NCBI RefSeq assembly: GCF_002494345.1
Contig: NZ_NXNI01000002.1
Location: 62,001 to 126,000, forward strand
Direction: 5' to 3'
DNA length: 64,000 nt
Source of the DNA: Natrinema ejinorense
Lineage (GTDB): Archaea; Halobacteriota; Halobacteria; Halobacteriales; Natrialbaceae
The notes under the pieces were generated by a model. It had not been told where the DNA came from, made no database searches, and was given only the letters and a program-made list of their open reading frames with translations. The position numbers and the translations under genes are program-made. Each line of letters begins with the position of its first letter. The first letter of the stretch is position 1. Below are positions 1 to 64,000 of the stretch, one piece after another.

Positions 1-894
1 CCGTCGCCCCATCCGGCCGACCACTGGCCCCTCGCTCCCCGCCGCGGTACAAGTTGCCGCAGTAACGGGAAAACAACTTCTCGCAGCAGCTTGCAACCGA
101 ACGAGGCGGAGGTGACGAGCGACGTCGAACACCACCAGCCGGCCCCAACGAGCCTCTATGACCAGCGTGGGAACGGCATCGGCGACGAGGTGTGGTCAGT
201 CTCACCGATGGGCCTCGCCGAAACGACTGGCGAGAGGGATTCGGATAGCCAGCGTCCAGTGGTCCCGACGACGAAGCATCTCGACCGTCAGAACTGCGGG
301 AAAGTAACCGACCATCAGTTCAAGACCTGCGAATCGATGACAAAAATGCCCGGCATAGTCGGAGCGACGACATCTGCCGGACACCACGGTAGGTATGCCA
401 ACAGGCGCTGATTGGATCGATCGGGGTGTCACGCACGGCGGGGGTGCGCGACAACAAAGATGTCCGGTCCGACTAGTATCAATTCCTGCCCGATTCCCAG
501 TCGCTCGAAATCGTCCAGTCCGTTCAACCAAGGGACCTCACATGCCACTGCCAATACGAAGGACACTGTTCCAATCCCCGACCGACGAACCGGGATGAAA
601 GAAGGAAGGCTGGTGAATGACTGAGCCGCCACGACGGACGAGACGTGGAGGCGTTCCGCTGCATTCTGTGGCATTGTTCGTTGGGTTCGTTCTCAGATGG
701 CCACTACATTCATGCGATACGGTACCTCTTACTCAGACGGCGGGGAAAGGTTCAGTCGTTCCACTAACCCGACCTGTCCACCACGACAGGCCAATCCTGC
801 CTTCGAGATCGTCCCAACAGGGGGTCAATAGCCCTATTGTCACACGATCTCGGGACCACCCAGATCGGATTCCCACTATCAGGTTGGGAAGCTT

Positions 895-920
895 CAACGC
901 TGGCCTTTGGCTGGCGTTTT
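895..920 (+). repeat. Hairpin repeat copy 1
   Basis: The arms AACGCTGGCC and GGCTGGCGTT pair over ten positions, with two G-U pairs, around a TTT loop, and a T-run follows. A near copy (23 of 26 bases the same) lies at 1325-1350. It could be a transcription terminator, an IS200/IS605-type end or a small mobile palindrome. Confidence 0.5.
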
Positions 921-1324
921 CTCTCGAGGATGCTTCACTGCGAGAAGCCTGACGATCTCGGGAACCTTGTTGATTGCAACAGCGGCCTCGCGAGACCGCC
1001 GACGGACCTTTTGATGCCCTCAAAACGGTAAGTGGGGTGGAATAGTCTCCGGATAGGGGGGGGAAGGGAGCCGGAGACATGCTATTGTTTTTGGACATCA
1101 CCATTAATACTTTCGTATAGTTTCAGACGGCCAACAAATTGATGGTGTATCAATCCCAAGCCGGAGATGGCGAGGAAACTGACTCAGTCGTTGCCTCTGA
1201 TCGAACCTGTCCGTCCGAGACAGACGGTCCTCGCCATCCCGAGATCGCTACGGCACCGCCTGATCCAAACGGTGTCTTTGATCTCGGCCCTCCCTACGAT
1301 TGACACATTGTGGGAAGGGGGCTC

Positions 1325-1350
1325 CAACGCTGGCCTCTGGCCGGCGCTTT
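1325..1350 (+). repeat. Hairpin repeat copy 2
   Basis: This is the second copy of the hairpin at 895-920. The arms are CGCTGGCC and GGCCGGCG around a TCT loop, followed by a short T-run. Copy 1 pairs T-G where copy 2 pairs differently, so the stem is largely kept although bases changed. That favours a structured element over chance. Confidence 0.5.
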
Positions 1351-1790
1351 TCGTTGCGCCTAATCGTATAGGGTACAATTGTCGGAGTACAGTGACTGAC
1401 GGTCTCCTACTACCGGTCCCGTTCCGTGTTCTCCATGATCTACAGCCCTTCGACCTCGGTAAGGCTGCTCTCACTGACCTCCTCAATGCACAGATCTTCG
1501 ACGTATTCCATCAGCCGATCGAGGCCGCCCTATCGAGATTTTCGCGAACGGCAGTTGAAGCGAGTGTATCCACGGTGTTTCACGCAGTGGCCGCGTCTCG
1601 CTCCGAAATTCATCGATACGTAGCCTCACTGTGCTGAGCGAGTGACGGTCAGAACCTGTGAGCGGCGAAGGATTTTCAGCAGGGCAGCCCGACAGAATAG
1701 ACCCAAGCTTCGGTAGGGCCAATTGGGCAGCTGTCCTGGGTTGCTCGACTGTTTCGACACCCCCAATACAACCGGTAAAAACAACGACAT

Positions 1791-2477
1791 ATGGGTCTCA
1801 TCGCTGAGTTCGATATCGACTGTAAGGCGTTACCGCTCGCCGGAATGGCAGCAAGCGTCCCCGAAGCGACACTGACGCTCGATCTGCAGTTCAATCACGG
1901 GGACGGACCATTGTTCATCGTTACCGTACAGAATGGCTCTCGGTTGGACATTGAAAGCGCTTTCACGGAGGCATACGACGTCGAGGAGTGGGCGCTCATT
2001 GGGCAGGCTGGCGACACACGTCGATACCAAGCGCTCCCAGCGCTCAGTCTTGAGGGCCAACTCGGTGAACATCTCGACGATCTCGAGGGCCTTGAAGCCC
2101 TCGCGACGGCCGACGCGATTATCGAGCGGATAGATGTGGTACCGGACGGGTGGCGACAGACCGGCTGGTTCGCTGACCGGGAGGCATTCAGTACGTTCTC
2201 TTCGTTCTGGCAGCGGAACGCTGACTTTCGGTTACACCGCCTCACTCAGGACAGGGAGTCTGAACCGGCGGGTGACGGATTGACCGACCGCCAACACGAG
2301 GCGCTCCGAATCGCTTACGAACGAGGCTATTTCGACATTCCTCGGCAGGCAACCCTGAAAGACATCGCGGCGGAACTAGATATTTCTCCGTCGTCAGTCT
2401 CTGAACGACTGCGCCGGGCACAAACGCAACTCATCGAGGAAACCGTAGCCACGACCTGGCCGCCACTCCCCAATTGA
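1791..2477 (+). CDS. Bacterio-opsin-activator-type HTH regulator
   Basis: This 228-residue protein has the layout of haloarchaeal Bat-like regulators: an N-terminal ligand-sensing part (about 1-160) without catalytic motifs and a C-terminal HTH_10 domain (about 168-222). The HTH shows the typical start LTDRQHEALRIAYERGYFDIPR and the recognition segment DIAAELDISPSSVSERLRRA. It lies 98 bp before an ABC exporter on the same strand, so control of that exporter is a reasonable inference. The ATG at 1791 fits the usual N-terminus of the family. The ligand is unknown. Confidence 0.85.
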   Translation: MGLIAEFDIDCKALPLAGMAASVPEATLTLDLQFNHGDGPLFIVTVQNGSRLDIESAFTEAYDVEEWALIGQAGDTRRYQALPALSLEGQLGEHLDDLEGLEALATADAIIERIDVVPDGWRQTGWFADREAFSTFSSFWQRNADFRLHRLTQDRESEPAGDGLTDRQHEALRIAYERGYFDIPRQATLKDIAAELDISPSSVSERLRRAQTQLIEETVATTWPPLPN

Positions 2478-2575
2478 AGGGGGAACCACTTGCTCTTTGA
2501 CGAAATGGGGAATTTAAAGGCCCCCATGAATTCGAGAATCTCCTACCTGACTTCGTCTTGATGTCTTAATCGTTT

Positions 2576-3634
2576 ATGCCATTGGAACAAGCACGACAAC
2601 GATCCGAGAACGAGACGCACACCTCGCAGCGTCAAACTGCTATCGACGCAGAGGACGTCCACGTAACGTATGACGATGGAACCGAGGCCGTCCAAGGCGT
2701 CTCTCTGAACGTCAAAGAAGGCGAGTTCTTCGGCTTTCTCGGTCCCAACGGGGCCGGGAAGACGACCACTATCAGGACTCTCGTCACGCTGTTGTACCCG
2801 ACACAGGGGTCAGTACGAATCAACGGCTACGATACGAAGAACAACCCGCAGGCTGTGCGCGAATCCATCGGCTACATGGCCCAAGAAACGAGCATCGACT
2901 TCGAGCTCACACCCCGTGAAAACCTACGTATCGCCTGTCGGATGTACGGCGTTCCGAGCGAAGAACGGGAGGAACGTATCGAGGAATTGCTCGACCTCGT
3001 TGACTTGCGAGGCGTTGCGGACAAGCGAGCAGAGACGTTTTCGGGCGGCATGCAAAAGCGTCTCGATACCGCGACCGTCCTCGTCCATCGTCCCCCAGTG
3101 GTCTTTCTTGACGAACCAACGACAGGTTTCGATCCCGAGGCACGGCTCCGGGTCTGGAATTACTTCGAGGAGATCAACGACCGAGGAACGACGGTATTCC
3201 TCACGACGCAGTACCTCGAGGAAGCGAACGAACTGTGTGATCGCCTCGCCATCCTTCAAGAGGGGGAAATCAGCCACACTGGGACACCTGCTGCACTCAA
3301 GTCAGCCGTTGGGACGAAGACCATCACGCTAGCACTGAAAGACCCGTCGGACCAGAACCGCCGCCGTGCGATGAACACCGTCCGGCAACTCACCGCACTC
3401 GACGCGGCGACTATCGAAAGAACCGCCGACGGGTTGGCCATCGAAGCCGACAACGCTCGCTCGGCCACGAGCGAACTCTTCACCGAGCTGTCCGCGGCAG
3501 ACATCACAATCACTGGTTTCGACATTCGATCACCGACGCTCGATGACGTCTTCCTTACGCTGGCTGGAGAGGAGGATGTCGGAGGGAACGGGATAGCTAC
3601 TGAAACGACGAGGGTACAGGAGGTGAGTCGATGA
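2576..3634 (+). CDS. ABC transporter ATP-binding protein, DrrA type
   Basis: This 352-residue ATPase carries Walker A GPNGAGKTT (near 57-65), the signature FSGGMQKR (near 155), Walker B VVFLDEPTTG (near 173) and an H-loop region. The long C-terminal tail after about residue 230 and the EARLRVW segment after Walker B are typical of the daunorubicin-resistance/ABC-2 export class. Its stop overlaps the permease start by 4 bp (ATGA), so the two are co-translated. The protein should power export of a drug-like or lipid substrate at the cytoplasmic membrane; the substrate cannot be read from the sequence. Confidence 0.92.
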   Translation: MPLEQARQRSENETHTSQRQTAIDAEDVHVTYDDGTEAVQGVSLNVKEGEFFGFLGPNGAGKTTTIRTLVTLLYPTQGSVRINGYDTKNNPQAVRESIGYMAQETSIDFELTPRENLRIACRMYGVPSEEREERIEELLDLVDLRGVADKRAETFSGGMQKRLDTATVLVHRPPVVFLDEPTTGFDPEARLRVWNYFEEINDRGTTVFLTTQYLEEANELCDRLAILQEGEISHTGTPAALKSAVGTKTITLALKDPSDQNRRRAMNTVRQLTALDAATIERTADGLAIEADNARSATSELFTELSAADITITGFDIRSPTLDDVFLTLAGEEDVGGNGIATETTRVQEVSR

Positions 3635-4548
3635 GCGGCGTTACCGACGGAGCGGGCCCCATCGATAGTGACTCGGCAAAGAGAGCGTCGGGGAACAGTT
3701 CCACAACAGACGCGCGGATCAGCTTCAAGCGGTGGCTCGTCAAGACCTCCCGCAATCCCTACGTGACGTTCACGTCACTGGTTCAGCCGATCATTTTCTT
3801 CGTCCTCATGGCCGAAGTCCTCGGCGCGATCGCGGGAGGTGCCGTTTCTCAGTCGGTAACAGGTGACGTTACGTACGTGACCTATCTCACACCCGCAATC
3901 ATTATTCAGTCAACGCTGGCCGCTGCTGCTGTTTCCGGCATCGGACTGGTCGACGATATGGAGACCGGGATGTTCGACAAGACCCTCATCTCCCCGATGA
4001 ATCGAGGCGCACTGTTCGTCGGGAAAGTGTCGTCCGAGGTCGTCCGAATCACCGTCCAAACGGGGATCATACTCGGTCTCGGGTACCTCCTTTTGACTCT
4101 CGAGTCGGGGGCGTCTGTAACTCGATATCTCCAGACGGGACTGTTCGGTGTGCTCGGCGTATTCGTCGTGACCGTCATATTCGGTGGTGTCTTCATGGCG
4201 TACTCGAATATCGTTGCGCTCGTTACTCGCGACCGAGAAGCCACCGTGATGATTGCGAACCTCCTGACGTTCCCGTTACTATTCATCTCGAGCGCGTTCC
4301 TTCCACTCGACGTCCTCCCTGGCTGGATTCAAGCAGTCGCAGTCGCGAATCCCATCACTTACGGTGTCGACGGCATCCGAGCGCTCATGCTTGGACGGGA
4401 CGTACTGTCGGTTTTCGAGGTAACGGCGTTCGCTGGATTCTGGAACACAGTCGTTCCTGCTATTGCTGTTCTCCTGGCGTTCAACGTCGTTCTGGGCGGC
4501 ATTGCTATCGGCCTTCTAAAGCGGGCCTCCAGGGCTGACGTTCAGTAA
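3631..4548 (+). CDS. ABC-2 type export permease
   Basis: A 305-residue membrane protein with about six hydrophobic segments after a polar N-terminal 35 residues. It has the ABC-2 architecture: a first helix around PYVTFTSLVQPIIFFVLMAE, a middle cluster, and the PLLFISSAFLPLDVLPGW motif before the last helices, which is typical of DrrB/YadH-type permeases. The start overlaps the ATPase stop by 4 bp. With the ATPase it should form a two-gene exporter, probably controlled by the upstream HTH regulator. Confidence 0.9.
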   Translation: MSGVTDGAGPIDSDSAKRASGNSSTTDARISFKRWLVKTSRNPYVTFTSLVQPIIFFVLMAEVLGAIAGGAVSQSVTGDVTYVTYLTPAIIIQSTLAAAAVSGIGLVDDMETGMFDKTLISPMNRGALFVGKVSSEVVRITVQTGIILGLGYLLLTLESGASVTRYLQTGLFGVLGVFVVTVIFGGVFMAYSNIVALVTRDREATVMIANLLTFPLLFISSAFLPLDVLPGWIQAVAVANPITYGVDGIRALMLGRDVLSVFEVTAFAGFWNTVVPAIAVLLAFNVVLGGIAIGLLKRASRADVQ

Positions 4549-4752
4549 CGGCGTCTCTCTCGTTCTTTGCCACTACTGAATCGCCAGTGTCCCGTGGAGA
4601 CTGCGGCGGGTGCAGACCCAACTGATCGAAGGGCTGTGCGACTACTCCTCCCCGAGTTGACCTCCGTTCCGAAATCCCCCTTCCACTTATAAAGCACCGA
4701 ACGACTGAGAGACAGGCATTCTCCGTTTCCACAATAACGATAAGAAGCACTA

Positions 4753-5559
4753 ATGCAGACAGTCACTTCGGCAGATGGAACCAGTATCGCATTCGAACAG
4801 CACGGAGAGGGGCCTCCGCTCGTCCTCCTTCATGGAGGGTCTTCGCCCCAGTACTGGCAGCCGATCGTTCCGCTCTTCGCCGAAGACTACACGGTCATTA
4901 TTCCCCATCGACGTGGTGTTGGGGAAAGCGGCGACGCTGACGAGTATTCCCTCGATCGTGGAGTCGAGGACGTTCGTGCAGTCATCGATGCGGCGGATGG
5001 AACTCCGGTTCTGTTCGGGCATTCGTTCGGCGGTCTGTTGGCGATCGAGACCGCACGAACTACTTCAGTAAAGAAGGTCATCGCGTATGAACCGGCTGTT
5101 CTTGTTGGGGAATATCGAGAGCATGCCGATCTCGCGGCACAGATGCAGGAACGAATCAACGACGGAGAACGACGCGAGGCGATGAAGTTCTACATCAGTG
5201 AGGTCATGCACGGTGGCGAAATCGATGACCTCGATGGCTGGCTCGCCGAGTGGCCGCCATGGCCCGACATCGTCGATCTGACGGAGAATGTCGCTCGAAT
5301 CAATCGTGCTATCGAGCAGTACCGTCTCCCGGACTCACTCGAGATCGACGCGCCAGTGCTTTTGCTGACCGGGACTGAGGGCCCGCCTCACCTCCGAGAC
5401 GGTATCCGTGCAGTAGATGCGGCTCTTTCAGACAGCCGGTGCACCGAGTTCGAGGGCGTCGGTCACGGCGGTCCGACAGAAGCACCTGATCGGGTCATAG
5501 CTACGGTGGGCGCTTTCATCAACGAGAAGGAGACGCCAGTTCCGGAGGGCTGCAACTAA
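4753..5559 (+). CDS. Alpha/beta hydrolase
   Basis: A 268-residue alpha/beta-hydrolase-fold enzyme. The oxyanion region LVLLHGGSSPQYWQP (near 24-38), the nucleophile elbow GHSFGG (Ser near 93) and the C-terminal histidine in EGVGHGGPTEAPD (near 237) give a complete catalytic triad layout. Size and motifs match general esterase/lyase members; the substrate is unknown. It is 204 bp downstream of the exporter on the same strand, with an AT-rich stretch around 4684-4697 that could hold its own promoter. Confidence 0.85.
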   Translation: MQTVTSADGTSIAFEQHGEGPPLVLLHGGSSPQYWQPIVPLFAEDYTVIIPHRRGVGESGDADEYSLDRGVEDVRAVIDAADGTPVLFGHSFGGLLAIETARTTSVKKVIAYEPAVLVGEYREHADLAAQMQERINDGERREAMKFYISEVMHGGEIDDLDGWLAEWPPWPDIVDLTENVARINRAIEQYRLPDSLEIDAPVLLLTGTEGPPHLRDGIRAVDAALSDSRCTEFEGVGHGGPTEAPDRVIATVGAFINEKETPVPEGCN

Positions 5560-5790
5560 ATCCGAATCGGTCCTGTACTATCTTGTCGCAGATAGGTCCT
5601 TGTAAACTCTCACAAGCTGTGCCGCTGCTTTCGCAGATGATCTGCAGCAGTACTTTTCGAACAGCCCGCTTCGTTGCCACTATCTCGAACGGTCGTTTCG
5701 CGAGGGATTTCGTCGGAGCCACGTTTCCAGGCAACGTCACACTATAAGTGGGTCAGTATAGTTCTCACTCAGAACAATCACCGACTCAGT

Positions 5791-6214
5791 ATGGTCTCCG
5801 ACCAGATTCCCTCCAGCGAAGCGTTGTCTTGCCGCACAGTCCTTGCGTCCAGTGCAGTCATCGGTGCAACCGGGCTTGCAGGGTGTTCAGCTGATGCCAG
5901 TTCTGAATCCGCTGACTGTACGACAACAGCTCTCGAACACAGTGACGGGGATGTCCTACAGCAAGCGCCGTGGTATCCGATGAGTCAGTTGTGCTACTGG
6001 TCTCATTGCAGGAATCAGGTGACGCCCTCCTATCGAGTCGATTCTTCTCAAGAACTTTGAAGGCGACCTCCTCAACGAAATCCCCACAACCGAGGCTCGT
6101 GAGTATCGTATCACTATCGGCTCACCACCACACAACGGGCATCTCAAATTGCTCGCTGAAAACCACCAGCGTGACGAAATCGACTCGCTTGCGATCGAAT
6201 ACCACTGCACCTAA
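5791..6214 (+). pseudogene. Frameshifted haloarchaeal lipoprotein
   Basis: The first frame (from ATG 5791) gives a signal segment ending in GLAGC, a lipobox. Around 5965 the sense jumps to a second frame (VVSDESVVLLVSLQESGD) and around 6030 to a third, which reads FEGDLLNEIPTTEAREYRI and ends in a TAA at 6212-6214. The three pieces join into one plausible secreted protein of about 140 residues, so two small indels have broken the gene. The twin-arginine pair before the hydrophobic segment is also poor. The original function is unknown. A sequencing error in the window would be the alternative. Confidence 0.6.
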
Positions 6215-6248
6215 TACGTAACTGACTCAACTGCTCTCTGCACCCTCT

Positions 6249-7226
6249 CTATCGTTCGCGCTCGAGTTCTAAGAGCGTCTCGATCCGTTCGTCGGTTGGC
6301 GGGTGTGTTCCAAAGAGATAGCGTTTGATTCGGTGTGTCCACGTTACGAGCCACCAATACGACGGTTCAGTGTCTCCGTCAGGTCCGAGCATGACTTTTT
6401 CGGGTTCGTTCGATTCGAGTGGGAGAACGGATAACGAAGAGACACTCGACGCTTCACGCAAATCACGAGTCGGTGTGTCTGCGATTTCTTCATCGAGTCG
6501 CTGCAGTGCGAGAGCGAGGACAGCAGGTGATCCGGTAACCTCCGCCGCTGCCCGATCTGCCGCTCGTTCTCTGGCACGGGACAGACGAGCCGTGATCGAC
6601 CTCCCGACAACCCAAATGCCGGCTGACAAGAACCCAAGCGGTACGGTCACGATACCGACTGCCCCGGGATTTTCTATCCGTGTGACTCGTGATCGCAGTC
6701 CATCGGCGAGAACAACAGGAAGTGAAACAACCGTCATGATCATCGCGTCTCGGTTTCTGACGTGAGCGAGTTCGTGTGCAATCACTGCCTCGAGTTCATC
6801 CTGTCCGTCGAGTGCCTCGATCGTCCCGAGAGAGAGCACGAGGTGGATATTTTCCGGTCGGAACCCAATAGCTAATGCTTCGGGTGCATCTCGTTCCGAG
6901 ATCGCAATCGTTGGGACAGGGACATCGAGTTGGGCAGCAACTCGCGTCGCTGTTTGATGCAATTCCGGTGCTGTCTCCTGATTCACTGGATAGGCATCTG
7001 CAAGCCGTTCGATCGTTTCGAGTTGCCTGTACTCGAGATAGCCGATCGTCAAAAGCGTTGCAACAGTAATAATGAGCGCGATCTGAGTCGCACGCGCAAT
7101 CTCAAAAAGTACGAGTACACCGTAGAAGACAACCCAAACTCCCACGAGAAAGCCAACTGAGACGAGGGCAAGTCCAAGAAGGGCAGCGATCATCCGTAAT
7201 TGAAGAGTGGTTGGTCTGGAGGGCAT
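6249..7226 (-). CDS. htpX: M48 family membrane metalloprotease, HtpX-like
   Basis: A 325-residue integral membrane protease. Two hydrophobic segments lie at about 11-40 and 44-62, the zinc motif HELAH at 151-155, and the third ligand region in RARERAADRAAAEVTG near 207-222. A pair of hydrophobic stretches lies between them. The ORF stays open upstream to 7484, but the ATG at 7226 gives the usual N-terminus of the family and the upstream extension looks noncoding. HtpX proteases degrade misfolded membrane proteins; that role is inherited from the family. Confidence 0.88.
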   Translation of the reverse strand: MPSRPTTLQLRMIAALLGLALVSVGFLVGVWVVFYGVLVLFEIARATQIALIITVATLLTIGYLEYRQLETIERLADAYPVNQETAPELHQTATRVAAQLDVPVPTIAISERDAPEALAIGFRPENIHLVLSLGTIEALDGQDELEAVIAHELAHVRNRDAMIMTVVSLPVVLADGLRSRVTRIENPGAVGIVTVPLGFLSAGIWVVGRSITARLSRARERAADRAAAEVTGSPAVLALALQRLDEEIADTPTRDLREASSVSSLSVLPLESNEPEKVMLGPDGDTEPSYWWLVTWTHRIKRYLFGTHPPTDERIETLLELERER

Positions 7227-7380
7227 GGTAGCAAAATTCGAGTGAGTGTTCAAAGCGTTTATTGTATCAGTAGCTGATAATGACGAGCGACGTTTTTCAT
7301 TCAAAATTGGCGTCGAAGCTGAGGAGGTCGATTCGGCAACGACAGTTGCACACTGAACACAGTCATCCGCCGTCCGGTAA

Positions 7381-7512
7381 CTACAAACCCGGACTGAACG
7401 CTGCAGCAACCCATACGTCGGCAAATAACAGGAGTACGGCAAACCCTCCATTGAACTCGTGTTCAGTCGTTTGAACCGATGCATAGACGTATGCAGCCAA
7501 CGCGAGGACCAT
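7381..7512 (-). CDS. Possible small membrane protein or fragment
   Basis: A 43-codon frame starts at ATG 7512 and reads as one polar hairpin between two hydrophobic stretches (VLALAAYVYAS and FAVLLLFADVWVAAAF). It resembles the C-terminal half of the short two-helix membrane proteins common in haloarchaea. The frame stays open further upstream without a clear start, so it may be the tail of a truncated gene. It lies between the protease and an AI-2E transporter relic. Confidence 0.3.
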   Translation of the reverse strand: MVLALAAYVYASVQTTEHEFNGGFAVLLLFADVWVAAAFSPGL

Positions 7513-7608
7513 ATCTGACTTTTTCAACAGTTGCTGAAATAGTTGTTGTATTGATATTCGAACGTCTGCTCAACGTTCGATCGAACAACACCGCGATCTG
7601 TGAGATAC

Positions 7609-7930
7609 CGTCCAGAATTGCTCGAGTCGCCATCGTCCAGGGGGTCGTCGCTGGAGTCGCCCTCGTCGCCACTGGCGTTCCCACTGCGCTGTTGTGGACG
7701 GCCGTCATGATCGTTCTCGCGATGGTTCCGCTCGTCGGCGCGATTCCCGTCTGGGGTGGGCAGTGGCCTCCCTGTCTCTCACGGACGAACCGCTGCCCGC
7801 CGTCGGGTTATTCGTCTACAGCATCATCGTGGTCGGACTCATCGACGACTCTCTCCGTCCATTCGCCGTCGACAGGTACGCCACGCTCAACCCTGCCGTC
7901 ATCCACCTCGGCATCCTCGGAGGATTCGCG
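7609..7930 (+). pseudogene. AI-2E/PerM family transporter relic
   Basis: The first frame carries GVVAGVALVATGVPTALLW and IVLAMVPLVGAIPVWG, and after a frameshift near 7757 the next frame continues LFVYSIIVVGLIDDSLRPF and NPAVIHLGILGGF. These match the conserved core of AI-2E family transporters (PF01594) in the right order. The N-terminal half is missing and the C-terminal part is lost after about 7925, so the gene is a fragment. Confidence 0.65.
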
Positions 7931-8108
7931 GTCGCCGCCCGCGCCCTCGAGACATATCCCCGAATCGCGTTCCGACGCGTGCTTCGAATATGTTCTCGAG
8001 TCGCTGAAACACGGGTCCGGGAGCGGCTATCCGAGATTGTGCTCGTCCCGTGGTACGTTTCACGCTGGCGCGGCATTCGCTTATGAGATGGGGCGGTGTC
8101 CGTTGCAC

Positions 8109-8849
8109 ATGGCAGATTCGAACGACGATACGGCCGACCCGACGACGCCCGGACAACGGGAGATCGGCCGCGAAATGGTCGAAGAGAGCACAGGCCTCGG
8201 CTCGGTGATGGCCCACGCGTACCGGGGCGAACTTGGCCGGGTGGATACGTGGCGACAGCGACTCGATCAGACGACAACGTGGGCGGTGACTCTGATGGCG
8301 GCGATCCTGACGTGGGCGTTCTCAAGTCCCGACAACCCTCACTATATCCTGTTGATCGGAATCGTGGTCGTCACGGTCTTCCTCGGCATCGAGGCGCGGC
8401 GGTACCGGGATTACGATGTCTTTCGGGCGTGTGTTCGGATGCTTCAGGAGAATCTGCTCGCAACTGCCCTGGACCCGTCACGGGACGTCGAACACACCGA
8501 CTGGCGAGTCAAATTGAGTCAGGACTACCGTGAGCCTACGGTGAAAGTATCGATGCAAGAGGCCCTCGCGAATCGCCTTCGGCGCGTGTATCTCGCGTTG
8601 CTTGGCGTCCTCCTCGTCGCATGGGTCTTCAGAGTGACCGCGTTCGCGGCGCGTGAAGACTGGATCGAAACCGCCGCGATCGCTCGAATCCAGGGACTGG
8701 TCGCGATCGTGGTCGTCGTCGTGTTCTACGTCGCGCTGCTCGCAATCTCGCTGTGGCCACGAGAACGCCAGGCGAAGGGCGAATTCCGCAAAGGAAAGGA
8801 GGGTGACTGGAAGGATCCGGACGCGAAGGACGAGTCGCGGAACGGATGA
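8109..8849 (+). CDS. DUF2270 membrane protein
   Basis: A 246-residue protein with four hydrophobic segments in two pairs (about 60-95 and 160-225) and a charged linker. The segment GSVMAHAYRGELGRVDTWRQ and the following RLDQTTTWAVT are typical of DUF2270 proteins, which are common in haloarchaea and have no assigned function. The start ATG 8109 fits the family length; the frame is open upstream only because it runs through the AI-2E relic. The C-terminus is highly charged. Confidence 0.8.
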   Translation: MADSNDDTADPTTPGQREIGREMVEESTGLGSVMAHAYRGELGRVDTWRQRLDQTTTWAVTLMAAILTWAFSSPDNPHYILLIGIVVVTVFLGIEARRYRDYDVFRACVRMLQENLLATALDPSRDVEHTDWRVKLSQDYREPTVKVSMQEALANRLRRVYLALLGVLLVAWVFRVTAFAAREDWIETAAIARIQGLVAIVVVVVFYVALLAISLWPRERQAKGEFRKGKEGDWKDPDAKDESRNG

Positions 8850-9274
8850 CCGATCGACCACACAAAACCGATTCGAGTCCAACCGCCCGCAACTAGACTA
8901 CGGGCACGTTTAGCTGACTGACGAACTCGTCCGTCATCGTCCTGAAGGGTTTCGATCGGAAACCCAGCCGCCGGCGTCTTCGTCGTAGAGTGAGGGACTC
9001 TATGCGGTCAAGGGATCGGATCTTGTCCGGTTCTCTTGACCGGTGTCGAACACGTCTTTCGGTTGTGTCAAAGGTGTTCTGCCAGTCGCCCTCCGCCACG
9101 ATTTCTCCGACTTCTCGAGGTGGTTCTTGGCCTTCTTGGAGGCTTTAACGGTTTCGTCATTAAATCACGTGCCTATGGGTTCAGTTCTTCTAGCCCTACA
9201 GCCCCTGATGAGGGAGCCATATAGCGGTTCACATATCCCGTGTTCGAGGTCCCCGAATCGATCAGTACAGGTCG
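8850..9274. other. Intergenic stretch without a recognised gene
   Basis: Only short frames without family motifs are present. A lysine-rich minus-strand stretch near 9060-9150 might be a relic but matches nothing I know. The sequence CCATATAGCGG near 9218 recurs at 9890 upstream of the pirin gene and could be a shared promoter-type element. Confidence 0.4.
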
Positions 9275-9766
9275 TTATTCGAGCGGTTCGATCGTGTCGC
9301 CCGGTCGAATAGTCCCGCTTTCCAGAACGTCTGCTCGAAGCCCGCCACGGTGGGCCAGCGCATCGAGGAGATCCTCACCGGTGAGGTCTTGCAGATAGCT
9401 GCAAGGTTCGCAGAGACGGTCACCCCTACAGATAGCGTCGCCGACGCGGAATCGCGTGCCGACGAGATGGTTGAGTGCAACGTCCCGAGTGACGACGTTC
9501 CGCCGGTGTTCGCCGGACCCGAGTTCGATATCGGCGTCGCGTTCGATCGCGTCGATGGCTTCCTCCTCGATGAGCGTCAGGTCGTAGCCGTCGTGGCGGT
9601 CTTCTTCCGACTCCCAAGTGACGAACGTCCCGGTTTCGATTTCGCGGAAATATCTGTCACCCCGAAGGCCACGGCCCGCGACGGCTTCGATTTTGCTGCG
9701 TTCGTCCATCTCGACGCCGGCGTCAGGCGCAGTGAAGATGCGTTCGGCAGTCCCCATACCCTTCAT
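9275..9766 (-). CDS. MOSC domain protein
   Basis: A 163-residue MOSC (molybdenum cofactor sulfurase C-terminal) domain protein. It shows GRGLRGDRYF near 32-41, the ELGSGEHRRNVVTRDVAL block and the conserved cysteine block GDRLCEPCSYLQ near 118-129. MOSC proteins handle sulfur or N-hydroxylated substrates with a molybdenum cofactor. The frame is open far upstream, but ATG 9766 (or 9757) gives the normal length. A molybdoenzyme (formate dehydrogenase type) is encoded 1.4 kb away; a link is only suggestive. Confidence 0.85.
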   Translation of the reverse strand: MKGMGTAERIFTAPDAGVEMDERSKIEAVAGRGLRGDRYFREIETGTFVTWESEEDRHDGYDLTLIEEEAIDAIERDADIELGSGEHRRNVVTRDVALNHLVGTRFRVGDAICRGDRLCEPCSYLQDLTGEDLLDALAHRGGLRADVLESGTIRPGDTIEPLE

Positions 9767-9921
9767 ACTTATTGTGTCTAATTCCACCGAAAAATATCTT
9801 TGCTGTACTCGGTGTTCCGCCAGCGTGAGCGCTGCTGGACTGAACGACTGACTCACGGAGAGTGCCAATAGAGGGGCCTCGCGCAGAACCCATATAGCGG
9901 CTGAGAGACGATGACTTGGTA

Positions 9922-10686
9922 ATGGACGATTCCCCCTCAGCACAGACGCAGCCTCGCATCCACACGGCGCCACGAACTGACGTCTCGCAGCATCAGGGCA
10001 AATTCCGGATCCATCTCAACTTCCCCGGTCGCGCTGTCCCGGACCACGACGACCACGGCTACGGCCCGCTCGCCACCGTCGTCGAGTCGTTCATGGACCC
10101 CGGAACGCTGATTCGGATGCACCAGCACCGCAACGAGGAGATCATCTCTTGGGTGCCCGACGGCGTGATGCGCCACGACGACCGGCAGGGAAACTCCCTC
10201 GTCACTGACCCCGAGCACCTGATGGTGATGAACGCCGGCAGCGGCTTCTGGCATTCCGAAGAGACGCTCGCGGACGACCCGCCGCTGCGGATGCTCCAGA
10301 TTTTCGTCCGGCCGTACAGCCTCGATCTCGAGTCGGACATCCAACACGAGCCGATTCCAGACCCGGTCCCCAACGAGTGGCGGCACCTGTTCGGTCCCGA
10401 AGGGAGCGACGCCCCGCTAGACGTCCGCAACGATGTCCATTTCTACGACTGCCGACTCAACGCCGGTGCCACGACCACGCTCCCGTCCCGGGCGGGCTGG
10501 GATACCTACTGCTACGTGTTCGAGGGGGCGGTCGAAATCGGCGAGAAAGCGGTCGGGGACACCGAAAGTGCACTGGTGACCGACGATAGCGACGTATTCG
10601 TCACCGCAACCGAGGACTCGACCGTCGTTGGGTTTTCCATCAATCCCGACGCCCCGATCACTCGGCAGGGTACGATCGGCCGGTGA
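9922..10686 (+). CDS. Pirin family protein
   Basis: A 254-residue bicupin of the pirin family. The metal-binding region FMDPGTLIRMHQHRNEEIISW (His-x-His, then Glu) lies near 55-75 and the second histidine GSGFWHSEE near 110-118; the C-terminal cupin starts near 170. Haloarchaeal pirins are presumed iron-binding regulators or quercetinase-like dioxygenases; neither can be decided here. The ATG at 9922 is preferred over the upstream TTG. Confidence 0.85.
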   Translation: MDDSPSAQTQPRIHTAPRTDVSQHQGKFRIHLNFPGRAVPDHDDHGYGPLATVVESFMDPGTLIRMHQHRNEEIISWVPDGVMRHDDRQGNSLVTDPEHLMVMNAGSGFWHSEETLADDPPLRMLQIFVRPYSLDLESDIQHEPIPDPVPNEWRHLFGPEGSDAPLDVRNDVHFYDCRLNAGATTTLPSRAGWDTYCYVFEGAVEIGEKAVGDTESALVTDDSDVFVTATEDSTVVGFSINPDAPITRQGTIGR

Positions 10687-10720
10687 CAGGAGTCGAGGAC
10701 CGGACTGTGGGGAGCTACTT

Positions 10721-10843
10721 TTGACACCCGTTGAGTGGGCGGGGAGCTCGGTCAATCGATCGAGCTACGCTGGTCAGTTCTGTTCGGACAGCTGTGAGAT
10801 CCGCTACGAGCACATGCGAGCGGACGCTCGAGAGGCTGCATGA
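10721..10843 (+). CDS. Small FCSDSC zinc-finger-like protein, perhaps truncated
   Basis: The last 25 codons read YAGQFCSDSCEIRYEHMRA, a pattern seen at the C-terminus of small haloarchaeal zinc-finger proteins. The first CxxC pair that should partner it is not visible in the same frame, so this may be a truncated or frameshifted gene. The start is uncertain; a TTG at 10721 would give 40 residues, and the frame is open further upstream. Confidence 0.4.
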   Translation: MTPVEWAGSSVNRSSYAGQFCSDSCEIRYEHMRADAREAA

Positions 10844-11161
10844 TAAGGCGACGGATCAGTACTGATCCTCGAGTCCCGCTTCTCGCACCGTCCCTCGAGT
10901 GTCTGCGGTCGTCGACCGTAACGGTCTTATCGCCAGCGGCGTTACTCGGGAGTGGTATCACTAGGATCGTGATACCTCGAAGGCGCTCATTCAGCGTCTT
11001 CGTGCGACATCACGACTCACCAGCCGTGGCTGTCCGCGACGACCGACGCCCTCGAGCGTTCTCCATCGTCCCCCTACGATCGACGGTATGATTCGTCTCC
11101 CCGAGTGGTGGATCCTCACGTACTTATTTGATCACCACGGCCGTTCTACTCTGCATACGAA
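10844..11161. other. Intergenic region with promoter of the fdh unit
   Basis: There is no convincing gene. ACTTATTTG near 11121-11129 is a good haloarchaeal TATA element; it lies about 30 nt before the ATG at 11162, which would give a nearly leaderless transcript for the two-gene fdh unit. Confidence 0.45.
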
Positions 11162-12694
11162 ATGGGATCGATGACTGAACCCACAGCCGCAATGTCGCGG
11201 TCGCCGGTCCTCAGGGTCGCGACTGACCCGACCGCGTCCCGCCGTGACACTGGCTCCGAAACAGCGCGTCGGACAGCCACCGCCGTCCCGGTCGTCCGGA
11301 CGGGACCGACCGGCATTGCCGCGTTCGAACCGCTGTTTCTCGCGACCGCCGGCGGACGAACGGCGTTCCATCCGCGTCCGGACCACGAGCGGATCGAGGG
11401 GATCGTCGGTGCGCTCGAGCGCGGCGAGTTGCTGCCCGAGGTTGCCGCCGCAGTCGTCGAACACGATCCGGGGACGCGTTCGCTTCCCGCTCCCGAAACC
11501 GGTCCGTTGTCCGTCGGCTGTCGGGAGGTCCTCGGATCGTGTGGCTGGGTCACACCGCTCGTACCGGAGGACTACGACCTCGTCTCGCCGGAACGGGATG
11601 CAGGGCCGGTCCGGGACCGCGGACTGCTCGGGCGCGGTCGCGGCGACGCTGCCGCGGACGAGGACGTCGGAGCGACGTGGGCCACGATCCGGGAGACCGA
11701 CGGCGATCCGGTCGTCGTCGTCAACGCCAACGACACCGACGACCGACAGCGGATCGATCGGACGCTGCTCGCGAGCGTCCCGATCGCCGTCCTCGACGGA
11801 ATCGCGGCGATCGCCGAGTACCTCGGCACGACGGACGCAGTCCTTTACCTAAACGGGAGCGAGACCGGACTCCATCGCCACCTCGAGGCGGCGATCGACG
11901 CGGCCGCCGCCGAGCTCCCGGTCGTTCCGCAACTGGTCGCCGGTCCGGACGAGTACCGCGCCGGCGCACCGACCGCCGCCCTCGAGGCACTCGAAGGGAA
12001 CGACCGGATCGAGCCCCGGATTCAACCGCCCTCGCCGGCGGTCCACGGGCTCTACGGCCGGCCGACGGCGGTCCATTCCGTGCGGACAGTGGCACACGTT
12101 CGACGGCTGCTGGGGAACGACGCGCCGTCCGACGCGACCGACCGCGATCCCGGCACCCGGCTGTTTACCGTCACCGGCGACGTGGCGGCACCGGCAACCG
12201 TCGAACTCGGGTCCGACGACAGCCTCGAAGCCGCCCTCGATGCGGTCGAGCTCCAGGGAGCCGTCAAGATGGCCTGCGTGGGCGATGTTCTCGGCGGCAT
12301 CACCCGGGGGCTCGACGTGAGTGCAACTCGAGACGCGCTTGCGGCGGCTGCCCTCGGAACCGAAGGGGTGGTCGAGTTGCTGAACGAGGATCGGTGTGCG
12401 GTCGCGACCGCCGGCGAGCGCGCGACGTTCGCCGCGACCGAGAACAGCGGCCGGTGTGTCCCCGGACGCGAGGGAACGAAACAGCTCGCGGAGCTCCTGC
12501 GTGAGATCTATCACGGATCGTTCGACCTCGCGAAGATCCGCGAACTCGGTCGCACGATGGAGCGGACGAGCAACTGCCGGATCGGCGCACGCGCGCCGCG
12601 TCCGGTGACGACGGCGATCGACGAGTTCGAACCGGTGTTCCGCGCACACGCCGACGGTCGCTGTCCGAGCGGTACCTGTTCCGAGAACCTATGA
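11162..12694 (+). CDS. NuoF-like subunit with degraded FMN/NADH and Fe-S motifs
   Basis: A 510-residue protein that aligns by eye with the NuoF/HoxF/FdhB 51-kDa subunit. The domain order is kept: a Rossmann-like FMN/NADH domain (about 140-280), an SLBB-like domain with GLYGRPTAVHSVRTVAHV, then the C-terminal helical domain. Key residues are not kept. The FMN glycine loop GRGGAGFPTGLKW is replaced by GRGRGDAAADEDVGATW, the NADEGEPG motif reads NANDTDD, and the N3 cluster motif SCGxCxPC reads NSGRCVPG, leaving one of its three cysteines. The stop overlaps fdhA by 4 bp. It is probably a structural or altered electron-transfer partner of FdhA and not a normal NAD+-reducing subunit. The N-terminal 50 residues are low complexity. 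Confidence 0.75.
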   Translation: MGSMTEPTAAMSRSPVLRVATDPTASRRDTGSETARRTATAVPVVRTGPTGIAAFEPLFLATAGGRTAFHPRPDHERIEGIVGALERGELLPEVAAAVVEHDPGTRSLPAPETGPLSVGCREVLGSCGWVTPLVPEDYDLVSPERDAGPVRDRGLLGRGRGDAAADEDVGATWATIRETDGDPVVVVNANDTDDRQRIDRTLLASVPIAVLDGIAAIAEYLGTTDAVLYLNGSETGLHRHLEAAIDAAAAELPVVPQLVAGPDEYRAGAPTAALEALEGNDRIEPRIQPPSPAVHGLYGRPTAVHSVRTVAHVRRLLGNDAPSDATDRDPGTRLFTVTGDVAAPATVELGSDDSLEAALDAVELQGAVKMACVGDVLGGITRGLDVSATRDALAAAALGTEGVVELLNEDRCAVATAGERATFAATENSGRCVPGREGTKQLAELLREIYHGSFDLAKIRELGRTMERTSNCRIGARAPRPVTTAIDEFEPVFRAHADGRCPSGTCSENL

Positions 12695-15600
12695 GTACGA
12701 ACGATCCCCTTCCAGGCGTTCCAGACCTCGATGACCCGCGTACAGAAACCCCGGTCACGGCTGAATTCGAGACCGGGAGCGCGAACGATCCGGACGTCGG
12801 GACGCGCGGCACCGACCCGACGACCGTGACGGTCAACGGCGAACCGGTGACCGTCCCGCCTGGGTCGACGATCATCGACGCGATGCAGGCCCTCGACGAC
12901 GACGTCGTCAGCGTCGACCCCGGGACGGACGCCCTCGAGGAAGACGCCGACGTACCCGCCCTCTGTTACTACGACCGCGGCGGCGACTGTAGCGACGAGA
13001 TCGGCCCGCGAAGCGAGTGTCGGACCTGCATAGTCGAGACCGACGCACACGGGCTCGTCCCCTCCTGTTCGTTCCCGGCGGAAGAGGGCCTCGCCGTCGA
13101 GACGGACACGCCCGACGCCGCGGAGAGCCGGAGCGTCAACCTCGATCTCGTCCTCTCGAACCACAACCTTCGGTGTACGACCTGTAACGGCACCGGTCGC
13201 TGTGAACTCCAGAGCGCGGCGATCAGCGAGGACGTCGACCACCCGCGCTACGGCGTCTTCGACGAGCGCGACCAGTACGACCCCCTCGACGACACCTCGT
13301 CGTTCATCCAGATCGACCGCAACAAGTGTATCCTCTGTAACCGGTGTGTCGACGGCTGCAACGACGTACAGGCCGAGGGCGTCCTCCGGATCGAGGGCCA
13401 CGGCGAGGACACCCGCATCGGCTTCCAGTCCGACGCCGAGACGATGGCCGACTCCGAGTGCGTCTCCTGTGGTCACTGCGCGACGGTCTGTCCAACCGGG
13501 GCGCTGACCGAGAAGGGGATCGGCGGTGCCGGGACGCTCCCGTTCCCCGGCTTCACCCAGCGGAACTCGATCGGGGACGTCATCGAACACGTAGACGCCG
13601 AGACCCTCGACGACACGACGTCCCCCAACCGGTCGCCCGCGCCGGGCGGCGACGCCACGGTTGGGTCCGCTGGGACCATGAACAGCGACCAACGCAGCGT
13701 CGCCGGGGTCATGGAGCGAGCGAAGCGGAGACTCGAGACGACGGCGGCAACGGTTGGACGGAACGCGTTCCTCGCAGGCGAACACACGGCCGAATCGATC
13801 GCGGCGACCACGCTCCCGGAGGGATACCTGTTCGACATCGCCGAGGCGATCAGCGACTACCGGCTGGGCAAGATCGACAAAGCGGAGACGACCTGTGGGT
13901 TCTGTGCCGTCGGCTGTCGCTTCGAGATGTGGGGCAAGGACGACGACTCCCTCGGCGTCGTCCCCGTCGACGATCCCGACGACGCGCCCGCGAACAACTT
14001 CTCGACCTGCGTGAAAGGGAAGTTCGGCCACGAGTTCGCCAACAGCGAGAACCGGGTTACGACACCGCTCGTGCGCAACGACGACGGCGACCTCGAGGAA
14101 GCATCCTGGGACGACGCGTTGGAGCTGGTGGCCGAACGGCTCACCGACGTTCAGAACGACCACGGCGTCGACGCGGTCGGCTGCCTCGCGTCCTCGAAGG
14201 GGAGCAACGAGGAAGCCTACCTCGTCCAGAAGTTCGCCCGGCAGGTACTCGGCTCCAAGAACATCGACAACTGTGCGCGGCTCTGTCACTCCTCGACGGT
14301 CGCCGCGCTCCAGCAGACGGTCGGCTACGGCGCGATGACAAACCGCATCAACGAGGACATCGGCGAGGCCGACGCCTACCTCATCAGCGGCTCGAACACC
14401 ACCGAGTCCCACCCCGTGTTGGCGACTCGCATCAAACGGAACGTCAGGGACGGCGCGGACCTCGTCGTCTTCGATCCGCGGAAGATCGGCATCGCCGAGC
14501 ACGCGGATCAGTACACCCGGACGACCCCCGGCTACGACGTGACGTGGCTCAACGGGATGATCCGGTACATCGTCGAGCACGACCTCCACGACGAGGCCTT
14601 CATCGAGCGCAACACGAAGCACTTCGAGGAACTCAAAGAGAAGGTACAGGCGTTCACCCCGGAGAAAGTCGAGGAACTGGCCGGCGTCTCCCCCGAGGAG
14701 TTGGCCGCGGCCGCCGAGACGCTCGCCGAAGCCGACTCCGTCGTCTTCGGCTGGGCCATGGGAATGACCCAACAGAGCACGGGCACCGAGAACCTGCTCG
14801 CGATGGCCGACCTCGCGCTCGTGCTGGGCCAGCTCGGCAAGCCCGGGGCCGGCCTCTCGCCGTTCCGCGGCCAGAACAACGTCCAGGGCGGCGGCGGGGA
14901 CATGGGAACGCTCCCCGGAAGCCTCCCCGGCTACCAGGACCCGGCCGACGACGAAGTCGGCGAGAAGTTCGCCGAGGTCTGGGGCGAGCGCCCGCCCGAG
15001 GAGCCCGGCCTCAAAGTACCGGAGATGCTCGCGGAGGCCCGCGAGGGCAACCTGGAGGGCATGTACATCGTCGGCGAGAACCCGGCGCTCTCCGAACCCG
15101 ACGTCGATCACGCCGGGGAGGCCCTCGCGGCCCTCGAGTTCCTCGTCGTCCAGGACATCTTCGTGACCGAGACCGCCGAGCACGCCGACGTCGTCCTGCC
15201 GGCGGCGACCTCGCCGGAGAAACACGGGACGTTCACCAACACCGAGCGACGGATCCAGCGGGTTCGGCCCAGCACCGAGCCGCCGGGGACGGCCAGACAG
15301 GACTGGGAGATTACCCAGGCGCTGGCCGCACGACTCGGCTACGAGTGGGGGTACGACCACCCACGCGAGATCATGGTCGAGATCAGCGATCTCGTCCCCA
15401 TCTACGGCGGCGTGAGCTACGAGCGCCTCGAGTCGGGCGAGGAACACGGCCTTCAGTGGCCGGTCCCCGACGCGGACCATCCCGGCACCCCCTACCTCTA
15501 CGACTACGAGGAGGGGAACTTCAACTTCGAGGACGGGAAAGCGCGGTTCGTCCCCGCAGACGGTGGCCACCCCGGGGAACTCCCCGACGAGGAGTATCCC

Positions 15601-15996
15601 CTTACGCTCACTTCCGGGCGGGTCCTCTATCACTGGCACACTGGCCAGATCACCCGCCGCGTCGAGGGGCTGATGAGCCACGTCGGCCAGAGCTTCGTCG
15701 AGATCCACCCCGAGACGGCCGCCGAACTCGGCGTCGAAGACGGCGAGTACGTCCGCGTCGAATCCCGGCGCGGCGAAATCGTCGTCAAGGCCCAGGTCAC
15801 CGAACGCGTGGGCGAGGGAACGCTGTTCATCCCGATGCACTTCGCGACCGGCGCGGTCAACAAACTCACCCAGGAGACGTTCGACCCACAGGCCGGCATC
15901 CCCGAGTACAAGATCTCGAGCGTCCGGCTCGAGGCACTCGGCCCGGAGACCGACGAAGCGGTGTTACGAACGCCGGACGTCGCCAGCGACGGCTGA
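12691..15996 (+). CDS. fdhA: Formate dehydrogenase alpha subunit, NuoG/FdhF type
   Basis: A 1101-residue molybdoenzyme. The N-terminal domain has a 2Fe-2S ferredoxin fold with cysteines near 90-128, the NuoG motif HNLRCTTCNGTGRCELQ (near 155-171) and two 4Fe-4S motifs, KCILCNRCVDGC (near 212) and ECVSCGHCATVC (near 256). After a linker come the 4Fe-4S motif TCGFCAVGC (near 400) and the bis-MGD catalytic domain with NIDNCARLCHSS, where the second Cys stands at the selenocysteine position of FdhF. The C-terminal MGD-binding domain follows (TSGRVLYHWHTGQITRR). The enzyme should oxidise formate, or a related substrate, in the cytoplasm: no signal peptide is visible. It is coupled by ATGA to the NuoF-like gene. 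The substrate is inferred from the family; other members act on other compounds. Confidence 0.85.
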   Translation: MSTNDPLPGVPDLDDPRTETPVTAEFETGSANDPDVGTRGTDPTTVTVNGEPVTVPPGSTIIDAMQALDDDVVSVDPGTDALEEDADVPALCYYDRGGDCSDEIGPRSECRTCIVETDAHGLVPSCSFPAEEGLAVETDTPDAAESRSVNLDLVLSNHNLRCTTCNGTGRCELQSAAISEDVDHPRYGVFDERDQYDPLDDTSSFIQIDRNKCILCNRCVDGCNDVQAEGVLRIEGHGEDTRIGFQSDAETMADSECVSCGHCATVCPTGALTEKGIGGAGTLPFPGFTQRNSIGDVIEHVDAETLDDTTSPNRSPAPGGDATVGSAGTMNSDQRSVAGVMERAKRRLETTAATVGRNAFLAGEHTAESIAATTLPEGYLFDIAEAISDYRLGKIDKAETTCGFCAVGCRFEMWGKDDDSLGVVPVDDPDDAPANNFSTCVKGKFGHEFANSENRVTTPLVRNDDGDLEEASWDDALELVAERLTDVQNDHGVDAVGCLASSKGSNEEAYLVQKFARQVLGSKNIDNCARLCHSSTVAALQQTVGYGAMTNRINEDIGEADAYLISGSNTTESHPVLATRIKRNVRDGADLVVFDPRKIGIAEHADQYTRTTPGYDVTWLNGMIRYIVEHDLHDEAFIERNTKHFEELKEKVQAFTPEKVEELAGVSPEELAAAAETLAEADSVVFGWAMGMTQQSTGTENLLAMADLALVLGQLGKPGAGLSPFRGQNNVQGGGGDMGTLPGSLPGYQDPADDEVGEKFAEVWGERPPEEPGLKVPEMLAEAREGNLEGMYIVGENPALSEPDVDHAGEALAALEFLVVQDIFVTETAEHADVVLPAATSPEKHGTFTNTERRIQRVRPSTEPPGTARQDWEITQALAARLGYEWGYDHPREIMVEISDLVPIYGGVSYERLESGEEHGLQWPVPDADHPGTPYLYDYEEGNFNFEDGKARFVPADGGHPGELPDEEYPLTLTSGRVLYHWHTGQITRRVEGLMSHVGQSFVEIHPETAAELGVEDGEYVRVESRRGEIVVKAQVTERVGEGTLFIPMHFATGAVNKLTQETFDPQAGIPEYKISSVRLEALGPETDEAVLRTPDVASDG

Positions 15997-16115
15997 GGAC
16001 GCTGCGATACTGAACTCGCTGTTGTGAGCTTCGATTCGAGAGCAACTGGCCGGTGTGTGGGATCACTACGCCGTCGTCGCTGCCGCGGACGCAGTTGTCG
16101 GTGGGAACTGCGCTC

Positions 16116-16313
16116 TTAGTTATTCGTCAGTTCGAAGAATCCCTGGTCGTGCGTGATCACGCCCGCATCGTGGAGCGTCGAGATTCCCCGACTGACGGCC
16201 TCCTCGCTGTAATCGTACTTCTCCGACAGCGTGAGCCTGAGTGACTTGTGGGTCTGTCGCTCCCGCTCGAGTTCTTCGACGATCCGCTCTTTCAGGAGGT
16301 CGGGATCACTCAT
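16116..16313 (-). CDS. Small winged-helix-like protein downstream of fdhA
   Basis: A 65-residue charged protein. The pattern LLKERIVEELERERQTHKSL, LSEKYDYSEEAVSRGIST, then GVITHDQGFFELT reads as a compact winged helix. It sits convergent to fdhA, 119 bp after its stop. The start ATG 16313 is preferred because the frame above it has no coding character. It may be a small regulator; that is inference. Confidence 0.6.
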   Translation of the reverse strand: MSDPDLLKERIVEELERERQTHKSLRLTLSEKYDYSEEAVSRGISTLHDAGVITHDQGFFELTNN

Positions 16314-16483
16314 CGGTCTCCTGGTTGGCGTATAGCCGCGCAGCCACCTCACGGTTGGGGGACCAAGCGGAAGAGCTCGGTGAGACACTCGAGCTGGGGC
16401 CGTCATGTGACTCTCGGGGACGAGAGGGGACGGAATTTACCAAATAGTATTAGACGATGTGGACGAATCCCTTTCAGAGATGA

Positions 16484-19444
16484 ATGTCGCAGTTCCCACA
16501 GACTGATTCCCCCACTAGCAGTCCGTACTACGACAGCGGGTACGAAGACCAGCGTGACGAGATCGAAGCGGCGCTCGACCACCTGTCTTCGGAGACGGAC
16601 ATTACGTTCGATAGTCTGCGCCATATCGAGGCGTTCTCCTCCGACACGACCGCCACCGATGGATCCAGTGCCGTCGTGTTCGCAACGACGGTCGACGCGG
16701 TTCCAACACGGCTCGAGCAGGCGACCGTCTGGGTGACACCGGATCCACAGGCGGCCGGGGACGCTATTCGGGCAGGTGCCCTCGATGCGATCACCTGGCG
16801 GCCCGGCGCGGCACTCGATCTGCTCGTCGCGAAACTATCGCGTCTCCTGTCGACGCCAGCCAAATCGGGGACAAACGCGTCTGAAGACGCCGACGTCGGC
16901 GACGGCGATGCGGCGGTGCGAGCGGTCGAGCAAATCGACGACGCCATCCTCGAACTCGACACCGACGACCGCATCACGTATCTCAACAGCGCGGCCGCGG
17001 ACCTCTTCGATCGCACTCGAGAGACGCTGCTGACCGTCCCCGTGTGGCGCGTGCTCTCGGAGTGGACGACCGACGACGTTCGCGAGGCCGTCGAACGGGC
17101 ACGAACCGCTACGGAGGTCCTCAGCACGGAGGTTTCGACGAGGGACGGGCGCTGGTTCGACGTGACGCTGTACCCCCACGACGGACGGCTCTCCGTCTAC
17201 GTCCGCGAGATCACCGCCCGCCGCGAGTCCGAAACCGACCAGGCGATGTACGAGTATCTCATCGAGACCGTCGGGGACGCGGTCTACATCCTCGACGACG
17301 AGGGGCGGTTCACGTTCGTCAACGATGCACTCTGCGAGATGGCCGGGTACGACAGGGAAGAGCTACTGGGCTCGTCAGTACACCACATCAAGGACGACGA
17401 AACCGTCGAGCGAGCCGAGGACGCTCTCAGGGAACTCCGCAGGGAGTACGACGGACCGAAAACGGGCGAGATGCCGATCGCAAAGCTCGACGTGGATCTC
17501 GTCACGAAGGACGGCCAGCGAGTCCCGTGTACGGATCGGATGACGCTGCGCCCCCTCGAGAACGGCTCGTTTGCGGGGACCGTCGGGACGCTCCGAGACA
17601 TCAGCCGCCAGCGGCGTCGAGAACGAATCCTGAACAATCTCCTGCGAGCGACACAGGACATGGTCGCCGCGGAGACGCCGACGGACGTCGCCGAACGCGT
17701 CGTCGACGTCGCGATGAACACGATCGAAACCACCGGCGCGGTCGTCCGCGAGTACGATCCGGCGACCGACGAGCTCGTCCCGATCGCGGTTCCCGAGACC
17801 GTCCGCGAGCAGCTAGGCGACCGACCGCGGTACGACGCCGACGAAGGCCCCGTCGGAACGGCGTTCACCGAGAATCGGGTCGTCAAGGTCGACGCCCTCG
17901 ACCACATCGACACCACGTCGATCGATGCGGGAACGTATCTCCCCATCGGGGAGAACCGAACGCTCAGCGTCGGGCACGACGACGGCGACGGGTTCACGAG
18001 AGACGAGCGGCAGTTCCTCGAGTTACTGACGACGACTGCCGAGTCCGTGTTCGAACGCGTCGAACGGGACCAGGAGCGACGCCGATACGAGGCCGTCGTC
18101 GAGAACGCCAACGACCTCCTCTTCACCCTCGACGCCGACGGCGCAGTGACGCTCGTCACCGAATCGTTCGCCGCCATGCTCGGAACGACGCGCTCGGCGC
18201 TCGTCGGGACACGGATCGCCGACGTCCTCGCGGACGAGACGGTCGCCGAGCACCTCGCGGCAGGAACCGATGGCTCCTACGCCACCGAAACCGACTTCGT
18301 GGCTCGCGAGGGGCTCGAGATCCCGACCCGGATTTCCGTCGCCCCGCTCGAGGACCCCGACGGCGACGGCGTCGTCGTAACCGTGCAGGATATCCGCGAA
18401 CTCCGGATGGCCAAACAGGAGGCGTCGCGACAGCGCCGCCGGTTCACCGAGTTGTTCGGGACGTTGACCGACCCGCTCGTCGAGCTGGCGTTCGAGGACA
18501 CCGGCACCGAAATCACCACGGCGAACGATCGGTTCCTCGACCTCGTCGCCGTCGACGAGGACGAACTGCGGGACGCGCGCCTGGACGCGATCAGCGACGC
18601 GATCCCAGCCGCCGTCGGGGACGCACTCGACGAGATCCACGAGACGAGAGCGGCGGTGGAGCGGGAAGTTCGCGTCCAGACGGACAGCGGCGTTCGGTTC
18701 TATCTCCTCCGGAGCGTCCCCTACCAGCACGACGACGGCGAGCGGGCGTTCGTCGTGTTGACCGACATTACCGAAGTCAGACAGCAGGGCACCCATCTGC
18801 GGGTACTTCATCGCCTCCTGCGGCACAACCTGCGCAATCAGACGACCGTCATCCTCGGCCGAGCAGAACTCGTCCGAGCAGCGACCGACGACGAGGAGAT
18901 CGAGTCACACGCGGCGGTCATCGAAGCGGCCGGTCGATCGCTGGTCGACGCCAGCGAGACGGCACAGTCGATACAGCGGATCCTCCAGACCGACCACGTC
19001 GACCCCGATTCGCTGTCGCCAACCGAACTCGCGGAGCAACTCAGGGGGGTCGTCGAGTCGGTCGTATCGGACGTCGCTGTAGAGATCGACGTCTCCACCA
19101 CCAGCAGCGTCCCGTACGACGACTCGATCGGGAACGCCGTCAGCGAACTGCTCGAGAACGCCATCGAGTACGGAACGCCCGACGATGGGTCGACGATCGG
19201 GATCAGCGTGACCGACCGATCCGACGCGTCGGTTCGGATCGCCGTCAGCGACGACGGCCACGGAATCCCCGAGGAGGAGTGGTCCGTCGTTGCCGGCGAC
19301 GGCGAGATCACGCAACTCCGGCACGGCTCGGGACTCGGCCTCTGGCTCGCGAAGTGGGTCGCCGATAGGCACGGAGGGACCCTCCGTCTCGTATCGGCCG
19401 GCGTGGACGGGACGACGATCGCGATCGACCTTCCGACGGAGTAG
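16484..19444 (+). CDS. Multi-PAS/GAF sensor histidine kinase
   Basis: A 986-residue soluble sensor kinase. From the N-terminus it has a degenerate receiver-like domain (about 30-125), PAS (about 145-250), PAS with PAC (about 255-375), a GAF-like domain (about 385-520), PAS (about 530-640) and PAS (about 645-765). Then follow a phosphoacceptor region, LLRHNLRNQTTVILGRAEL (His near 781), and an HATPase domain with ELLENAIEYG, DDGHGIPEEEW and GSGLGLWLAKW. This is the usual haloarchaeal orphan kinase; no full response regulator is adjacent. No transmembrane segment is visible, so it senses an intracellular cue. Confidence 0.92.
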   Translation: MSQFPQTDSPTSSPYYDSGYEDQRDEIEAALDHLSSETDITFDSLRHIEAFSSDTTATDGSSAVVFATTVDAVPTRLEQATVWVTPDPQAAGDAIRAGALDAITWRPGAALDLLVAKLSRLLSTPAKSGTNASEDADVGDGDAAVRAVEQIDDAILELDTDDRITYLNSAAADLFDRTRETLLTVPVWRVLSEWTTDDVREAVERARTATEVLSTEVSTRDGRWFDVTLYPHDGRLSVYVREITARRESETDQAMYEYLIETVGDAVYILDDEGRFTFVNDALCEMAGYDREELLGSSVHHIKDDETVERAEDALRELRREYDGPKTGEMPIAKLDVDLVTKDGQRVPCTDRMTLRPLENGSFAGTVGTLRDISRQRRRERILNNLLRATQDMVAAETPTDVAERVVDVAMNTIETTGAVVREYDPATDELVPIAVPETVREQLGDRPRYDADEGPVGTAFTENRVVKVDALDHIDTTSIDAGTYLPIGENRTLSVGHDDGDGFTRDERQFLELLTTTAESVFERVERDQERRRYEAVVENANDLLFTLDADGAVTLVTESFAAMLGTTRSALVGTRIADVLADETVAEHLAAGTDGSYATETDFVAREGLEIPTRISVAPLEDPDGDGVVVTVQDIRELRMAKQEASRQRRRFTELFGTLTDPLVELAFEDTGTEITTANDRFLDLVAVDEDELRDARLDAISDAIPAAVGDALDEIHETRAAVEREVRVQTDSGVRFYLLRSVPYQHDDGERAFVVLTDITEVRQQGTHLRVLHRLLRHNLRNQTTVILGRAELVRAATDDEEIESHAAVIEAAGRSLVDASETAQSIQRILQTDHVDPDSLSPTELAEQLRGVVESVVSDVAVEIDVSTTSSVPYDDSIGNAVSELLENAIEYGTPDDGSTIGISVTDRSDASVRIAVSDDGHGIPEEEWSVVAGDGEITQLRHGSGLGLWLAKWVADRHGGTLRLVSAGVDGTTIAIDLPTE

Positions 19445-19563
19445 TGGGTTGTCGCTCCTGCTTGCGATACCGTCTCGTCCCGGAACCCGCGGTCGATCTC
19501 CCGTGAACATCACGACGCGGTCAGTCGTCTCACTGACCTCGCGATTTAGTGCGGGGGAGGATG

Positions 19564-20361
19564 TCAATCGTTCGGCCAGACGGCGAGCTGGACCTCGTCG
19601 ACGAGGTCGCCGTCGATGTGGTAGTGACCGTCCCGGGTCGACTCGACTGCCCACCCCTGGTCCTCGAGAAACGAGATCGCGCGCTCGTTCGTCGCCGGAA
19701 GGCTCTGGTGGATTTTTCGGTAATCCTGACTCTGGGCCCATTCGAGCCCGCGATCCATGAGCGTCGAACCGAGCCCGTTTCCGCGATAGCGTTCGAGAAC
19801 GCCGACCGTCAGTTCGGCCGTGTGTGCCAGATTCGGAAATCGCATCCCCTCGACGTGAAGCCAACCGACGGTGTCGTCATCGACGGTCGCGACGAAGAAC
19901 ACCCGATCTTCGCTCTCGTTGTGGCGCAGGAGCACTTCATTGCGGCTGATTTCGTCGGCCAGTTTGGCGGCGACGACGTGCGTTTCCCCGGTCGCGATCA
20001 TCTCGATCGCGCCGACGATACCGGTGATGTCTTCCTGCTGGGCGGGTCGAACGATCGCTTCGAGATCGTCGAACTCGATAGTCGTCTCGTCCGCGTTCAT
20101 CGGGAGGGCGACGCGAAGTTTGCCGTTTCGTTCGTCCAGATACCCGTCGCGCTCGAGAACGGAGACGTGGTGGGTGAACTCCTCGGTCGACATCGTCACT
20201 GACGGGTCGAGATCCGATCCCGACCGTGCGGGTTTGGATTCCGTCTCCGGTCGTATCAGGACGTTTCGGCGTACTGACTCGGGTTCGACGGCACCGTTGC
20301 GCTCTACGTACTCGTAGATCCGACGCCGTCGGTCGTCAGTGAACCGATGTCGGGTTCCCAT
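19564..20361 (-). CDS. GNAT acetyltransferase with N-terminal winged-helix domain
   Basis: A 265-residue fusion. Residues 1-85 match the haloarchaeal DUF7344-type winged helix (RRRRIYEYVERNGAVEPESV; EEFTHHVSVLERDGYLDERN). Residues about 97-265 form a GNAT domain with the acetyl-CoA loop RYRGNGLGSTLMDRGLEWA. Such fusions suggest an acetyltransferase tethered to DNA or a self-regulating one; the substrate is unknown. It is convergent with the sensor kinase. Confidence 0.82.
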   Translation of the reverse strand: MGTRHRFTDDRRRRIYEYVERNGAVEPESVRRNVLIRPETESKPARSGSDLDPSVTMSTEEFTHHVSVLERDGYLDERNGKLRVALPMNADETTIEFDDLEAIVRPAQQEDITGIVGAIEMIATGETHVVAAKLADEISRNEVLLRHNESEDRVFFVATVDDDTVGWLHVEGMRFPNLAHTAELTVGVLERYRGNGLGSTLMDRGLEWAQSQDYRKIHQSLPATNERAISFLEDQGWAVESTRDGHYHIDGDLVDEVQLAVWPND

Positions 20362-20571
20362 GGGCGTCAGTTATTCACATCCGCACATAATCGTTCGTAT
20401 TGGATCGCTGGGTAGTATACGACCGTGATGTATCAGGTGTTCCCTCGGAGGCGGCGTCGACTGGGACCCGACCGTCACGACGAGGACGCTCATACGGTTT
20501 GCTGTCCCGATGTCCCGGTGGGGCCGCAGGGCGGTCCCGATCCCACCGGCACTGACGGACAGGAGACCGTC

Positions 20572-20835
20572 TCAGTGGTCCGGGATCGTGACTCGGAGTT
20601 CACCGTCGACCTCGTAGAGGTAGCCCCGCTCGAGCAATCGGGTGAGTGCGTAGTCCGCGTCCTCGGGTTCGAGAGTCAGTTCATCGGTACTACAGAGGAC
20701 CTCGAACGCTCGTTCCCGGGGGACCGACGGCACGTCTTCACCATCGGCCGACGTGAGACTGTGCGTACAGAGGATATCGTACGCGTCCAAGATCCACTCG
20801 GGAAGTGGTGATCGCGGATCGGTGAAATCGTTCAT
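20572..20835 (-). CDS. Small haloarchaeal winged-helix protein
   Basis: An 87-residue acidic protein. WILDAYDILCTHSL, ADYALTRLLERGYLYEVDGE and RVTIPDH read as helix, helix and wing of a small winged-helix domain like those common in haloarchaea. It lies 210 bp upstream of the GNAT/winged-helix gene on the same strand. No catalytic motif is present. Role unknown. Confidence 0.65.
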   Translation of the reverse strand: MNDFTDPRSPLPEWILDAYDILCTHSLTSADGEDVPSVPRERAFEVLCSTDELTLEPEDADYALTRLLERGYLYEVDGELRVTIPDH

Positions 20836-21019
20836 TGCCGCTTCCTAATCGCATTCTTCAGTATCTAGCTGCTTAAGAATATCCCCCGATTGTGGGTGGG
20901 GCCCGATGTAACGCGAGACGAAGCGGATCGGTTTCCATAGCAACCACGCAGGGATCGGTGACGGCATCGGAACGAATGAAGACGAACGGATTCGGCAAAC
21001 GACTTTCACGACGTCTCAT

Positions 21020-21523
21020 ATGAGTACGTACCGAACGATGACTTCCGCAGCGTCGCCGGCCGATATCCCCGACACGGTCATACCGCGTGATTCGCTCAGC
21101 CCGACAGCGGGGTGGTATCTGCTTACCGTCTCCCGGCTTTCCTCGCGAGGTGACCGGCAGGTTCGAACCGGCGAACTCGCCGACCGGCTGGCTATCAGTC
21201 CCGCGAGTGCGACCGAGATGGCGGGGACGCTAGCCGACGACGGACTCCTCGAGTACGAGAAGTACGCCGGCCTCGAGACGACCGCTCGAGGAACGGAGAT
21301 CGCCGAGTCGCTCGCGTGGCGACAGTGCGTCGTCACGTCCTTTTTCGATCGTCTCCTGGCGTACGAGATCGACGCTCGTACTGCGTACCGAATCGGATAC
21401 ACAGTGCCCGAAGACGGCATTCACCGGCTCCAAGAGCGGATCGACGAGCCACGCATCGAAGCCTGTCAGCGTCTTCGAGGGGACGACGACGAGTGTCTCG
21501 TGGCGACCCGTGTAGAGAGTTAA
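21020..21523 (+). CDS. DtxR/MntR-type metal-dependent regulator
   Basis: A 167-residue regulator. The winged helix (about 28-85) contains VRTGELADRLAISPASATEMAGTLADDGLLEYEKYAGLETT, read in parts, the typical DtxR recognition helix and wing. The dimerisation/metal domain (about 90-150) has CVVTSFFDRLLAYEIDA, where the usual metal ligands are only partly kept. DtxR family members repress iron or manganese genes. Six iron-box palindromes lie further along in this window, but nothing ties this gene to them directly. The protein could also serve the nearby nitric oxide reductase region. Confidence 0.75.
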   Translation: MSTYRTMTSAASPADIPDTVIPRDSLSPTAGWYLLTVSRLSSRGDRQVRTGELADRLAISPASATEMAGTLADDGLLEYEKYAGLETTARGTEIAESLAWRQCVVTSFFDRLLAYEIDARTAYRIGYTVPEDGIHRLQERIDEPRIEACQRLRGDDDECLVATRVES

Positions 21524-21663
21524 TTCGGTCCCGAGGCCCGATTGGAGTCTGCGAGCCCTCACACCGCCGACGGCTGCGTCGTCACCGGTCCGAGACGTGC
21601 TCGAGGTGGACGGCTTCATCCCCCGGCCCTCCCGTGGGTACCGGCCGCCGAGGTCAAGGGAAG

Positions 21664-21873
21664 TTAGCCGGATCGAACCGACTCCGACTCGGTGGTCTCG
21701 GACGGGGGCCACACTGCCCAGAGCAGTACGGCGAGGACGACTGCGATTCCGAGGACGGCAGTCTCGAGGGCGGAGAGCGTGATCCCGAACCACGAGAGGG
21801 CCGTCCGGAACTCGACCACGAACGGGATGAGGACGGCGATGACGACCAGCAGCGCCCCCTTCGAGATGCGCAT
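21664..21873 (-). CDS. Small two-helix membrane protein, CbaC-like
   Basis: A 69-residue protein with two hydrophobic helices (KGALLVVIAVLIPFVVEF and VLGIAVVLAVLLWAVW). The N-terminus MRISKGALLVV resembles CbaC-like proteins found beside haloarchaeal haem-copper oxidases. Its place about 0.9 kb from the haem-copper-family nitric oxide reductase fits, but the assignment rests on remembered similarity. A second ATG, four codons upstream at 21885, is possible. Confidence 0.5.
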   Translation of the reverse strand: MRISKGALLVVIAVLIPFVVEFRTALSWFGITLSALETAVLGIAVVLAVLLWAVWPPSETTESESVRSG

Positions 21874-22261
21874 CTGTTGGATCACTGCTCGGAGAGAAGC
21901 CGCGAGTACGCCAAAAGATGGTGGCGAATATGTTCGCCCGCCTTCATTCGGGCCGGTCCGTTCGGCAACCCGTCCCCTCTCCGGCCGAGCGCCTGTTCAG
22001 GAAGGCGTTGCCGGTTCCATCCGGTGGTCGATCGGCGACGGGACGCCGGGGCTGTCGGCGTCCCGTTCGGGAATACGTTCGCGCCTCGTGGCGGCGATTC
22101 GCCCGGTCACGAACGCTACTCCACCCCGCCTCGAACGACGTGGCGATCGGGACGGCCGTTCAGGCGCGCGAGCGGGTCGCTCGGGGTGAGAGCACATCTC
22201 GTCTCGGGGACCTGCGACGTTCCGATGCGGTAGAACCCCAGCGGGTACCCTCGAGACGGAG

Positions 22262-22456
22262 TCAGCTAGACCCCGCGAGGGTCCAGCCCAAACTGTGGAT
22301 CGTTTTTCCGGTAAAATAGCCGACGAGCGCCAGTACGCTAGCCGTTTCGACGGTACCACCGGCCAACCCTGCCAGCGCCCCGATCAGGCCCAACAGGATC
22401 GCCGCACGACGATACAGCCACTGACCGCCGCTGAAGTCGCGTTCGACCGCGGTCAT
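22262..22456 (-). CDS. Small membrane protein
   Basis: A 64-residue protein with two hydrophobic segments (AAILLGLIGALAGLAGG and ASVLALVGYFTGKTIHSLGW). The frame is open to 22627, but the Met at 22456 begins the sequence with membrane protein character. It is divergent from the nitric oxide reductase gene 273 bp away. Similar short proteins occur near respiratory genes in haloarchaea; no function is known. Confidence 0.55.
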   Translation of the reverse strand: MTAVERDFSGGQWLYRRAAILLGLIGALAGLAGGTVETASVLALVGYFTGKTIHSLGWTLAGSS

Positions 22457-22728
22457 CGATACATCACCGACCGAAGCTGGGTCCGTCGGATCGAACGGCA
22501 CAGCAGCCCATCGTTCAGCCGCCGCGTGAAAGCGGGGAGTCTCGACCGATCGCCACAATCCATACTGAACGGTCCCGTCGCAAACACAATCTATTACCGC
22601 CGAATATGTTCCCCACTCGTCGGGCAATCAACACCGACGTGCGAGAGAGACTGCCTGCAGCTGACGGGTATACTACTATTTCACAGCTTCGAGCCCACTA
22701 GCGATGCTGAACGTGAACAGAATCGACT

Positions 22729-25700
22729 ATGGACCTCACGAACGTGTTGTCAGAGCGGCTTCCCACCGGTGGTACCGATCGAGAACGGCCGACCGATCAC
22801 CTGACGGATCGCCTCGAGACCGCGACGGAACGCAACACCGAGTTCTCGAGGAGGGTCCGGACCAGTGCCGGCGAACGTATCGCTGGTGTCCTCGGTCGGG
22901 GCGGAAACGAACGGCGGTCCTGGCGCGAGTTGGGAGATCGACTCGTCGAACGGGCCGCCACCGAATTATGCGACCGGGTTTCGGATCGTCGCCTCGACGA
23001 ACGCGGTAAGCCGGCCGACCTCGAGTCGGCCGTCGACGATCCGCTCGCGCGTGGGCTCGACTCGTTCCTGCGTCGCTACGACCTGGACGAGACTCGACTG
23101 GACGACGAGACCCTGAGCGCGATCCGAGACCGGATCGCCGCGGAGACTTCCCCGGACGAAGTGTTCCAACGGCTCGTCGCCGACGGACTGGAAGAGGCGT
23201 CGGCAGCGTCGAACTCGGATACGGGCTCGCCCTTGGAGAAGGGGATCGCCGCCGACCACGCGCTGGCGGACGCCTGCTCGCACCTCTGTGCGGAGTTGGA
23301 CGTCGAGACCGACCAGCCCCTCGAGTCCGTCGTCGGGGACCTCCTCCAGCGAGACGCCGTCGTCGTCGGCCACGCGATCGAACGAACCCTGAGGGCGGAG
23401 CTGCCACAACTGCTCGGTGAGCAGTCGGTCGACGCCGCCGGAATCGAGGACCAGTCACGGAGACGGGGAGATCGGTCGCGCGACGCAACCGAAATCGGAG
23501 CGGCACAGGGGGCCGATCGACCAGCGACCGCACTGGCGCTCGCGGCAACGATCTTCCTCTCGGACGCCGTGGCGGGCGATCGATCCCTCGCCCGTCTGCT
23601 CCCGATCTCGCCGACGCTGACTGACGGGGGGAGCGAAACCACCCTGCTCGAACGCGCCCTCCTCGAGGCATGCTCGAGTCCGCTACTCGAGACTGGGGGC
23701 GGCGTCGACCTCGACGCGCTTCGGTCCGAGTCGACCGGCTCGGTGGCGCTCGTCGCGTTGTTCGTCGCCAATCTCGTCGCGATGGGACTCGGTGCGTGGA
23801 TATCCCACGAGCGCGCACCGCCGATCCCCGACGAGATCCGGGGACCGGACGGAGAGGCGATCGTCACGGCCGAGCACGTCCAACTCGGCAAGAAGGCGTT
23901 TCAGGCCAACGGGCTCATGAACCTCGGCTCGATCCTCGGCAACGGCTCGTACTTCGGTGTCGATCTCACCGCGGACGCCCTGGCGTTGAAAGCCGAGTTC
24001 ATGCGCGAATACTACGCCCGCCAGCGAGGCGCGGACACCTTCGAGGGGCTCGCCGACGACGAGCGGGCAGCGGTCGCGGAACGCGTCGAACGGGAACTCG
24101 ACGCGGATGCGCCCGACGGATCGGTCGCCCGGTACTCCGCGGCGGAAGTCCACGCGCACCGCCGTATTCGGGATCGGTACGTCGATCGCTACCACGATGG
24201 CGCACCCGAGCGCGGGATTCCGTCGGGGTTCGTCGGCTCGGCCGACCACGCCGAGCGGATCGCCGACTTCGCGTGCTGGACGGCGTGGATGGCCCACACG
24301 AACCGGCCCGGCTCGGATCACTCCTACACGAACGACTGGCCGTACGTGCCCGCGACCGGGAACCGACGACCCACCGGGCAGGTCCTGGTCTGGAGCACGA
24401 TCAGTGTCGTCTTGCTCATCGCCGGCGGCGGTGCCGGCGTCTGGGCCTACCACTCGTTCGACTTCGCCGAACCGACGACCGAACTCGTCGACGTCCCCGC
24501 CCCCGACGCGGTCTCGATCACGCCGACTCAGTACGCCGCGGCGTGGTACGTTCCCGTCGCCGGGGCGTTGTTCGTCGCACAGACGCTCGTCGGCGCGTTG
24601 CTCGCACACTACTACGTCGAACGGACCGGCTTCTATCGCATCGGGGACGCGCTCGGGATCGACGTCGTCTCGCTGCTCCCGTTCTCGGTCGGCCGCGCCT
24701 GGCACGTCAACCTCGGCATCCTCTGGATCACGTTGCTGTGGCTCGCGGGCGGTCTCTTCCTCCCGGGGCTGTTCAGCGACCGCGATCCGCCCTGGCAGGC
24801 CGCGGGCACGACCGCACTGCTCGCCGTCCTCGTCCTCGCGACGGTCGGCGCGTTCGCGGGCGTCTGGCTCGGAACCCGCGGGAAACTCGGGTCGCCCGAG
24901 GACGGCGACCGCTGGTGGTGGTTTGGCTCCGAGGGTCTCGAGTACCTCGAGGTCGGCCGCTTCTGGAAGCTGGGACTGCTCGGTGCCTTCGCCGGCTGGA
25001 CGGGGCTGGTCCTGCGTGGCGTCCGCCAGCTGGACGAACCGGCGACCGGGTTGGGCCACTTCATGACCTACGCGGGCGGCTCGATCGCGCTCATGTTCGC
25101 CGCGAGCATGCTCTACACCCCCGAAACGAACATGGCGGTCACGGAGTTCTGGCGGTGGTGGGTCGTCCACATGTGGGTCGAAGGCGTCTTCGAGTTCTTC
25201 GTCACCGCCGTGATCTCCGCCGCTCTGGTCTCGATGGAACTCATCGAGAAAGGGGACGCCGAAACGGCGATCCTCTTCGAAGTGTTCGCGATCATGGCGG
25301 CGGGCATCGTCGGCGTCTCCCACCACTACTGGTGGGTCGGCCTCCCCGACTTCTGGGTCCCGCTCGGGACGACGTTCTCGACGCTGGAGTTCGTCCCGCT
25401 CGTGTTCGTCCTCTACCGGAGCCTCGGCGAATATCGATCCCTGCGGGCGCAGGGCGAATCCTTCCCCTACACGCTCCCGCTCCTGTTCATCCTCGGGAGC
25501 AGCGTCTGGAACTTCGTCGGCGGCGGCGTCCTCGGGTTCTTCATCAACCTGCCGGTCATCAACTACTACGAACATGGCACCTACCTGACCGTCGCTCACG
25601 CTCATACGTCGCTGTTCGGCGCGTTCGGGCTCCTCGCGCTCGGTCTCGGCGCGTACATCCTGCGCGTCGTCACGCCCGAAGCCGCGTGGGATCCGGCCTG

Positions 25701-25974
25701 GTTCCGTGGCGCGTTCTGGCTGACCAACGTCGGACTCGTGATCATGACCGTCGCGTCCCTGCTCCCGGTGGGGTTCGCCCAGCTCCGAACCGCCTATCGG
25801 GACGGGTACGACGCCGCCCGCAGCCTCGAGTTCTACGAGCGAGACCGCATTCAGACGTTGCTGTGGGCGCGAACGCTCGGCGATACGCCGATGATCCTCG
25901 GCGCGCTCGCCTTTACCGTGGGGGCGGTGCGACATCTCTACGCGGCTCGCCGGCACGTACGGACAGATCGGTAA
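22729..25974 (+). CDS. norB: Quinol-dependent nitric oxide reductase with about 335-residue N-terminal extension
   Basis: Residues from about 336 to 1081 form a normal qNOR of about 746 residues. A first helix (VALVALFVANLVAMGLGAW) is followed by a cytochrome-c-like periplasmic fold lacking haem ligands, then about twelve helices with the metal ligands HMWVEGVFEFF (near 814), HHYWWVG (near 865) and HAHTSLFGAFG (near 957). The enzyme reduces NO to N2O with quinol. Residues 1-335 are extra: acidic, mostly helical, without a signal peptide or known motif, and with no methionine between Met1 and the first qNOR helix. A GTG start near the first helix would make the extension noncoding, but the frame keeps haloarchaeal composition throughout. 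Confidence 0.85.
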   Translation: MDLTNVLSERLPTGGTDRERPTDHLTDRLETATERNTEFSRRVRTSAGERIAGVLGRGGNERRSWRELGDRLVERAATELCDRVSDRRLDERGKPADLESAVDDPLARGLDSFLRRYDLDETRLDDETLSAIRDRIAAETSPDEVFQRLVADGLEEASAASNSDTGSPLEKGIAADHALADACSHLCAELDVETDQPLESVVGDLLQRDAVVVGHAIERTLRAELPQLLGEQSVDAAGIEDQSRRRGDRSRDATEIGAAQGADRPATALALAATIFLSDAVAGDRSLARLLPISPTLTDGGSETTLLERALLEACSSPLLETGGGVDLDALRSESTGSVALVALFVANLVAMGLGAWISHERAPPIPDEIRGPDGEAIVTAEHVQLGKKAFQANGLMNLGSILGNGSYFGVDLTADALALKAEFMREYYARQRGADTFEGLADDERAAVAERVERELDADAPDGSVARYSAAEVHAHRRIRDRYVDRYHDGAPERGIPSGFVGSADHAERIADFACWTAWMAHTNRPGSDHSYTNDWPYVPATGNRRPTGQVLVWSTISVVLLIAGGGAGVWAYHSFDFAEPTTELVDVPAPDAVSITPTQYAAAWYVPVAGALFVAQTLVGALLAHYYVERTGFYRIGDALGIDVVSLLPFSVGRAWHVNLGILWITLLWLAGGLFLPGLFSDRDPPWQAAGTTALLAVLVLATVGAFAGVWLGTRGKLGSPEDGDRWWWFGSEGLEYLEVGRFWKLGLLGAFAGWTGLVLRGVRQLDEPATGLGHFMTYAGGSIALMFAASMLYTPETNMAVTEFWRWWVVHMWVEGVFEFFVTAVISAALVSMELIEKGDAETAILFEVFAIMAAGIVGVSHHYWWVGLPDFWVPLGTTFSTLEFVPLVFVLYRSLGEYRSLRAQGESFPYTLPLLFILGSSVWNFVGGGVLGFFINLPVINYYEHGTYLTVAHAHTSLFGAFGLLALGLGAYILRVVTPEAAWDPAWFRGAFWLTNVGLVIMTVASLLPVGFAQLRTAYRDGYDAARSLEFYERDRIQTLLWARTLGDTPMILGALAFTVGAVRHLYAARRHVRTDR

Positions 25975-26107
25975 GAGGGCGTCGTAGAACAATTCGAAAT
26001 GCGTTCATTTCGCCCCGTTTGGACCGAACTATCCGTTCGCCGTATGTGCGGACCGAACACCGAAGTACCAGAAAACACTTACCATCAATTAGATGATTGT
26101 TGTTTAG

Positions 26108-26827
26108 ATGAAAGTGCGATCCATTCTGTCGAGGTCACTCATTATCGCAATTCTCCTTACAGGCACTATCTTCTATTCCGGTGCGCTCACGAAACCGTAT
26201 AGTGGGGATAGCGAATACTATGCTATTGCACACGAATCGTCAGCGGCATATAACGAATATATCGACCACGCCTCTCATGGAAGTGATGGTGGTATTCCTG
26301 TAGAGGATTTTTCTGAGAACCAGCGAAGAGCCTTCGAAGAAGCGAAAAAACAGGAACCAAGCAGCTCTGGGAGACAATCATTAGGGAAGCCACCTGTTTG
26401 CTCTCCCACACTACTCCTGTGCGATGAGTATGAGGAGTTTCCACATCCAGCCAATGATGGAAGTCATGATCATGGATATATTGCTGTAGAAGACTCTACC
26501 GGAGATCAGTTCATAGTCAAAATAGGCCAGGCAGACCCAATTGGGGGAATAGAGCAGGTGGTTATGTTCATCACAAAGGTGTTCGTCCTCGGCCCATATG
26601 CGCTCTTTCTTGCATATCGTGGATGGTCCGACCGCTCACCTGAACCAACGTTCCTCTCAGTAGGATATGGTGCTACCCTCTTAACGATAGTATTCGCGTA
26701 TCCGTATATCCTGATGTTCACAGAGATCTCTCTCCCGTCATGGCACCTCCCGTTCTTAGCTATAGTAACATGGAGTGTGATACTTGCGGAGGTTTATCGG
26801 GATCGGAACAAAATTAATCAAAACTAA
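26108..26827 (+). CDS. Haloarchaeal membrane protein of unknown function
   Basis: A 239-residue protein with an N-terminal hydrophobic segment (LIIAILLTGTIFYSGAL), a polar extracellular domain (about 30-140) with three cysteines (CSPTLLLCDEY), and three hydrophobic segments near the C-terminus. The extracellular domain could hold a disulphide. GC content is well below that of its neighbours, suggesting horizontal gain. No family function known to me. Confidence 0.7.
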   Translation: MKVRSILSRSLIIAILLTGTIFYSGALTKPYSGDSEYYAIAHESSAAYNEYIDHASHGSDGGIPVEDFSENQRRAFEEAKKQEPSSSGRQSLGKPPVCSPTLLLCDEYEEFPHPANDGSHDHGYIAVEDSTGDQFIVKIGQADPIGGIEQVVMFITKVFVLGPYALFLAYRGWSDRSPEPTFLSVGYGATLLTIVFAYPYILMFTEISLPSWHLPFLAIVTWSVILAEVYRDRNKINQN

Positions 26828-27145
26828 GTTACATCTGCGAATAGTAAAGTTGAAGCAATTCCCTGCGTCCGAGGATGGTTTCCTTTTGCACCCAGTGTCA
26901 GTTCAGGCGCTAAGTACTCCACCTGCGCTTACCGTTCGCGGGTAGTTATGAGAACTGTTCTATGACACCTTCCGGTAATGGTACTTCAAACGTATCCGCG
27001 GCGGCGTCCGAAAGACGCGAGTAAGTGAATTATAGCTCCGCTTTCTCACGGAACCCCGTTCCAGCCAGTCGGCGGAATCGACAGCCGACCGGCGTCCTGT
27101 TTCGACTCGGAGGACTGGGCCGGATGATCGACGGCACCCGTATCG
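26828..27145. other. Intergenic stretch, nothing recognised
   Basis: I see no coding motif, RNA gene or clear repeat in these 318 bases. Confidence 0.4.
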
Positions 27146-27472
27146 CTACGACTCCGTGTCGACGAGTTCCGCTTCCCCGTGCGTGTCGTCGACGGCGGTG
27201 ACTCGAACCGTAGCCTCGATCGCGACGATATCCGCCTCGAGGAAGAGGACGAATCCGCTCTCGGTTTTGCAGACGAGAGTCCCATCGGCTTTCTCGTCGA
27301 CGATGTCGACGGTAACTTCGTCACCCGGCTCGGGTTTCCCACCGAGGGATTCCCCACAGCGCCAACAATCCGTATCGTACTCCGCGGACCCCTCTGGAGC
27401 GTTGTTCGCCCCGCATCGAGGCACGTCACACTTGATAAACGAGTCGTGTTTTCCCGGATGATAGCGTCCCAC
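27146..27472 (-). CDS. Zinc-ribbon plus TRAM-like small protein
   Basis: I place the start at the GTG at 27472, giving 108 residues. Cysteine pairs CDVPRC (15-20) and CWRC (36-39) form a zinc ribbon, followed by a beta-rich region (PGDEVTVDIVDEKADGTLVC and later VRVTAVDDTHGEAELV) that resembles a TRAM/OB domain. A T-rich TATA-like element (CGTTTTTATC) lies just upstream, which suits a leaderless start at or near this GTG. The ORF upstream of the GTG is arginine-rich and looks noncoding. TRAM proteins bind RNA; the role here is inferred only. Confidence 0.6.
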   Translation of the reverse strand: MGRYHPGKHDSFIKCDVPRCGANNAPEGSAEYDTDCWRCGESLGGKPEPGDEVTVDIVDEKADGTLVCKTESGFVLFLEADIVAIEATVRVTAVDDTHGEAELVDTES

Positions 27473-27712
27473 GCTGGCATCGACGCTACCGCCTGATAAA
27501 AACGTGGCGCTCGTTTGGTGACCCAACAGATGACCGGAGCGGCTGCCCTTCTCGAAAACACACGACAGCTGCCGGACCTTCTCTAATTTCGAATCTCGTT
27601 GAACTCGGTACAAATCACCCCATCGACGGTACTCACAATGGTGGTGTTTCGTGAAGCGTGAAAAGTGAGGCGTGCCGATTGTCAGCAGATGCATGACAGC
27701 AATCGCATACCT

Positions 27713-28327
27713 CTGCAGTAGTAGCGCTTGGATCGATTCGGGTTTTGTGGAACGTGAGTAGACACCCCGTCGGCTGATAGATCTCGGTATTCGACTCCAC
27801 CTCGCTCTCTTATCGATTTTGAATGCTGTTCGGGAATTATACAAGTCCGGTGTCGAACACGGTCGAAAGGCAGTTCGTGATCGGGTTCGCAAGCGTGATC
27901 GACAGCCGGCAGTTGATGAGAATCCGAATCACGTCACGCTCGACGGAACCGTGATCCAACTCGACGAGCAGCGCTACTGGCGGTACGTTGTTGTCGATCC
28001 GATCACTAACGAATTTCCCCTTTTCCAGCCCGATTCAGCACGTTCGACACCACTTACCGAGATGTTTTTGAGTGAGTTCAAAGAGAAACACGGCGTCTTC
28101 GATGTCGTACTTCTCGTCGACTCAACTCCGTGACTCGAAGCTGCACTCCGTCATCTTGGACGCCGATTTCGAGACGAAACACATGGTGATCGGAAGGCTG
28201 TCGAATGTATATTCAAAGAGATAAAACGATATTCCTCCCAGTTTGGAAACTATTCGGAAACGCCGATCCAGCAGCCGCTGAAAGATGGTTGCAGAGCGAC
28301 ACATACTGCTGGAACCAGCTCATCTGA
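27713..28327 (+). pseudogene. IS6 family transposase relic
   Basis: The pieces follow the haloarchaeal IS6-type transposase in order: SSAWIDSGFVERE, IRLHLALLSILNAVRELYKSGVEHGRKAVRD, HVTLDGTVIQLDEQRYWRY (DDE aspartate), KEKHGVFDVVLLVDS, then in another frame GDRKAVECIFKEIKRY and finally AERWLQSDTYCWNQLI before a TGA at 28325. An in-frame stop near 27755 and at least two frameshifts (near 28128 and 28270) mean it is dead. Confidence 0.75.
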
Positions 28328-28521
28328 ACGATGCCCAAGTGGCGAGTCGCAACACTGACAGTTACCATTGAACGATCCGGCTCTGTTAGAATCCTCTTCT
28401 GTAGACGTCTAATCTCGTGAGAATACTGCGCACTCTACGTGCGAACTGAACAGAGACGAGCGAGGCAAACGGTTTTGTTTTGGCGGTAAATATTTGTAAC
28501 TAGTATCACATATGATGCACT

Positions 28522-29076
28522 ATGAATCGTCGTGGGTTCCTTGCTGGCGTCGGTGGTTCCTGTCTCACAGCTATGAGTGGCTGTTTTGCGACTGATGTTG
28601 GTAGGACCCCTCAGGTCCTGTCTCTTGCCTCTGTGGACTGCGACCCCGAGCCGTTATCCTTCGAGATCACCCTCCTTGATGAGAAGTTGACGGAGACTGA
28701 CGTTCCGAAGTTAGATATTACAGTCACAAATTTGGGGAAAAAGCCTGTGGGATGGACGTATGGTGGCGGCTTCGGCGAGTTGCCGTTCCCAGAAAGGGTA
28801 TATTCGGAGGACGATAACCTTGTAATTGGACTAGAAGAGCATATACAGTCTCAATTACTGGACACATCACGTGGCTGTGCACGCCTGAAGCATTTTTCCG
28901 CTGCTAACGGGTTCCAAAAGACCAGTCTCGAACCCGCCGAGACTATTACAAACCGATATGCGATAGTCGGAATTGCTGGAAATTACAAGGGAGTCTGCCC
29001 GGAACCGGGCTCGTATCGAATGAAGCACGGTTTTGGGGATTACGGAAAGTGGGGGTTCAAAGTAAAACTGAAATGA
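28522..29076 (+). CDS. Tat-exported lipoprotein of unknown function
   Basis: A 184-residue protein. The signal is MNRRGFLAGVGGSCLTAMSGC: twin arginine at 3-4, a short hydrophobic stretch and a lipobox MSGC with Cys21. The rest is beta-rich (LDITVTNLGKKPVGWTYGG), like a small immunoglobulin-type domain on the cell surface. A TATA-like TAAATATTTG lies near 28483-28492. It sits between two dead transposase genes and has lower GC than the window average. Confidence 0.75.
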   Translation: MNRRGFLAGVGGSCLTAMSGCFATDVGRTPQVLSLASVDCDPEPLSFEITLLDEKLTETDVPKLDITVTNLGKKPVGWTYGGGFGELPFPERVYSEDDNLVIGLEEHIQSQLLDTSRGCARLKHFSAANGFQKTSLEPAETITNRYAIVGIAGNYKGVCPEPGSYRMKHGFGDYGKWGFKVKLK

Positions 29077-29146
29077 GGAATCCGTTCGATTATTGTATGA
29101 AATACGGACTGCACCGAACGGCATGTGTTTCCTCTGTACTGCTCAT

Positions 29147-29940
29147 TAGATAATTCGGTCGAGATTGTGGACGATACGGGCGAGGGCGAGTCCACGATGT
29201 CCACCAGCGTCGTGAACGGACGAATGCACCGTATTTTCGCTTGGGTCGAGAGTTCACCGTTTCGGTCTGGCTCCGTTACGTGGAGTTCGGCGTTCAACCG
29301 AGCATTCCACGCTTTCTGCAGTGAGGAGAACTCACGGTGTTTGAGTGGACGAATCCCGCCCTCTCGGGCCATTGCTCGAATCTGCTGCTCATCGTATCCC
29401 TTGTCTCCAAGCAAAACACCGGCTTCAGCTGCAGTGCGGTTGATGAGTGATGGTGCGATTTGCGTATCGCGTTTTCGGGTCGTTGTGACGGAGAGGTCAA
29501 CGATCACGTCTGCTCTCGTCTCGACGAATGGCGTGGCTTTTAACTGCTGACTCGTCAATTTTGAGCGTTTCGTGTAGTGTTTCGAGGCCCAACTTCGGTC
29601 GAAACCCAAGGCGCCGATCCCTGCAACACCGGTAGTCGGGAGCAGTGACACAGAGAGATCGAGCAGCACTCGCCAGACAGCCAGATCGAGCCTATCGAAC
29701 GCTCTGCACAGCGTTGACGGCGCAGGAAGTTCGGTGAGGTTGATCGCGTTCCGAATGCGGGGCATCTCGACGAGTCCGTCGAGGAGCATTCGATACGCCC
29801 CGTTCTTCCGAATTTTGAGATACAGGAGAACGATGTGTCGATCGAGCGTGTAGCGGTGTTTCGAGAATTTCGAGGAGTGCGCACCGATACACAACCCACT
29901 CAGCTCCCAACATTGATCAAATTCCGCCGCGTAGCTCTCG
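29147..29940 (-). pseudogene. IS5 family transposase relic
   Basis: Reading the minus strand, ELPAPSTLCRAFDRLDLAVWR, a DDE region and LLGDKGYDEQQIRAMAREGG match haloarchaeal IS5-group transposases. Near 29295 the sense moves to a second frame (RSQTETVNSRPKRKYGAF) and near 29200 to a third (GLALARIVHNLDRII, TAA at 29147-29149). The conserved catalytic Glu region therefore lies out of frame, and the gene cannot make full-length transposase. Confidence 0.75.
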
Positions 29941-30766
29941 CTAGGCAGGTTTGTGGGCGTTGGTTCAAACGCACTCTACGACCCGCTCGCTTCTCGAACT
30001 CGCCCAACTAGAACACTGCCGCCCTACGAGAAGTTTTTCAACAAATTACAACAGTGTGGTTGTAAAAGGCACTATTCCTACCTATCTGTCGGACCGGTGG
30101 TGGCGTTGAGTGGTACACCGACAAACGTTTGAGGGGATTTCACGTCGATGAGGGATTTCCTGAGTCGAAGACACCATCTCCGCTTCAGAAGACCACCGGA
30201 AATGTGACCGGGGATTCGAACAGGCCACCATTGTTTTACATATGTACTTTTGTAATCGCTCTCCGGGACAGCCAGTTAGTAGCTCTCTGGACACTTTCCG
30301 ACGATTTCGAAAGCCGGAATTTCCGGAATTACTCGTGCTCGAGGGCTACCGAACCTGTATATCGATTTGACCTCCCAATCGAATCCGAAACTCTGTCCGC
30401 GCTGGTCGAAAACGTTCTCTGAACGCTCCTGACGATCACGTCGGTTCGATGACGGCGTACGTGATTACTCGATCACCGACCCAGACTAACGAACGTTACG
30501 CGATATTGGAAAACGAGGCCAGCAAGATACTGCCCAATGCCGATTCAACTATTTCGAATCAGCTGCCGTTGCTGCTCTTCTGTTAGGGTTGTACACCTCG
30601 CTCGTAATTCGCACTGTCCCACGAACCGAAGAGCGAAATCGTCATATTCTGCGGCCAGAAGCGCCGAAGATCGGTCTCAATCGATACCGAGCGCACGAAA
30701 CTATCTTCGGAGAGTCTTCCGAGATAGTCGAAAGCTTTCTATGGGAATCGGTCGTTGGATACGCCA
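29941..30766. other. IS-flanking region, nothing recognised
   Basis: Only short frames without motifs are present. The sequence AGTTTTTCAACAAATTACAACAGTGTGGTTGTAAAA near 30029-30069, seen in parts, is AT-rich with an inverted look and may be an IS end. The start of the IclR gene follows at 30767. Confidence 0.35.
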
Positions 30767-31519
30767 ATGACGAACCAATCGAATCAATCGGTCCGGCGGG
30801 CCTTCACACTCGTGGATGAGCTAGCGGAGAACGGCCCGCGGGGGGTTTCAGAGCTGGCGAACGACCTCGACATGCCGGTCAGTACCGTTCACGACTACCT
30901 CCAGGCACTCATTACGACGGGGTACGTCACGAAGGACGACACCGACTACAGGACGACGACGCGGTTTCTGGAGGTCGGACACCGACAATGTCACCGGCTG
31001 GAGGTGTATAAGGCGGTCAGCGACGAACTCGAGACCGTCGCCGAAGAAACCGGCGAACACGCCACGTTGTTGATCGAAGAGGACGATCAAGCGGTAATCG
31101 TCGCTGTTCAGGAGGGTCCGGACGCAATCAATCTGTTCGCGTATCCGGGGGCTCGGATGCCGCTACACGCAACGGCACCGGGAAAGGCAATGCTCGCGCA
31201 CATGCCGAGGGAGCGCGTCACGGAGATTATCGACCGTCACGGGCTGGTCGAAGTGACGCCTCGGACCGTCACGGATCCAGACGTGCTGTTCGAGCAACTC
31301 GAGGAGGTCCACGGCAAGGGGTACGCGATCGATGTTGGAGAGCGTATCGCGGGGATGGTGTGTATCGCGGCACCGATCCGTGACAAGGAAGATCGGATCC
31401 GTGGGGCGATATGCGTCTGTGGCCCGCGGAGCCGACTCGACGAGGACCGACGGACCGAGATCGCCGACGTCGCGAAGCGAGCGGCGAACGTGACGCAGGT
31501 GAACCTAGACTACGTCTGA
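30767..31519 (+). CDS. IclR family transcriptional regulator
   Basis: A 250-residue regulator with an N-terminal winged helix (about 5-70; GVSELANDLDMPVSTVHDYLQAL) and the IclR effector domain (about 85-250; PLHATAPGKAMLAHMP, GYAIDVGERIAGMVCIAAPI). Haloarchaeal IclR proteins often control catabolic genes. It opens the CoA-thioester catabolic island, so regulation of those genes is a fair inference. ATG 30767 is chosen over an upstream TTG at 30755. Confidence 0.9.
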   Translation: MTNQSNQSVRRAFTLVDELAENGPRGVSELANDLDMPVSTVHDYLQALITTGYVTKDDTDYRTTTRFLEVGHRQCHRLEVYKAVSDELETVAEETGEHATLLIEEDDQAVIVAVQEGPDAINLFAYPGARMPLHATAPGKAMLAHMPRERVTEIIDRHGLVEVTPRTVTDPDVLFEQLEEVHGKGYAIDVGERIAGMVCIAAPIRDKEDRIRGAICVCGPRSRLDEDRRTEIADVAKRAANVTQVNLDYV

Positions 31520-31544
31520 GAACCGAGCGACCCCCTTTCGGCTG

Positions 31545-32528
31545 CTATTCGTTCGCGACCGGAGCGAGCGCTTGCATCGTCCCCTCGGCCAGATCGTCGG
31601 CCGCTTGCTCGGGAATCGTCAACAGCGGTCGATCGACCGGGGTCTCGGCGACGAGATCGCGAAGTCGCTGGCGCGCGTCCTCGGGCGTTCCCGCAACGCC
31701 GAGTTCGTGGACCATCTCGTCGGTGACGAGATCGGCAGCCGCATCCCGATCACCGTTTCGCCAGGCATCTGCGACGCGCTCGGCGCGGTCAGGGAACGCC
31801 GTCGAAATCGCGTTCCGATATCCGTCTGCGCTGCCGGCGTAGTAAGCGACGTGACCGCGAACGGCGTCGTAGGCTTCTGTCCCGTCGTTGCTCACCGCCG
31901 CCGGGACGTACGGGGCGATCGTGATCTCGTCGGGATCGCGCTCTGCCTTGCGCGCCGTCTCCTCGATGGTTTCGAACGCGTCCTCAAGACCGGAGAAGGG
32001 AATGTTATGCGGCATCCAGCCGTCGCAGAGGCGACCGACGACGCGACGGTTCGCCGGTCCGAGCGCCGCGTGATAGATCGGGACGTCTCGATCAATCGGT
32101 GGCACACCGTTGACTGCAATCAGTTCCCCGTCGTAGTCGATGGGTTCGTTGCCCCCCAGAATCTCCTGCATCACCTCGATGGTCTCGTGAGAACGGCGGA
32201 CGGGGCGTTCGAACGGCATCCCATGGACGTTCTCAACGGCGGTCGGGGTACTCGTACCGACACCGAAAGACGTGCGGCCGTCAGCGACCTGATCGAGCGT
32301 CGCCGCGGTCATCGCTAGAACAGCGGGCGTCCGCGAAAAGACGTTCACGATTGCGGTTCCGATCTCGACTCCGTTAGTTCGGGCGGCGATCTCCGAGAGC
32401 TTGATCACGGAACTCGTTCCCCAGAGTTCGCCCATCCAGACGGAATCGTACCCCTGCGCTTCGGCGTCGACGGCGAGGTCGGTTGGATCGTGCGACGCAG
32501 TCCGTGGCAGTACTAGCCCGAGATGCAT
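31545..32528 (-). CDS. LLM class (F420-dependent) flavin oxidoreductase
   Basis: A 327-residue luciferase-like TIM-barrel protein. MHLGLVLPRTASHDPTDLA, AQGYDSVWMGELWG, the LDQVADGRTSFGVGTSTP loop and the C-terminal VAGTPEDARQRLRDL are typical of F420-dependent reductases of the methylenetetrahydromethanopterin reductase group. Haloarchaea make F420. The substrate is unknown; the neighbours suggest a role in breaking down an acyl or ring compound. The Met at 32528 gives the standard N-terminus. Confidence 0.85.
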   Translation of the reverse strand: MHLGLVLPRTASHDPTDLAVDAEAQGYDSVWMGELWGTSSVIKLSEIAARTNGVEIGTAIVNVFSRTPAVLAMTAATLDQVADGRTSFGVGTSTPTAVENVHGMPFERPVRRSHETIEVMQEILGGNEPIDYDGELIAVNGVPPIDRDVPIYHAALGPANRRVVGRLCDGWMPHNIPFSGLEDAFETIEETARKAERDPDEITIAPYVPAAVSNDGTEAYDAVRGHVAYYAGSADGYRNAISTAFPDRAERVADAWRNGDRDAAADLVTDEMVHELGVAGTPEDARQRLRDLVAETPVDRPLLTIPEQAADDLAEGTMQALAPVANE

Positions 32529-32623
32529 GCGTCCCCTTCGATGGTCGGTCTGATAAATCATTCTCTAGTGACGATATGATCTCGGAACACCGGAATCACC
32601 CACCCGGTTCGTGGGTGTTGGAC

Positions 32624-33412
32624 CTACCGGCCGACGAAGTCGGGCTCCTCGTCGGCGAGGAATGCCTCGAGTCCGCGTTCGTAGTCCTCCGTCCGGGCCG
32701 CTGCGGCGATGGCGTCGGTCTCCGCGGAGAGGTGTGACTCGAGGGAGCGCTCGTAGCTGTCGGTCAGTAGTCGAGTGGTCGTCCCGAGCGCCGTCGTCGG
32801 TCCCGACGCGAGTTCGCTCGCGAGTGAGTCGAGGCGGTCGTCGAACTCGTCTGCGGGCGCGACCTCGGTTGCGAGTCCGAGTTCGACAGCCTCCTCGGGG
32901 CCGATCGGTTCGTCTTTGAGGACGATTTCCGTCGCGGTTCGCAGGCCGACGAGCCGCGGGAGGAGGAACGTGGCCCCGCCGTCGCCCGTCAGACCGATCC
33001 CCGTGTAGGCGAACTTCAGCGTCGCGTCTTCCCCGAGCACGACGAGGTCCGGCAACAGGGCGAGACTGAACCCGATTCCGGCGGCGATGCCATTGATCCC
33101 GCCGATCACCGGCGTCTCCGTGCGGTGGAACGCGACGATCGCCTCGTGAGCACGGCCGGCCAGTGTGCGGAGTGTCGCCGCGTCGGACGCGTCACCCGAG
33201 AGCTGAGAGAGATCGGCCCCGGCACCGAAGAAGTCGCCCTCGTGGGTCAGAACGATACATCGCACCGACTCGTCGGCTCCGAGTGTCGACGCGACCGAGA
33301 TCAGTTCGTCGGCCATCTCGAGGGTCAGCGCGTTCCGACCGGCGGTGCTCGCAAGCGTTACCGTCGCGACGCCGTCGTCGCGATCGACGGTAAGGTTCTC
33401 GTAATCCGGCAT
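32624..33412 (-). CDS. Enoyl-CoA hydratase/isomerase family protein
   Basis: A 262-residue crotonase-fold enzyme. The CoA-binding/oxyanion region GDFFGAGADLSQLSG (near 67-80) and NGIAAGIGFSLALLPDLVVLGEDATL (near 105-130, in parts) are in place. Of the two usual catalytic Glu positions the second appears in the TFLLPRLVG region; side-chain identity suggests an isomerase or hydratase but this is not firm. It is the hydration step of beta-oxidation in this cluster. Confidence 0.85.
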   Translation of the reverse strand: MPDYENLTVDRDDGVATVTLASTAGRNALTLEMADELISVASTLGADESVRCIVLTHEGDFFGAGADLSQLSGDASDAATLRTLAGRAHEAIVAFHRTETPVIGGINGIAAGIGFSLALLPDLVVLGEDATLKFAYTGIGLTGDGGATFLLPRLVGLRTATEIVLKDEPIGPEEAVELGLATEVAPADEFDDRLDSLASELASGPTTALGTTTRLLTDSYERSLESHLSAETDAIAAAARTEDYERGLEAFLADEEPDFVGR

Positions 33413-33460
33413 GTCGATCGACGATTCGGCGTGTCGGAAGTTAACTGTTTTCGACCGCGC

Positions 33461-35035
33461 TTACTCGATCGCGTCGGTCAGATCCATCGGCTCGGCGCGG
33501 AACAACCGCGGATCCATCTCAGCGATGTCGTCCGCGACGACCGGGGTGCACTCGAGTCGGTCGAGCACATCCGCCTCGCGGTCGACGCCTGGGGCCACCT
33601 CGACGAGGGTGAGCCCGTCTTCGCGGAGTTCAAAGACGGCGCGTTCGGTGACGTAGACGATCGACTGGTCGATCTCGCGTGCGTACTCCCCACTGAACGT
33701 GATCTGCTCGACGGCCTCGAGGAACTTCGGCTGGTCGCCTTCGCGTTCGATCGAGAGTTCGCCGTCGCCTGCGCTGATCTCGAGGCCGCCCGTCGTGAGC
33801 GTGCCACAGAAGACGACTTGGTTCGCGTTCTGCGTGATGTTGATGAACCCGCCACAGCCGGGCAGTTGAGAGCCAAAGCGACTCACGTTGATGTTGCCGT
33901 CGCCGTCGACTTGGGCCATCCCGAGGAAGCCGTAGTCCAGCCCGCCGCCGTCGTAGAAGTCGAACTGCTGGGTCGAACTGACCCGCGCCTCGTGGCCGCT
34001 GGCGGTTCCGAAGCTGATCCCGCCGGAGGCTGAGCCCCCGATCGGCCCCGATTCGACGGTCTGAGTGATCTCGTCGGCAATGCCGCCCGCAGTGGCGACC
34101 TCGGGGATGCGTTCGGGAACGCCGACGCCGAGGTTGATCACGGAGTCGGCCGACAGCTCCATCGCGGCTCGGCGAGCGATGATTGTACGCTCGTCGAGAT
34201 CGTCGACCGAGTCGTTGTCGCTATCGCCAGCGCCCCCGGCTGGCGGGCGGATCTCGCCGCTGTAGGCGGGGTTGTACGGCTCAGCGTAGGTCTGTGGGTG
34301 ATGGGAGGCAGGCGCTTCGACGACCGCGTCGACGAGCACGCCCGGGATAACCACGTCCGTCGGGTCGAGCGTACCCGTCTCGGTGATGCGTTCGACCTGG
34401 ACCAGAACGGTCCCGTCGGAGTTGTGTGCCGCCTGGGCCATCGCCAGCACGTTCGACTCGAGAGCTTCCCGCTCCATCGTCACGTTGCCGTTCTCGTCGG
34501 CGGTCGTCCCGCGGAGGATCGCGACGTCGATCGGCACCGACTCGTAGAAGAGGTACTCCTCGCCGTCGACCGTAACGAGGTCGACGAGATCCTCGTTCGT
34601 AACGTCGTTTGCCTTCCCGCCGTCCTGTCGCGGATCGACGAACGTGCCGAGACCGACGTGGGTGAACGTGCCGGGTTTCCCTGCCGCGGTGTCGCGGAGG
34701 AGGTGATCCATTGCGCCGAACGGGAAGTTGTACGCTTCGACCTCGTTCTCGACGATCCGTTCCATCAGGTCCGGTGTGAATCCCCAGTGGCTGGCGATGG
34801 TGCGCTCGATCATCCCGTCCTGGACCAGGTGGGAAATACCCCGCCCCTGGCGGTCCCCCTCGGCCGCAGGGTGGTAGAGCGTGAGGTCGCCGGGCGAGCC
34901 GGTCTCGGCGTAGCGTTCGCCCAGTCCCTCGAGCAGGTACTCCGGAATACCGACCGCGACGAACCCGCCGACGCCGATGGTGTCCCCGTCCTCGATCCGT
35001 CCGATGGCTGCGTCTCTGGGCTGCAAGACTGTCAT
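33461..35035 (-). CDS. Acyl-CoA:carboxylate CoA-transferase, fused A-B subunits
   Basis: A 524-residue family I CoA-transferase with both halves in one chain. The A half starts GDTIGVGGFVAVGIPEYLL and includes ESVPIDVAILRGTTADENGN. The B half has VINLGVGVPERIPEVA and VESGPIGGSASGGISFGT, where the Glu is the likely covalent catalytic residue, as in propionate/acetate CoA-transferases. A short acidic linker (about 270-285) joins them. It should activate a carboxylic acid at the expense of an acyl-CoA. The Met at 35035 is preferred over an upstream GTG-like start. Confidence 0.85.
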   Translation of the reverse strand: MTVLQPRDAAIGRIEDGDTIGVGGFVAVGIPEYLLEGLGERYAETGSPGDLTLYHPAAEGDRQGRGISHLVQDGMIERTIASHWGFTPDLMERIVENEVEAYNFPFGAMDHLLRDTAAGKPGTFTHVGLGTFVDPRQDGGKANDVTNEDLVDLVTVDGEEYLFYESVPIDVAILRGTTADENGNVTMEREALESNVLAMAQAAHNSDGTVLVQVERITETGTLDPTDVVIPGVLVDAVVEAPASHHPQTYAEPYNPAYSGEIRPPAGGAGDSDNDSVDDLDERTIIARRAAMELSADSVINLGVGVPERIPEVATAGGIADEITQTVESGPIGGSASGGISFGTASGHEARVSSTQQFDFYDGGGLDYGFLGMAQVDGDGNINVSRFGSQLPGCGGFINITQNANQVVFCGTLTTGGLEISAGDGELSIEREGDQPKFLEAVEQITFSGEYAREIDQSIVYVTERAVFELREDGLTLVEVAPGVDREADVLDRLECTPVVADDIAEMDPRLFRAEPMDLTDAIE

Positions 35036-35123
35036 ACGTCCGTGTCTGGGGACGACGCCCATTTCTACCTATCTATTGCGGACGGATCGCACGCTTTAGT
35101 ACCCCGCTCGCGAATGTGCCCGT

Positions 35124-36248
35124 ATGGAGCTGACTAGTGAACAGGAGCTCATTCGAGACACGATCCGCGACTTCGTCGAGAACGAAGTCGGCGAGAACGT
35201 CCGCGAACTCGACGAGGAACAGACGTTCCCGGAAGACGTCTGGGACGGACTCGCGGAGTTGGACTTCACAGGGATGACCGTCCCGGAGGAGTACGGCGGG
35301 CTCGACGTCGACGAGGTGACCTACAGTCTCATCAACGAGGAACTGGCCTACGGCCACCTCGCGGTCGCGACGGCGCTGTCGGTTCACTGTCTCGCGACCT
35401 CGTGTATCCGACAATTCGGCTCCGAGGCCCACAAGGAACGGTGGCTACCGGAGATGGTCGACGGCCGCCCCGTCGGCGCGTTCGCCCTCTCGGAACCCGA
35501 CGCGGGATCGAACCCGGCCCAGATGAGCACTGAGGCCCGAAAGGACGGCGACGAGTACGTCATCAATGGGAAGAAACAGTGGATCACCAACGGCGAACGC
35601 GCCGGGGTCGTCGTCCTCTTCGCCAAGACCGACGCCGACGATCCCGATACCGTCACGCAGTTCCTCGTCCCCAAAGACGTCGACGGGCTCGAGGTCGGAA
35701 AGAAGGAGGACAAACTCGGGCTCCGCGCGAGCGATACGACGACGCTCATTTTCGACGACGTCCGTATTCCGGCCGAGAACCGCCTGACAGAGGTCGGTGC
35801 CGGGCTCAAAGCCGCCTTCTCGATCCTGACCGGCGGGCGAATCGCGATCGCGAGCCAGGCCGTCGGCGTCGCCCAGGCGGCGCTCGACGCGGCCGTCGCG
35901 TACGCCAACGAGCGCGAACAGTTCGGCCAGCCGATCGTCGAACACCAGGCGATCGGCCAGAAGCTCGCGGACATGCAGACGAACGTTCAGGCGGCCCGGC
36001 TGCTCACCCGCGACGCGGCCCGCAAGAACGAGGACGGCGTCGATCCGATGTCGGCGGCCATGGCGAAATACTTCGCCAGCGAGACGGCCGTCGACGTCGC
36101 CAACGAGGCCGTCCAGGTCCACGGCGGCTACGGCTACACCAAGGACTTCGACGTCGAGCGCTACTACCGGGACGCCAAGATCACGACGATTTACGAGGGA
36201 ACCTCCGAGATTCAGAAGAAAATCATCGCGCGCCACCTCACGGATTAA
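35124..36248 (+). CDS. Acyl-CoA dehydrogenase
   Basis: A 374-residue flavoprotein of normal family length. It shows AFALSEPDAGSNPAQMSTEA (FAD loop near 126-145), the KKQWITNGERAG motif near 151-162, the QAVGVAQAALDAAVAYANER helix, and the C-terminal YEGTSEIQKKIIARHLT with Glu as the likely catalytic base. It performs the first oxidation of beta-oxidation using an electron-transfer flavoprotein. It is divergent from the CoA-transferase gene, 88 bp apart, so the two share a promoter region. Confidence 0.93.
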   Translation: MELTSEQELIRDTIRDFVENEVGENVRELDEEQTFPEDVWDGLAELDFTGMTVPEEYGGLDVDEVTYSLINEELAYGHLAVATALSVHCLATSCIRQFGSEAHKERWLPEMVDGRPVGAFALSEPDAGSNPAQMSTEARKDGDEYVINGKKQWITNGERAGVVVLFAKTDADDPDTVTQFLVPKDVDGLEVGKKEDKLGLRASDTTTLIFDDVRIPAENRLTEVGAGLKAAFSILTGGRIAIASQAVGVAQAALDAAVAYANEREQFGQPIVEHQAIGQKLADMQTNVQAARLLTRDAARKNEDGVDPMSAAMAKYFASETAVDVANEAVQVHGGYGYTKDFDVERYYRDAKITTIYEGTSEIQKKIIARHLTD

Positions 36249-36402
36249 TCCGACTGACCTCCACCCTCTTCCGACACCGGGAGTCGCTCCCCTCGAGTAC
36301 CGACGGTCTCGGACAAACCAGTTCGCGCCGCCTCGAACCGCCTGCGTCAGGGAATCCGGACCGCAGGAAGCGAGGCCGGTGCGACGATCGGCCGCTGGCC
36401 GT

Positions 36403-37257
36403 CTAGTCGTACTCGTAGAACCCTTCGCCCGTCTTCTTCCCGAGGTCGCCGGCTTCGACCTTGCGCTTGAGCAGATAGGCCGGTTTGTAGCGATCGCCGA
36501 GTTCCTCGTGCAGCGTCTCGGTGGCGTGCAGACAGACGTCGAGTCCGATGTGGTCGGCGAGCGTCAGCGGCCCCATCGGAACGTTCGTCCCGAGTTCCAT
36601 TCCGGCGTCGATGTCCGCCTTGGTAGCGACACCCTCGTCGTAGGCGCGGATCCCCTCGTTGATCCACGGCATCAGGATGCGGTTGGTGACGAATCCCGGC
36701 TTGTCGTCGGACTCCCAGGTCGTTTTCTCGAGGTCGTCGGCGATCTCGTGTGCCAGAGCGACGATCTCGTCAGTCGTTTTCTCACCGACGACGACCTCGA
36801 CGCCCTCCATCACCGGAACGGGGTTCATGAAGTGGAGGCCAACCACGCGCTCGGGGCGCTCGAGGTCGGACGCGATCGACGTGATCGACAGCGTGCTCGT
36901 GTTCGTCGCGAGCACCGCGTCCTCGTCGCAAACGTCCTCGAGGTCCGCGAAGATATCCCGCTTGACCGTGAGGTCCTCGAGCGCCGCTTCGACGACGAGG
37001 TCGCAATCCGCGAGATCGTCGAGTGATGTCGTTCCCTCGATTCGGCCGCGAATCGTTTCGGGGTCGTCCTCGAGTGCGTCCCGGCTCTCGAGGCGGCCGA
37101 GACTATCGTCAATGGTTTCGAAGCCGTCCTCGACGAACTCGGTCTCGATGTCGCGAATCACGACATCGTAGCCGTGGGTGGCGGCGACCTGTGCGATACC
37201 ACTGCCCATCGTCCCGGCGCCAACGACGCCGATTCGATCGATTGTTTCGACAGCCAT
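36403..37257 (-). CDS. 3-hydroxyacyl-CoA dehydrogenase
   Basis: A 284-residue NAD+-dependent enzyme. The Rossmann motif IGVVGAGTMGSGIAQVAA is near 8-25, DLVVEAALEDLTVKRDIF near 85, NTSTLSITSIAS near 113, and the catalytic His region VGLHFMNPVPVMEGVEVV near 133. The C-terminal domain contains FVTNRILMPWINEG. It oxidises the hydroxyacyl-CoA made by the hydratase. The Met at 37257 begins MAVETIDRIG. Confidence 0.92.
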   Translation of the reverse strand: MAVETIDRIGVVGAGTMGSGIAQVAATHGYDVVIRDIETEFVEDGFETIDDSLGRLESRDALEDDPETIRGRIEGTTSLDDLADCDLVVEAALEDLTVKRDIFADLEDVCDEDAVLATNTSTLSITSIASDLERPERVVGLHFMNPVPVMEGVEVVVGEKTTDEIVALAHEIADDLEKTTWESDDKPGFVTNRILMPWINEGIRAYDEGVATKADIDAGMELGTNVPMGPLTLADHIGLDVCLHATETLHEELGDRYKPAYLLKRKVEAGDLGKKTGEGFYEYD

Positions 37258-37373
37258 CGTGAAATGGTGGTCCAACGGCGATTATAAGTGTGCCGACTCC
37301 ACGACTGGCGTCACCGGCCGAACGGGGACGATACACATATCACGCCGGCCCCGAAAGATCGGCATGGTAGCAG

Positions 37374-38540
37374 ATGTCGAAAGCCTTCATCGCCGGATCA
37401 GAGACGACTGCGTTCGGATCGTTTCCCGATCGAACCGGGCGAGACCTGTTCGCCGAGGCCGGCCGCGCCGCCCTCGACGACGCCGGGCTCCCGCCCGATG
37501 CCGTCGACGAGGTCTACTACGGCAACTTCGTCGGAACGCTGGCGGAGAACCAGGGCCACCAGGGCCCGCTCGCCGCGGAGGCGCTCGGCACGACTGCCCC
37601 GTCACGGCGGATCGAGAGCGCCTGCGCCTCGAGCGGACTGGCCGTGCGAGACGCCGTTCGGGCCGTTCGCAGCGGCGAGGCGGACCTCGTCGTCGCCGGC
37701 GGAATGGAACGGATGAGCAACATGGGCACTGCCGGCGCGACCGACGGGTTGTCCCGTGCCGCCGACGACCTCTTCGAGATTCGGGCCGGTGTCACCTTCC
37801 CCGCGGCCTACGCGCTGCTGGCGCGGGCGTACTTCGAGACGTTCGGCGGCGACCGCGAGGATCTCGCGGCGATCGCCGTCAAGAACCACGACAACGCCCT
37901 CGGCAACGATCACGCGCACCTCCAGGAGTCGATCGTGGTCGACGACGTGCTCGAGGCACAAGAGATCGCGGCCCCGCTCGGACTGTACGACGCCTGTCCG
38001 ATCAGCGACGGCGCGGCCGCGGTCGTGCTGGCGTCGCCGTCGTACGCCGCCGACCACGGACTCGACGCGGCCGTCGCTATCACCGGGTCCGGACACGGCG
38101 GCGACACGATGGCGCTGCAGGACCGTGACTCCCTGGCGAAGACGCCGGCGACCCGCGAAGCGGCGGAGATGGCGTACGACGAGGCGGGGATCGACCCGGA
38201 CGACATCGACCTGGCCGAGGTCCACGACTGCTTCACGATCGCCGAGGTTCTCGCGCTCGAGGCGCTCGGTCTGTACGGCGACGGTGAGGCGATCGATGCG
38301 GCCGCAAACGGCGAGACACGACGGGACGGTTCGCTTCCGGTCAACCTCTCGGGCGGCCTGAAGGCCAAGGGCCACCCGGTCGGAGCGACCGGCGCGGCCC
38401 AGATCGCGGCCGTCAGTTCGCTGCTCGAGGGAACGCATCCTCGTTCGGACGCGCTCGAGGACGCGACCGTCGGCCTCGCACACAATGCGGGCGGCACTGT
38501 CGCCAGTGCGACCGTCCACGTACTGGAGGTGGTTGCGTGA
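37374..38540 (+). CDS. Thiolase family protein, SCP-x type
   Basis: A 388-residue thiolase-like acyltransferase with the nucleophile in RIESACASSGLAVRDAV (Cys near 85) and the C-terminal HPVGATGAAQIAA motif (His near 329). The set DDIDLAEVHDCFTIAE with a following OB-fold partner gene marks the archaeal thiolase/DUF35 pairs. It would cleave a 3-ketoacyl-CoA or work on acetoacetyl-CoA. The stop overlaps a 20-codon micro-ORF by 4 bp. Confidence 0.9.
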   Translation: MSKAFIAGSETTAFGSFPDRTGRDLFAEAGRAALDDAGLPPDAVDEVYYGNFVGTLAENQGHQGPLAAEALGTTAPSRRIESACASSGLAVRDAVRAVRSGEADLVVAGGMERMSNMGTAGATDGLSRAADDLFEIRAGVTFPAAYALLARAYFETFGGDREDLAAIAVKNHDNALGNDHAHLQESIVVDDVLEAQEIAAPLGLYDACPISDGAAAVVLASPSYAADHGLDAAVAITGSGHGGDTMALQDRDSLAKTPATREAAEMAYDEAGIDPDDIDLAEVHDCFTIAEVLALEALGLYGDGEAIDAAANGETRRDGSLPVNLSGGLKAKGHPVGATGAAQIAAVSSLLEGTHPRSDALEDATVGLAHNAGGTVASATVHVLEVVA

Positions 38541-38599
38541 GCGAACGCAGTGGCGCGATCGCAACTACGCCGGCGCGTTCGCTGGAGGTGGTCGCATGA
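38537..38599 (+). CDS. Micro-ORF bridging thiolase and OB-fold genes
   Basis: GTG 38537 lies in the thiolase stop (GTGA) and the frame runs MSERSGAIATTPARSLEVVA to a TGA at 38597-38599, which overlaps the ATG of the next gene (ATGA). The final LEVVA repeats the thiolase C-terminus because the block CTGGAGGTGGTYGCRTGA occurs twice (38523-38540 and 38582-38599). It looks like a tandem duplication of a coupled gene junction. The second block also supplies a GGAGGT ribosome binding site 8 nt before 38596. Confidence 0.5.
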   Translation: MSERSGAIATTPARSLEVVA

Positions 38600-38994
38600 C
38601 CGACGCTAGCGACGGCGAGTACGACGTGTTCCTCGACTCGCTCGCGGACGGTCGCGGCTACTACTACGCGTGCTCGAACGGTCACGGGACGGTGCCGCCG
38701 CGGCGGGTCTGCCCCCACTGTGGCGACCGCGACCTCGAACGGATTCCATTGCCGGAGACGGGCGAAATTCGCACGTACTCGACCGTCAACGTGCCGACGC
38801 CGGCGTTCGACGATGACGCGCCGTACGTCACCGCTATCGCGTCGTTCGGCCCCGTCAGGCTAACCGGGATCGTCCGCGGGTCCGATCCGACCGACGTCGA
38901 GATCGGCACTCCCGTCGCGGCGACCGTCGAACCGCGAGAGACGACCGACGAGCGAACGATCACGTTCAGACCCGACGATGGCACGCATAACTGA
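38596..38994 (+). CDS. Zn-ribbon OB-fold (DUF35) thiolase partner
   Basis: A 132-residue protein with a zinc ribbon (CSNGHGTVPPRRVCPHCGD; four cysteines near 27-45) followed by an OB fold (SFGPVRLTGIVRG). In archaea such proteins bind acetoacetyl-CoA or related thiolases and channel acyl-CoA substrates; it is adjacent to a thiolase here, as expected. A GGAGGT sits 8 nt before the ATG. Confidence 0.88.
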   Translation: MTDASDGEYDVFLDSLADGRGYYYACSNGHGTVPPRRVCPHCGDRDLERIPLPETGEIRTYSTVNVPTPAFDDDAPYVTAIASFGPVRLTGIVRGSDPTDVEIGTPVAATVEPRETTDERTITFRPDDGTHN

Positions 38995-39309
38995 AATTAC
39001 CGCCGACTGGGGCGATACCGACGCGGACGGGTTCACCGACAGAAGAAACGGGCCGAGTGCCTCGGGGTCGGACGGAACCCCTTCGCTCTCCCGTGATAAC
39101 GAGCGAGCTTTGCTCTCTCGAACCACTCGACGAGCGAGCGGATCGTCTGTGCCTGGCGAAACGAGTCGGGATCGAGCGTGACGACCGGGACGAAATCGAG
39201 ACGTCGATCGAGTGTCCGACCGGCGACGGGAACATCGCCCTTGGGGGTGCGATTTCGGGACTGATAGAAGGAGTGAAGCGAGCAAAACGGCACACGGTCG
39301 ACCAGCCGT
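38995..39309. other. Convergent intergenic region
   Basis: It lies between two converging genes and holds no gene I recognise. GAGAGCAAAGCTCGCTC (minus strand near 39095-39120) is an imperfect palindrome and may act in termination. Confidence 0.4.
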
Positions 39310-40944
39310 TCAACTGTATTTTTGCTGTTCCTGCTCGCGGAGTTCGACGCGGCGGATCTTGCCGCTCGAGGTCTTGGGGAGTTCGTCGACGAACTCGATT
39401 CGTCGGGGGTACTTGTACGGGGCCGTCTCCGCTTTCATGTACTCCTGCAGTTCGTCTTTCAGCCCCTCGCTTCCCTCGTAGCCGTCGTCGAGGATGACGT
39501 AGGTCTTGACGACGCTGCCGCGTTCCTCGTGTGGGCTATCGACTGCGGCGGCCTCTGCGACCGCGTCGTGGCTCACGAGCGCGTCCTCGACCTCGAACGG
39601 ACCGATTCGGTAGCCCGAGGAGATGATGACATCGTCGGCCCGCCCCTCGAAGAAGACGTAGCCGTCCTCGTCACGTGAGGCGAGGTCGCCGGTGCGATAG
39701 TAGTCGCCCGAGAGTTTCTCCTCGTCGAGTTCGGGCTTCCCGTAGTACCCATCGAAGATCGCAGGTGAGTCGACGGGGACCGCAATCTCACCGATCTCGC
39801 CCGTTTCGACCTCTTCGTCGGCATTCATCTCGATGATCGTGGCGCCGACACCGGGCGTCGGCTTGCCCATGCTGCCGGGCTTGACGTCGATCCCGGGGTA
39901 GTTAGTCACGAGCGCGACCGTTTCGGTCTGCCCATAGCCGTCGCGCGGGGTGACGCCCCAGGCTTCCTCGATGCGCTCCATCGGCTCCCGATTGAGGGGT
40001 TCACCGGCCGAGAGCGTATCGTCGAGTTGGACGTCGTAGGACTCGAGATCGGCGTTGGCGAACATCCGATACTGGGTGGGCACGGCACAGAGCTTGGTGA
40101 CGCCTTCCGCCTCGAGGATCTCGAGGAACGTCTCCACCTCGAACTCGCCATCGTAGATCAGTTGCGTCGCGCCGGTGGTCAGGCCGACGCCGACGGGGCT
40201 CCAGAACCATTTCGCCCAGCCGGTGCCGGTCGTCGCCCAGAGCAGTTCCTCCTCGAGGTCGGTGTCCTCGTCGATACCCCACCAGTACGGCGCATTGACC
40301 CGATTGAAACAGTACTGCCAGCGGTGTTTATGGAGAACGGGCTTTGGCTGGCCGGTCGTCCCACTGGTGTAGTTGATCGACATCGGATCGTCGGCACCGA
40401 GGTCGGGTCCCTCGTAGTCGGTCGACTGGCCGTCGACGACCGATTCGTAGGTCGTCCAGCGATCGTCGACGAGATCGTCGTCATTGCCGTCGAGGACGAT
40501 CACGCGCTCGAGGGGAGTGTCGTCCAGAACGGGTTCGACCATGTCGGTGAGGCTCTCGTGGACGACGATCGTGGTCGCCTCGCAGTCGTTGGCGCGAAAC
40601 TCGATGTCCTTTGAGCGCAGCATCGAGGAACACGGAACCAGCAACCCGCCGGTCGACAGCGCCCCGAGCTGGATGGCGAACGTCTCAGGGTGGCGCGGGA
40701 GCAGGTGCATGACCCGGTCGCCCTCACCGACGCCGAGTTCCTCGAGACCGTTGGCGAAACGATTCTTGTCGTCGCGTACGTCAGCGTAGGTCCGTTCGGT
40801 CCGATAGCCCTCCTCGTTCATGAAGTGGACGGCGACCCGATCGCCGAACTCCACAGCGTGCGACTCGACGGTCGACATAACCGTGTACGATTCCGGAATA
40901 TCCCATTCGAACGCCTCGACTGTGGCATCGTATTCCACACTCAT
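39310..40944 (-). CDS. Medium-chain type acyl-CoA synthetase
   Basis: A 544-residue AMP-forming ligase with the P-loop INYTSGTTGQPKPVLHKH (near 190-207), the A5 region RDGYGQTETVAL, the A7 hinge YYRTGDLASRDEDGYVFFEGRADD and the catalytic lysine in LPKTSSGKIRRVEL at the C-terminus. Gaps around the WATTGTGWAKWFWSP region resemble acetyl/butyryl/medium-chain acyl-CoA synthetases. It would activate the acid that feeds the cluster. A TATA-like TATTAATG near 40969 lies before its start. Confidence 0.9.
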   Translation of the reverse strand: MSVEYDATVEAFEWDIPESYTVMSTVESHAVEFGDRVAVHFMNEEGYRTERTYADVRDDKNRFANGLEELGVGEGDRVMHLLPRHPETFAIQLGALSTGGLLVPCSSMLRSKDIEFRANDCEATTIVVHESLTDMVEPVLDDTPLERVIVLDGNDDDLVDDRWTTYESVVDGQSTDYEGPDLGADDPMSINYTSGTTGQPKPVLHKHRWQYCFNRVNAPYWWGIDEDTDLEEELLWATTGTGWAKWFWSPVGVGLTTGATQLIYDGEFEVETFLEILEAEGVTKLCAVPTQYRMFANADLESYDVQLDDTLSAGEPLNREPMERIEEAWGVTPRDGYGQTETVALVTNYPGIDVKPGSMGKPTPGVGATIIEMNADEEVETGEIGEIAVPVDSPAIFDGYYGKPELDEEKLSGDYYRTGDLASRDEDGYVFFEGRADDVIISSGYRIGPFEVEDALVSHDAVAEAAAVDSPHEERGSVVKTYVILDDGYEGSEGLKDELQEYMKAETAPYKYPRRIEFVDELPKTSSGKIRRVELREQEQQKYS

Positions 40945-41176
40945 GTGTGGATAATCATACGATCTTCGTATTAATGTTTTGTTGTCCGTGCCGATTTACA
41001 CGGAAAGCCGACCAGTGGACCAAGATAGATTCGAGAATCCGTCCTGTGTCACGTAGTGGGTAGTCTATCGAACGGTCCGGCTGCCAGTGTCCAAACGAGC
41101 GTGCGCGAGCACACGAACGTGTGTTTCGACTGATCAATAACAAGATTTTAGACACCGACCGATGATAATCGCAGTA

Positions 41177-42877
41177 ATGTTCGACTCGAACGAGTTGGAC
41201 GACATTCGCCAGCAACGAGAACGATGGGAAACAAACACTCTCGAGCCCGCACTCGAGGCCCATGGAGAGCGAAACGAACGCTTCGCGACGGTTTCAAATC
41301 ACGAGGTAGACCGATTATACACCCCTGAAGACATCGACGACGTAGACTTCGACGAGGACCTCGGTTTCCCCGGTGAGCCGCCGTATACGCGTGGGCCGTA
41401 TCCGACGATGTACCGCGGCCGGACGTGGACGATGCGGCAATTCGCCGGATTCGGTACTGCCGAGGAGACCAACGAGCGTTTCCACTACCTGATCGAGGAG
41501 GGCCAAACCGGGCTCTCGACGGCGTTCGACATGCCATCGTTGATGGGGCTCGACTCGGACGCGCCGATGAGTCAGGGAGAGGTCGGGAAAGAGGGTGTCG
41601 CCGTCGACACGCTACGGGACATGGAAATCCTCTTCGACGGGATCGACATCAGCGAGGTCTCCACGTCCTTTACCATCAACCCCTCCGCAGCAGTCATCTA
41701 CGCGATGTACATCGCGCTGGCCGACCAGCAGGACGTTCCGCGCGAAGAGATCCGGGGAACTCTCCAGAACGATATGCTCAAGGAGTTCATCGCCCAGCGC
41801 GAGTGGGTCGTCTCCCCGGAGCCGTCGCTCGATGTCGTCACCGACACGATCGAGTTCGCAGTCGAGGAAACGCCGAAGTTTCATCCCGTTTCCATCTCCG
41901 GCTATCACATTCGGGAGGCCGGCTCGACGGCCGTCCAAGAGGCCGCGTTCACGCTCGCGGACGGATTCGCCTACGTCGAGGACTGCCTCGATCGCGGCCT
42001 TGACGTTGACGAGTTCGGTCCACTGCTTTCCTTTTTCTTCAACTGTCACAACTCCATCTTCGAGGAAATCGCGAAGTTCCGCGCGTCCCGCCGGATTTAC
42101 GCTCGCGTGATGGAAGACTGGTACGATGCCGAGAACCCCGAGTCGAAGCGGATGAAGTTCCACACGCAGACGGCGGGTCAGTCGCTAACGGCCCAACAGC
42201 CGCTGAACAACATTTCTCGCGTGACGATCCAGGCACTGGCGGCCATCTTCGGCGGCACGCAGTCGCTGCACACCAACAGCTTCGACGAGGCGCTCGCGCT
42301 GCCGAGCGAGAAGGCCGTCCGCGTCGCCCTGCGAACCCAGCAGATCATCGCCGAGGAGTCCGGCGCGGCAGATATTGTCGACCCGATGGGTGGCAGCTTC
42401 GCCATCGAGGCGCTGACGAATGAACTCGAGGAAGAGATCATGACCTACATCGAGGAGATCAGGGAGATGGGCGACGGCTCGGTTCGTGATGGTGTCCTCG
42501 AAGGCATCGATCAGGGGTACTTCCACCGTGAGATCGGTGAAGCGAGCTACGAGTACCAGCAGCGGGTCGAACGCGGCGAGGAGGTCGTCGTTGGCGTCAA
42601 CGAGTACACCATCGAGGAAGACACCTCGCCGGACATCCTCGAGGTCGACGAGACGACTCGCGACCGCCAACTCACGCGACTCGAGGAGGTCAAGGCCGAG
42701 CGCGACGACGAAGAAGTCGACGCGACGCTCGAGGCGCTGTCGGACGCGGTCGAGAACGACGAGAACGTCATGCCGTCCATCATCGACGCGGTGAAGGCCT
42801 ATGCGTCGATGGGGGAGATCATGCAGGTGTTCGAGGACCACTACGGCGCCTACCAGGAGAACATCACGCCGGTCTAA
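41177..42877 (+). CDS. mutA: Methylmalonyl-CoA mutase large subunit (catalytic part)
   Basis: A 566-residue MCM catalytic barrel. YTRGPYPTMYRGRTWTMRQFAGF (in parts), GLSTAFDMPSLMGLDSD and FHTQTAGQSLTAQQPLNN are near-invariant in MCM. The B12-binding domain is absent, as in archaea where it is a separate small subunit; none is found in this window. It converts methylmalonyl-CoA and succinyl-CoA, the exit route for propionyl-CoA, which suits a cluster that degrades odd-chain or branched acids. ATG 41177 (MFDSNEL) is preferred over an ATG five codons upstream. Confidence 0.92.
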   Translation: MFDSNELDDIRQQRERWETNTLEPALEAHGERNERFATVSNHEVDRLYTPEDIDDVDFDEDLGFPGEPPYTRGPYPTMYRGRTWTMRQFAGFGTAEETNERFHYLIEEGQTGLSTAFDMPSLMGLDSDAPMSQGEVGKEGVAVDTLRDMEILFDGIDISEVSTSFTINPSAAVIYAMYIALADQQDVPREEIRGTLQNDMLKEFIAQREWVVSPEPSLDVVTDTIEFAVEETPKFHPVSISGYHIREAGSTAVQEAAFTLADGFAYVEDCLDRGLDVDEFGPLLSFFFNCHNSIFEEIAKFRASRRIYARVMEDWYDAENPESKRMKFHTQTAGQSLTAQQPLNNISRVTIQALAAIFGGTQSLHTNSFDEALALPSEKAVRVALRTQQIIAEESGAADIVDPMGGSFAIEALTNELEEEIMTYIEEIREMGDGSVRDGVLEGIDQGYFHREIGEASYEYQQRVERGEEVVVGVNEYTIEEDTSPDILEVDETTRDRQLTRLEEVKAERDDEEVDATLEALSDAVENDENVMPSIIDAVKAYASMGEIMQVFEDHYGAYQENITPV

Positions 42878-43409
42878 GGATCGATACGCTCGCTGTGGTG
42901 TGCAGGTGTGATGTACACGCAGAGGATGGTCCCTTCGTTTACGTCGATCCCTGGGCCGAGCGAACGAACCTGGTGACCCACTGCCTCGCTCGGCGACTAC
43001 CATGAACGCCTTCGCCCAGACGCTCGAGTCCCGAGCCGCTCGCCGATTCCCACGCTCTTCGGAAGCGAATTGATGGTCGAACAACGCTGCCGCTGTGGAA
43101 GCGTCGCGGGTAAGGACGATGCATCACTTTACGCGACTCTATTCCTCGTTGAAGTGGTCTGTCGGATGGGAGTTTGGGATGTCACTCGTCGATCCGTTCA
43201 GCGAGTGCGACGCGGCGGAATTCGATGGACCTTGGGAGCGGACGGTTGCGCGCTTCGAGAGACACAAGCGGATTTTCGCTCGCTCGACGTCGAACGCGCT
43301 CACCACGTAATCTGGTACTGGGGACATCGACTGGCTGATAGCGTCTCATACCCGCTGACGTCCACGAGAGCTTCGCTCTCGTGTGGCCTCTTGGAGCGAT
43401 TTGCGCCCC
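42878..43409. other. Intergenic stretch before a transposase relic
   Basis: No gene is recognised. An ATG frame from 43119 with one stop near 43309 reads plausibly but matches no family I know; it may be a decayed 5' part of the transposase relic that follows. Confidence 0.35.
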
Positions 43410-43874
43410 AATGGTCGGCGAATCGTTGATTCGCCTCGACAGCAGAACGCGAAACGTTCTGAGGACGGCGAAGCTGTCGCGGGTCGCTATTGATGGGACT
43501 GCTGTCGAGATCGATGGCGAATAGTCTTGAGGACATACTGCAACAGACCGTGGCTCACGGCTGATTCTCGATGTCGCGGTTTTCGGACGACGAAGTACCG
43601 ATCCAGTCGCGACGTTCCTGCAGAAATTGACCAGGAACACGATCCCTCTGAAGCTGTGTTTCTGGTCGATGGCTACGGGAATTTGATTGCCCTCACTCGA
43701 GTGAGATTGAGCGGTCAGCTCGACTATGTCGACCGAACCCGTATCGAAAAGCGGTTCCACACGCTCAAACAGCGGGCCGACCGCTTCCATAATTCCTGGG
43801 TTGGCAATCGGGCCAGCGTCAGAACGTCACTTGAGCAGTTCGCACACTACTACACCACACAACGACTATATTGA
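43410..43874 (+). pseudogene. DDE transposase relic (ISNpe8-like, IS6-related)
   Basis: The fragments line up in order: VAIDGTAVEIDGE (first Asp), then after stops and a frameshift LILDVAVFGRRSTDPVATFLQKL, then EAVFLVDGYGNLIALTRVRL, and LDYVDRTRIEKRFHTLKQRA with DRFHNSWVGNRASVRTSLEQ at the end. This is the haloarchaeal integrase-core transposase pattern. Stops at about 43522 and 43528 and a shift near 43628 show decay. Confidence 0.7.
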
Positions 43875-44225
43875 TTACTTAATAGATAGATACAAACAAT
43901 GGTTCTAAGCTAGACAGTTCACGAAGGCGAACGATCTCAACTACTCGTCACGGGTTGCCTTGGCGTTGCTAAAACAGCCGATAAAGAGTGAGTCCGCCGT
44001 TTCACCTCTTGAAAAATACGCTCTACGCTGTTCCGGTTTCCGTGGTGATCGCATCTGAAATCGGGGCCATGTCGAGAGCAGGCGTCTTGGAGCGGTGTGG
44101 ACCCATCGACGAGAAATACGCCGTCATCGACATAATCTTTCTCGCACAGTTCGGCGAAGAACGGATGTGCAAAAACGCTCGTTCTCGCCGATTCAAGCTT
44201 TGTATGGAGCAAATCGTTTGAATCT

Positions 44226-44233
44226 GAATCGAC
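44226..44233. repeat. Target site duplication, left
   Basis: GAATCGAC next to the left inverted repeat of the IS5-family element; the same 8 bases follow the right end at 45174-45181. Confidence 0.85.
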
Positions 44234-45173
44234 GGCTGTGTTGAATCGCCATACAGCGGTGGATTTCACTGTTTGACAGCCCGCTTGATGTTATAGACGA
44301 CACACATCAGGGTAATTTCACGGAACTCTCGATACCAGGTACGCGCTCGCACGGCGTAGCCGAGCGAGCGCTTGATGGCGGAGTTCACGGTTTCAGTCAT
44401 TGATCGCTGAGCGTACCGATCTTCGTCAATACGAGCGTTGTGAGCGTGATCGTAGGGAGCGAAGATCCGGTGTTTGATCAGCGGGCGAATGTCGAGTTTG
44501 CGGAGCTGGTCGCGGAGCGCTTGCTTATCGTAGCCCTTGTCAGCGGCAAGGGATCGCAGATCGCCCGCGTTCCGGCGGGCGATCTGCTCGGCGAGGTCTG
44601 CGTCGCTTCCTTCTAACGTCGTTGAGCAGTGAAGATCGAGAACAGCTTGCGTTGCTGTATCGACGAGTTTTGTAACTTTGAGCGTTTGAACGCGGTAATT
44701 GGTTCGGTGGCAGTAGTGGCGGCTCGCACGATCACGTTCGTAGAATGTTGCGTCGATAGCAGCGTGTTCAGAGGGGTTGTGCAACTGCGCCGACTGGTGC
44801 AGTAGCACTCGACAGACACTCATTTCGATCCGATCAAACGCCTTACACAGCGTAGATGGAGCGGGGAGATCGGCCACGTCAAGGCCGATATCCCCTGTTA
44901 TTTGCGGCATTTCCTTCAACAGATCGATCGTCATCCGGTAGGACGTATCGAGGTAAATCCGGAGGCAATGCAGCGAAATGAGGGCATAGTCGGCGAATCC
45001 GCCGCCACCAGTCGGGGCGGCGGATTCGCCTCGTTCACCCGTAACTCTTTGTGCAATCGAGACGCAACGCTCGGTGAAGCGGGAGATTTGTGTCATGGAC
45101 AACCAAATTTTCCCGCTTCAACTCCTTCGATTTACTGACCTTCCCCGACGCCATCTAGTGATTCAACGCAGCC
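44234..45173 (-). mobile_element. Intact IS5-family insertion sequence, 940 bp
   Basis: Terminal inverted repeats GGCTGTGTTGAATC (left) and the complement of GATTCAACGCAGCC (right) differ at one position. They bound an intact transposase gene on the minus strand. Direct 8-bp duplications GAATCGAC flank the element. A relic of the same family, with the same end sequence, is at 63040-63237. Confidence 0.88.
44266..45096 (-). CDS. IS5 family transposase
   Basis: A 276-residue DDE transposase, full length for haloarchaeal IS5-group elements. It has DLPAPSTLCKAFDRIEMSV, AAIDATFYERDRASRHYC (first Asp), SLAADKGYDKQALRDQL (second Asp) and the C-terminal QRSMTETVNSAIKRSLGYAV with the catalytic Glu, ending NIKRAVKQ. 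No frameshift or stop is seen, so it may still be active. The Met at 45096 is preferred to the one two codons upstream. Confidence 0.9.
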   Translation of the reverse strand: MTQISRFTERCVSIAQRVTGERGESAAPTGGGGFADYALISLHCLRIYLDTSYRMTIDLLKEMPQITGDIGLDVADLPAPSTLCKAFDRIEMSVCRVLLHQSAQLHNPSEHAAIDATFYERDRASRHYCHRTNYRVQTLKVTKLVDTATQAVLDLHCSTTLEGSDADLAEQIARRNAGDLRSLAADKGYDKQALRDQLRKLDIRPLIKHRIFAPYDHAHNARIDEDRYAQRSMTETVNSAIKRSLGYAVRARTWYREFREITLMCVVYNIKRAVKQ

Positions 45174-45181
45174 GAATCGAC
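45174..45181. repeat. Target site duplication, right
   Basis: GAATCGAC directly after the right inverted repeat of the IS5-family element, matching 44226-44233. Confidence 0.85.
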
Positions 45182-45369
45182 TGCAGCGTACAGCCAATAT
45201 CGCTCCTCACCGAATTGGATCACGGTCGCGTCAATCGCAACGTGATCCGGGCTTCGTCCATCTTCGGGCTGTAGGTCGGCTTTGTTATTCCAGTTGTGAA
45301 CAGTCGAACACGTCCCGTTCAATACTATTTATCAATAGTAGAGATTATATTTAGAATAGATATTTCTGC

Positions 45370-46150
45370 AGGACGCGACGAAAAAGCGTGCCCGCACGAG
45401 GGCAGCCGTGACCTCGTCCGCTGGCGCACCCTCTGCCAGCGATTCGAGACGCATTACGCCCAGCGGGCAGTGCGATGGCGCCGCTCCCCGAGGTTGACGG
45501 CGGTAAGCCTGGCGACCAGCAGGCCTGGACGGCCAAACAGCGTCACGCCCTTCCTCGTCACGTCGGCGAGCGGACCCGCGACGCCATCGAGACGGATACG
45601 ATACTCCCGGCGGATTCTGATTCCCCTCGAGAGGCAGCGAGCACGTACACGGCGCTGAAAGCAACTCGTGACCGTGCCCTCGTGTTCGTCCTCGCGTACA
45701 CGGCTGTCCGGGTTGGCGACCTCCTTTGGAACCCGGAACGACCCGCGCCGGCGCGGGGTCCGGTTGGAGGGAATCTCGCTCGCCGACGGGATTCGAAGCT
45801 ATCGAAAGCTGATGGATCCACTACTCGAGCGCTGGCCAGTGCTCCCGACGTTCGATCAACGGGCGTTCGCGACGCTCGTGCAGAACGAACTGGCCGACCG
45901 AGGGGAACGCCCGGAGAGAGTCGACGAGCGACGTAACTCGTACGTCAGAGACCTCCTGTTCGCCCTCGAGGTGGGCATCCGGCCGCAATCGATTACGATG
46001 GACGGCGCCCGCACGGTCCGCAAATGGCACTCGGACGACGTGGCGATCGATATCGCCCATCCGAAATGACTATCTCGCGCCCCACGGCAGTCGCCGCGGG
46101 ACAGGCGAGGTCCTGGCTCGGGCCTCCGGCGACACCGTTGCTGCCCCGTA
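45370..46150 (+). pseudogene. Tyrosine integrase relic
   Basis: Reading across frames gives ATKKRARTRAAVTSSAGAPS, GGKPGDQQAWTAKQRHAL, LKATRDRALVFVLAYTAVRV (the first catalytic block; the usual RVGEL arginine is in VRVGDLL), RRRGVRLEGISLADG, SYRKLMDPLLERWPVLPTFD, and after a stop DYLAPHGSRRGTGEVLARAS (the H-x-x-R block). This is the order of a haloarchaeal XerC/D-type integrase. Frameshifts near 45460, 45740 and 46068 and the lost C-terminal tyrosine mean it is dead. It lies at the edge of the siderophore island. Confidence 0.75.
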
Positions 46151-46213
46151 CCCGTCGGTGGTCGACTGCCGCCCCGTACGTCCGTTCTGGGGCGACCGAT
46201 CCGCTCTACGCGC

Positions 46214-47029
46214 TCACTCCGCGAACCACGACAGACGTTCGCGGAGGATCTCGGCGGCGAAATCGTACTCGTTCCCGACGCTCAACAGTCGATACCCTCG
46301 CTCGATAGCCTGCTGAATGCCCCCTCGTCCGGTGAAGTTGCTGTGATACATCCCGAGCATGGGGATTCCCCGGTCGCGGCAGGTCTCCTCGACGTACTCG
46401 ATCCGATCACTGACCGCGGGGTGGTCGTACTCCAGCGGATGGCCCATCGATACACCGAGGTCGCCGGGCCCGGGAAACACGAAGTCCAATCCCGGCACGT
46501 CGAGGATTGCAGGGAGGTTCTCGACTGCCTGCTCTTCCTCGATGAGGGCTCCCAACTGAACGGCGTCGTCTTCGGTCCGGTAGTATGATGCACTATCCTC
46601 GAGGAACGCTGTGCCGTAGCCGCTCGAACGACCTTGGGAGAGCCCACGCGCGCCGGATTCGTCGCCGTACTCGAAATAACAGGCTTCGGCCGCGCGCCTG
46701 AGGTCGGTTGCCGTCTCGATACGCGGAATCACGACGTTTCGTACGCCTGCGTCCAGTACCTTCCTGACCGTCGCAGGGTTACTATCGGGGAGCCTGACGA
46801 CGAGTTCGACGTTTCCACACTCTCCGGCCCGGCTCAGTCGCTCCAGATTGGTTCCGTCCAACGGGCTGGCGTTCTTGTGTTCGAGATCGATCCAGACCCA
46901 GTCGAGGCCGACCAGCCCGTACAGTTCGATCAACGACTCAGCCGCCGTCTCGACGGCCGCCCCGACGTATACCGTCTCACTGTCGCCCAGACTTGAGAGA
47001 CGGTTCTCTCGAGGACCGGCTCCGCTCAC
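46214..47029 (-). CDS. HpcH/HpaI-type aldolase family protein
   Basis: A 271-residue protein of the HpcH/HpaI aldolase fold. It has GLVGLDWVWIDLEHKNASP (near 40-58), VVIPRIETATDLRRAAEA, an ALIEEEQAVENLPAILDVPG block with the metal-binding Glu, and LDFVFPGPGDLGVSMGHPL. These enzymes make or cleave hydroxy-keto acids such as those from pyruvate plus an aldehyde. It follows an iron box and a 20-codon micro-ORF whose TGA overlaps its GTG start. A job in supplying or altering a siderophore acyl building block is inference. Confidence 0.8.
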   Translation of the reverse strand: MSGAGPRENRLSSLGDSETVYVGAAVETAAESLIELYGLVGLDWVWIDLEHKNASPLDGTNLERLSRAGECGNVELVVRLPDSNPATVRKVLDAGVRNVVIPRIETATDLRRAAEACYFEYGDESGARGLSQGRSSGYGTAFLEDSASYYRTEDDAVQLGALIEEEQAVENLPAILDVPGLDFVFPGPGDLGVSMGHPLEYDHPAVSDRIEYVEETCRDRGIPMLGMYHSNFTGRGGIQQAIERGYRLLSVGNEYDFAAEILRERLSWFAE

Positions 47030-47088
47030 GTCGGCTCCCCCGATTCGTCCCAGTGGCCGAAAGCGCTGCGAGGATCGTTTGTCGACAT
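47026..47088 (-). CDS. 20-codon micro-ORF between iron box and aldolase gene
   Basis: ATG 47088 lies 11 nt past the iron box at 47100-47115 and about 26 nt past a TATA-like TATCTTTA, the position of a leaderless start. The frame reads MSTNDPRSAFGHWDESGEPT and its TGA (47028-47026) overlaps the aldolase GTG (GTGA). A purine-rich GGGGGAG inside its end could serve as ribosome binding site for the GTG. Same layout as at 48447, 48563 and 58010. Confidence 0.5.
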   Translation of the reverse strand: MSTNDPRSAFGHWDESGEPT

Positions 47089-47099
47089 GTGTCCCAGTA

Positions 47100-47115
47100 T
47101 TTAGGCAAGCCTAAA
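47100..47115. promoter_or_regulatory. Iron box (DtxR-type operator)
   Basis: TTTAGGCAAGCCTAAA is a perfect palindrome with a 2-bp centre, like operators of haloarchaeal DtxR-family iron repressors. It overlaps the core promoter of the aldolase unit. Confidence 0.8.
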
Positions 47116-47160
47116 GATAGGTGTGGTTCGTCACGGAACGTGGGTTCCGTGGGAGGATGG

Positions 47161-48450
47161 TCACCCATGGAGCAACTCGACGCAGTCGCGCAACGACGGG
47201 ATGGAACCGGCTCCGACGAGACGCCACACCACGACGACGGAGGCGAGGGAGAGCGCTGCGATGGCGAGGAAGGGGGCGAAGAACCCGGCAGGCGCCAGCA
47301 CACCGGATACGAGCGGGCCGAGGGCGAACCCGACGCTCGACGCTGTCGTCACGAACGCCAGCTGTTCGCCGGAGTGTGCCTCGTCCGCGACGTCTGCCGC
47401 GAGCGCGTAGCCGGGTGCGACGACGGCGGCGACTGTCGCACCCTGGAGTCCTCGGACGAGGACGAACGCGCCAAGCGTGTGGACGAGACCGGTCGCTGCC
47501 ACGAGCGGGACGCTCGCCAGCAGGCCGCCCAGGATCATCGGCGGGCGACTGTACCGATCGGTCCAGCGTCCGACGGGGAACTGGACTAGGAGTCGAGTGA
47601 TGGTGGGAATCGCGAACACGATCCCGAACCCGGTCTTCGAGCCCCCGAGCCGACCGACGATTGTCTCTTCGAGGGAGACGATAGCCGAGATACCCATCAT
47701 GAGTACGGAGACCGCGACCGCAACTCCGATGAGCGTCCGCGCTTGCCGACTGCTCGTGAACTGGGGGCGCAATCCGCCGTCGTCGGACTCGGACTTGCCG
47801 CTGCTTCGACCGGGGTTGACTGTTGGAACGGCCAATCGGATCAGGAGAACGCTGCCGCCAACCAAGAGCGCGCCGCAGGCGAACGCCGACCTGAGCCCGA
47901 ACTGGTCGGCCAGTGCGCCGCCCAGTACTGGCCCGACGCCCCAGCCCAGCGTCCGGAGCGTCGAGATCGCGCTCATCCCGCCGCCCCGGTTGTCTGTCGT
48001 CGTGAGCGAATCGACCAACGCCATCAACGCCGGTGTTGCTGCCGCCAGTGCGATTCCTTGGAGTACACGCAGGGACAGTAATCCCCCGACAGTGCCGACG
48101 AAACCGTACCCGAGGACAGTGGCGCTACTGACTGCGAACCCGATCTCGAGCAGGGAGTTCCGGACGCCGAATCGGTCCGAAAGCCGTCCGAAGGGGATCT
48201 GACAGATCGACCGGACGGCCCCAAGCGTCGAGAAGAAGACGCCGACGAGGAGTTCGTTCGAGACGGCGATGCCAACGACGGTCGCCGGAACGAGTGGGGA
48301 GTGCAACCCGGTGATCAGCGACGCCATGAGCGGGACGACCATCGACGCACCGGCCGCCGAGAGCCCCTGACCGATCCCCAGACCCGCGACGCTGCGGGAC
48401 AGGCCGGCAGCAGCGAGCCGACGCCGGACGACTTCGAGCGTCCCACTCAC
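47161..48450 (-). CDS. MFS transporter, probable siderophore carrier
   Basis: A 429-residue major facilitator with about twelve helices. The loop motif GRLSDRFGVRNSLLEIG (near 99-115) follows helix 2-3, and a second GRWTDRYSRPPMILGG lies in the C-terminal half. It reads as a drug/siderophore efflux type. An iron box at 48542 and a 31-residue micro-ORF ending in a GTGA overlap precede its GTG start at 48450. Export of the siderophore made by the adjacent genes is the likely role; uptake cannot be excluded. Confidence 0.85.
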   Translation of the reverse strand: MSGTLEVVRRRLAAAGLSRSVAGLGIGQGLSAAGASMVVPLMASLITGLHSPLVPATVVGIAVSNELLVGVFFSTLGAVRSICQIPFGRLSDRFGVRNSLLEIGFAVSSATVLGYGFVGTVGGLLSLRVLQGIALAAATPALMALVDSLTTTDNRGGGMSAISTLRTLGWGVGPVLGGALADQFGLRSAFACGALLVGGSVLLIRLAVPTVNPGRSSGKSESDDGGLRPQFTSSRQARTLIGVAVAVSVLMMGISAIVSLEETIVGRLGGSKTGFGIVFAIPTITRLLVQFPVGRWTDRYSRPPMILGGLLASVPLVAATGLVHTLGAFVLVRGLQGATVAAVVAPGYALAADVADEAHSGEQLAFVTTASSVGFALGPLVSGVLAPAGFFAPFLAIAALSLASVVVVWRLVGAGSIPSLRDCVELLHG

Positions 48451-48542
48451 GGATGTGTCCCCTCGATCGGGCAGTCGTCACGCTCGCGGAGGATCTCCAC
48501 TGGCGGGCGATTCAGCGTCACGGGTCCCATGTGTTTCGACAT
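48447..48542 (-). CDS. 31-residue micro-ORF between iron box and MFS gene
   Basis: ATG 48542 touches the edge of the iron box at 48542-48559. The frame starts MSKHMGPVTLNRPPVE and ends DDCPIEGTHP; its TGA (48449-48447) overlaps the GTG of the MFS gene. GAGGGGA lies 7 nt before that GTG. The peptide resembles nothing I know. It may be a leader cistron for translational coupling. Confidence 0.5.
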   Translation of the reverse strand: MSKHMGPVTLNRPPVEILRERDDCPIEGTHP

Positions 48543-48559
48543 TTTAGGTAGACCTAAAA
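48542..48559. promoter_or_regulatory. Iron box shared by divergent units
   Basis: TTTTAGGTAGACCTAAAA is a perfect palindrome between the MFS unit (minus) and the glutamine-synthetase-like unit (plus), so one repressor site can close both promoters. Confidence 0.82.
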
Positions 48560-48562
48560 ACT

Positions 48563-48598
48563 ATGTGGGAGAGGGTTCGATACGAAACCGTTCCATGA
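48563..48598 (+). CDS. 11-codon micro-ORF before the glutamine-synthetase-like gene
   Basis: ATG 48563 is four bases past the iron box. The frame reads MWERVRYETVP and its TGA (48596-48598) overlaps the next ATG at 48595 (ATGA). No strong ribosome binding site precedes that ATG, so coupling would have to supply initiation. Confidence 0.4.
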   Translation: MWERVRYETVP

Positions 48599-49932
48599 AC
48601 AGTCAGGCGATTGCGGATAGATGCGAACAAGCAGACGTCGAACTGATCCGACTCCTGTACGTCGGCAACGACGGCGTCGTCCGCGGCCACGCGGTCGAAC
48701 AGGACCACGTACCGGACGCGCTCGAGTCTGGGGTCCCGCTGCCGGAACTGGTCCAGTCGTTCAACGCGCTGGGCCACCGCGTCAAGGACGCCCAATTCGA
48801 TGCCGTCGGCGAGGTGCGTCTCCTCCCCGACTGTTCGTCGTTCAGGGTGCTCGACCACGAGGACCGGGTCGCGGCGGTGCTGTGCTCGCTCCGAGACAGC
48901 GAGTCGGGGCATCCCTGGAGCGCCGACCCGCGCTCGGCGCTGTCGCGACAGCTCGCCGACCTCGCGGACGAGGGACTCGAGGCGGCCCTCGCGCTCGAGA
49001 GCGAGTTCCACCTCGTCACCGACGGGGAGGAACCGTCCCCACACGGCGATCAGGGCGTCTACTCGACGGCAAGCATGCGCAACGGACACGACGTGATCCT
49101 CGACGTCGTCGACGCACTGCAGGCCCAGGGGATCAACGTCCACAAGTACTATCCCGAGTACGCCGCCGGCAAACACGAGATCGTGACCAAGTACGGCCGC
49201 GGGATTGGGGCCGTCGACGACTACGTCTTCCTCCGGGAGACGGTGGCCGCAGTCGCCGAATCCCACGGCCTCGGAACCACGTTCCTTCCGTACCCGTTCG
49301 ACGGTGCGACGAACGGCTGTCACGTCCACCTCTCCCTGTGGGACGGGGACAACCGGTTCGCGCCGTCGGACGGGGATCGGGCACTGAGCCCGATGGGACG
49401 GCACTTCGTCGGTGGAATCCTGGCACATGTACCGGCGTTGCTCGCACTCACCTCGCCCACTGTCAACTCCTATGCTCGGCTGAGGCCACAGGCCGGAGCG
49501 GCCGCGTACGGCTGCTGGGGTGTGGAGAACCGAGAGGCGGCCGTGCGGATTCCGACGGCCGCTCCCGGCGAGCGAGACACGGCGACGCGCGTCGAGTACC
49601 GCCCGGCGGACAACACGGCCAACCCGTACCTGTCGGTGCTCGGGCTGCTCGCAGCCGGCCTGGACGGCATCCGGAACGAAATCGATCCCGGCCCCCCGCT
49701 GGAAGCGGACCCGGCCAACTGCGACGAGGCGACGCTGACCGACCGCGACATCGATCGACTCCCGACGACGCTCGGGGAGGCCCTCGATGCGCTGGCCGAC
49801 GACGACGTCCTGCGATCGGCGCTGGGAGAGGAACTGACCGAGTCGTATCTCACGGTCAAACGCAGCGAGTGGGACGCATTTACCGATAGCGCGGCGACGT
49901 GGGAACGCGAACGGCTCCGCGACACGTTCTGA
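48595..49932 (+). CDS. Glutamine-synthetase-family ligase in the siderophore island
   Basis: A 445-residue GS-fold enzyme. Metal-binding LALESEFHLV (near 135-145), KYYPEYAAGKHEIVTKYG, NGCHVHLSLWDGDN and the substrate/phosphate region NSYARLRPQ, WGVENREAAVRIP, EYRPADNTANPYLS are all present. The pattern is that of gamma-glutamyl-amine (PuuA-type) synthetases more than of the housekeeping GlnA. It might join glutamate to an amine or a siderophore part. It shares an iron box with the MFS gene. The frame is open upstream to 48301 but MNSQAIADRCEQ gives the family N-terminus. Confidence 0.82.
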   Translation: MNSQAIADRCEQADVELIRLLYVGNDGVVRGHAVEQDHVPDALESGVPLPELVQSFNALGHRVKDAQFDAVGEVRLLPDCSSFRVLDHEDRVAAVLCSLRDSESGHPWSADPRSALSRQLADLADEGLEAALALESEFHLVTDGEEPSPHGDQGVYSTASMRNGHDVILDVVDALQAQGINVHKYYPEYAAGKHEIVTKYGRGIGAVDDYVFLRETVAAVAESHGLGTTFLPYPFDGATNGCHVHLSLWDGDNRFAPSDGDRALSPMGRHFVGGILAHVPALLALTSPTVNSYARLRPQAGAAAYGCWGVENREAAVRIPTAAPGERDTATRVEYRPADNTANPYLSVLGLLAAGLDGIRNEIDPGPPLEADPANCDEATLTDRDIDRLPTTLGEALDALADDDVLRSALGEELTESYLTVKRSEWDAFTDSAATWERERLRDTF

Positions 49933-49946
49933 TCTAAACGCCACCG

Positions 49947-51278
49947 TCACACGTATCCCAGATGTTCGAGCCTTTTTTCGACGGCATCGTCGATATCCGT
50001 CCCGTCACGGTCGAGGTCGTCTAGGGAGGGTCCCTCCCGTTCAAGACGGCGTCGTAGCGTTTCTGCGCAGTCCGTACCCCGGCAAGTGAACCCGTCGCGG
50101 GTCTCGTACCCGTAGCTGTCCGCGGAAACCATGCCACGGAGCGGGGAGTCGTAGCGTTCGACGAGTGTCTCGTCGAACCCCTGATCCAGCAGACTCGAGC
50201 GTTGCTCGGCGTGCGTGAGCCCGTGATACTCGGTCCGACAGTGATCGCGGCCATCGACCTCGCCCAGCAGCGACTGTCCCGGCCCGTCGGCGTCGACCCC
50301 GGCCGCGTCGAGGACCGTCCGGTAGACGTCGGCGACGCTGACGAGGGCATCACAGTGTCCGTCGTCAGCGTCGGGGCCCCTGACGACGATTGGAACTTCG
50401 ACGAGATCGGGATACAGTCCGTGCGGGTGCCCCCAGACGCCGTCAGTTCCGAACACCTCGCCGTGGTCCGACATCGTGATCACGTAGTCGAAATCGGCGA
50501 GTTCGTCGTGGATGTCCCGATAGACGTCGGCGAGATAACGTGCGCAGTCCTCGTAGGCCTGCTCGTAGGGTGCCGGATCGGCAGGGCCGTCGCCGAGTGT
50601 CATCGCGAGGTCCAGGTCGGTCTCCTCGGCGTCGTAGGATCGAGACGCGTAGCCACCGGGCGGAACGTACGGCGTGTGCGCCTCCATGAGGTTGAGGAAG
50701 ACGAACGCGTCGTCGTCGAAGGACCGCTCTCTCAGCAGCGACAGTGCGTCACTGGCTCCATCGTCGACGACGCCGGGGCCGATCCCGTGACGGCGTCGGA
50801 GACGGCGGATCCCCGCCCGAAGCGACGGTCGTACGTCGTAGGAGCCACGGACGGTCTCGACGAGTCCGGACGTCACTGCGAGGGGGAGTGACAAATCGCG
50901 CTCGGCCGCGTGATCCCCCCACGGGAACACGTCACAGTCAGTCCCTCGCGTCCGCGAGTGCCGTTCGAAGACGTCGAAACCACGGTTGTAGTCGAACGAC
51001 GGGACGACGTTTCCGTTCGCGCTGAAGGCGACAGTCTCGTAGCCGGCACCGCGGAGCCGTTCGGCCAGAACCGGCTGTTCGCAATCGAGCGCGATTGAGC
51101 GGGCGTGGACGCCGACGGTCGACGGGTACCGACCGGTGAACAGCGACGCGTGGGCCGGGACTGTCCAGTGACTCGTCGACCACGCGTTCGTGAACGTCCG
51201 GCCCGGCACCCAATCGAAGTGTCGCCCGAAGGTGTCTTTCCGGAGCGTGTCGAGGACGATCAGAGCGATCCTGGTCAC
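49947..51278 (-). CDS. Sulfatase-like hydrolase/transferase with Thr nucleophile
   Basis: A 443-residue alkaline-phosphatase-superfamily protein. Metal ligands appear in LIVLDTLRKDTF at the start and ITMSDHGEVFG near 268. The nucleophile region reads SHWTVPAHASLFTGRYPS, with Thr where true sulfatases carry the Cys or Ser of CxPxR; this is the pattern of phosphoethanolamine-transferase-like members. The GTG start overlaps the iucD stop by 4 bp, so it is the last gene of the siderophore operon. It may modify the siderophore or a surface group; unknown. Confidence 0.78.
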   Translation of the reverse strand: MTRIALIVLDTLRKDTFGRHFDWVPGRTFTNAWSTSHWTVPAHASLFTGRYPSTVGVHARSIALDCEQPVLAERLRGAGYETVAFSANGNVVPSFDYNRGFDVFERHSRTRGTDCDVFPWGDHAAERDLSLPLAVTSGLVETVRGSYDVRPSLRAGIRRLRRRHGIGPGVVDDGASDALSLLRERSFDDDAFVFLNLMEAHTPYVPPGGYASRSYDAEETDLDLAMTLGDGPADPAPYEQAYEDCARYLADVYRDIHDELADFDYVITMSDHGEVFGTDGVWGHPHGLYPDLVEVPIVVRGPDADDGHCDALVSVADVYRTVLDAAGVDADGPGQSLLGEVDGRDHCRTEYHGLTHAEQRSSLLDQGFDETLVERYDSPLRGMVSADSYGYETRDGFTCRGTDCAETLRRRLEREGPSLDDLDRDGTDIDDAVEKRLEHLGYV

Positions 51279-52720
51279 GTCAGATCACTCCGGTCAGTCG
51301 TCGAAGCGAGCGGGCTCGCGGCCCCGTCTCGCTGGCCCGTCGTGACGAACTGCTCGACGTCGAAATCCTGGAACACGGTGTCTTTGTCGATCGGATACAC
51401 CTCGCGACTGGCGAGTTGCTCAACGACGACAGCGTTCCGGTAACACCCGAGACCGAGATCCGGGGTTCCGACGCCGTGAGTGTAGACTCCGGCGTTCTGG
51501 ACGAATATCCGGCCCTCACAGTCGCTTTTGACACGGTAATCCGCCGTGATACGGAGTCGCTCCTTCGAATCACGATCGAGCGCCGCTTCCAGCGGCCCCA
51601 GAAACGACGGGGTCGGGCGGTGATATCCGGTCCCGAGAACGACCGCATCTGCTTCGTGGACGAACCGCTCGTCCTGCTGGGTCTGGTGACACGCCAAGCG
51701 ATACCCGTCGCCGGCGGGCTCGATATCTTCGACGGCAGTCATCGCGAGCATGCCGAAGTCGGGGTCGCGCGAACCGATGGACCGTTCATACAGCGTGTCA
51801 TAGATACGCGCGCTCGTCTGGACGTCGATCCCCTTGTACAGGAGGTCCTGCCCGGAGAGGGCCTCGTCTCTGGTGTCTCGATCGAGGTCGTAGAAGTACC
51901 GGGTATACTCCGGCGTGAAATGTTGCAGGCCGAGCTTCGAGTACTCCATCGAGAAGAACCCGTCCGAGCGAGTGAGCCAGTCGAGGCGGTAGCCGTGATC
52001 GGACTGTCGTTCGAGCAGGTCCAGCACAACCTCGGCGGCGCTCTGGCCGGAACCGACGACAGCGATGGCGTCGCTATCGAGGACGCCGTCGCGACGGTCC
52101 CGGTACCGGGCGGTGTGAAAGATAGACTCGCCGAGGGAGTTGCGGAACTGGTCGGGGACGTAGGGGCGCGATCCGACGCCGACGACGAGGTCGTCGGCAG
52201 TGAACACGTACCGGTCGCCCGTTTCCGGGTCGACAGCTTCGACGCGGAACCCCGTGTCGGTCTCAGCGACGCTCGTGACGCGTCGGCTGAACCGACAACT
52301 CTCGAGTCGATCGGCGACCCACCCGAGGTAGGCGTCGTACTCCCGTCGGGGCACCTGGAAGGTCTCGTAGAAGTAAAACTCGTAGATGCGGTCGGTCTCG
52401 CGCAGGTAGTTGAGGTAGCTGTACTCACTGGTAGGATCGGCGAGCGTAACTAAGTCCGCGAGGAACGGTACCTCCAGGGTTGCCCCCTCGATGAGCATCC
52501 CCTCGTGCCAGGCAAACGTCGACGCCTGTTCTAGGAACGCCGCCTCGACGTCCGTCTCCGCGAGCAGAGCCGCCAGCCCGAGATTGAACGGCCCGAGGCC
52601 CACACCGAGGACGTCGACGTGGCCACAGTCCACCGGATCGGTGCCGGCATCGGAATCTCCCGCGTGCGTCGGGCCGGTTTCGGCCGCGCCGGACACTCGG
52701 TGATCGTCGCCGTCAGTCAT
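51275..52720 (-). CDS. iucD: Siderophore amine N-hydroxylase, IucD/SidA type
   Basis: A 481-residue flavoprotein monooxygenase with the FAD motif GVGLGPFNLGLAALLAE (near 36-52), the FLADLVTLADPTSEYSYLNYL block, the NADPH motif VVGSGQSAAEVVLDLL (near 218) and the C-terminal LGTGYHRPTPSFL. It N-hydroxylates a diamine such as diaminopropane, cadaverine or lysine, using NADPH and O2, to build hydroxamate groups. It overlaps iucB by 8 bp and the sulfatase-like gene by 4 bp. Confidence 0.92.
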   Translation of the reverse strand: MTDGDDHRVSGAAETGPTHAGDSDAGTDPVDCGHVDVLGVGLGPFNLGLAALLAETDVEAAFLEQASTFAWHEGMLIEGATLEVPFLADLVTLADPTSEYSYLNYLRETDRIYEFYFYETFQVPRREYDAYLGWVADRLESCRFSRRVTSVAETDTGFRVEAVDPETGDRYVFTADDLVVGVGSRPYVPDQFRNSLGESIFHTARYRDRRDGVLDSDAIAVVGSGQSAAEVVLDLLERQSDHGYRLDWLTRSDGFFSMEYSKLGLQHFTPEYTRYFYDLDRDTRDEALSGQDLLYKGIDVQTSARIYDTLYERSIGSRDPDFGMLAMTAVEDIEPAGDGYRLACHQTQQDERFVHEADAVVLGTGYHRPTPSFLGPLEAALDRDSKERLRITADYRVKSDCEGRIFVQNAGVYTHGVGTPDLGLGCYRNAVVVEQLASREVYPIDKDTVFQDFDVEQFVTTGQRDGAASPLASTTDRSDLT

Positions 52721-53342
52721 TCGCTGTCACCTCCCCGAGGTCCGCGCGACCGTCAGGCCAGATCGTTTCTTCGAAGGTCTCGCGGTGGCAGAGCATGAGC
52801 ATCGCGTCTTTTTCGTCCATGGCGATCTCACGGACCGGTTCGAACCCGCAGCGTCTGAATACACGCCTGACGACGTCGTTTCGGACGTCCGGTTCGACGA
52901 CGACCCGGTCCGTCTCGGCGTGTGTGAACTGGAACCGGAGCATTGCCCTGACGAGCGGGACGGCCAAACCGTTCCCGAGGAACTCCGGCGGGCCGATGAG
53001 GAGGTGCAGCCCCTGGTCGGTTGGGACCGCGTCGAAGTGCTCACCGACCTCGTCGTCCGCGGCCCAGTAACACTCCCAGTAACTCATCGGGACGTGGTCG
53101 AGCGAGCCGACGTAACAGCCCAGTTCCTCGGTCGCCAACTTCTCCGCGATCGTCTCACGGACCACCGACAGCGGCTCGGCGATGTCCCAGAACGGCTGGA
53201 CGTGCTCGGCGTTGAACCACGCGTGCAGCCGCCCGAGATCGTCCGCCAGCGAGACTGGCCGGTACGCGATCGTCCGGTCGATCGTCTCGTCGTCGACGTG
53301 GAAACCGTAGTCGTGAGACACCGACGTCGCAGGCGCCGTCAT
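52713..53342 (-). CDS. iucB: Siderophore N-acetyltransferase, IucB type
   Basis: A 209-residue GNAT-like acyltransferase of the IucB/RhbD/AlcB group: YRPVSLADDLGRLHAWFNAEHVQPFWDI (in parts), DQGLHLLIGPPEFLGNGLAVPLVRA as acetyl-CoA loop, and VVEPDVRNDVVRRVFRRCGFE. It acylates the N-hydroxylamine made by IucD to form the hydroxamate. ATGA overlap with iucA upstream. Confidence 0.9.
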   Translation of the reverse strand: MTAPATSVSHDYGFHVDDETIDRTIAYRPVSLADDLGRLHAWFNAEHVQPFWDIAEPLSVVRETIAEKLATEELGCYVGSLDHVPMSYWECYWAADDEVGEHFDAVPTDQGLHLLIGPPEFLGNGLAVPLVRAMLRFQFTHAETDRVVVEPDVRNDVVRRVFRRCGFEPVREIAMDEKDAMLMLCHRETFEETIWPDGRADLGEVTAND

Positions 53343-55138
53343 CGGACCACCTCCTGCTCGAGTTCCCGGACCAGTGGATTCGGCACCGAGGCGTATACCG
53401 ACTGGTCGTCGAGCGAGGGGGCGTCGAGTTCGTCGAGCCCGCGGAATCGCGTGAGCAGGTTCGCCTTGCGAGGGACGGTTTCGGACTCGAGGAGCGGGTC
53501 GAGCAGGGACGACGACGGACGATCGAACCGCTGCAGCGACTCGAGCCGGTCACGGAGGACCCCGAGCAGACGACGTTCGTCGACGAGGCCGGCTGTCCCG
53601 AAGGCGTTGATCACGCCAAACGCGTTGTTCAGGACGACGTAGTAACGGATCCGCTCGTCGGCGACGGCGTCCGGGCAGAGCGTGTCGGCCCGCTCGCCGA
53701 CGCCGGGACAGACATCGTGGATCCGATCGTAGGCGCCTTCCGGGAAGTAGTACCCCTGGTTGTCGCGGTAGAATCCGTGGGCGGGATAGCCGTCATCGTC
53801 CAGTTTCAGGACCGTGTTCTGCTGATGGGCCTCCAGCCCGAGTCCCCAGTCGAGGAACAGCCAGAGAACCGGCTGGACCACCGTCTCGAGGTACTGGTCG
53901 AACCAGTCGACGCTCACCACGTCGACGGCTCGTCCGTCGCTGTTGGCGATGTCGCGGACGACTCGCTCGAGGCGGGACTGCCCGGTGATTCCGTCCTGAC
54001 ACAGCGCGGCGATCGGCGTCACCTGCTGCTCGCCGTCCGGGTAGAACGGGTTTTCCCGCAGGACAACCTCGAACCCGGACTCGGCGCTCCCGTCGTCCGT
54101 CTCGACAGTCAGGTAAGCCGGGTCCCGAATCACGTCGAAATCGGGGAATCGATCGTCGATCGCGTCCCCGAGTTCGGTGTCCAGCAGCTCCGAGATGGCG
54201 ACGCCGCGGTCGAGTTCCGGACGCTTGTTCGTCCGCTCGGCGTTCGTGATCTTGACTGCCAGCGAGCCCTTGACCATGAACGGCGACTCCGGCGCGTACA
54301 GCGTCCGAACAGACGAGGTCGGGGCGAACTCGCGTCCAATCGGTCCGAGCGACTCGAGACGCCCGTCTTCGAGCCAGCGCTGTGCCGGTTCCCGGTCGAA
54401 CAGGTACCTGGCCTGCCAGGGATGCAGCGGGATGAGTACGCGCCCGTCGTCGACGTGCCGGTCGACGACTGCCTCCGGGACGGCCGGGTCGTCTCGTAGC
54501 GCCGATTCGACCCACTCAGCGGCGCTGTGCTCGCGCGTGGAGTCCTGGCTGACGACTGCCGACTCGGCACTGACGTAGTGCAGCGGGAATGACGTGCCGA
54601 GTTCGGGCGCGTAACGTGGCCCATCCCGGCCCATCCCGCGGCGGCTCTTCGGCGTCGGGTGCATGAGGTGGCCGAATACGAGGGACTGTTCGGCCTCGCG
54701 GAACGTTGCCCCGGGATCGGTGAGCGCTTCGTCTCCTCGACGGGCGTCGACGAACCGTTCGACGGCCCGACAGCTCGAGACGACTCGGGCGAGGAGTTCG
54801 TCCCTGTCGGCGTCGCCGCCGCGGGTCAACTCGAGTTCTTTGGTCAGGAGCGTCGCGAGCGTGAGGTAATCACAGTCGTGGATCTGCCCCTCGACGCGGT
54901 AACGCACTGGCGTCTCGAAGAGGTGACGTCCAGTCGGCGAGCGGTGCGCGACTGGTGCGTACAGATCGACGCCCTGCTCCTCGAGGGGACAGTGCAGAAC
55001 GATCCCGTCGGCGTCGATCGGTGTCTCGTCACCTGGCCGGAACTGCCCGGTACCGGTCTCGTGGCAGTAGCAGTTCAGGAAACTGTGTGTCGTAGCGTGG
55101 CGCGCGATCTCGCGCGCGGAGTCGTCGTGTCGTGTCAT
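53339..55138 (-). CDS. iucA: NIS siderophore synthetase, IucA type
   Basis: A 599-residue IucA/IucC family ligase. Visible motifs are HPWQARYLFDREPAQRWLED, MVKGSLAVKITNAERTNKRP (ATP/substrate region near 285-304) and LEAHQQNTVLKLDDDGYPAHGF near 440. It joins citrate or a dicarboxylate to the hydroxamate by an adenylate intermediate, without a peptide synthetase. It is coupled by ATGA to both neighbours. Confidence 0.92.
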   Translation of the reverse strand: MTRHDDSAREIARHATTHSFLNCYCHETGTGQFRPGDETPIDADGIVLHCPLEEQGVDLYAPVAHRSPTGRHLFETPVRYRVEGQIHDCDYLTLATLLTKELELTRGGDADRDELLARVVSSCRAVERFVDARRGDEALTDPGATFREAEQSLVFGHLMHPTPKSRRGMGRDGPRYAPELGTSFPLHYVSAESAVVSQDSTREHSAAEWVESALRDDPAVPEAVVDRHVDDGRVLIPLHPWQARYLFDREPAQRWLEDGRLESLGPIGREFAPTSSVRTLYAPESPFMVKGSLAVKITNAERTNKRPELDRGVAISELLDTELGDAIDDRFPDFDVIRDPAYLTVETDDGSAESGFEVVLRENPFYPDGEQQVTPIAALCQDGITGQSRLERVVRDIANSDGRAVDVVSVDWFDQYLETVVQPVLWLFLDWGLGLEAHQQNTVLKLDDDGYPAHGFYRDNQGYYFPEGAYDRIHDVCPGVGERADTLCPDAVADERIRYYVVLNNAFGVINAFGTAGLVDERRLLGVLRDRLESLQRFDRPSSSLLDPLLESETVPRKANLLTRFRGLDELDAPSLDDQSVYASVPNPLVRELEQEVVR

Positions 55139-56649
55139 GTTGATCTCTCTCGTTCGATCTCGGTGCCGTATTCGACGACCGATTCAAGCAGCCCACGGAG
55201 CGACGAACGCGTCGCTCGCGGGTTCAACAACGTGAACTTGAGCGTCGCTTCTCCGTCGACCTCCGTGCGGGCGATCACGGCCCGTCCGTCTCGGAGCAGG
55301 CGACCGCGGATGGCCGGGTTGATCTCGTCGGGGTCGCCCTCGTCGGGTCGATATCGAAACAGGACGGTGCTCAGCTGTGGTTCACACACCAGTTCGAGGT
55401 CGGGGTGGTCACGGACGTCGGCGCTCGTGGCGGTCGCGAGATCGACGACGTACTCGACCCAGTCAGCGAGGCGCTCACGTCCCAGCGTCCGGAACGTCAC
55501 ATACGGTTTCAGGGCATCGAATCGACGGGTCGTCTGGAGGGACTTCCCGACGAGGTTCGGGATGCCCGACTCGTCGTCGGTCTCGGGGTTGAGATACGCC
55601 GCATTGCGGTCCTGTAACCGGAACCGGCTGCCGTTGCGGAGCAGGAAGGCACCACAACTGATGGGCTGGTAGAACAGCTTGTGGAAGTCGACCGCGACGG
55701 AGTCCGCTTGCGCAATGCCGTCGAGTGTGGCCCGCTCGCGGTCGGAGAGCAGCAACGCCCCGCCGTAGGCGGCGTCGACGTGGAACCAGAGGTCGTGTTC
55801 AGTTGCGCGGCGGGCGAGTTCCGACAGCGGATCGACCGCGCCGTGATCAGTCGTCCCGGCAGTCCCGAACAGCGCGAACGGTCGGGTGCCGTCCGCGCGA
55901 AGGTCGGCGATAGTCGAATCCAGCGCGTCCAGATCCATCCGGTAGCTGTCGTCGGTTGGCACCTCGACGACGCAGTCCTCGCCGAGGCCCAACTGCGCTG
56001 CGGCCTGGGCAGCCGTGAAGTGAGCTGCCTCGGAGGTGACGACGCGGAGGTCATCGGCTCTGGAGGGCAGTCCCTCGGCCTGAACGTCACGGTCGAACCG
56101 GTCGCGACAGAACCATGCCCGGGCCAGGAGCAGTCCCTGAAAGTTCGACTGCGTGCCGCCGCTCGTGAACACGCCGTCGGCGCCGGCAGGGAACGCAACC
56201 AGGTCACAGAGCTCACTGACGACGCGTTCTTCGCAGACGGACGGCGCCGGCGCCTGGTCGAACGAGTCCATCGACTGGTTCGTCCCCGCGACGAGCACTT
56301 CCGCCGCGAGTCCGGGAATCGTGGGCGGACACTGGAGGTGTGCGACACAGCCCGGGTCGAAGACACCGACGACGTCCGAGAGTACGTCGTCAGTGACCTC
56401 TGCCAGCGTCTCTTCGACGGGCTGTCCACTCTCGGGGAGGACACGCCGGTCGGCAAACCGGTCGCGGAGCGCGTCGGGATCGGCCCCCGAGTAGGGCGTC
56501 GCGCGGTTGGTCGCGGTCACCACAGCGCGCGTCGCCGCGTCGGTCGCGGCTGCGTAGGCAGCGCTCCCGGCGTCGCTCCCGAGGAACGCGTCGTCGAGCG
56601 GCGGCTGGTCCAAACGCTCCTCTCCGTCGAGAGACTTCTCGCCGTTCAT
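55135..56649 (-). CDS. bdb: PLP-dependent diaminobutyrate decarboxylase
   Basis: A 504-residue group II decarboxylase. It has TSGGTQSNFQGLLLARAW near 165, FGTAGTTDHGAVDPL near 255, HVDAAYGGALLLSD near 290 and the PLP lysine in AVDFHKLFYQPISCG near 322. With the aminotransferase dat it would make 1,3-diaminopropane from aspartate semialdehyde via 2,4-diaminobutyrate, the diamine backbone of the siderophore. A lysine decarboxylase is the alternative. Overlaps both neighbours by 4 bp. Confidence 0.9.
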   Translation of the reverse strand: MNGEKSLDGEERLDQPPLDDAFLGSDAGSAAYAAATDAATRAVVTATNRATPYSGADPDALRDRFADRRVLPESGQPVEETLAEVTDDVLSDVVGVFDPGCVAHLQCPPTIPGLAAEVLVAGTNQSMDSFDQAPAPSVCEERVVSELCDLVAFPAGADGVFTSGGTQSNFQGLLLARAWFCRDRFDRDVQAEGLPSRADDLRVVTSEAAHFTAAQAAAQLGLGEDCVVEVPTDDSYRMDLDALDSTIADLRADGTRPFALFGTAGTTDHGAVDPLSELARRATEHDLWFHVDAAYGGALLLSDRERATLDGIAQADSVAVDFHKLFYQPISCGAFLLRNGSRFRLQDRNAAYLNPETDDESGIPNLVGKSLQTTRRFDALKPYVTFRTLGRERLADWVEYVVDLATATSADVRDHPDLELVCEPQLSTVLFRYRPDEGDPDEINPAIRGRLLRDGRAVIARTEVDGEATLKFTLLNPRATRSSLRGLLESVVEYGTEIERERST

Positions 56650-58013
56650 GCGAGTACCTCCGTCCGTTCGTCGGCGTCGATCGCCGCGCGAACGCTACGG
56701 TGGAAAATCTCGGCCAGATCGTCGACCTGCTTCGGGGAGATGACCAGCGGCGGGAGGAACCGGGCAGTCGCGCCGTCGCGCCCGCCAGTCTCGATGATGA
56801 GGCCGCGATCGAACGCCTCGGCTTGCACACGTTCTGTCAGATCCCCGTTAGGCGGGTGGTGTCCCTGCGGGCCGGGGTCGGCGGTCGGATCGACGAACTC
56901 GACGCCGAGCATGAGGCCGCGTCCCCGGACGTCACCGACTGCCGTGCTGATTGCGGCAGTCTCCTCAAGGTGCTCACGGAGTCGTTCGCCCATCGCCGCG
57001 GCGTGCTCGTCGAGGTCGTTGTCGAGGACGTGTTGCATTGTCACCGTCCCAGCGGCCATCGCGAGCTGGTTTCCGCGGAACGTCCCCGCGTGGGCCCCCG
57101 GCTCCCATTCGTCGAGTTCCTCGTCGTAGACGACGACTGCGAGGGGCAACCCGCCGCCGACGGCCTTCGAGACGGTGACGACGTCGGGAACGATGTCGGC
57201 GTGCTCGAATCCGAACAGCTCACCGGTGCGTCCCAGCCCCGTCTGGATCTCGTCGGCGATCAGCGGCACGTCGTGCTTGTCCGTGAGACGGCGGATCTCT
57301 CGCATCCACGGGGCCGGCGCGGGGACGGCGCCCCCCTCGCCCTGGACTGATTCGAAGACCATCCCGGCGGGCGAGACGACGCCGCTGGCGGGATCCTCGA
57401 GCACTCGTTTGACGTACTGCACGCTGGTTCGCCAGCACTCGTCACCGCCCTCCCCGAACGGACATCGGTAGGTGTAGGGGTACGGAAGGTGATGGACCGC
57501 CGATGGCAATCCCGGCGGCTCTTTCGGTCCGGTGTTGCCCATGAGACTCAACGCGCCACTGGTCATCCCGTGGTAGCCACCCTGAAACCCGAGGATCGGT
57601 CGGTCGCCGGTGGCTGTCCTGACGAGCTTCAGCGCCGCCTCCACGGCGTCGGTCCCGGCGGGACTACAGAACTGGACTTTCGCGGTGTCCGTGAGTTCGT
57701 CGGGGAGACAGCTGAACAGCGTGTCGACGAACCGCTCTTTCTCCGGTGTCGTGAGATCGAGCGTGTGGATCGCTCGCCCCTCCGCGAGCATGCGCTCCAT
57801 CTCGTCCACGACGGCCGGGTGATTGTGCCCCAGCGCGAGTGTCCCCGCTCCCGCGAGGCAGTCGTAGTACTCGTTGCCTTCGACGTCGACGACCGTCATT
57901 CCCGAGGCCTCCTCGATTGCCAACGGGAGATACCGCGGATACGTCCGTGCGCTCGATTCACGGTTCGCCTGCTGGGCGAGCAACTGGTCGGCTGTCGAGT
58001 CGGCGTAGTTCAC
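56646..58013 (-). CDS. dat: Diaminobutyrate-2-oxoglutarate aminotransferase
   Basis: A 455-residue class III aminotransferase. It has YDCLAGAGTLALGHNHPAVV, FCSPAGTDAVEAALKLVRT, GFQGGYHGMTSGALSLMGNT, LIADEIQTGLGRTGELFGFE and the PLP lysine in VTVSKAVGGGLPLAV near 285. It makes L-2,4-diaminobutyrate for Bdb. The GTG start is first in the six-gene operon but is preceded by an iron box and a 20-codon micro-ORF whose TGA overlaps it. GGAGGTGA lies 6 nt before the GTG. Confidence 0.92.
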   Translation of the reverse strand: MNYADSTADQLLAQQANRESSARTYPRYLPLAIEEASGMTVVDVEGNEYYDCLAGAGTLALGHNHPAVVDEMERMLAEGRAIHTLDLTTPEKERFVDTLFSCLPDELTDTAKVQFCSPAGTDAVEAALKLVRTATGDRPILGFQGGYHGMTSGALSLMGNTGPKEPPGLPSAVHHLPYPYTYRCPFGEGGDECWRTSVQYVKRVLEDPASGVVSPAGMVFESVQGEGGAVPAPAPWMREIRRLTDKHDVPLIADEIQTGLGRTGELFGFEHADIVPDVVTVSKAVGGGLPLAVVVYDEELDEWEPGAHAGTFRGNQLAMAAGTVTMQHVLDNDLDEHAAAMGERLREHLEETAAISTAVGDVRGRGLMLGVEFVDPTADPGPQGHHPPNGDLTERVQAEAFDRGLIIETGGRDGATARFLPPLVISPKQVDDLAEIFHRSVRAAIDADERTEVLA

Positions 58014-58072
58014 TCGCGATCACCTCCGGCCCGGGAAGCCATGCTTCCGAGCAGCGTGGTATCTTTCGCCAT
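58010..58072 (-). CDS. 20-codon micro-ORF at the head of the siderophore operon
   Basis: ATG 58072 stands 6 nt past the iron box and about 27 nt past a TTTATT TATA element, a leaderless position. The frame reads MAKDTTLLGSMASRAGGDRE and ends in a TGA (58012-58010) overlapping the dat GTG. A strong GGAGGTGA inside its last codons would serve dat. The best example of the four leader micro-ORFs. Confidence 0.55.
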   Translation of the reverse strand: MAKDTTLLGSMASRAGGDRE

Positions 58073-58078
58073 CAATTG

Positions 58079-58096
58079 TTTTAGGCAAGCCTAAAA
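58079..58096. promoter_or_regulatory. Iron box of the dat-bdb-iuc operon
   Basis: TTTTAGGCAAGCCTAAAA is a perfect 18-bp palindrome placed between the TATA-like T-rich stretch (58097-58110) and the first ATG. Confidence 0.85.
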
Positions 58097-58269
58097 ATAA
58101 AAAACTACTGGTATATACCAGATTACTAGTAAATTTTAATGTAATCTGATTATAGATGTGAAATGGGCAAGATATTGCGTACACACGGAGCTAACGCGAC
58201 CGCACAGGCGGCGGAGCGAGTAACCTACCAGCAGGCGATCAGACGCAAAGCGCGCCCTGAATCACCGGA

Positions 58270-60120
58270 TCAGTCGTTGAGTTCGGCTAGCGCGTTCGTC
58301 ACAGTCCCGTAGGCGGTCACCTCCGGTGGCTCGGGGCCGTCGGCATACTCGTAATCGGTCAAGCGGCCGCGGTTCAGACAGAGGCGGGTAAACTCGGGTT
58401 TGAACAGGTCAAAGCGGTCGAAGCGGGGCTCTAGATCCGGGTGAGCCGACTGGTACCGTTCGATGCTGTCGCGCACCTGTCGCCAGAAGACGGTCTCGTC
58501 GTACCCGACCTCCCGTTCGAGGAGATCAGAGACGTACCGGAGAACACAGATGAACACGGTGCCGAAGATGTGCTGGCACAGCGCCTCTGGTTCCTTTTGA
58601 TGGAGGATCTCGGGGTGATCGTACAGGTCGTCGGGGATCACTGATGCCTCGGGAAGGCGCTCGTCGCTCAGCGCGATTTCGTCGACGTAGTCCTTGACGG
58701 CGATCCGGACCGGCTGACCGTCCCGGTGAATCAAGAGGACGTTCGTCCCGTGTGGCATGAACACCAGCCCGTACTTGTACAGGTAGTGCAACAGCGGCGG
58801 GAAGAGGACATCGAGGAACTCCTCGATCCATGCCGCCAGCGAGAGACCTGCTCGAGACGCGAGCGACGAAACGACTGGCGAACCGTCGACGTCGCGATGT
58901 AACAGCGCAGAGAGCGGCAGCGCCTGCTCGGACTCTGTCGTGAGCGACTGGACGCTCTCGCGCCAGACCGCGCCCAGCAGTTCTTGGTACTGGTACGGTG
59001 CGGCGGAGAGTTGTGAGAACTGGGGGTGCTCGTAATTAATACTCGCGATCTCTCCGGGCAGGACGAGGTCGCAGTCGTCTCTGAGGAACGGATCCTGATC
59101 GCAGATCCCCTTGACGACCTCGGTCACGCGCGGAGCGGCCAGGGCTTGCTCGCCCGGGAGACCGCGGTACACGATCGTATTCAGGATCCGCATCGGTACC
59201 TTGACGTGTGGTTTCGTCGGGTCCGAACGGTTCGTCAGCGTCCGGATCGACTGCTGGGGAAGGTACGTGTCGGGCCCGGATCCGAGCGGGACGATCTCGT
59301 CTGCCGCGATTGCAGGCGCGAACAGTTGGGCCAGCGTGTGTTGCCACTGCCACTCGTGAACTGGCATGAGGTAGTACTCGGCGGGCTCGAGCCCCTGATT
59401 TGCGATCGTCCGTTCGAACTCGCCGACGTGATCGCCGAGGTGGGTCTCCATCAGAGAGTCGTACTCGAGGTCGTCGACGCTCGCGAACGTCGCCTCCGAC
59501 TGCCGGACCGCGACCCACTGGAGTGACTGGGGCGTCTGGTTCTCGGGCGCGTACTGGAGGTAGTCCCCGTAATCGAATCCGATACGTCCCTTGTTGACTG
59601 TGAACCAGGGGTGGCCCCGCATCTCGCCTTCGACCTCCATCGCGTCGAGGTCGACGATACTCTCCACGTCGTCGGGGGCGTCGTCGGCGTCGATGTGCGT
59701 GTCAGCCAGGAGGGTGTTGTTGTACTCCCGGACGAGGTAGCTCGCCGTCTGGTCGTCGATCCCCAGGGTCTCGCGAGCGTCGAGCAGGAATTGGATCGCG
59801 TCGGTTGCCTCCGTCCACTCGCCGTCGCCGACCCGTTTCCTGATAGAGTCCGGGTCGACACGGTAGCTGTCGAACACCCGCTCTTTTGCGCGGAACTCGT
59901 AGCTGACGTCGCCGAAAGCCAGGCGGTAGGTCCGCCAGTCGCTGTCGACGGCGTATTCATCGGGTTCGAGCAGTCTCTCGTACATAAACTCCGCGAGCAT
60001 CTTCGCGAACAGTTCCTGATCGACACTCCGCCAGCGCTCCGCCTGGAGCGTCGTCCGAAGCCGCTCGACCTGTGTACTCGAGACGCCACGACTGGCCTCT
60101 CGTTTTCTATGAGATACCAT
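58270..60120 (-). CDS. iucC: NIS siderophore synthetase, IucC type
   Basis: A 616-residue IucA/IucC family ligase, second of the pair. Motifs are MPVHEWQWQHTLAQLFAPAI (near 253), SIRTLTNRSDPTKPHVKVPM near 295 and VFMPHGTNVLLIHRDGQPVR near 455. It would add the second hydroxamate arm. It has its own iron box ten bases before the ATG, so its transcript is almost leaderless and carries no micro-ORF. It lies 257 bp upstream of the dat start on the same strand. Confidence 0.92.
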   Translation of the reverse strand: MVSHRKREASRGVSSTQVERLRTTLQAERWRSVDQELFAKMLAEFMYERLLEPDEYAVDSDWRTYRLAFGDVSYEFRAKERVFDSYRVDPDSIRKRVGDGEWTEATDAIQFLLDARETLGIDDQTASYLVREYNNTLLADTHIDADDAPDDVESIVDLDAMEVEGEMRGHPWFTVNKGRIGFDYGDYLQYAPENQTPQSLQWVAVRQSEATFASVDDLEYDSLMETHLGDHVGEFERTIANQGLEPAEYYLMPVHEWQWQHTLAQLFAPAIAADEIVPLGSGPDTYLPQQSIRTLTNRSDPTKPHVKVPMRILNTIVYRGLPGEQALAAPRVTEVVKGICDQDPFLRDDCDLVLPGEIASINYEHPQFSQLSAAPYQYQELLGAVWRESVQSLTTESEQALPLSALLHRDVDGSPVVSSLASRAGLSLAAWIEEFLDVLFPPLLHYLYKYGLVFMPHGTNVLLIHRDGQPVRIAVKDYVDEIALSDERLPEASVIPDDLYDHPEILHQKEPEALCQHIFGTVFICVLRYVSDLLEREVGYDETVFWRQVRDSIERYQSAHPDLEPRFDRFDLFKPEFTRLCLNRGRLTDYEYADGPEPPEVTAYGTVTNALAELND

Positions 60121-60129
60121 CCGTTGATA

Positions 60130-60145
60130 TTTAGGTCAACCTAAA
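60130..60145. promoter_or_regulatory. Iron box of iucC
   Basis: TTTAGGTCAACCTAAA is a perfect palindrome with a 2-bp centre, directly upstream of the iucC ATG at 60120. Confidence 0.82.
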
Positions 60146-60282
60146 ACATAATAAGCGTTCCCCTCACCCTCGAGCGCGGCGGCGTCGGCCGGTAGTTTCG
60201 GCAGAAACGAACGGCACACGGACTGGCAAATCACGTTGCACAAAAGACCTGCGCGACGAGCACCCCAGTGTGACTCGTCGGA

Positions 60283-61527
60283 TCAGTTCGATCCAGAGAC
60301 GATATCGGCGAGTTCCTCGCGGTCGAACAGCCATTCGTCCTCGGGGATCTCCGGGAGTTCGCCGGCGGTGACCTCGCCAGGCCACTCACCGAACTCGTCA
60401 GGGTAGAGCTGTTTCCCGAGCATCTCGGTCTGGAAGAGGTTGATGATCGGGCCCTGGTACGCCGAGCCGCCGACGTAGAGTTCGTCCTCCTGGACGGCGG
60501 TGAGTTTCTGTCCCAGTGGGCTGTCGCGCATCCCTTCGACGGTCTTTCGGAGAGCATCGTCGTCGTTCCAGTCGCGGTAATTGACACCGAAGTGGAACAC
60601 GATCACGTCGGGATCGACCTCGAGCAGCGCCTCGTAGTCGATCTGGATTCCGGCCTGGCCGCCGTACTCGCCCTCGAAGGCGTCGACGAGCCCGAGATCC
60701 CGGTACTGTTTCTTCCCGTACGTCTTGTCGATCGCAGTCTCGGGATTGTAAGCGCGGAAGAACCCCTCCGTGTCGGGGTTGATCTGTGCGTTGAGCAACG
60801 CAACGCTCGGACGCGCGGACTCGGGCGGGACGCGCGATCGCATGTCCTCCAGCGCCGTCCGGTAGCGGTCGTTGATGGCTGTGGCCGTCTCGGACTTGCC
60901 GAACAGATCCCCATACCGGCTGACGAGTTCGGGGATATCGTAGTAGGCGTAGGGCTCATCGCCAGGCCAGGTCGGCCAGTCGTCGCCGCGCTTGCGGCGG
61001 CTAGCGTTCCCGAAGAAGGGCGCGATCGAATCTTCGATCTCGGAGATGTCGTCCTCGTCGGCGCCGTAGTACGAGATGAACCGGTTTGGGTCGACGGCGA
61101 ACAGGTCCGGGTCGAGTTCGTAGAGAAACTCCGTCTTGAGCGACCAGTCGTCCGTCCGGACCAGATCTAACGATCCGGGATCCGGCACGTCTACGCCTGG
61201 GAGCTGATCGTAGAACCCGGTGAACCAGAACTGGTTGCCTTCGGCGGCGACGAGCTTGTCGGCCTCCCCCAGTGCAGTCAAGATGTCCTCCTCGAATCCC
61301 CACCCGCCAACGATGCGCTCGGGTTTCGACTCTAGTCTGAGTTCGCCGACCGGCGCCATCGTCCCCGAATAGGACCGACCAGCCTGTGTCTGAGTTTCGT
61401 CCGATTCGGCGACCCCACCCGAGAGGTCAGAACAACCTGCGAGCGAACCGGCGGCCAGCAGCGCGGTCCCGTCTTTCATGTACTCTCTCCGGGTCGATCG
61501 ATTCCCGTCTCTTTCAGCTTCTGCCAT
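60283..61527 (-). CDS. Tat-exported iron-siderophore binding lipoprotein
   Basis: A 414-residue ABC substrate-binding protein of the FepB/BtuF type. The signal contains STRREYMKDGTALLAAGSLAGC: twin arginine near 13-14 and lipobox LAGC with Cys near 32. The mature part has ERIVGGWGFEEDILTALGEADKLVA and DYEALLEVDPDVIVFHFGVN, typical of class III binding proteins with a long linker helix. It should hand the iron-loaded siderophore to an ABC permease that is not in this window. Two iron boxes lie upstream. Confidence 0.9.
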   Translation of the reverse strand: MAEAERDGNRSTRREYMKDGTALLAAGSLAGCSDLSGGVAESDETQTQAGRSYSGTMAPVGELRLESKPERIVGGWGFEEDILTALGEADKLVAAEGNQFWFTGFYDQLPGVDVPDPGSLDLVRTDDWSLKTEFLYELDPDLFAVDPNRFISYYGADEDDISEIEDSIAPFFGNASRRKRGDDWPTWPGDEPYAYYDIPELVSRYGDLFGKSETATAINDRYRTALEDMRSRVPPESARPSVALLNAQINPDTEGFFRAYNPETAIDKTYGKKQYRDLGLVDAFEGEYGGQAGIQIDYEALLEVDPDVIVFHFGVNYRDWNDDDALRKTVEGMRDSPLGQKLTAVQEDELYVGGSAYQGPIINLFQTEMLGKQLYPDEFGEWPGEVTAGELPEIPEDEWLFDREELADIVSGSN

Positions 61528-61531
61528 GAAT

Positions 61532-61547
61532 TTTAGGCCAGCCTAAA
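61532..61547. promoter_or_regulatory. Iron box, proximal, of the binding protein gene
   Basis: TTTAGGCCAGCCTAAA is a perfect palindrome four bases before the ATG at 61527; a TATA-like GATATTTAT (minus strand) sits about 26 nt before that ATG. Confidence 0.83.
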
Positions 61548-61565
61548 GGAATAAATATCCTTTGG

Positions 61566-61583
61566 TTTTAGCCCGGCCTAAAA
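61566..61583. promoter_or_regulatory. Iron box, distal, imperfect
   Basis: TTTTAGCCCGGCCTAAAA matches the other boxes except one base in its left arm. It lies 34 bp from the proximal box, so a repressor could bind both around the TATA element. Confidence 0.7.
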
Positions 61584-61589
61584 TTGCTG

Positions 61590-61895
61590 GCTCGAACGGC
61601 TTCGACCGACGGGAGCCTCGGGACTACCACCAATTTATTGCGAATTTGTGGACCTGATGAAAATAAGATGGCATCAATATGCTCTATCTGATCCACGGAA
61701 GGCACACCGGCTCGCACGACTTGCGTCACTATCGACGAATCAGGATCATGCTGCTCCTGCTGAGAACCCCGATACGTTCAGGGGAAAGCCAACGTGGGAA
61801 CTGCGAACGGGTCGATGACCGGCGAGAGCAACTGCCAGTTGTCGGTACTCCGGTCCGTCCGGAACCGTCATCAGTCAATATGCGCACGTTCATAC
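61590..61895. other. Intergenic region after the siderophore island
   Basis: No gene is supported. A frame near 61665-61820 reads YALSDPRKAHRLARLASLST and then stops; it may be a relic but matches no family I know. Confidence 0.35.
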
Positions 61896-62160
61896 ATGTA
61901 CGATCTCACTGCATTCCAGCGTAACCCGCAGTACGTGATCGCCGGCCAAGACGAACCACATGGCCTCGCGATCAAAGATGGGCTCGAGAAGTGCTACCAA
62001 AAAGGGATTCCTCATGGGCGTCTGTATCCAAATCTCGACGATGTCGTAAGGGCTCGTCGAGAACGGCCAGGTCGATCGCCGGACGAACTCCGACACGATC
62101 ACAGCACGTGATCAACGCGGACTCGAGGCCCGGCGCGAGTGGAATCCGGTTGGGGGTGTC
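61896..62160 (+). pseudogene. PadR family regulator, frameshifted
   Basis: From ATG 61896 the frame reads MYDLTAFQRNPQYVIAGQDE, HGLAIKDGLEKCYQKGIPHG and RLYPNLDDVV, the typical start and winged helix of haloarchaeal PadR regulators. Near 62046 the sense moves to another frame (GLVENGQVDRRTNSDTITAR, then GLEARREW). One indel has broken the gene. Confidence 0.7.
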
Positions 62161-62616
62161 CGTCTCGTCGCACTCGGTGTTGGTTTGTCGCGTGGGAGAT
62201 CAAGGGATTTGCTATGCCACAGATACGTATCAAAATCGGGCCGGAGAACGCGCACCGTTCGGTAACACGAAACTTAAACAGCGACGGTCCGGCGACGGGT
62301 GGGTGGTGCCCGCCGCCTGAGCCGTCGCAAGGGTCGGTAGATGATTGGATCGATGTCGCGCTCACCCACGCGACATCGTGTTATTCGGATCGCCGGTTAT
62401 CAATTTCTGGCCGATTCCCATCCACTTGGAATCGCTGTAATGAACAGTCGTTGGTGCTACGATTCGGCACCGTTGAAACCCTCTTTTCAGCCATCGTTCA
62501 TCGTGTTACTACTACCCACGACACCTGCGTATCGATCATTTCAAGTGGGAGATCAGATACGAATCTGATCGTCGCACGAGCGTTCCTTGTCAGCGGTATC
62601 CCTCTCAGAGCCAGCA
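62161..62616. other. Intergenic stretch, nothing recognised
   Basis: Short overlapping frames only, with no motif or RNA gene recognised. Confidence 0.35.
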
Positions 62617-62973
62617 ATGACCGAAAGTGACCGATTGGACGTCGGAGGACTGTGGAACGGCCTCTCGTATGTTATTCTCGGTCTGTTAGCGATAGCCGTA
62701 TTCGTATTCTATGAGAACCCAGTCGATACTGGCGGAGTTGTAGCGGGCGGTGTATTCGTACTAATCGGTATTGCGGCCGTATTCGCCCCACGGATATTGC
62801 CACTGTTCGCCAAACTGAACAACTACTGGACTGGACTGTTTTGGGTGCTCTGTGGGCTCGGGACTCTTGCTATCAGCGTCGTGAGTGCGGACACTGGCGG
62901 TAGATGGATTAGAGGACTCGTTCTCGGCGGTGGGATCGTAATCTATGGGATTCTCGTCGCACTCGGTCGATAG
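62617..62973 (+). CDS. Small four-helix membrane protein
   Basis: A 118-residue protein with four hydrophobic segments (LSYVILGLLAIAVFVFY; GVVAGGVFVLIGIAAVFA; GLFWVLCGLGTLAISVV; LVLGGGIVIYGILVAL). The Met at 62617 (MTESDRLDVGG) is the natural start. Function unknown. Confidence 0.7.
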   Translation: MTESDRLDVGGLWNGLSYVILGLLAIAVFVFYENPVDTGGVVAGGVFVLIGIAAVFAPRILPLFAKLNNYWTGLFWVLCGLGTLAISVVSADTGGRWIRGLVLGGGIVIYGILVALGR

Positions 62974-63039
62974 ACCGACGCTCTGTATTCAACAGACCGT
63001 TTCTAACGTCTATCCAGGATATGGGTGGGGACCTCCGGT

Positions 63040-63237
63040 AACGCCTTCACCTGTACTCGGGAGTTTTGGGAAATCGCCCTGCTGTGTGTCGGACATACTA
63101 TAGTAGCAACTGAAAGTCATTGCACACCTGATCGCACGACAGCGTTGCGATCAGTGTGTAAATCGTTTCAGTTGCTACTATATCAAGCGGGCCATCGAAC
63201 GGTGAAATCCACCGCCGTATGGCGATTCAACACAGCC
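63040..63237 (+). mobile_element. IS5-family 3' end relic, split by a MITE
   Basis: REFWEIALLC before the MITE and IKRAIER after it match REFREITLMC and IKRAVKQ, the C-terminus of the intact IS5 transposase at 44266-45096. The bases after the stop, TGAAATCCACCGCYGTATGG and then GCGATTCAACACAGCC, match the terminal end of that element. Only the last 30 or so codons and the end remain. Confidence 0.75.
63099..63182. mobile_element. 84-bp palindromic MITE
   Basis: The ends TATAGTAGCAACTGAAA and TTTCAGTTGCTACTATA are perfect 17-bp inverted repeats, and the inner arms CACACCTGATCGCA and TGCGATCAGTGTG nearly complete a single long hairpin. It interrupts the IS5 relic; removing it with a TATA duplication gives back a continuous reading (CRTYYIKRA). 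No protein is encoded. Confidence 0.82.
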
Positions 63238-63385
63238 GGTAGAAAACACATATCGGTGGACGGAAACGGAGTCGGGAAATGGGCTTTCAGTTGGAATTAC
63301 CGCCGATCGAATCGGGTTTATTGTCACCACACCACTGTAGCTGACTTGGTGTTGCAGAGTATCTCCTCTCGCTGTCGTGTGGTGC

Positions 63386-64000
63386 TCAATCTCTCCTCCC
63401 GGACAGCCACTCACTATCTCCCAGGAAGAGAACGAACAGCAACAACAGGAACGCCCCTAGCAGCAACGCGAGCGCAGCAATCGGAATCGGTGGTAGCTGC
63501 ACACTGGAGACGGCCACCGCGACCGTCCCGGCAGCCAACCCAACTCCTAGACTCCCCGCCAGATGAGTGACCGAAACGGTGTATGTTCGCGCACTCCGTC
63601 CGACGTCATCTCCAAGCGTAATCGCGTGTTCGGCAACATCCCACGTGACAATCGTCAGCCCCACTCCTAGCAATAACCGGGGCCCGCCTATGTTCGTGGC
63701 CCACGCGAGGCCGACAAGACTGCAACTGAAGAGTGCGACACCGATTCCGACGAGAGGCCGCGTCCAGGATCGGTACAGCGGAAACACGCCCAGTACGACA
63801 CAAGCCATCGCGACCGTTCCACCGAGGAAGGAGAGCCGCTCGAATGGACCACCCGGCGCCAGAAAACTCAGGCCGAGTGCAAGACAGACGATACCGCTCC
63901 CACCAACCACGAGGCTACCGCCGAGAACGCGATAACCACGACGTCGAACGACACCACTTCCCAACAACAGGAGTGAACCGATAGTTTCGACACCAGCGAT
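63386..64000 (-). CDS. DUF7519-type membrane protein, partial
   Basis: At least 204 residues with about six hydrophobic segments and a basic C-terminus (SEWLSGRRD). The frame stays open to the window end (reading IAGVETIGSLLLLGSG), so the start is outside. Segments such as GLTIVTWDVAEHAITLGDDVGRSA resemble the membrane protein that ends haloarchaeal MoxR-DUF58-transglutaminase operons. The rest of that operon would lie beyond 64000. Confidence 0.7.
   Translation of the reverse strand: MAGVETIGSLLLLGSGVVRRRGYRVLGGSLVVGGSGIVCLALGLSFLAPGGPFERLSFLGGTVAMACVVLGVFPLYRSWTRPLVGIGVALFSCSLVGLAWATNIGGPRLLLGVGLTIVTWDVAEHAITLGDDVGRSARTYTVSVTHLAGSLGVGLAAGTVAVAVSSVQLPPIPIAALALLLGAFLLLLFVLFLGDSEWLSGRRD

Follow-up and report, generated by a model that had tools for sequence, protein, structure and literature searches.

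Does the long open frame that precedes the first transmembrane helix (TM1) of a quinol-dependent nitric oxide reductase (qNOR) in Natrinema ejinorense belong to the enzyme, and if so, what could it contribute? The gene lies in a 64,000-nucleotide stretch of DNA (the window). A preliminary description, made from the letters of this stretch, had put the N-terminal extension at about 335 residues, placed it in the cytoplasm and suggested that it could serve in regulation or in the docking of partners. Published accounts credit haloarchaea with no NO reductase other than the ordinary qNOR (PMC8400030, PMC8301774). Here we compared the window gene with its haloarchaeal relatives, and this comparison confirmed the extension as a real, conserved part of a long qNOR form.

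Reading frame and start codon of the long qNOR gene

The features of the locus are collected in Table 1. The boundary between extension and core was placed at residue 339/340 (23745/23746), only a few residues from the earlier estimate. In this GC-rich stretch the opposite strand has open frames as well (360 aa at 22736-23818 and 769 aa at 23683-25992), so the openness of the extension frame is by itself no evidence, and the reality of the extension was judged by its conservation in orthologues. A search of 100 related genomes found the long-type qNOR in 13, and the count of extension genes rose further with profiles run against 391 haloarchaeal genomes and a scan of named genomes. A contig scan with the extension alone returned no matches, since conservation of its short peptide patterns is poor, but a query of extension plus TM1 worked. 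Altogether the extension is present in frame in at least 30 orthologues, which come from several haloarchaeal families, with hosts including Natrinema, Natronococcus, Haloterrigena, Natronoglomus and Halopiger as well as Halogranum, Halegenticoccus, Haladaptatus, Halalkalicoccus and Halococcaceae MAGs. Its length ranges from 264 to 371 aa across the orthologues, and these length changes never cost the frame. Evolution is several times faster in the extension than in the core: the dN/dS (Nei-Gojobori) of the extension was 0.34-0.60 in 11 of 12 pairs and 0.86 in the remaining pair, of MAGs, compared with 0.06-0.19 for the core. By these ratios the extension is under moderate purifying selection.

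Table 1 Features of the long qNOR locus (positions in the window)
Feature	Position	Strand	Basis
Conserved DNA patch before the long gene, likely a promoter element	22652..22681	+	Nine aligned upstream regions; 13 invariant columns including the ATG
Long-form qNOR gene	22729..25974	+	Intact ORF of 1081 aa; ATG at 22729, stop codon at 25972-25974
N-terminal extension, residues 1-339	22729..23745	+	Kept in at least 30 orthologues; composition
Long helix close to the N-terminus, residues 21-90 (low confidence)	22789..22998	+	Extension modelled with AlphaFold2; pLDDT of this block mostly 55-67
Hallmark helical hairpin, residues 104-140, RxLxxFLRRYxLDxxRLDDxTLxAIR	23038..23148	+	AlphaFold2 and alignment
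Second conserved segment, residues 208-221, RDAVxVxHALERxL	23350..23391	+	D209 invariant; R208, A210 and E218 nearly so
Variable, probably disordered linker, residues 230-262	23416..23514	+	Gap-rich alignment; pLDDT mostly <50
qNOR core, residues 340-1081, TM1 first	23746..25971	+	PF22085 and PF00115; full-length match to 3AYF, E 1.7e-153
Arg897, where AxqNOR has the proton-channel Glu569	25417..25419	+	Alignment of long-clade and canonical members

The start codon was examined in 24 aligned genes. The ATG of residue 1 is common to 24/24, whereas any other start codon between it and TM1 is common to at most 10; the only other start codon as widely conserved is the ATG of Met352, which lies inside TM1. 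The absence of methionine between start and TM1 had been reported correctly, in-frame ATG codons before or at TM1 occurring at residues 1 and 352 only, but GTG and TTG codons do occur between them and had gone unmentioned. One of these, the GTG at residue 339 (23743), stands directly before TM1. RefSeq annotates the plasmid-borne orthologue of Natronococcus occultus (1088 residues; L141 5001-8267, NC_019976.1 121568-124834) at full length from the equivalent ATG. Translation from the GTG, with the upstream frame untranslated or part of something else, would suit the good placement of this codon in the window and the openness of the antisense frames. We consider it highly improbable, since the GTG is not conserved among the 24 aligned genes, the ATG of residue 1 is the sole conserved start codon before TM1, selection acts at the codon level within the extension, and conserved DNA lies just upstream of the far ATG. 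This upstream patch (TGCCTGCANNTGACGNGTNTACCATTAT, about 50-75 bases before the ATG) is conserved in nine genomes and may be a promoter or a regulator site of the long qNOR gene. A search upstream of the gene for the NarO-like palindrome CGAAC-N4-GTTCG gave no exact or shared site, and no RNA families were found around the gene.

A separate clade and its genomic setting

The naming of the gene as a qNOR stands, but the window gene belongs, as the preliminary description had not seen, to a clade separate from the canonical haloarchaeal qNOR, a copy of which is present in the same genome on another contig (G000:C1:3423381-3425561, L131; 54% identical core). This genome also holds two copper nitrite reductase (NirK) genes. 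Another genome of the same species (G100) has the canonical qNOR only. A maximum-likelihood tree was built from 57 cores; the 36 long-type rows all fell on one side of a single 100/100 branch and the canonical ones on the opposite side, the stem of the long-type clade being long (0.74 changes per site). Alignment with orthologues showed that the extension is shared across the long-type clade. Canonical haloarchaeal qNORs are without it: in most of them the match starts 14-62 residues from the beginning of the frame, and the longer open frames of a few showed no similarity to it. In G353 and G369, the deepest branches of the clade, the extension has diverged but keeps the hallmark hairpin (iE 4e-8 and 2.8e-4), so that one gain at the base of the clade is the simplest reading, with the extension presumably present in the common ancestor. 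Copies from family f5 and from Haloferacaceae are placed among Natrialbaceae copies in the core tree, which suggests horizontal transfer of the long-type qNOR, and at least two long-type copies are on named plasmids.

Unrelated or frame-broken DNA upstream of the core, which the earlier account had named as grounds against the extension, was found in no more than two clade members. One is G010, where the first half of the extension has given way to DNA that finishes with an AMP-forming acyl-CoA synthetase gene (L138 1794-3461), which ends about 100 bases before the surviving half and marks a gene-cutting rearrangement; the core is full length and still constrained relative to G027 (dN/dS about 0.08). 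In G328 small indels, for which sequencing error is not excluded, break the frame inside the extension, and the core is open and full length. Two further genomes (G237 and G049) hold decayed copies of both extension and core, and another (G351) holds an extension fragment. The intact cores of G010 and G328 suggest that the extension is perhaps not essential to activity, though it seems useful enough for most members to keep.

The distribution of the two forms was analyzed in the 391 genomes by a core search that scored only two candidates per genome. The long-type core was detected in 28 genomes, in 14 beside a canonical qNOR and in 14 as the sole qNOR detected. Results showed that nirK (TIGR02376) was present in 136/180 canonical-only genomes, 14/14 genomes with both forms, 4/14 long-only genomes and 56/183 genomes without qNOR, so that 10 of the 14 long-only genomes have no NirK (long-only versus canonical-only, Fisher p = 0.0005, with genomes counted as independent of relatedness). 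NirK was found in 150/194 genomes with canonical qNOR compared with 60/197 without. The canonical qNOR thus tracks NirK and the long form does not, by a statistic that ignores kinship. No partner gene next to the long qNOR is conserved across the clade, and there is no clade-wide operon. In four Natronococcus-group genomes a ric gene (ScdA/RIC-type di-iron protein; L060 11024-11899, L095 7027-7818, L097 6932-7807, L096 6902-7612) lies directly upstream in the same direction, about 190 bases off, with a universal stress protein gene beyond it. ric encodes an Fe-S repair protein tied to NO stress, and the link is confined to this one lineage. The independence from nirK and the ric neighbour point to NO removal rather than a self-contained denitrification step. 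An iron-dependent (DtxR-type) repressor gene was also seen in the window at 21020-21523, about 1.2 kb upstream of the qNOR gene, and a 'metal-dependent transcriptional regulator' is annotated upstream of the N. occultus orthologue too.

Anatomy of the extension and the core

The extension had been called acidic and helical, and both features recurred in our analysis. The window extension contains 20% Asp/Glu with a net charge of -27, and the charge ranges from -11 to -40 in the members examined. An AlphaFold2 model of the extension (17 sequences) was predicted to be all-helical, with a mean pLDDT of 54.5 and a pTM of 0.25. The model was poor outside residues 101-140, where a block pLDDT of 73-93 makes the hairpin the only well-modelled part; L110, F113, Y117, L119 and L124 are invariant in it. 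A full-length model (mean pLDDT 45.6) was left out of the fold reading. No clear transmembrane helix was found in the extension, the best 19-residue hydropathy being 1.46 at residue 265 against a usual threshold of 1.6. The alignment contains no conserved Cys or His in this region, which makes a metal, haem or redox domain unlikely. TM1 of solved qNORs enters from the cytoplasm, and by this homology the extension probably faces the cytoplasm, in agreement with the location first proposed.

Profile search and structure prediction, the checks that had been recommended, gave no known family and a confident model of residues 101-140 only. The extension had no match above the curated cut-offs in Pfam and NCBIfam, none in PHROGs, PADLOC or PDB sequences, and none at E <1 by Foldseek with the extension model. 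Its description as lacking a signal or known motif holds. Neither a stand-alone homologue nor the extension on another protein occurred among the genomes searched. Weak matches to DUF4928 and NUP160, each in one of 12 members, were below cut-off and were rejected. An internal duplication of the hairpin, plausible by eye, was also rejected (hhalign probability 11%, with no supported second HMM match). In one genome a short stretch of a PdhA-like 2-oxoacid dehydrogenase E1 alpha, DPIPRLEAFLRETGRLDDESVDAIREEVE, resembles the hallmark hairpin (E 0.003-0.006), but there is no similarity elsewhere; such an E-value is expected by chance in 391 genomes, and kinship was dismissed.

Downstream of the boundary, PF22085 (NorB cytochrome c-like) matched residues 367-539 (E 1.6e-47) and PF00115 (COX1) residues 604-1052 (E 5e-52), with no Pfam match above cut-off upstream of residue 367. 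The protein therefore joins a NorB-type cytochrome c-like ectodomain to the catalytic haem-copper subunit, the fusion that marks qNORs. The FeB ligands, three His and one Glu (H814, H865, H866 and E818), are invariant and align with those of 3AYF. H659, H957 and H959, which we take from established structures to be the haem b/b3 ligands, and E887, presumably the second active-site Glu, are likewise invariant. At the quinol site H627 and E631 are invariant and F635 nearly so, aligning in 3AYF with H328, E332 and F336 of GsqNOR, which we take to be its quinol-site residues. The translated core has no CXXCH motif for haem c, and the Cys of the ectodomain is C516 in FACWTAW. Judged by these residues, the core would be a complete quinol-dependent NO reductase. 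NO dismutase (Nod) is marked by changed FeB ligand, catalytic Glu and quinol-site residues; this identity was rejected because all of these keep the qNOR state. RefSeq lists the N. occultus orthologue as 'cbb3-type cytochrome c oxidase subunit I', which is apparently a misannotation. This identity was discarded for the long qNOR as well, NF011053 scoring 19.6 bits against a cut-off of 1080 and the core matching qNOR structures.

One position of the core departs from the canonical enzymes. Where 20/20 canonical haloarchaeal qNORs have Glu, the long-clade members have Arg (29/36) or Gln (7/36), so that the cytoplasmic-side channel Glu is missing from the clade; this Glu does not strictly define the qNOR family. 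In the qNOR of Alcaligenes xylosoxidans (AxqNOR) the corresponding Glu569 is part of the proton-channel lining on the cytoplasmic side and its mutants failed to express (PMC6713497), and the importance of the position rests on that study. Both the changed residue and the extension belong to this one clade and to one side of the membrane, which is suggestive, and only that, of a connection.

Possible role and relation to known qNORs

The earlier proposal that the extension regulates the enzyme or docks partners is still conjecture: no partner, cofactor motif or fold match emerged, and the core persists without an intact extension. The explanation to which we tentatively incline, at somewhat less than an even chance, is an accessory NO-removing qNOR form whose cytoplasmic module is non-catalytic and serves in docking or assembly. 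The long form would be a distinct, horizontally moving haloarchaeal qNOR, which would most likely serve to remove NO without depending on the NirK denitrification step of its host cell. Upstream of TM1 it would carry an acidic, all-helical, non-catalytic domain on the cytoplasmic face, translated with the enzyme. We infer an assembly or docking role from the lack of conserved chemical residues, the helical make-up and the place at the cytoplasmic mouth, where the proton channel opens; there the hairpin and the long helix would hold the qNOR dimer or a soluble partner.

A regulatory domain that gates cytoplasmic proton uptake or senses a cytoplasmic signal, sparing quinol at low NO, would sit on the very side where the Glu569 equivalent is replaced in 36/36 members. 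It is nevertheless unlikely, given that the extension alignment lacks a sensor motif and conserved ligand residues, that the channel change could have its own cause, and that the core survives a broken extension in G010 and G328. Those same two genomes, together with the fast evolution and the spread in length, would fit a loosely constrained passenger, an acidic helical segment fused once with little function of its own; we give this a low probability, because the other clade members, among them some moved between families, retain the frame, dN/dS is well below 1 in most pairs, and the hallmark residues are invariant after deep divergence. The intact active and quinol sites and the two NirK genes of the window genome could instead describe a denitrification enzyme interchangeable with the canonical one (NorZ), whose extension merely tunes membrane insertion or stability in high salt, and Asp/Glu enrichment suits the haloarchaeal cytoplasm. 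This is quite unlikely in view of the genomes with the long form only, mostly without NirK, and of the canonical qNORs that do without an extension in the same cells. Rather doubtful, too, is a bolder possibility, in which the helical domain and a remodelled proton channel would act together and NO reduction would be gated or coupled, for example to a soluble partner, differently from every studied qNOR.

Our comparison shows two qNOR forms in haloarchaea, a canonical one tracking NirK and a long one, often plasmid-borne, that does not track it and carries a new and probably cytoplasmic domain. Databases may misname the long form, as in the one RefSeq case, and surveys of denitrification and N2O may then miss or misassign it. 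The clade also offers a natural test of how a haem-copper enzyme is affected by an additional cytoplasmic domain and an altered proton channel.

Compared with known systems, the long form is a qNOR with an addition and one altered site. Canonical haloarchaeal NorZ shares the core architecture (53-60% identity across about 730 residues) and the catalytic residues, but it starts near TM1, keeps the channel Glu and co-occurs with NirK. The best solved relative of the core is the qNOR of Geobacillus stearothermophilus (3AYF), which agrees with it in the FeB, haem and quinol-site residues; its 800-residue chain matches from residue 26, with no domain before TM1 and with Glu at the channel position. 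AxqNOR, a dimeric enzyme with a cytoplasmic proton channel (PMC6713497), aligns with the core over its whole length (6QQ5), from residue 11, and has Glu569 where the long clade has Arg or Gln.
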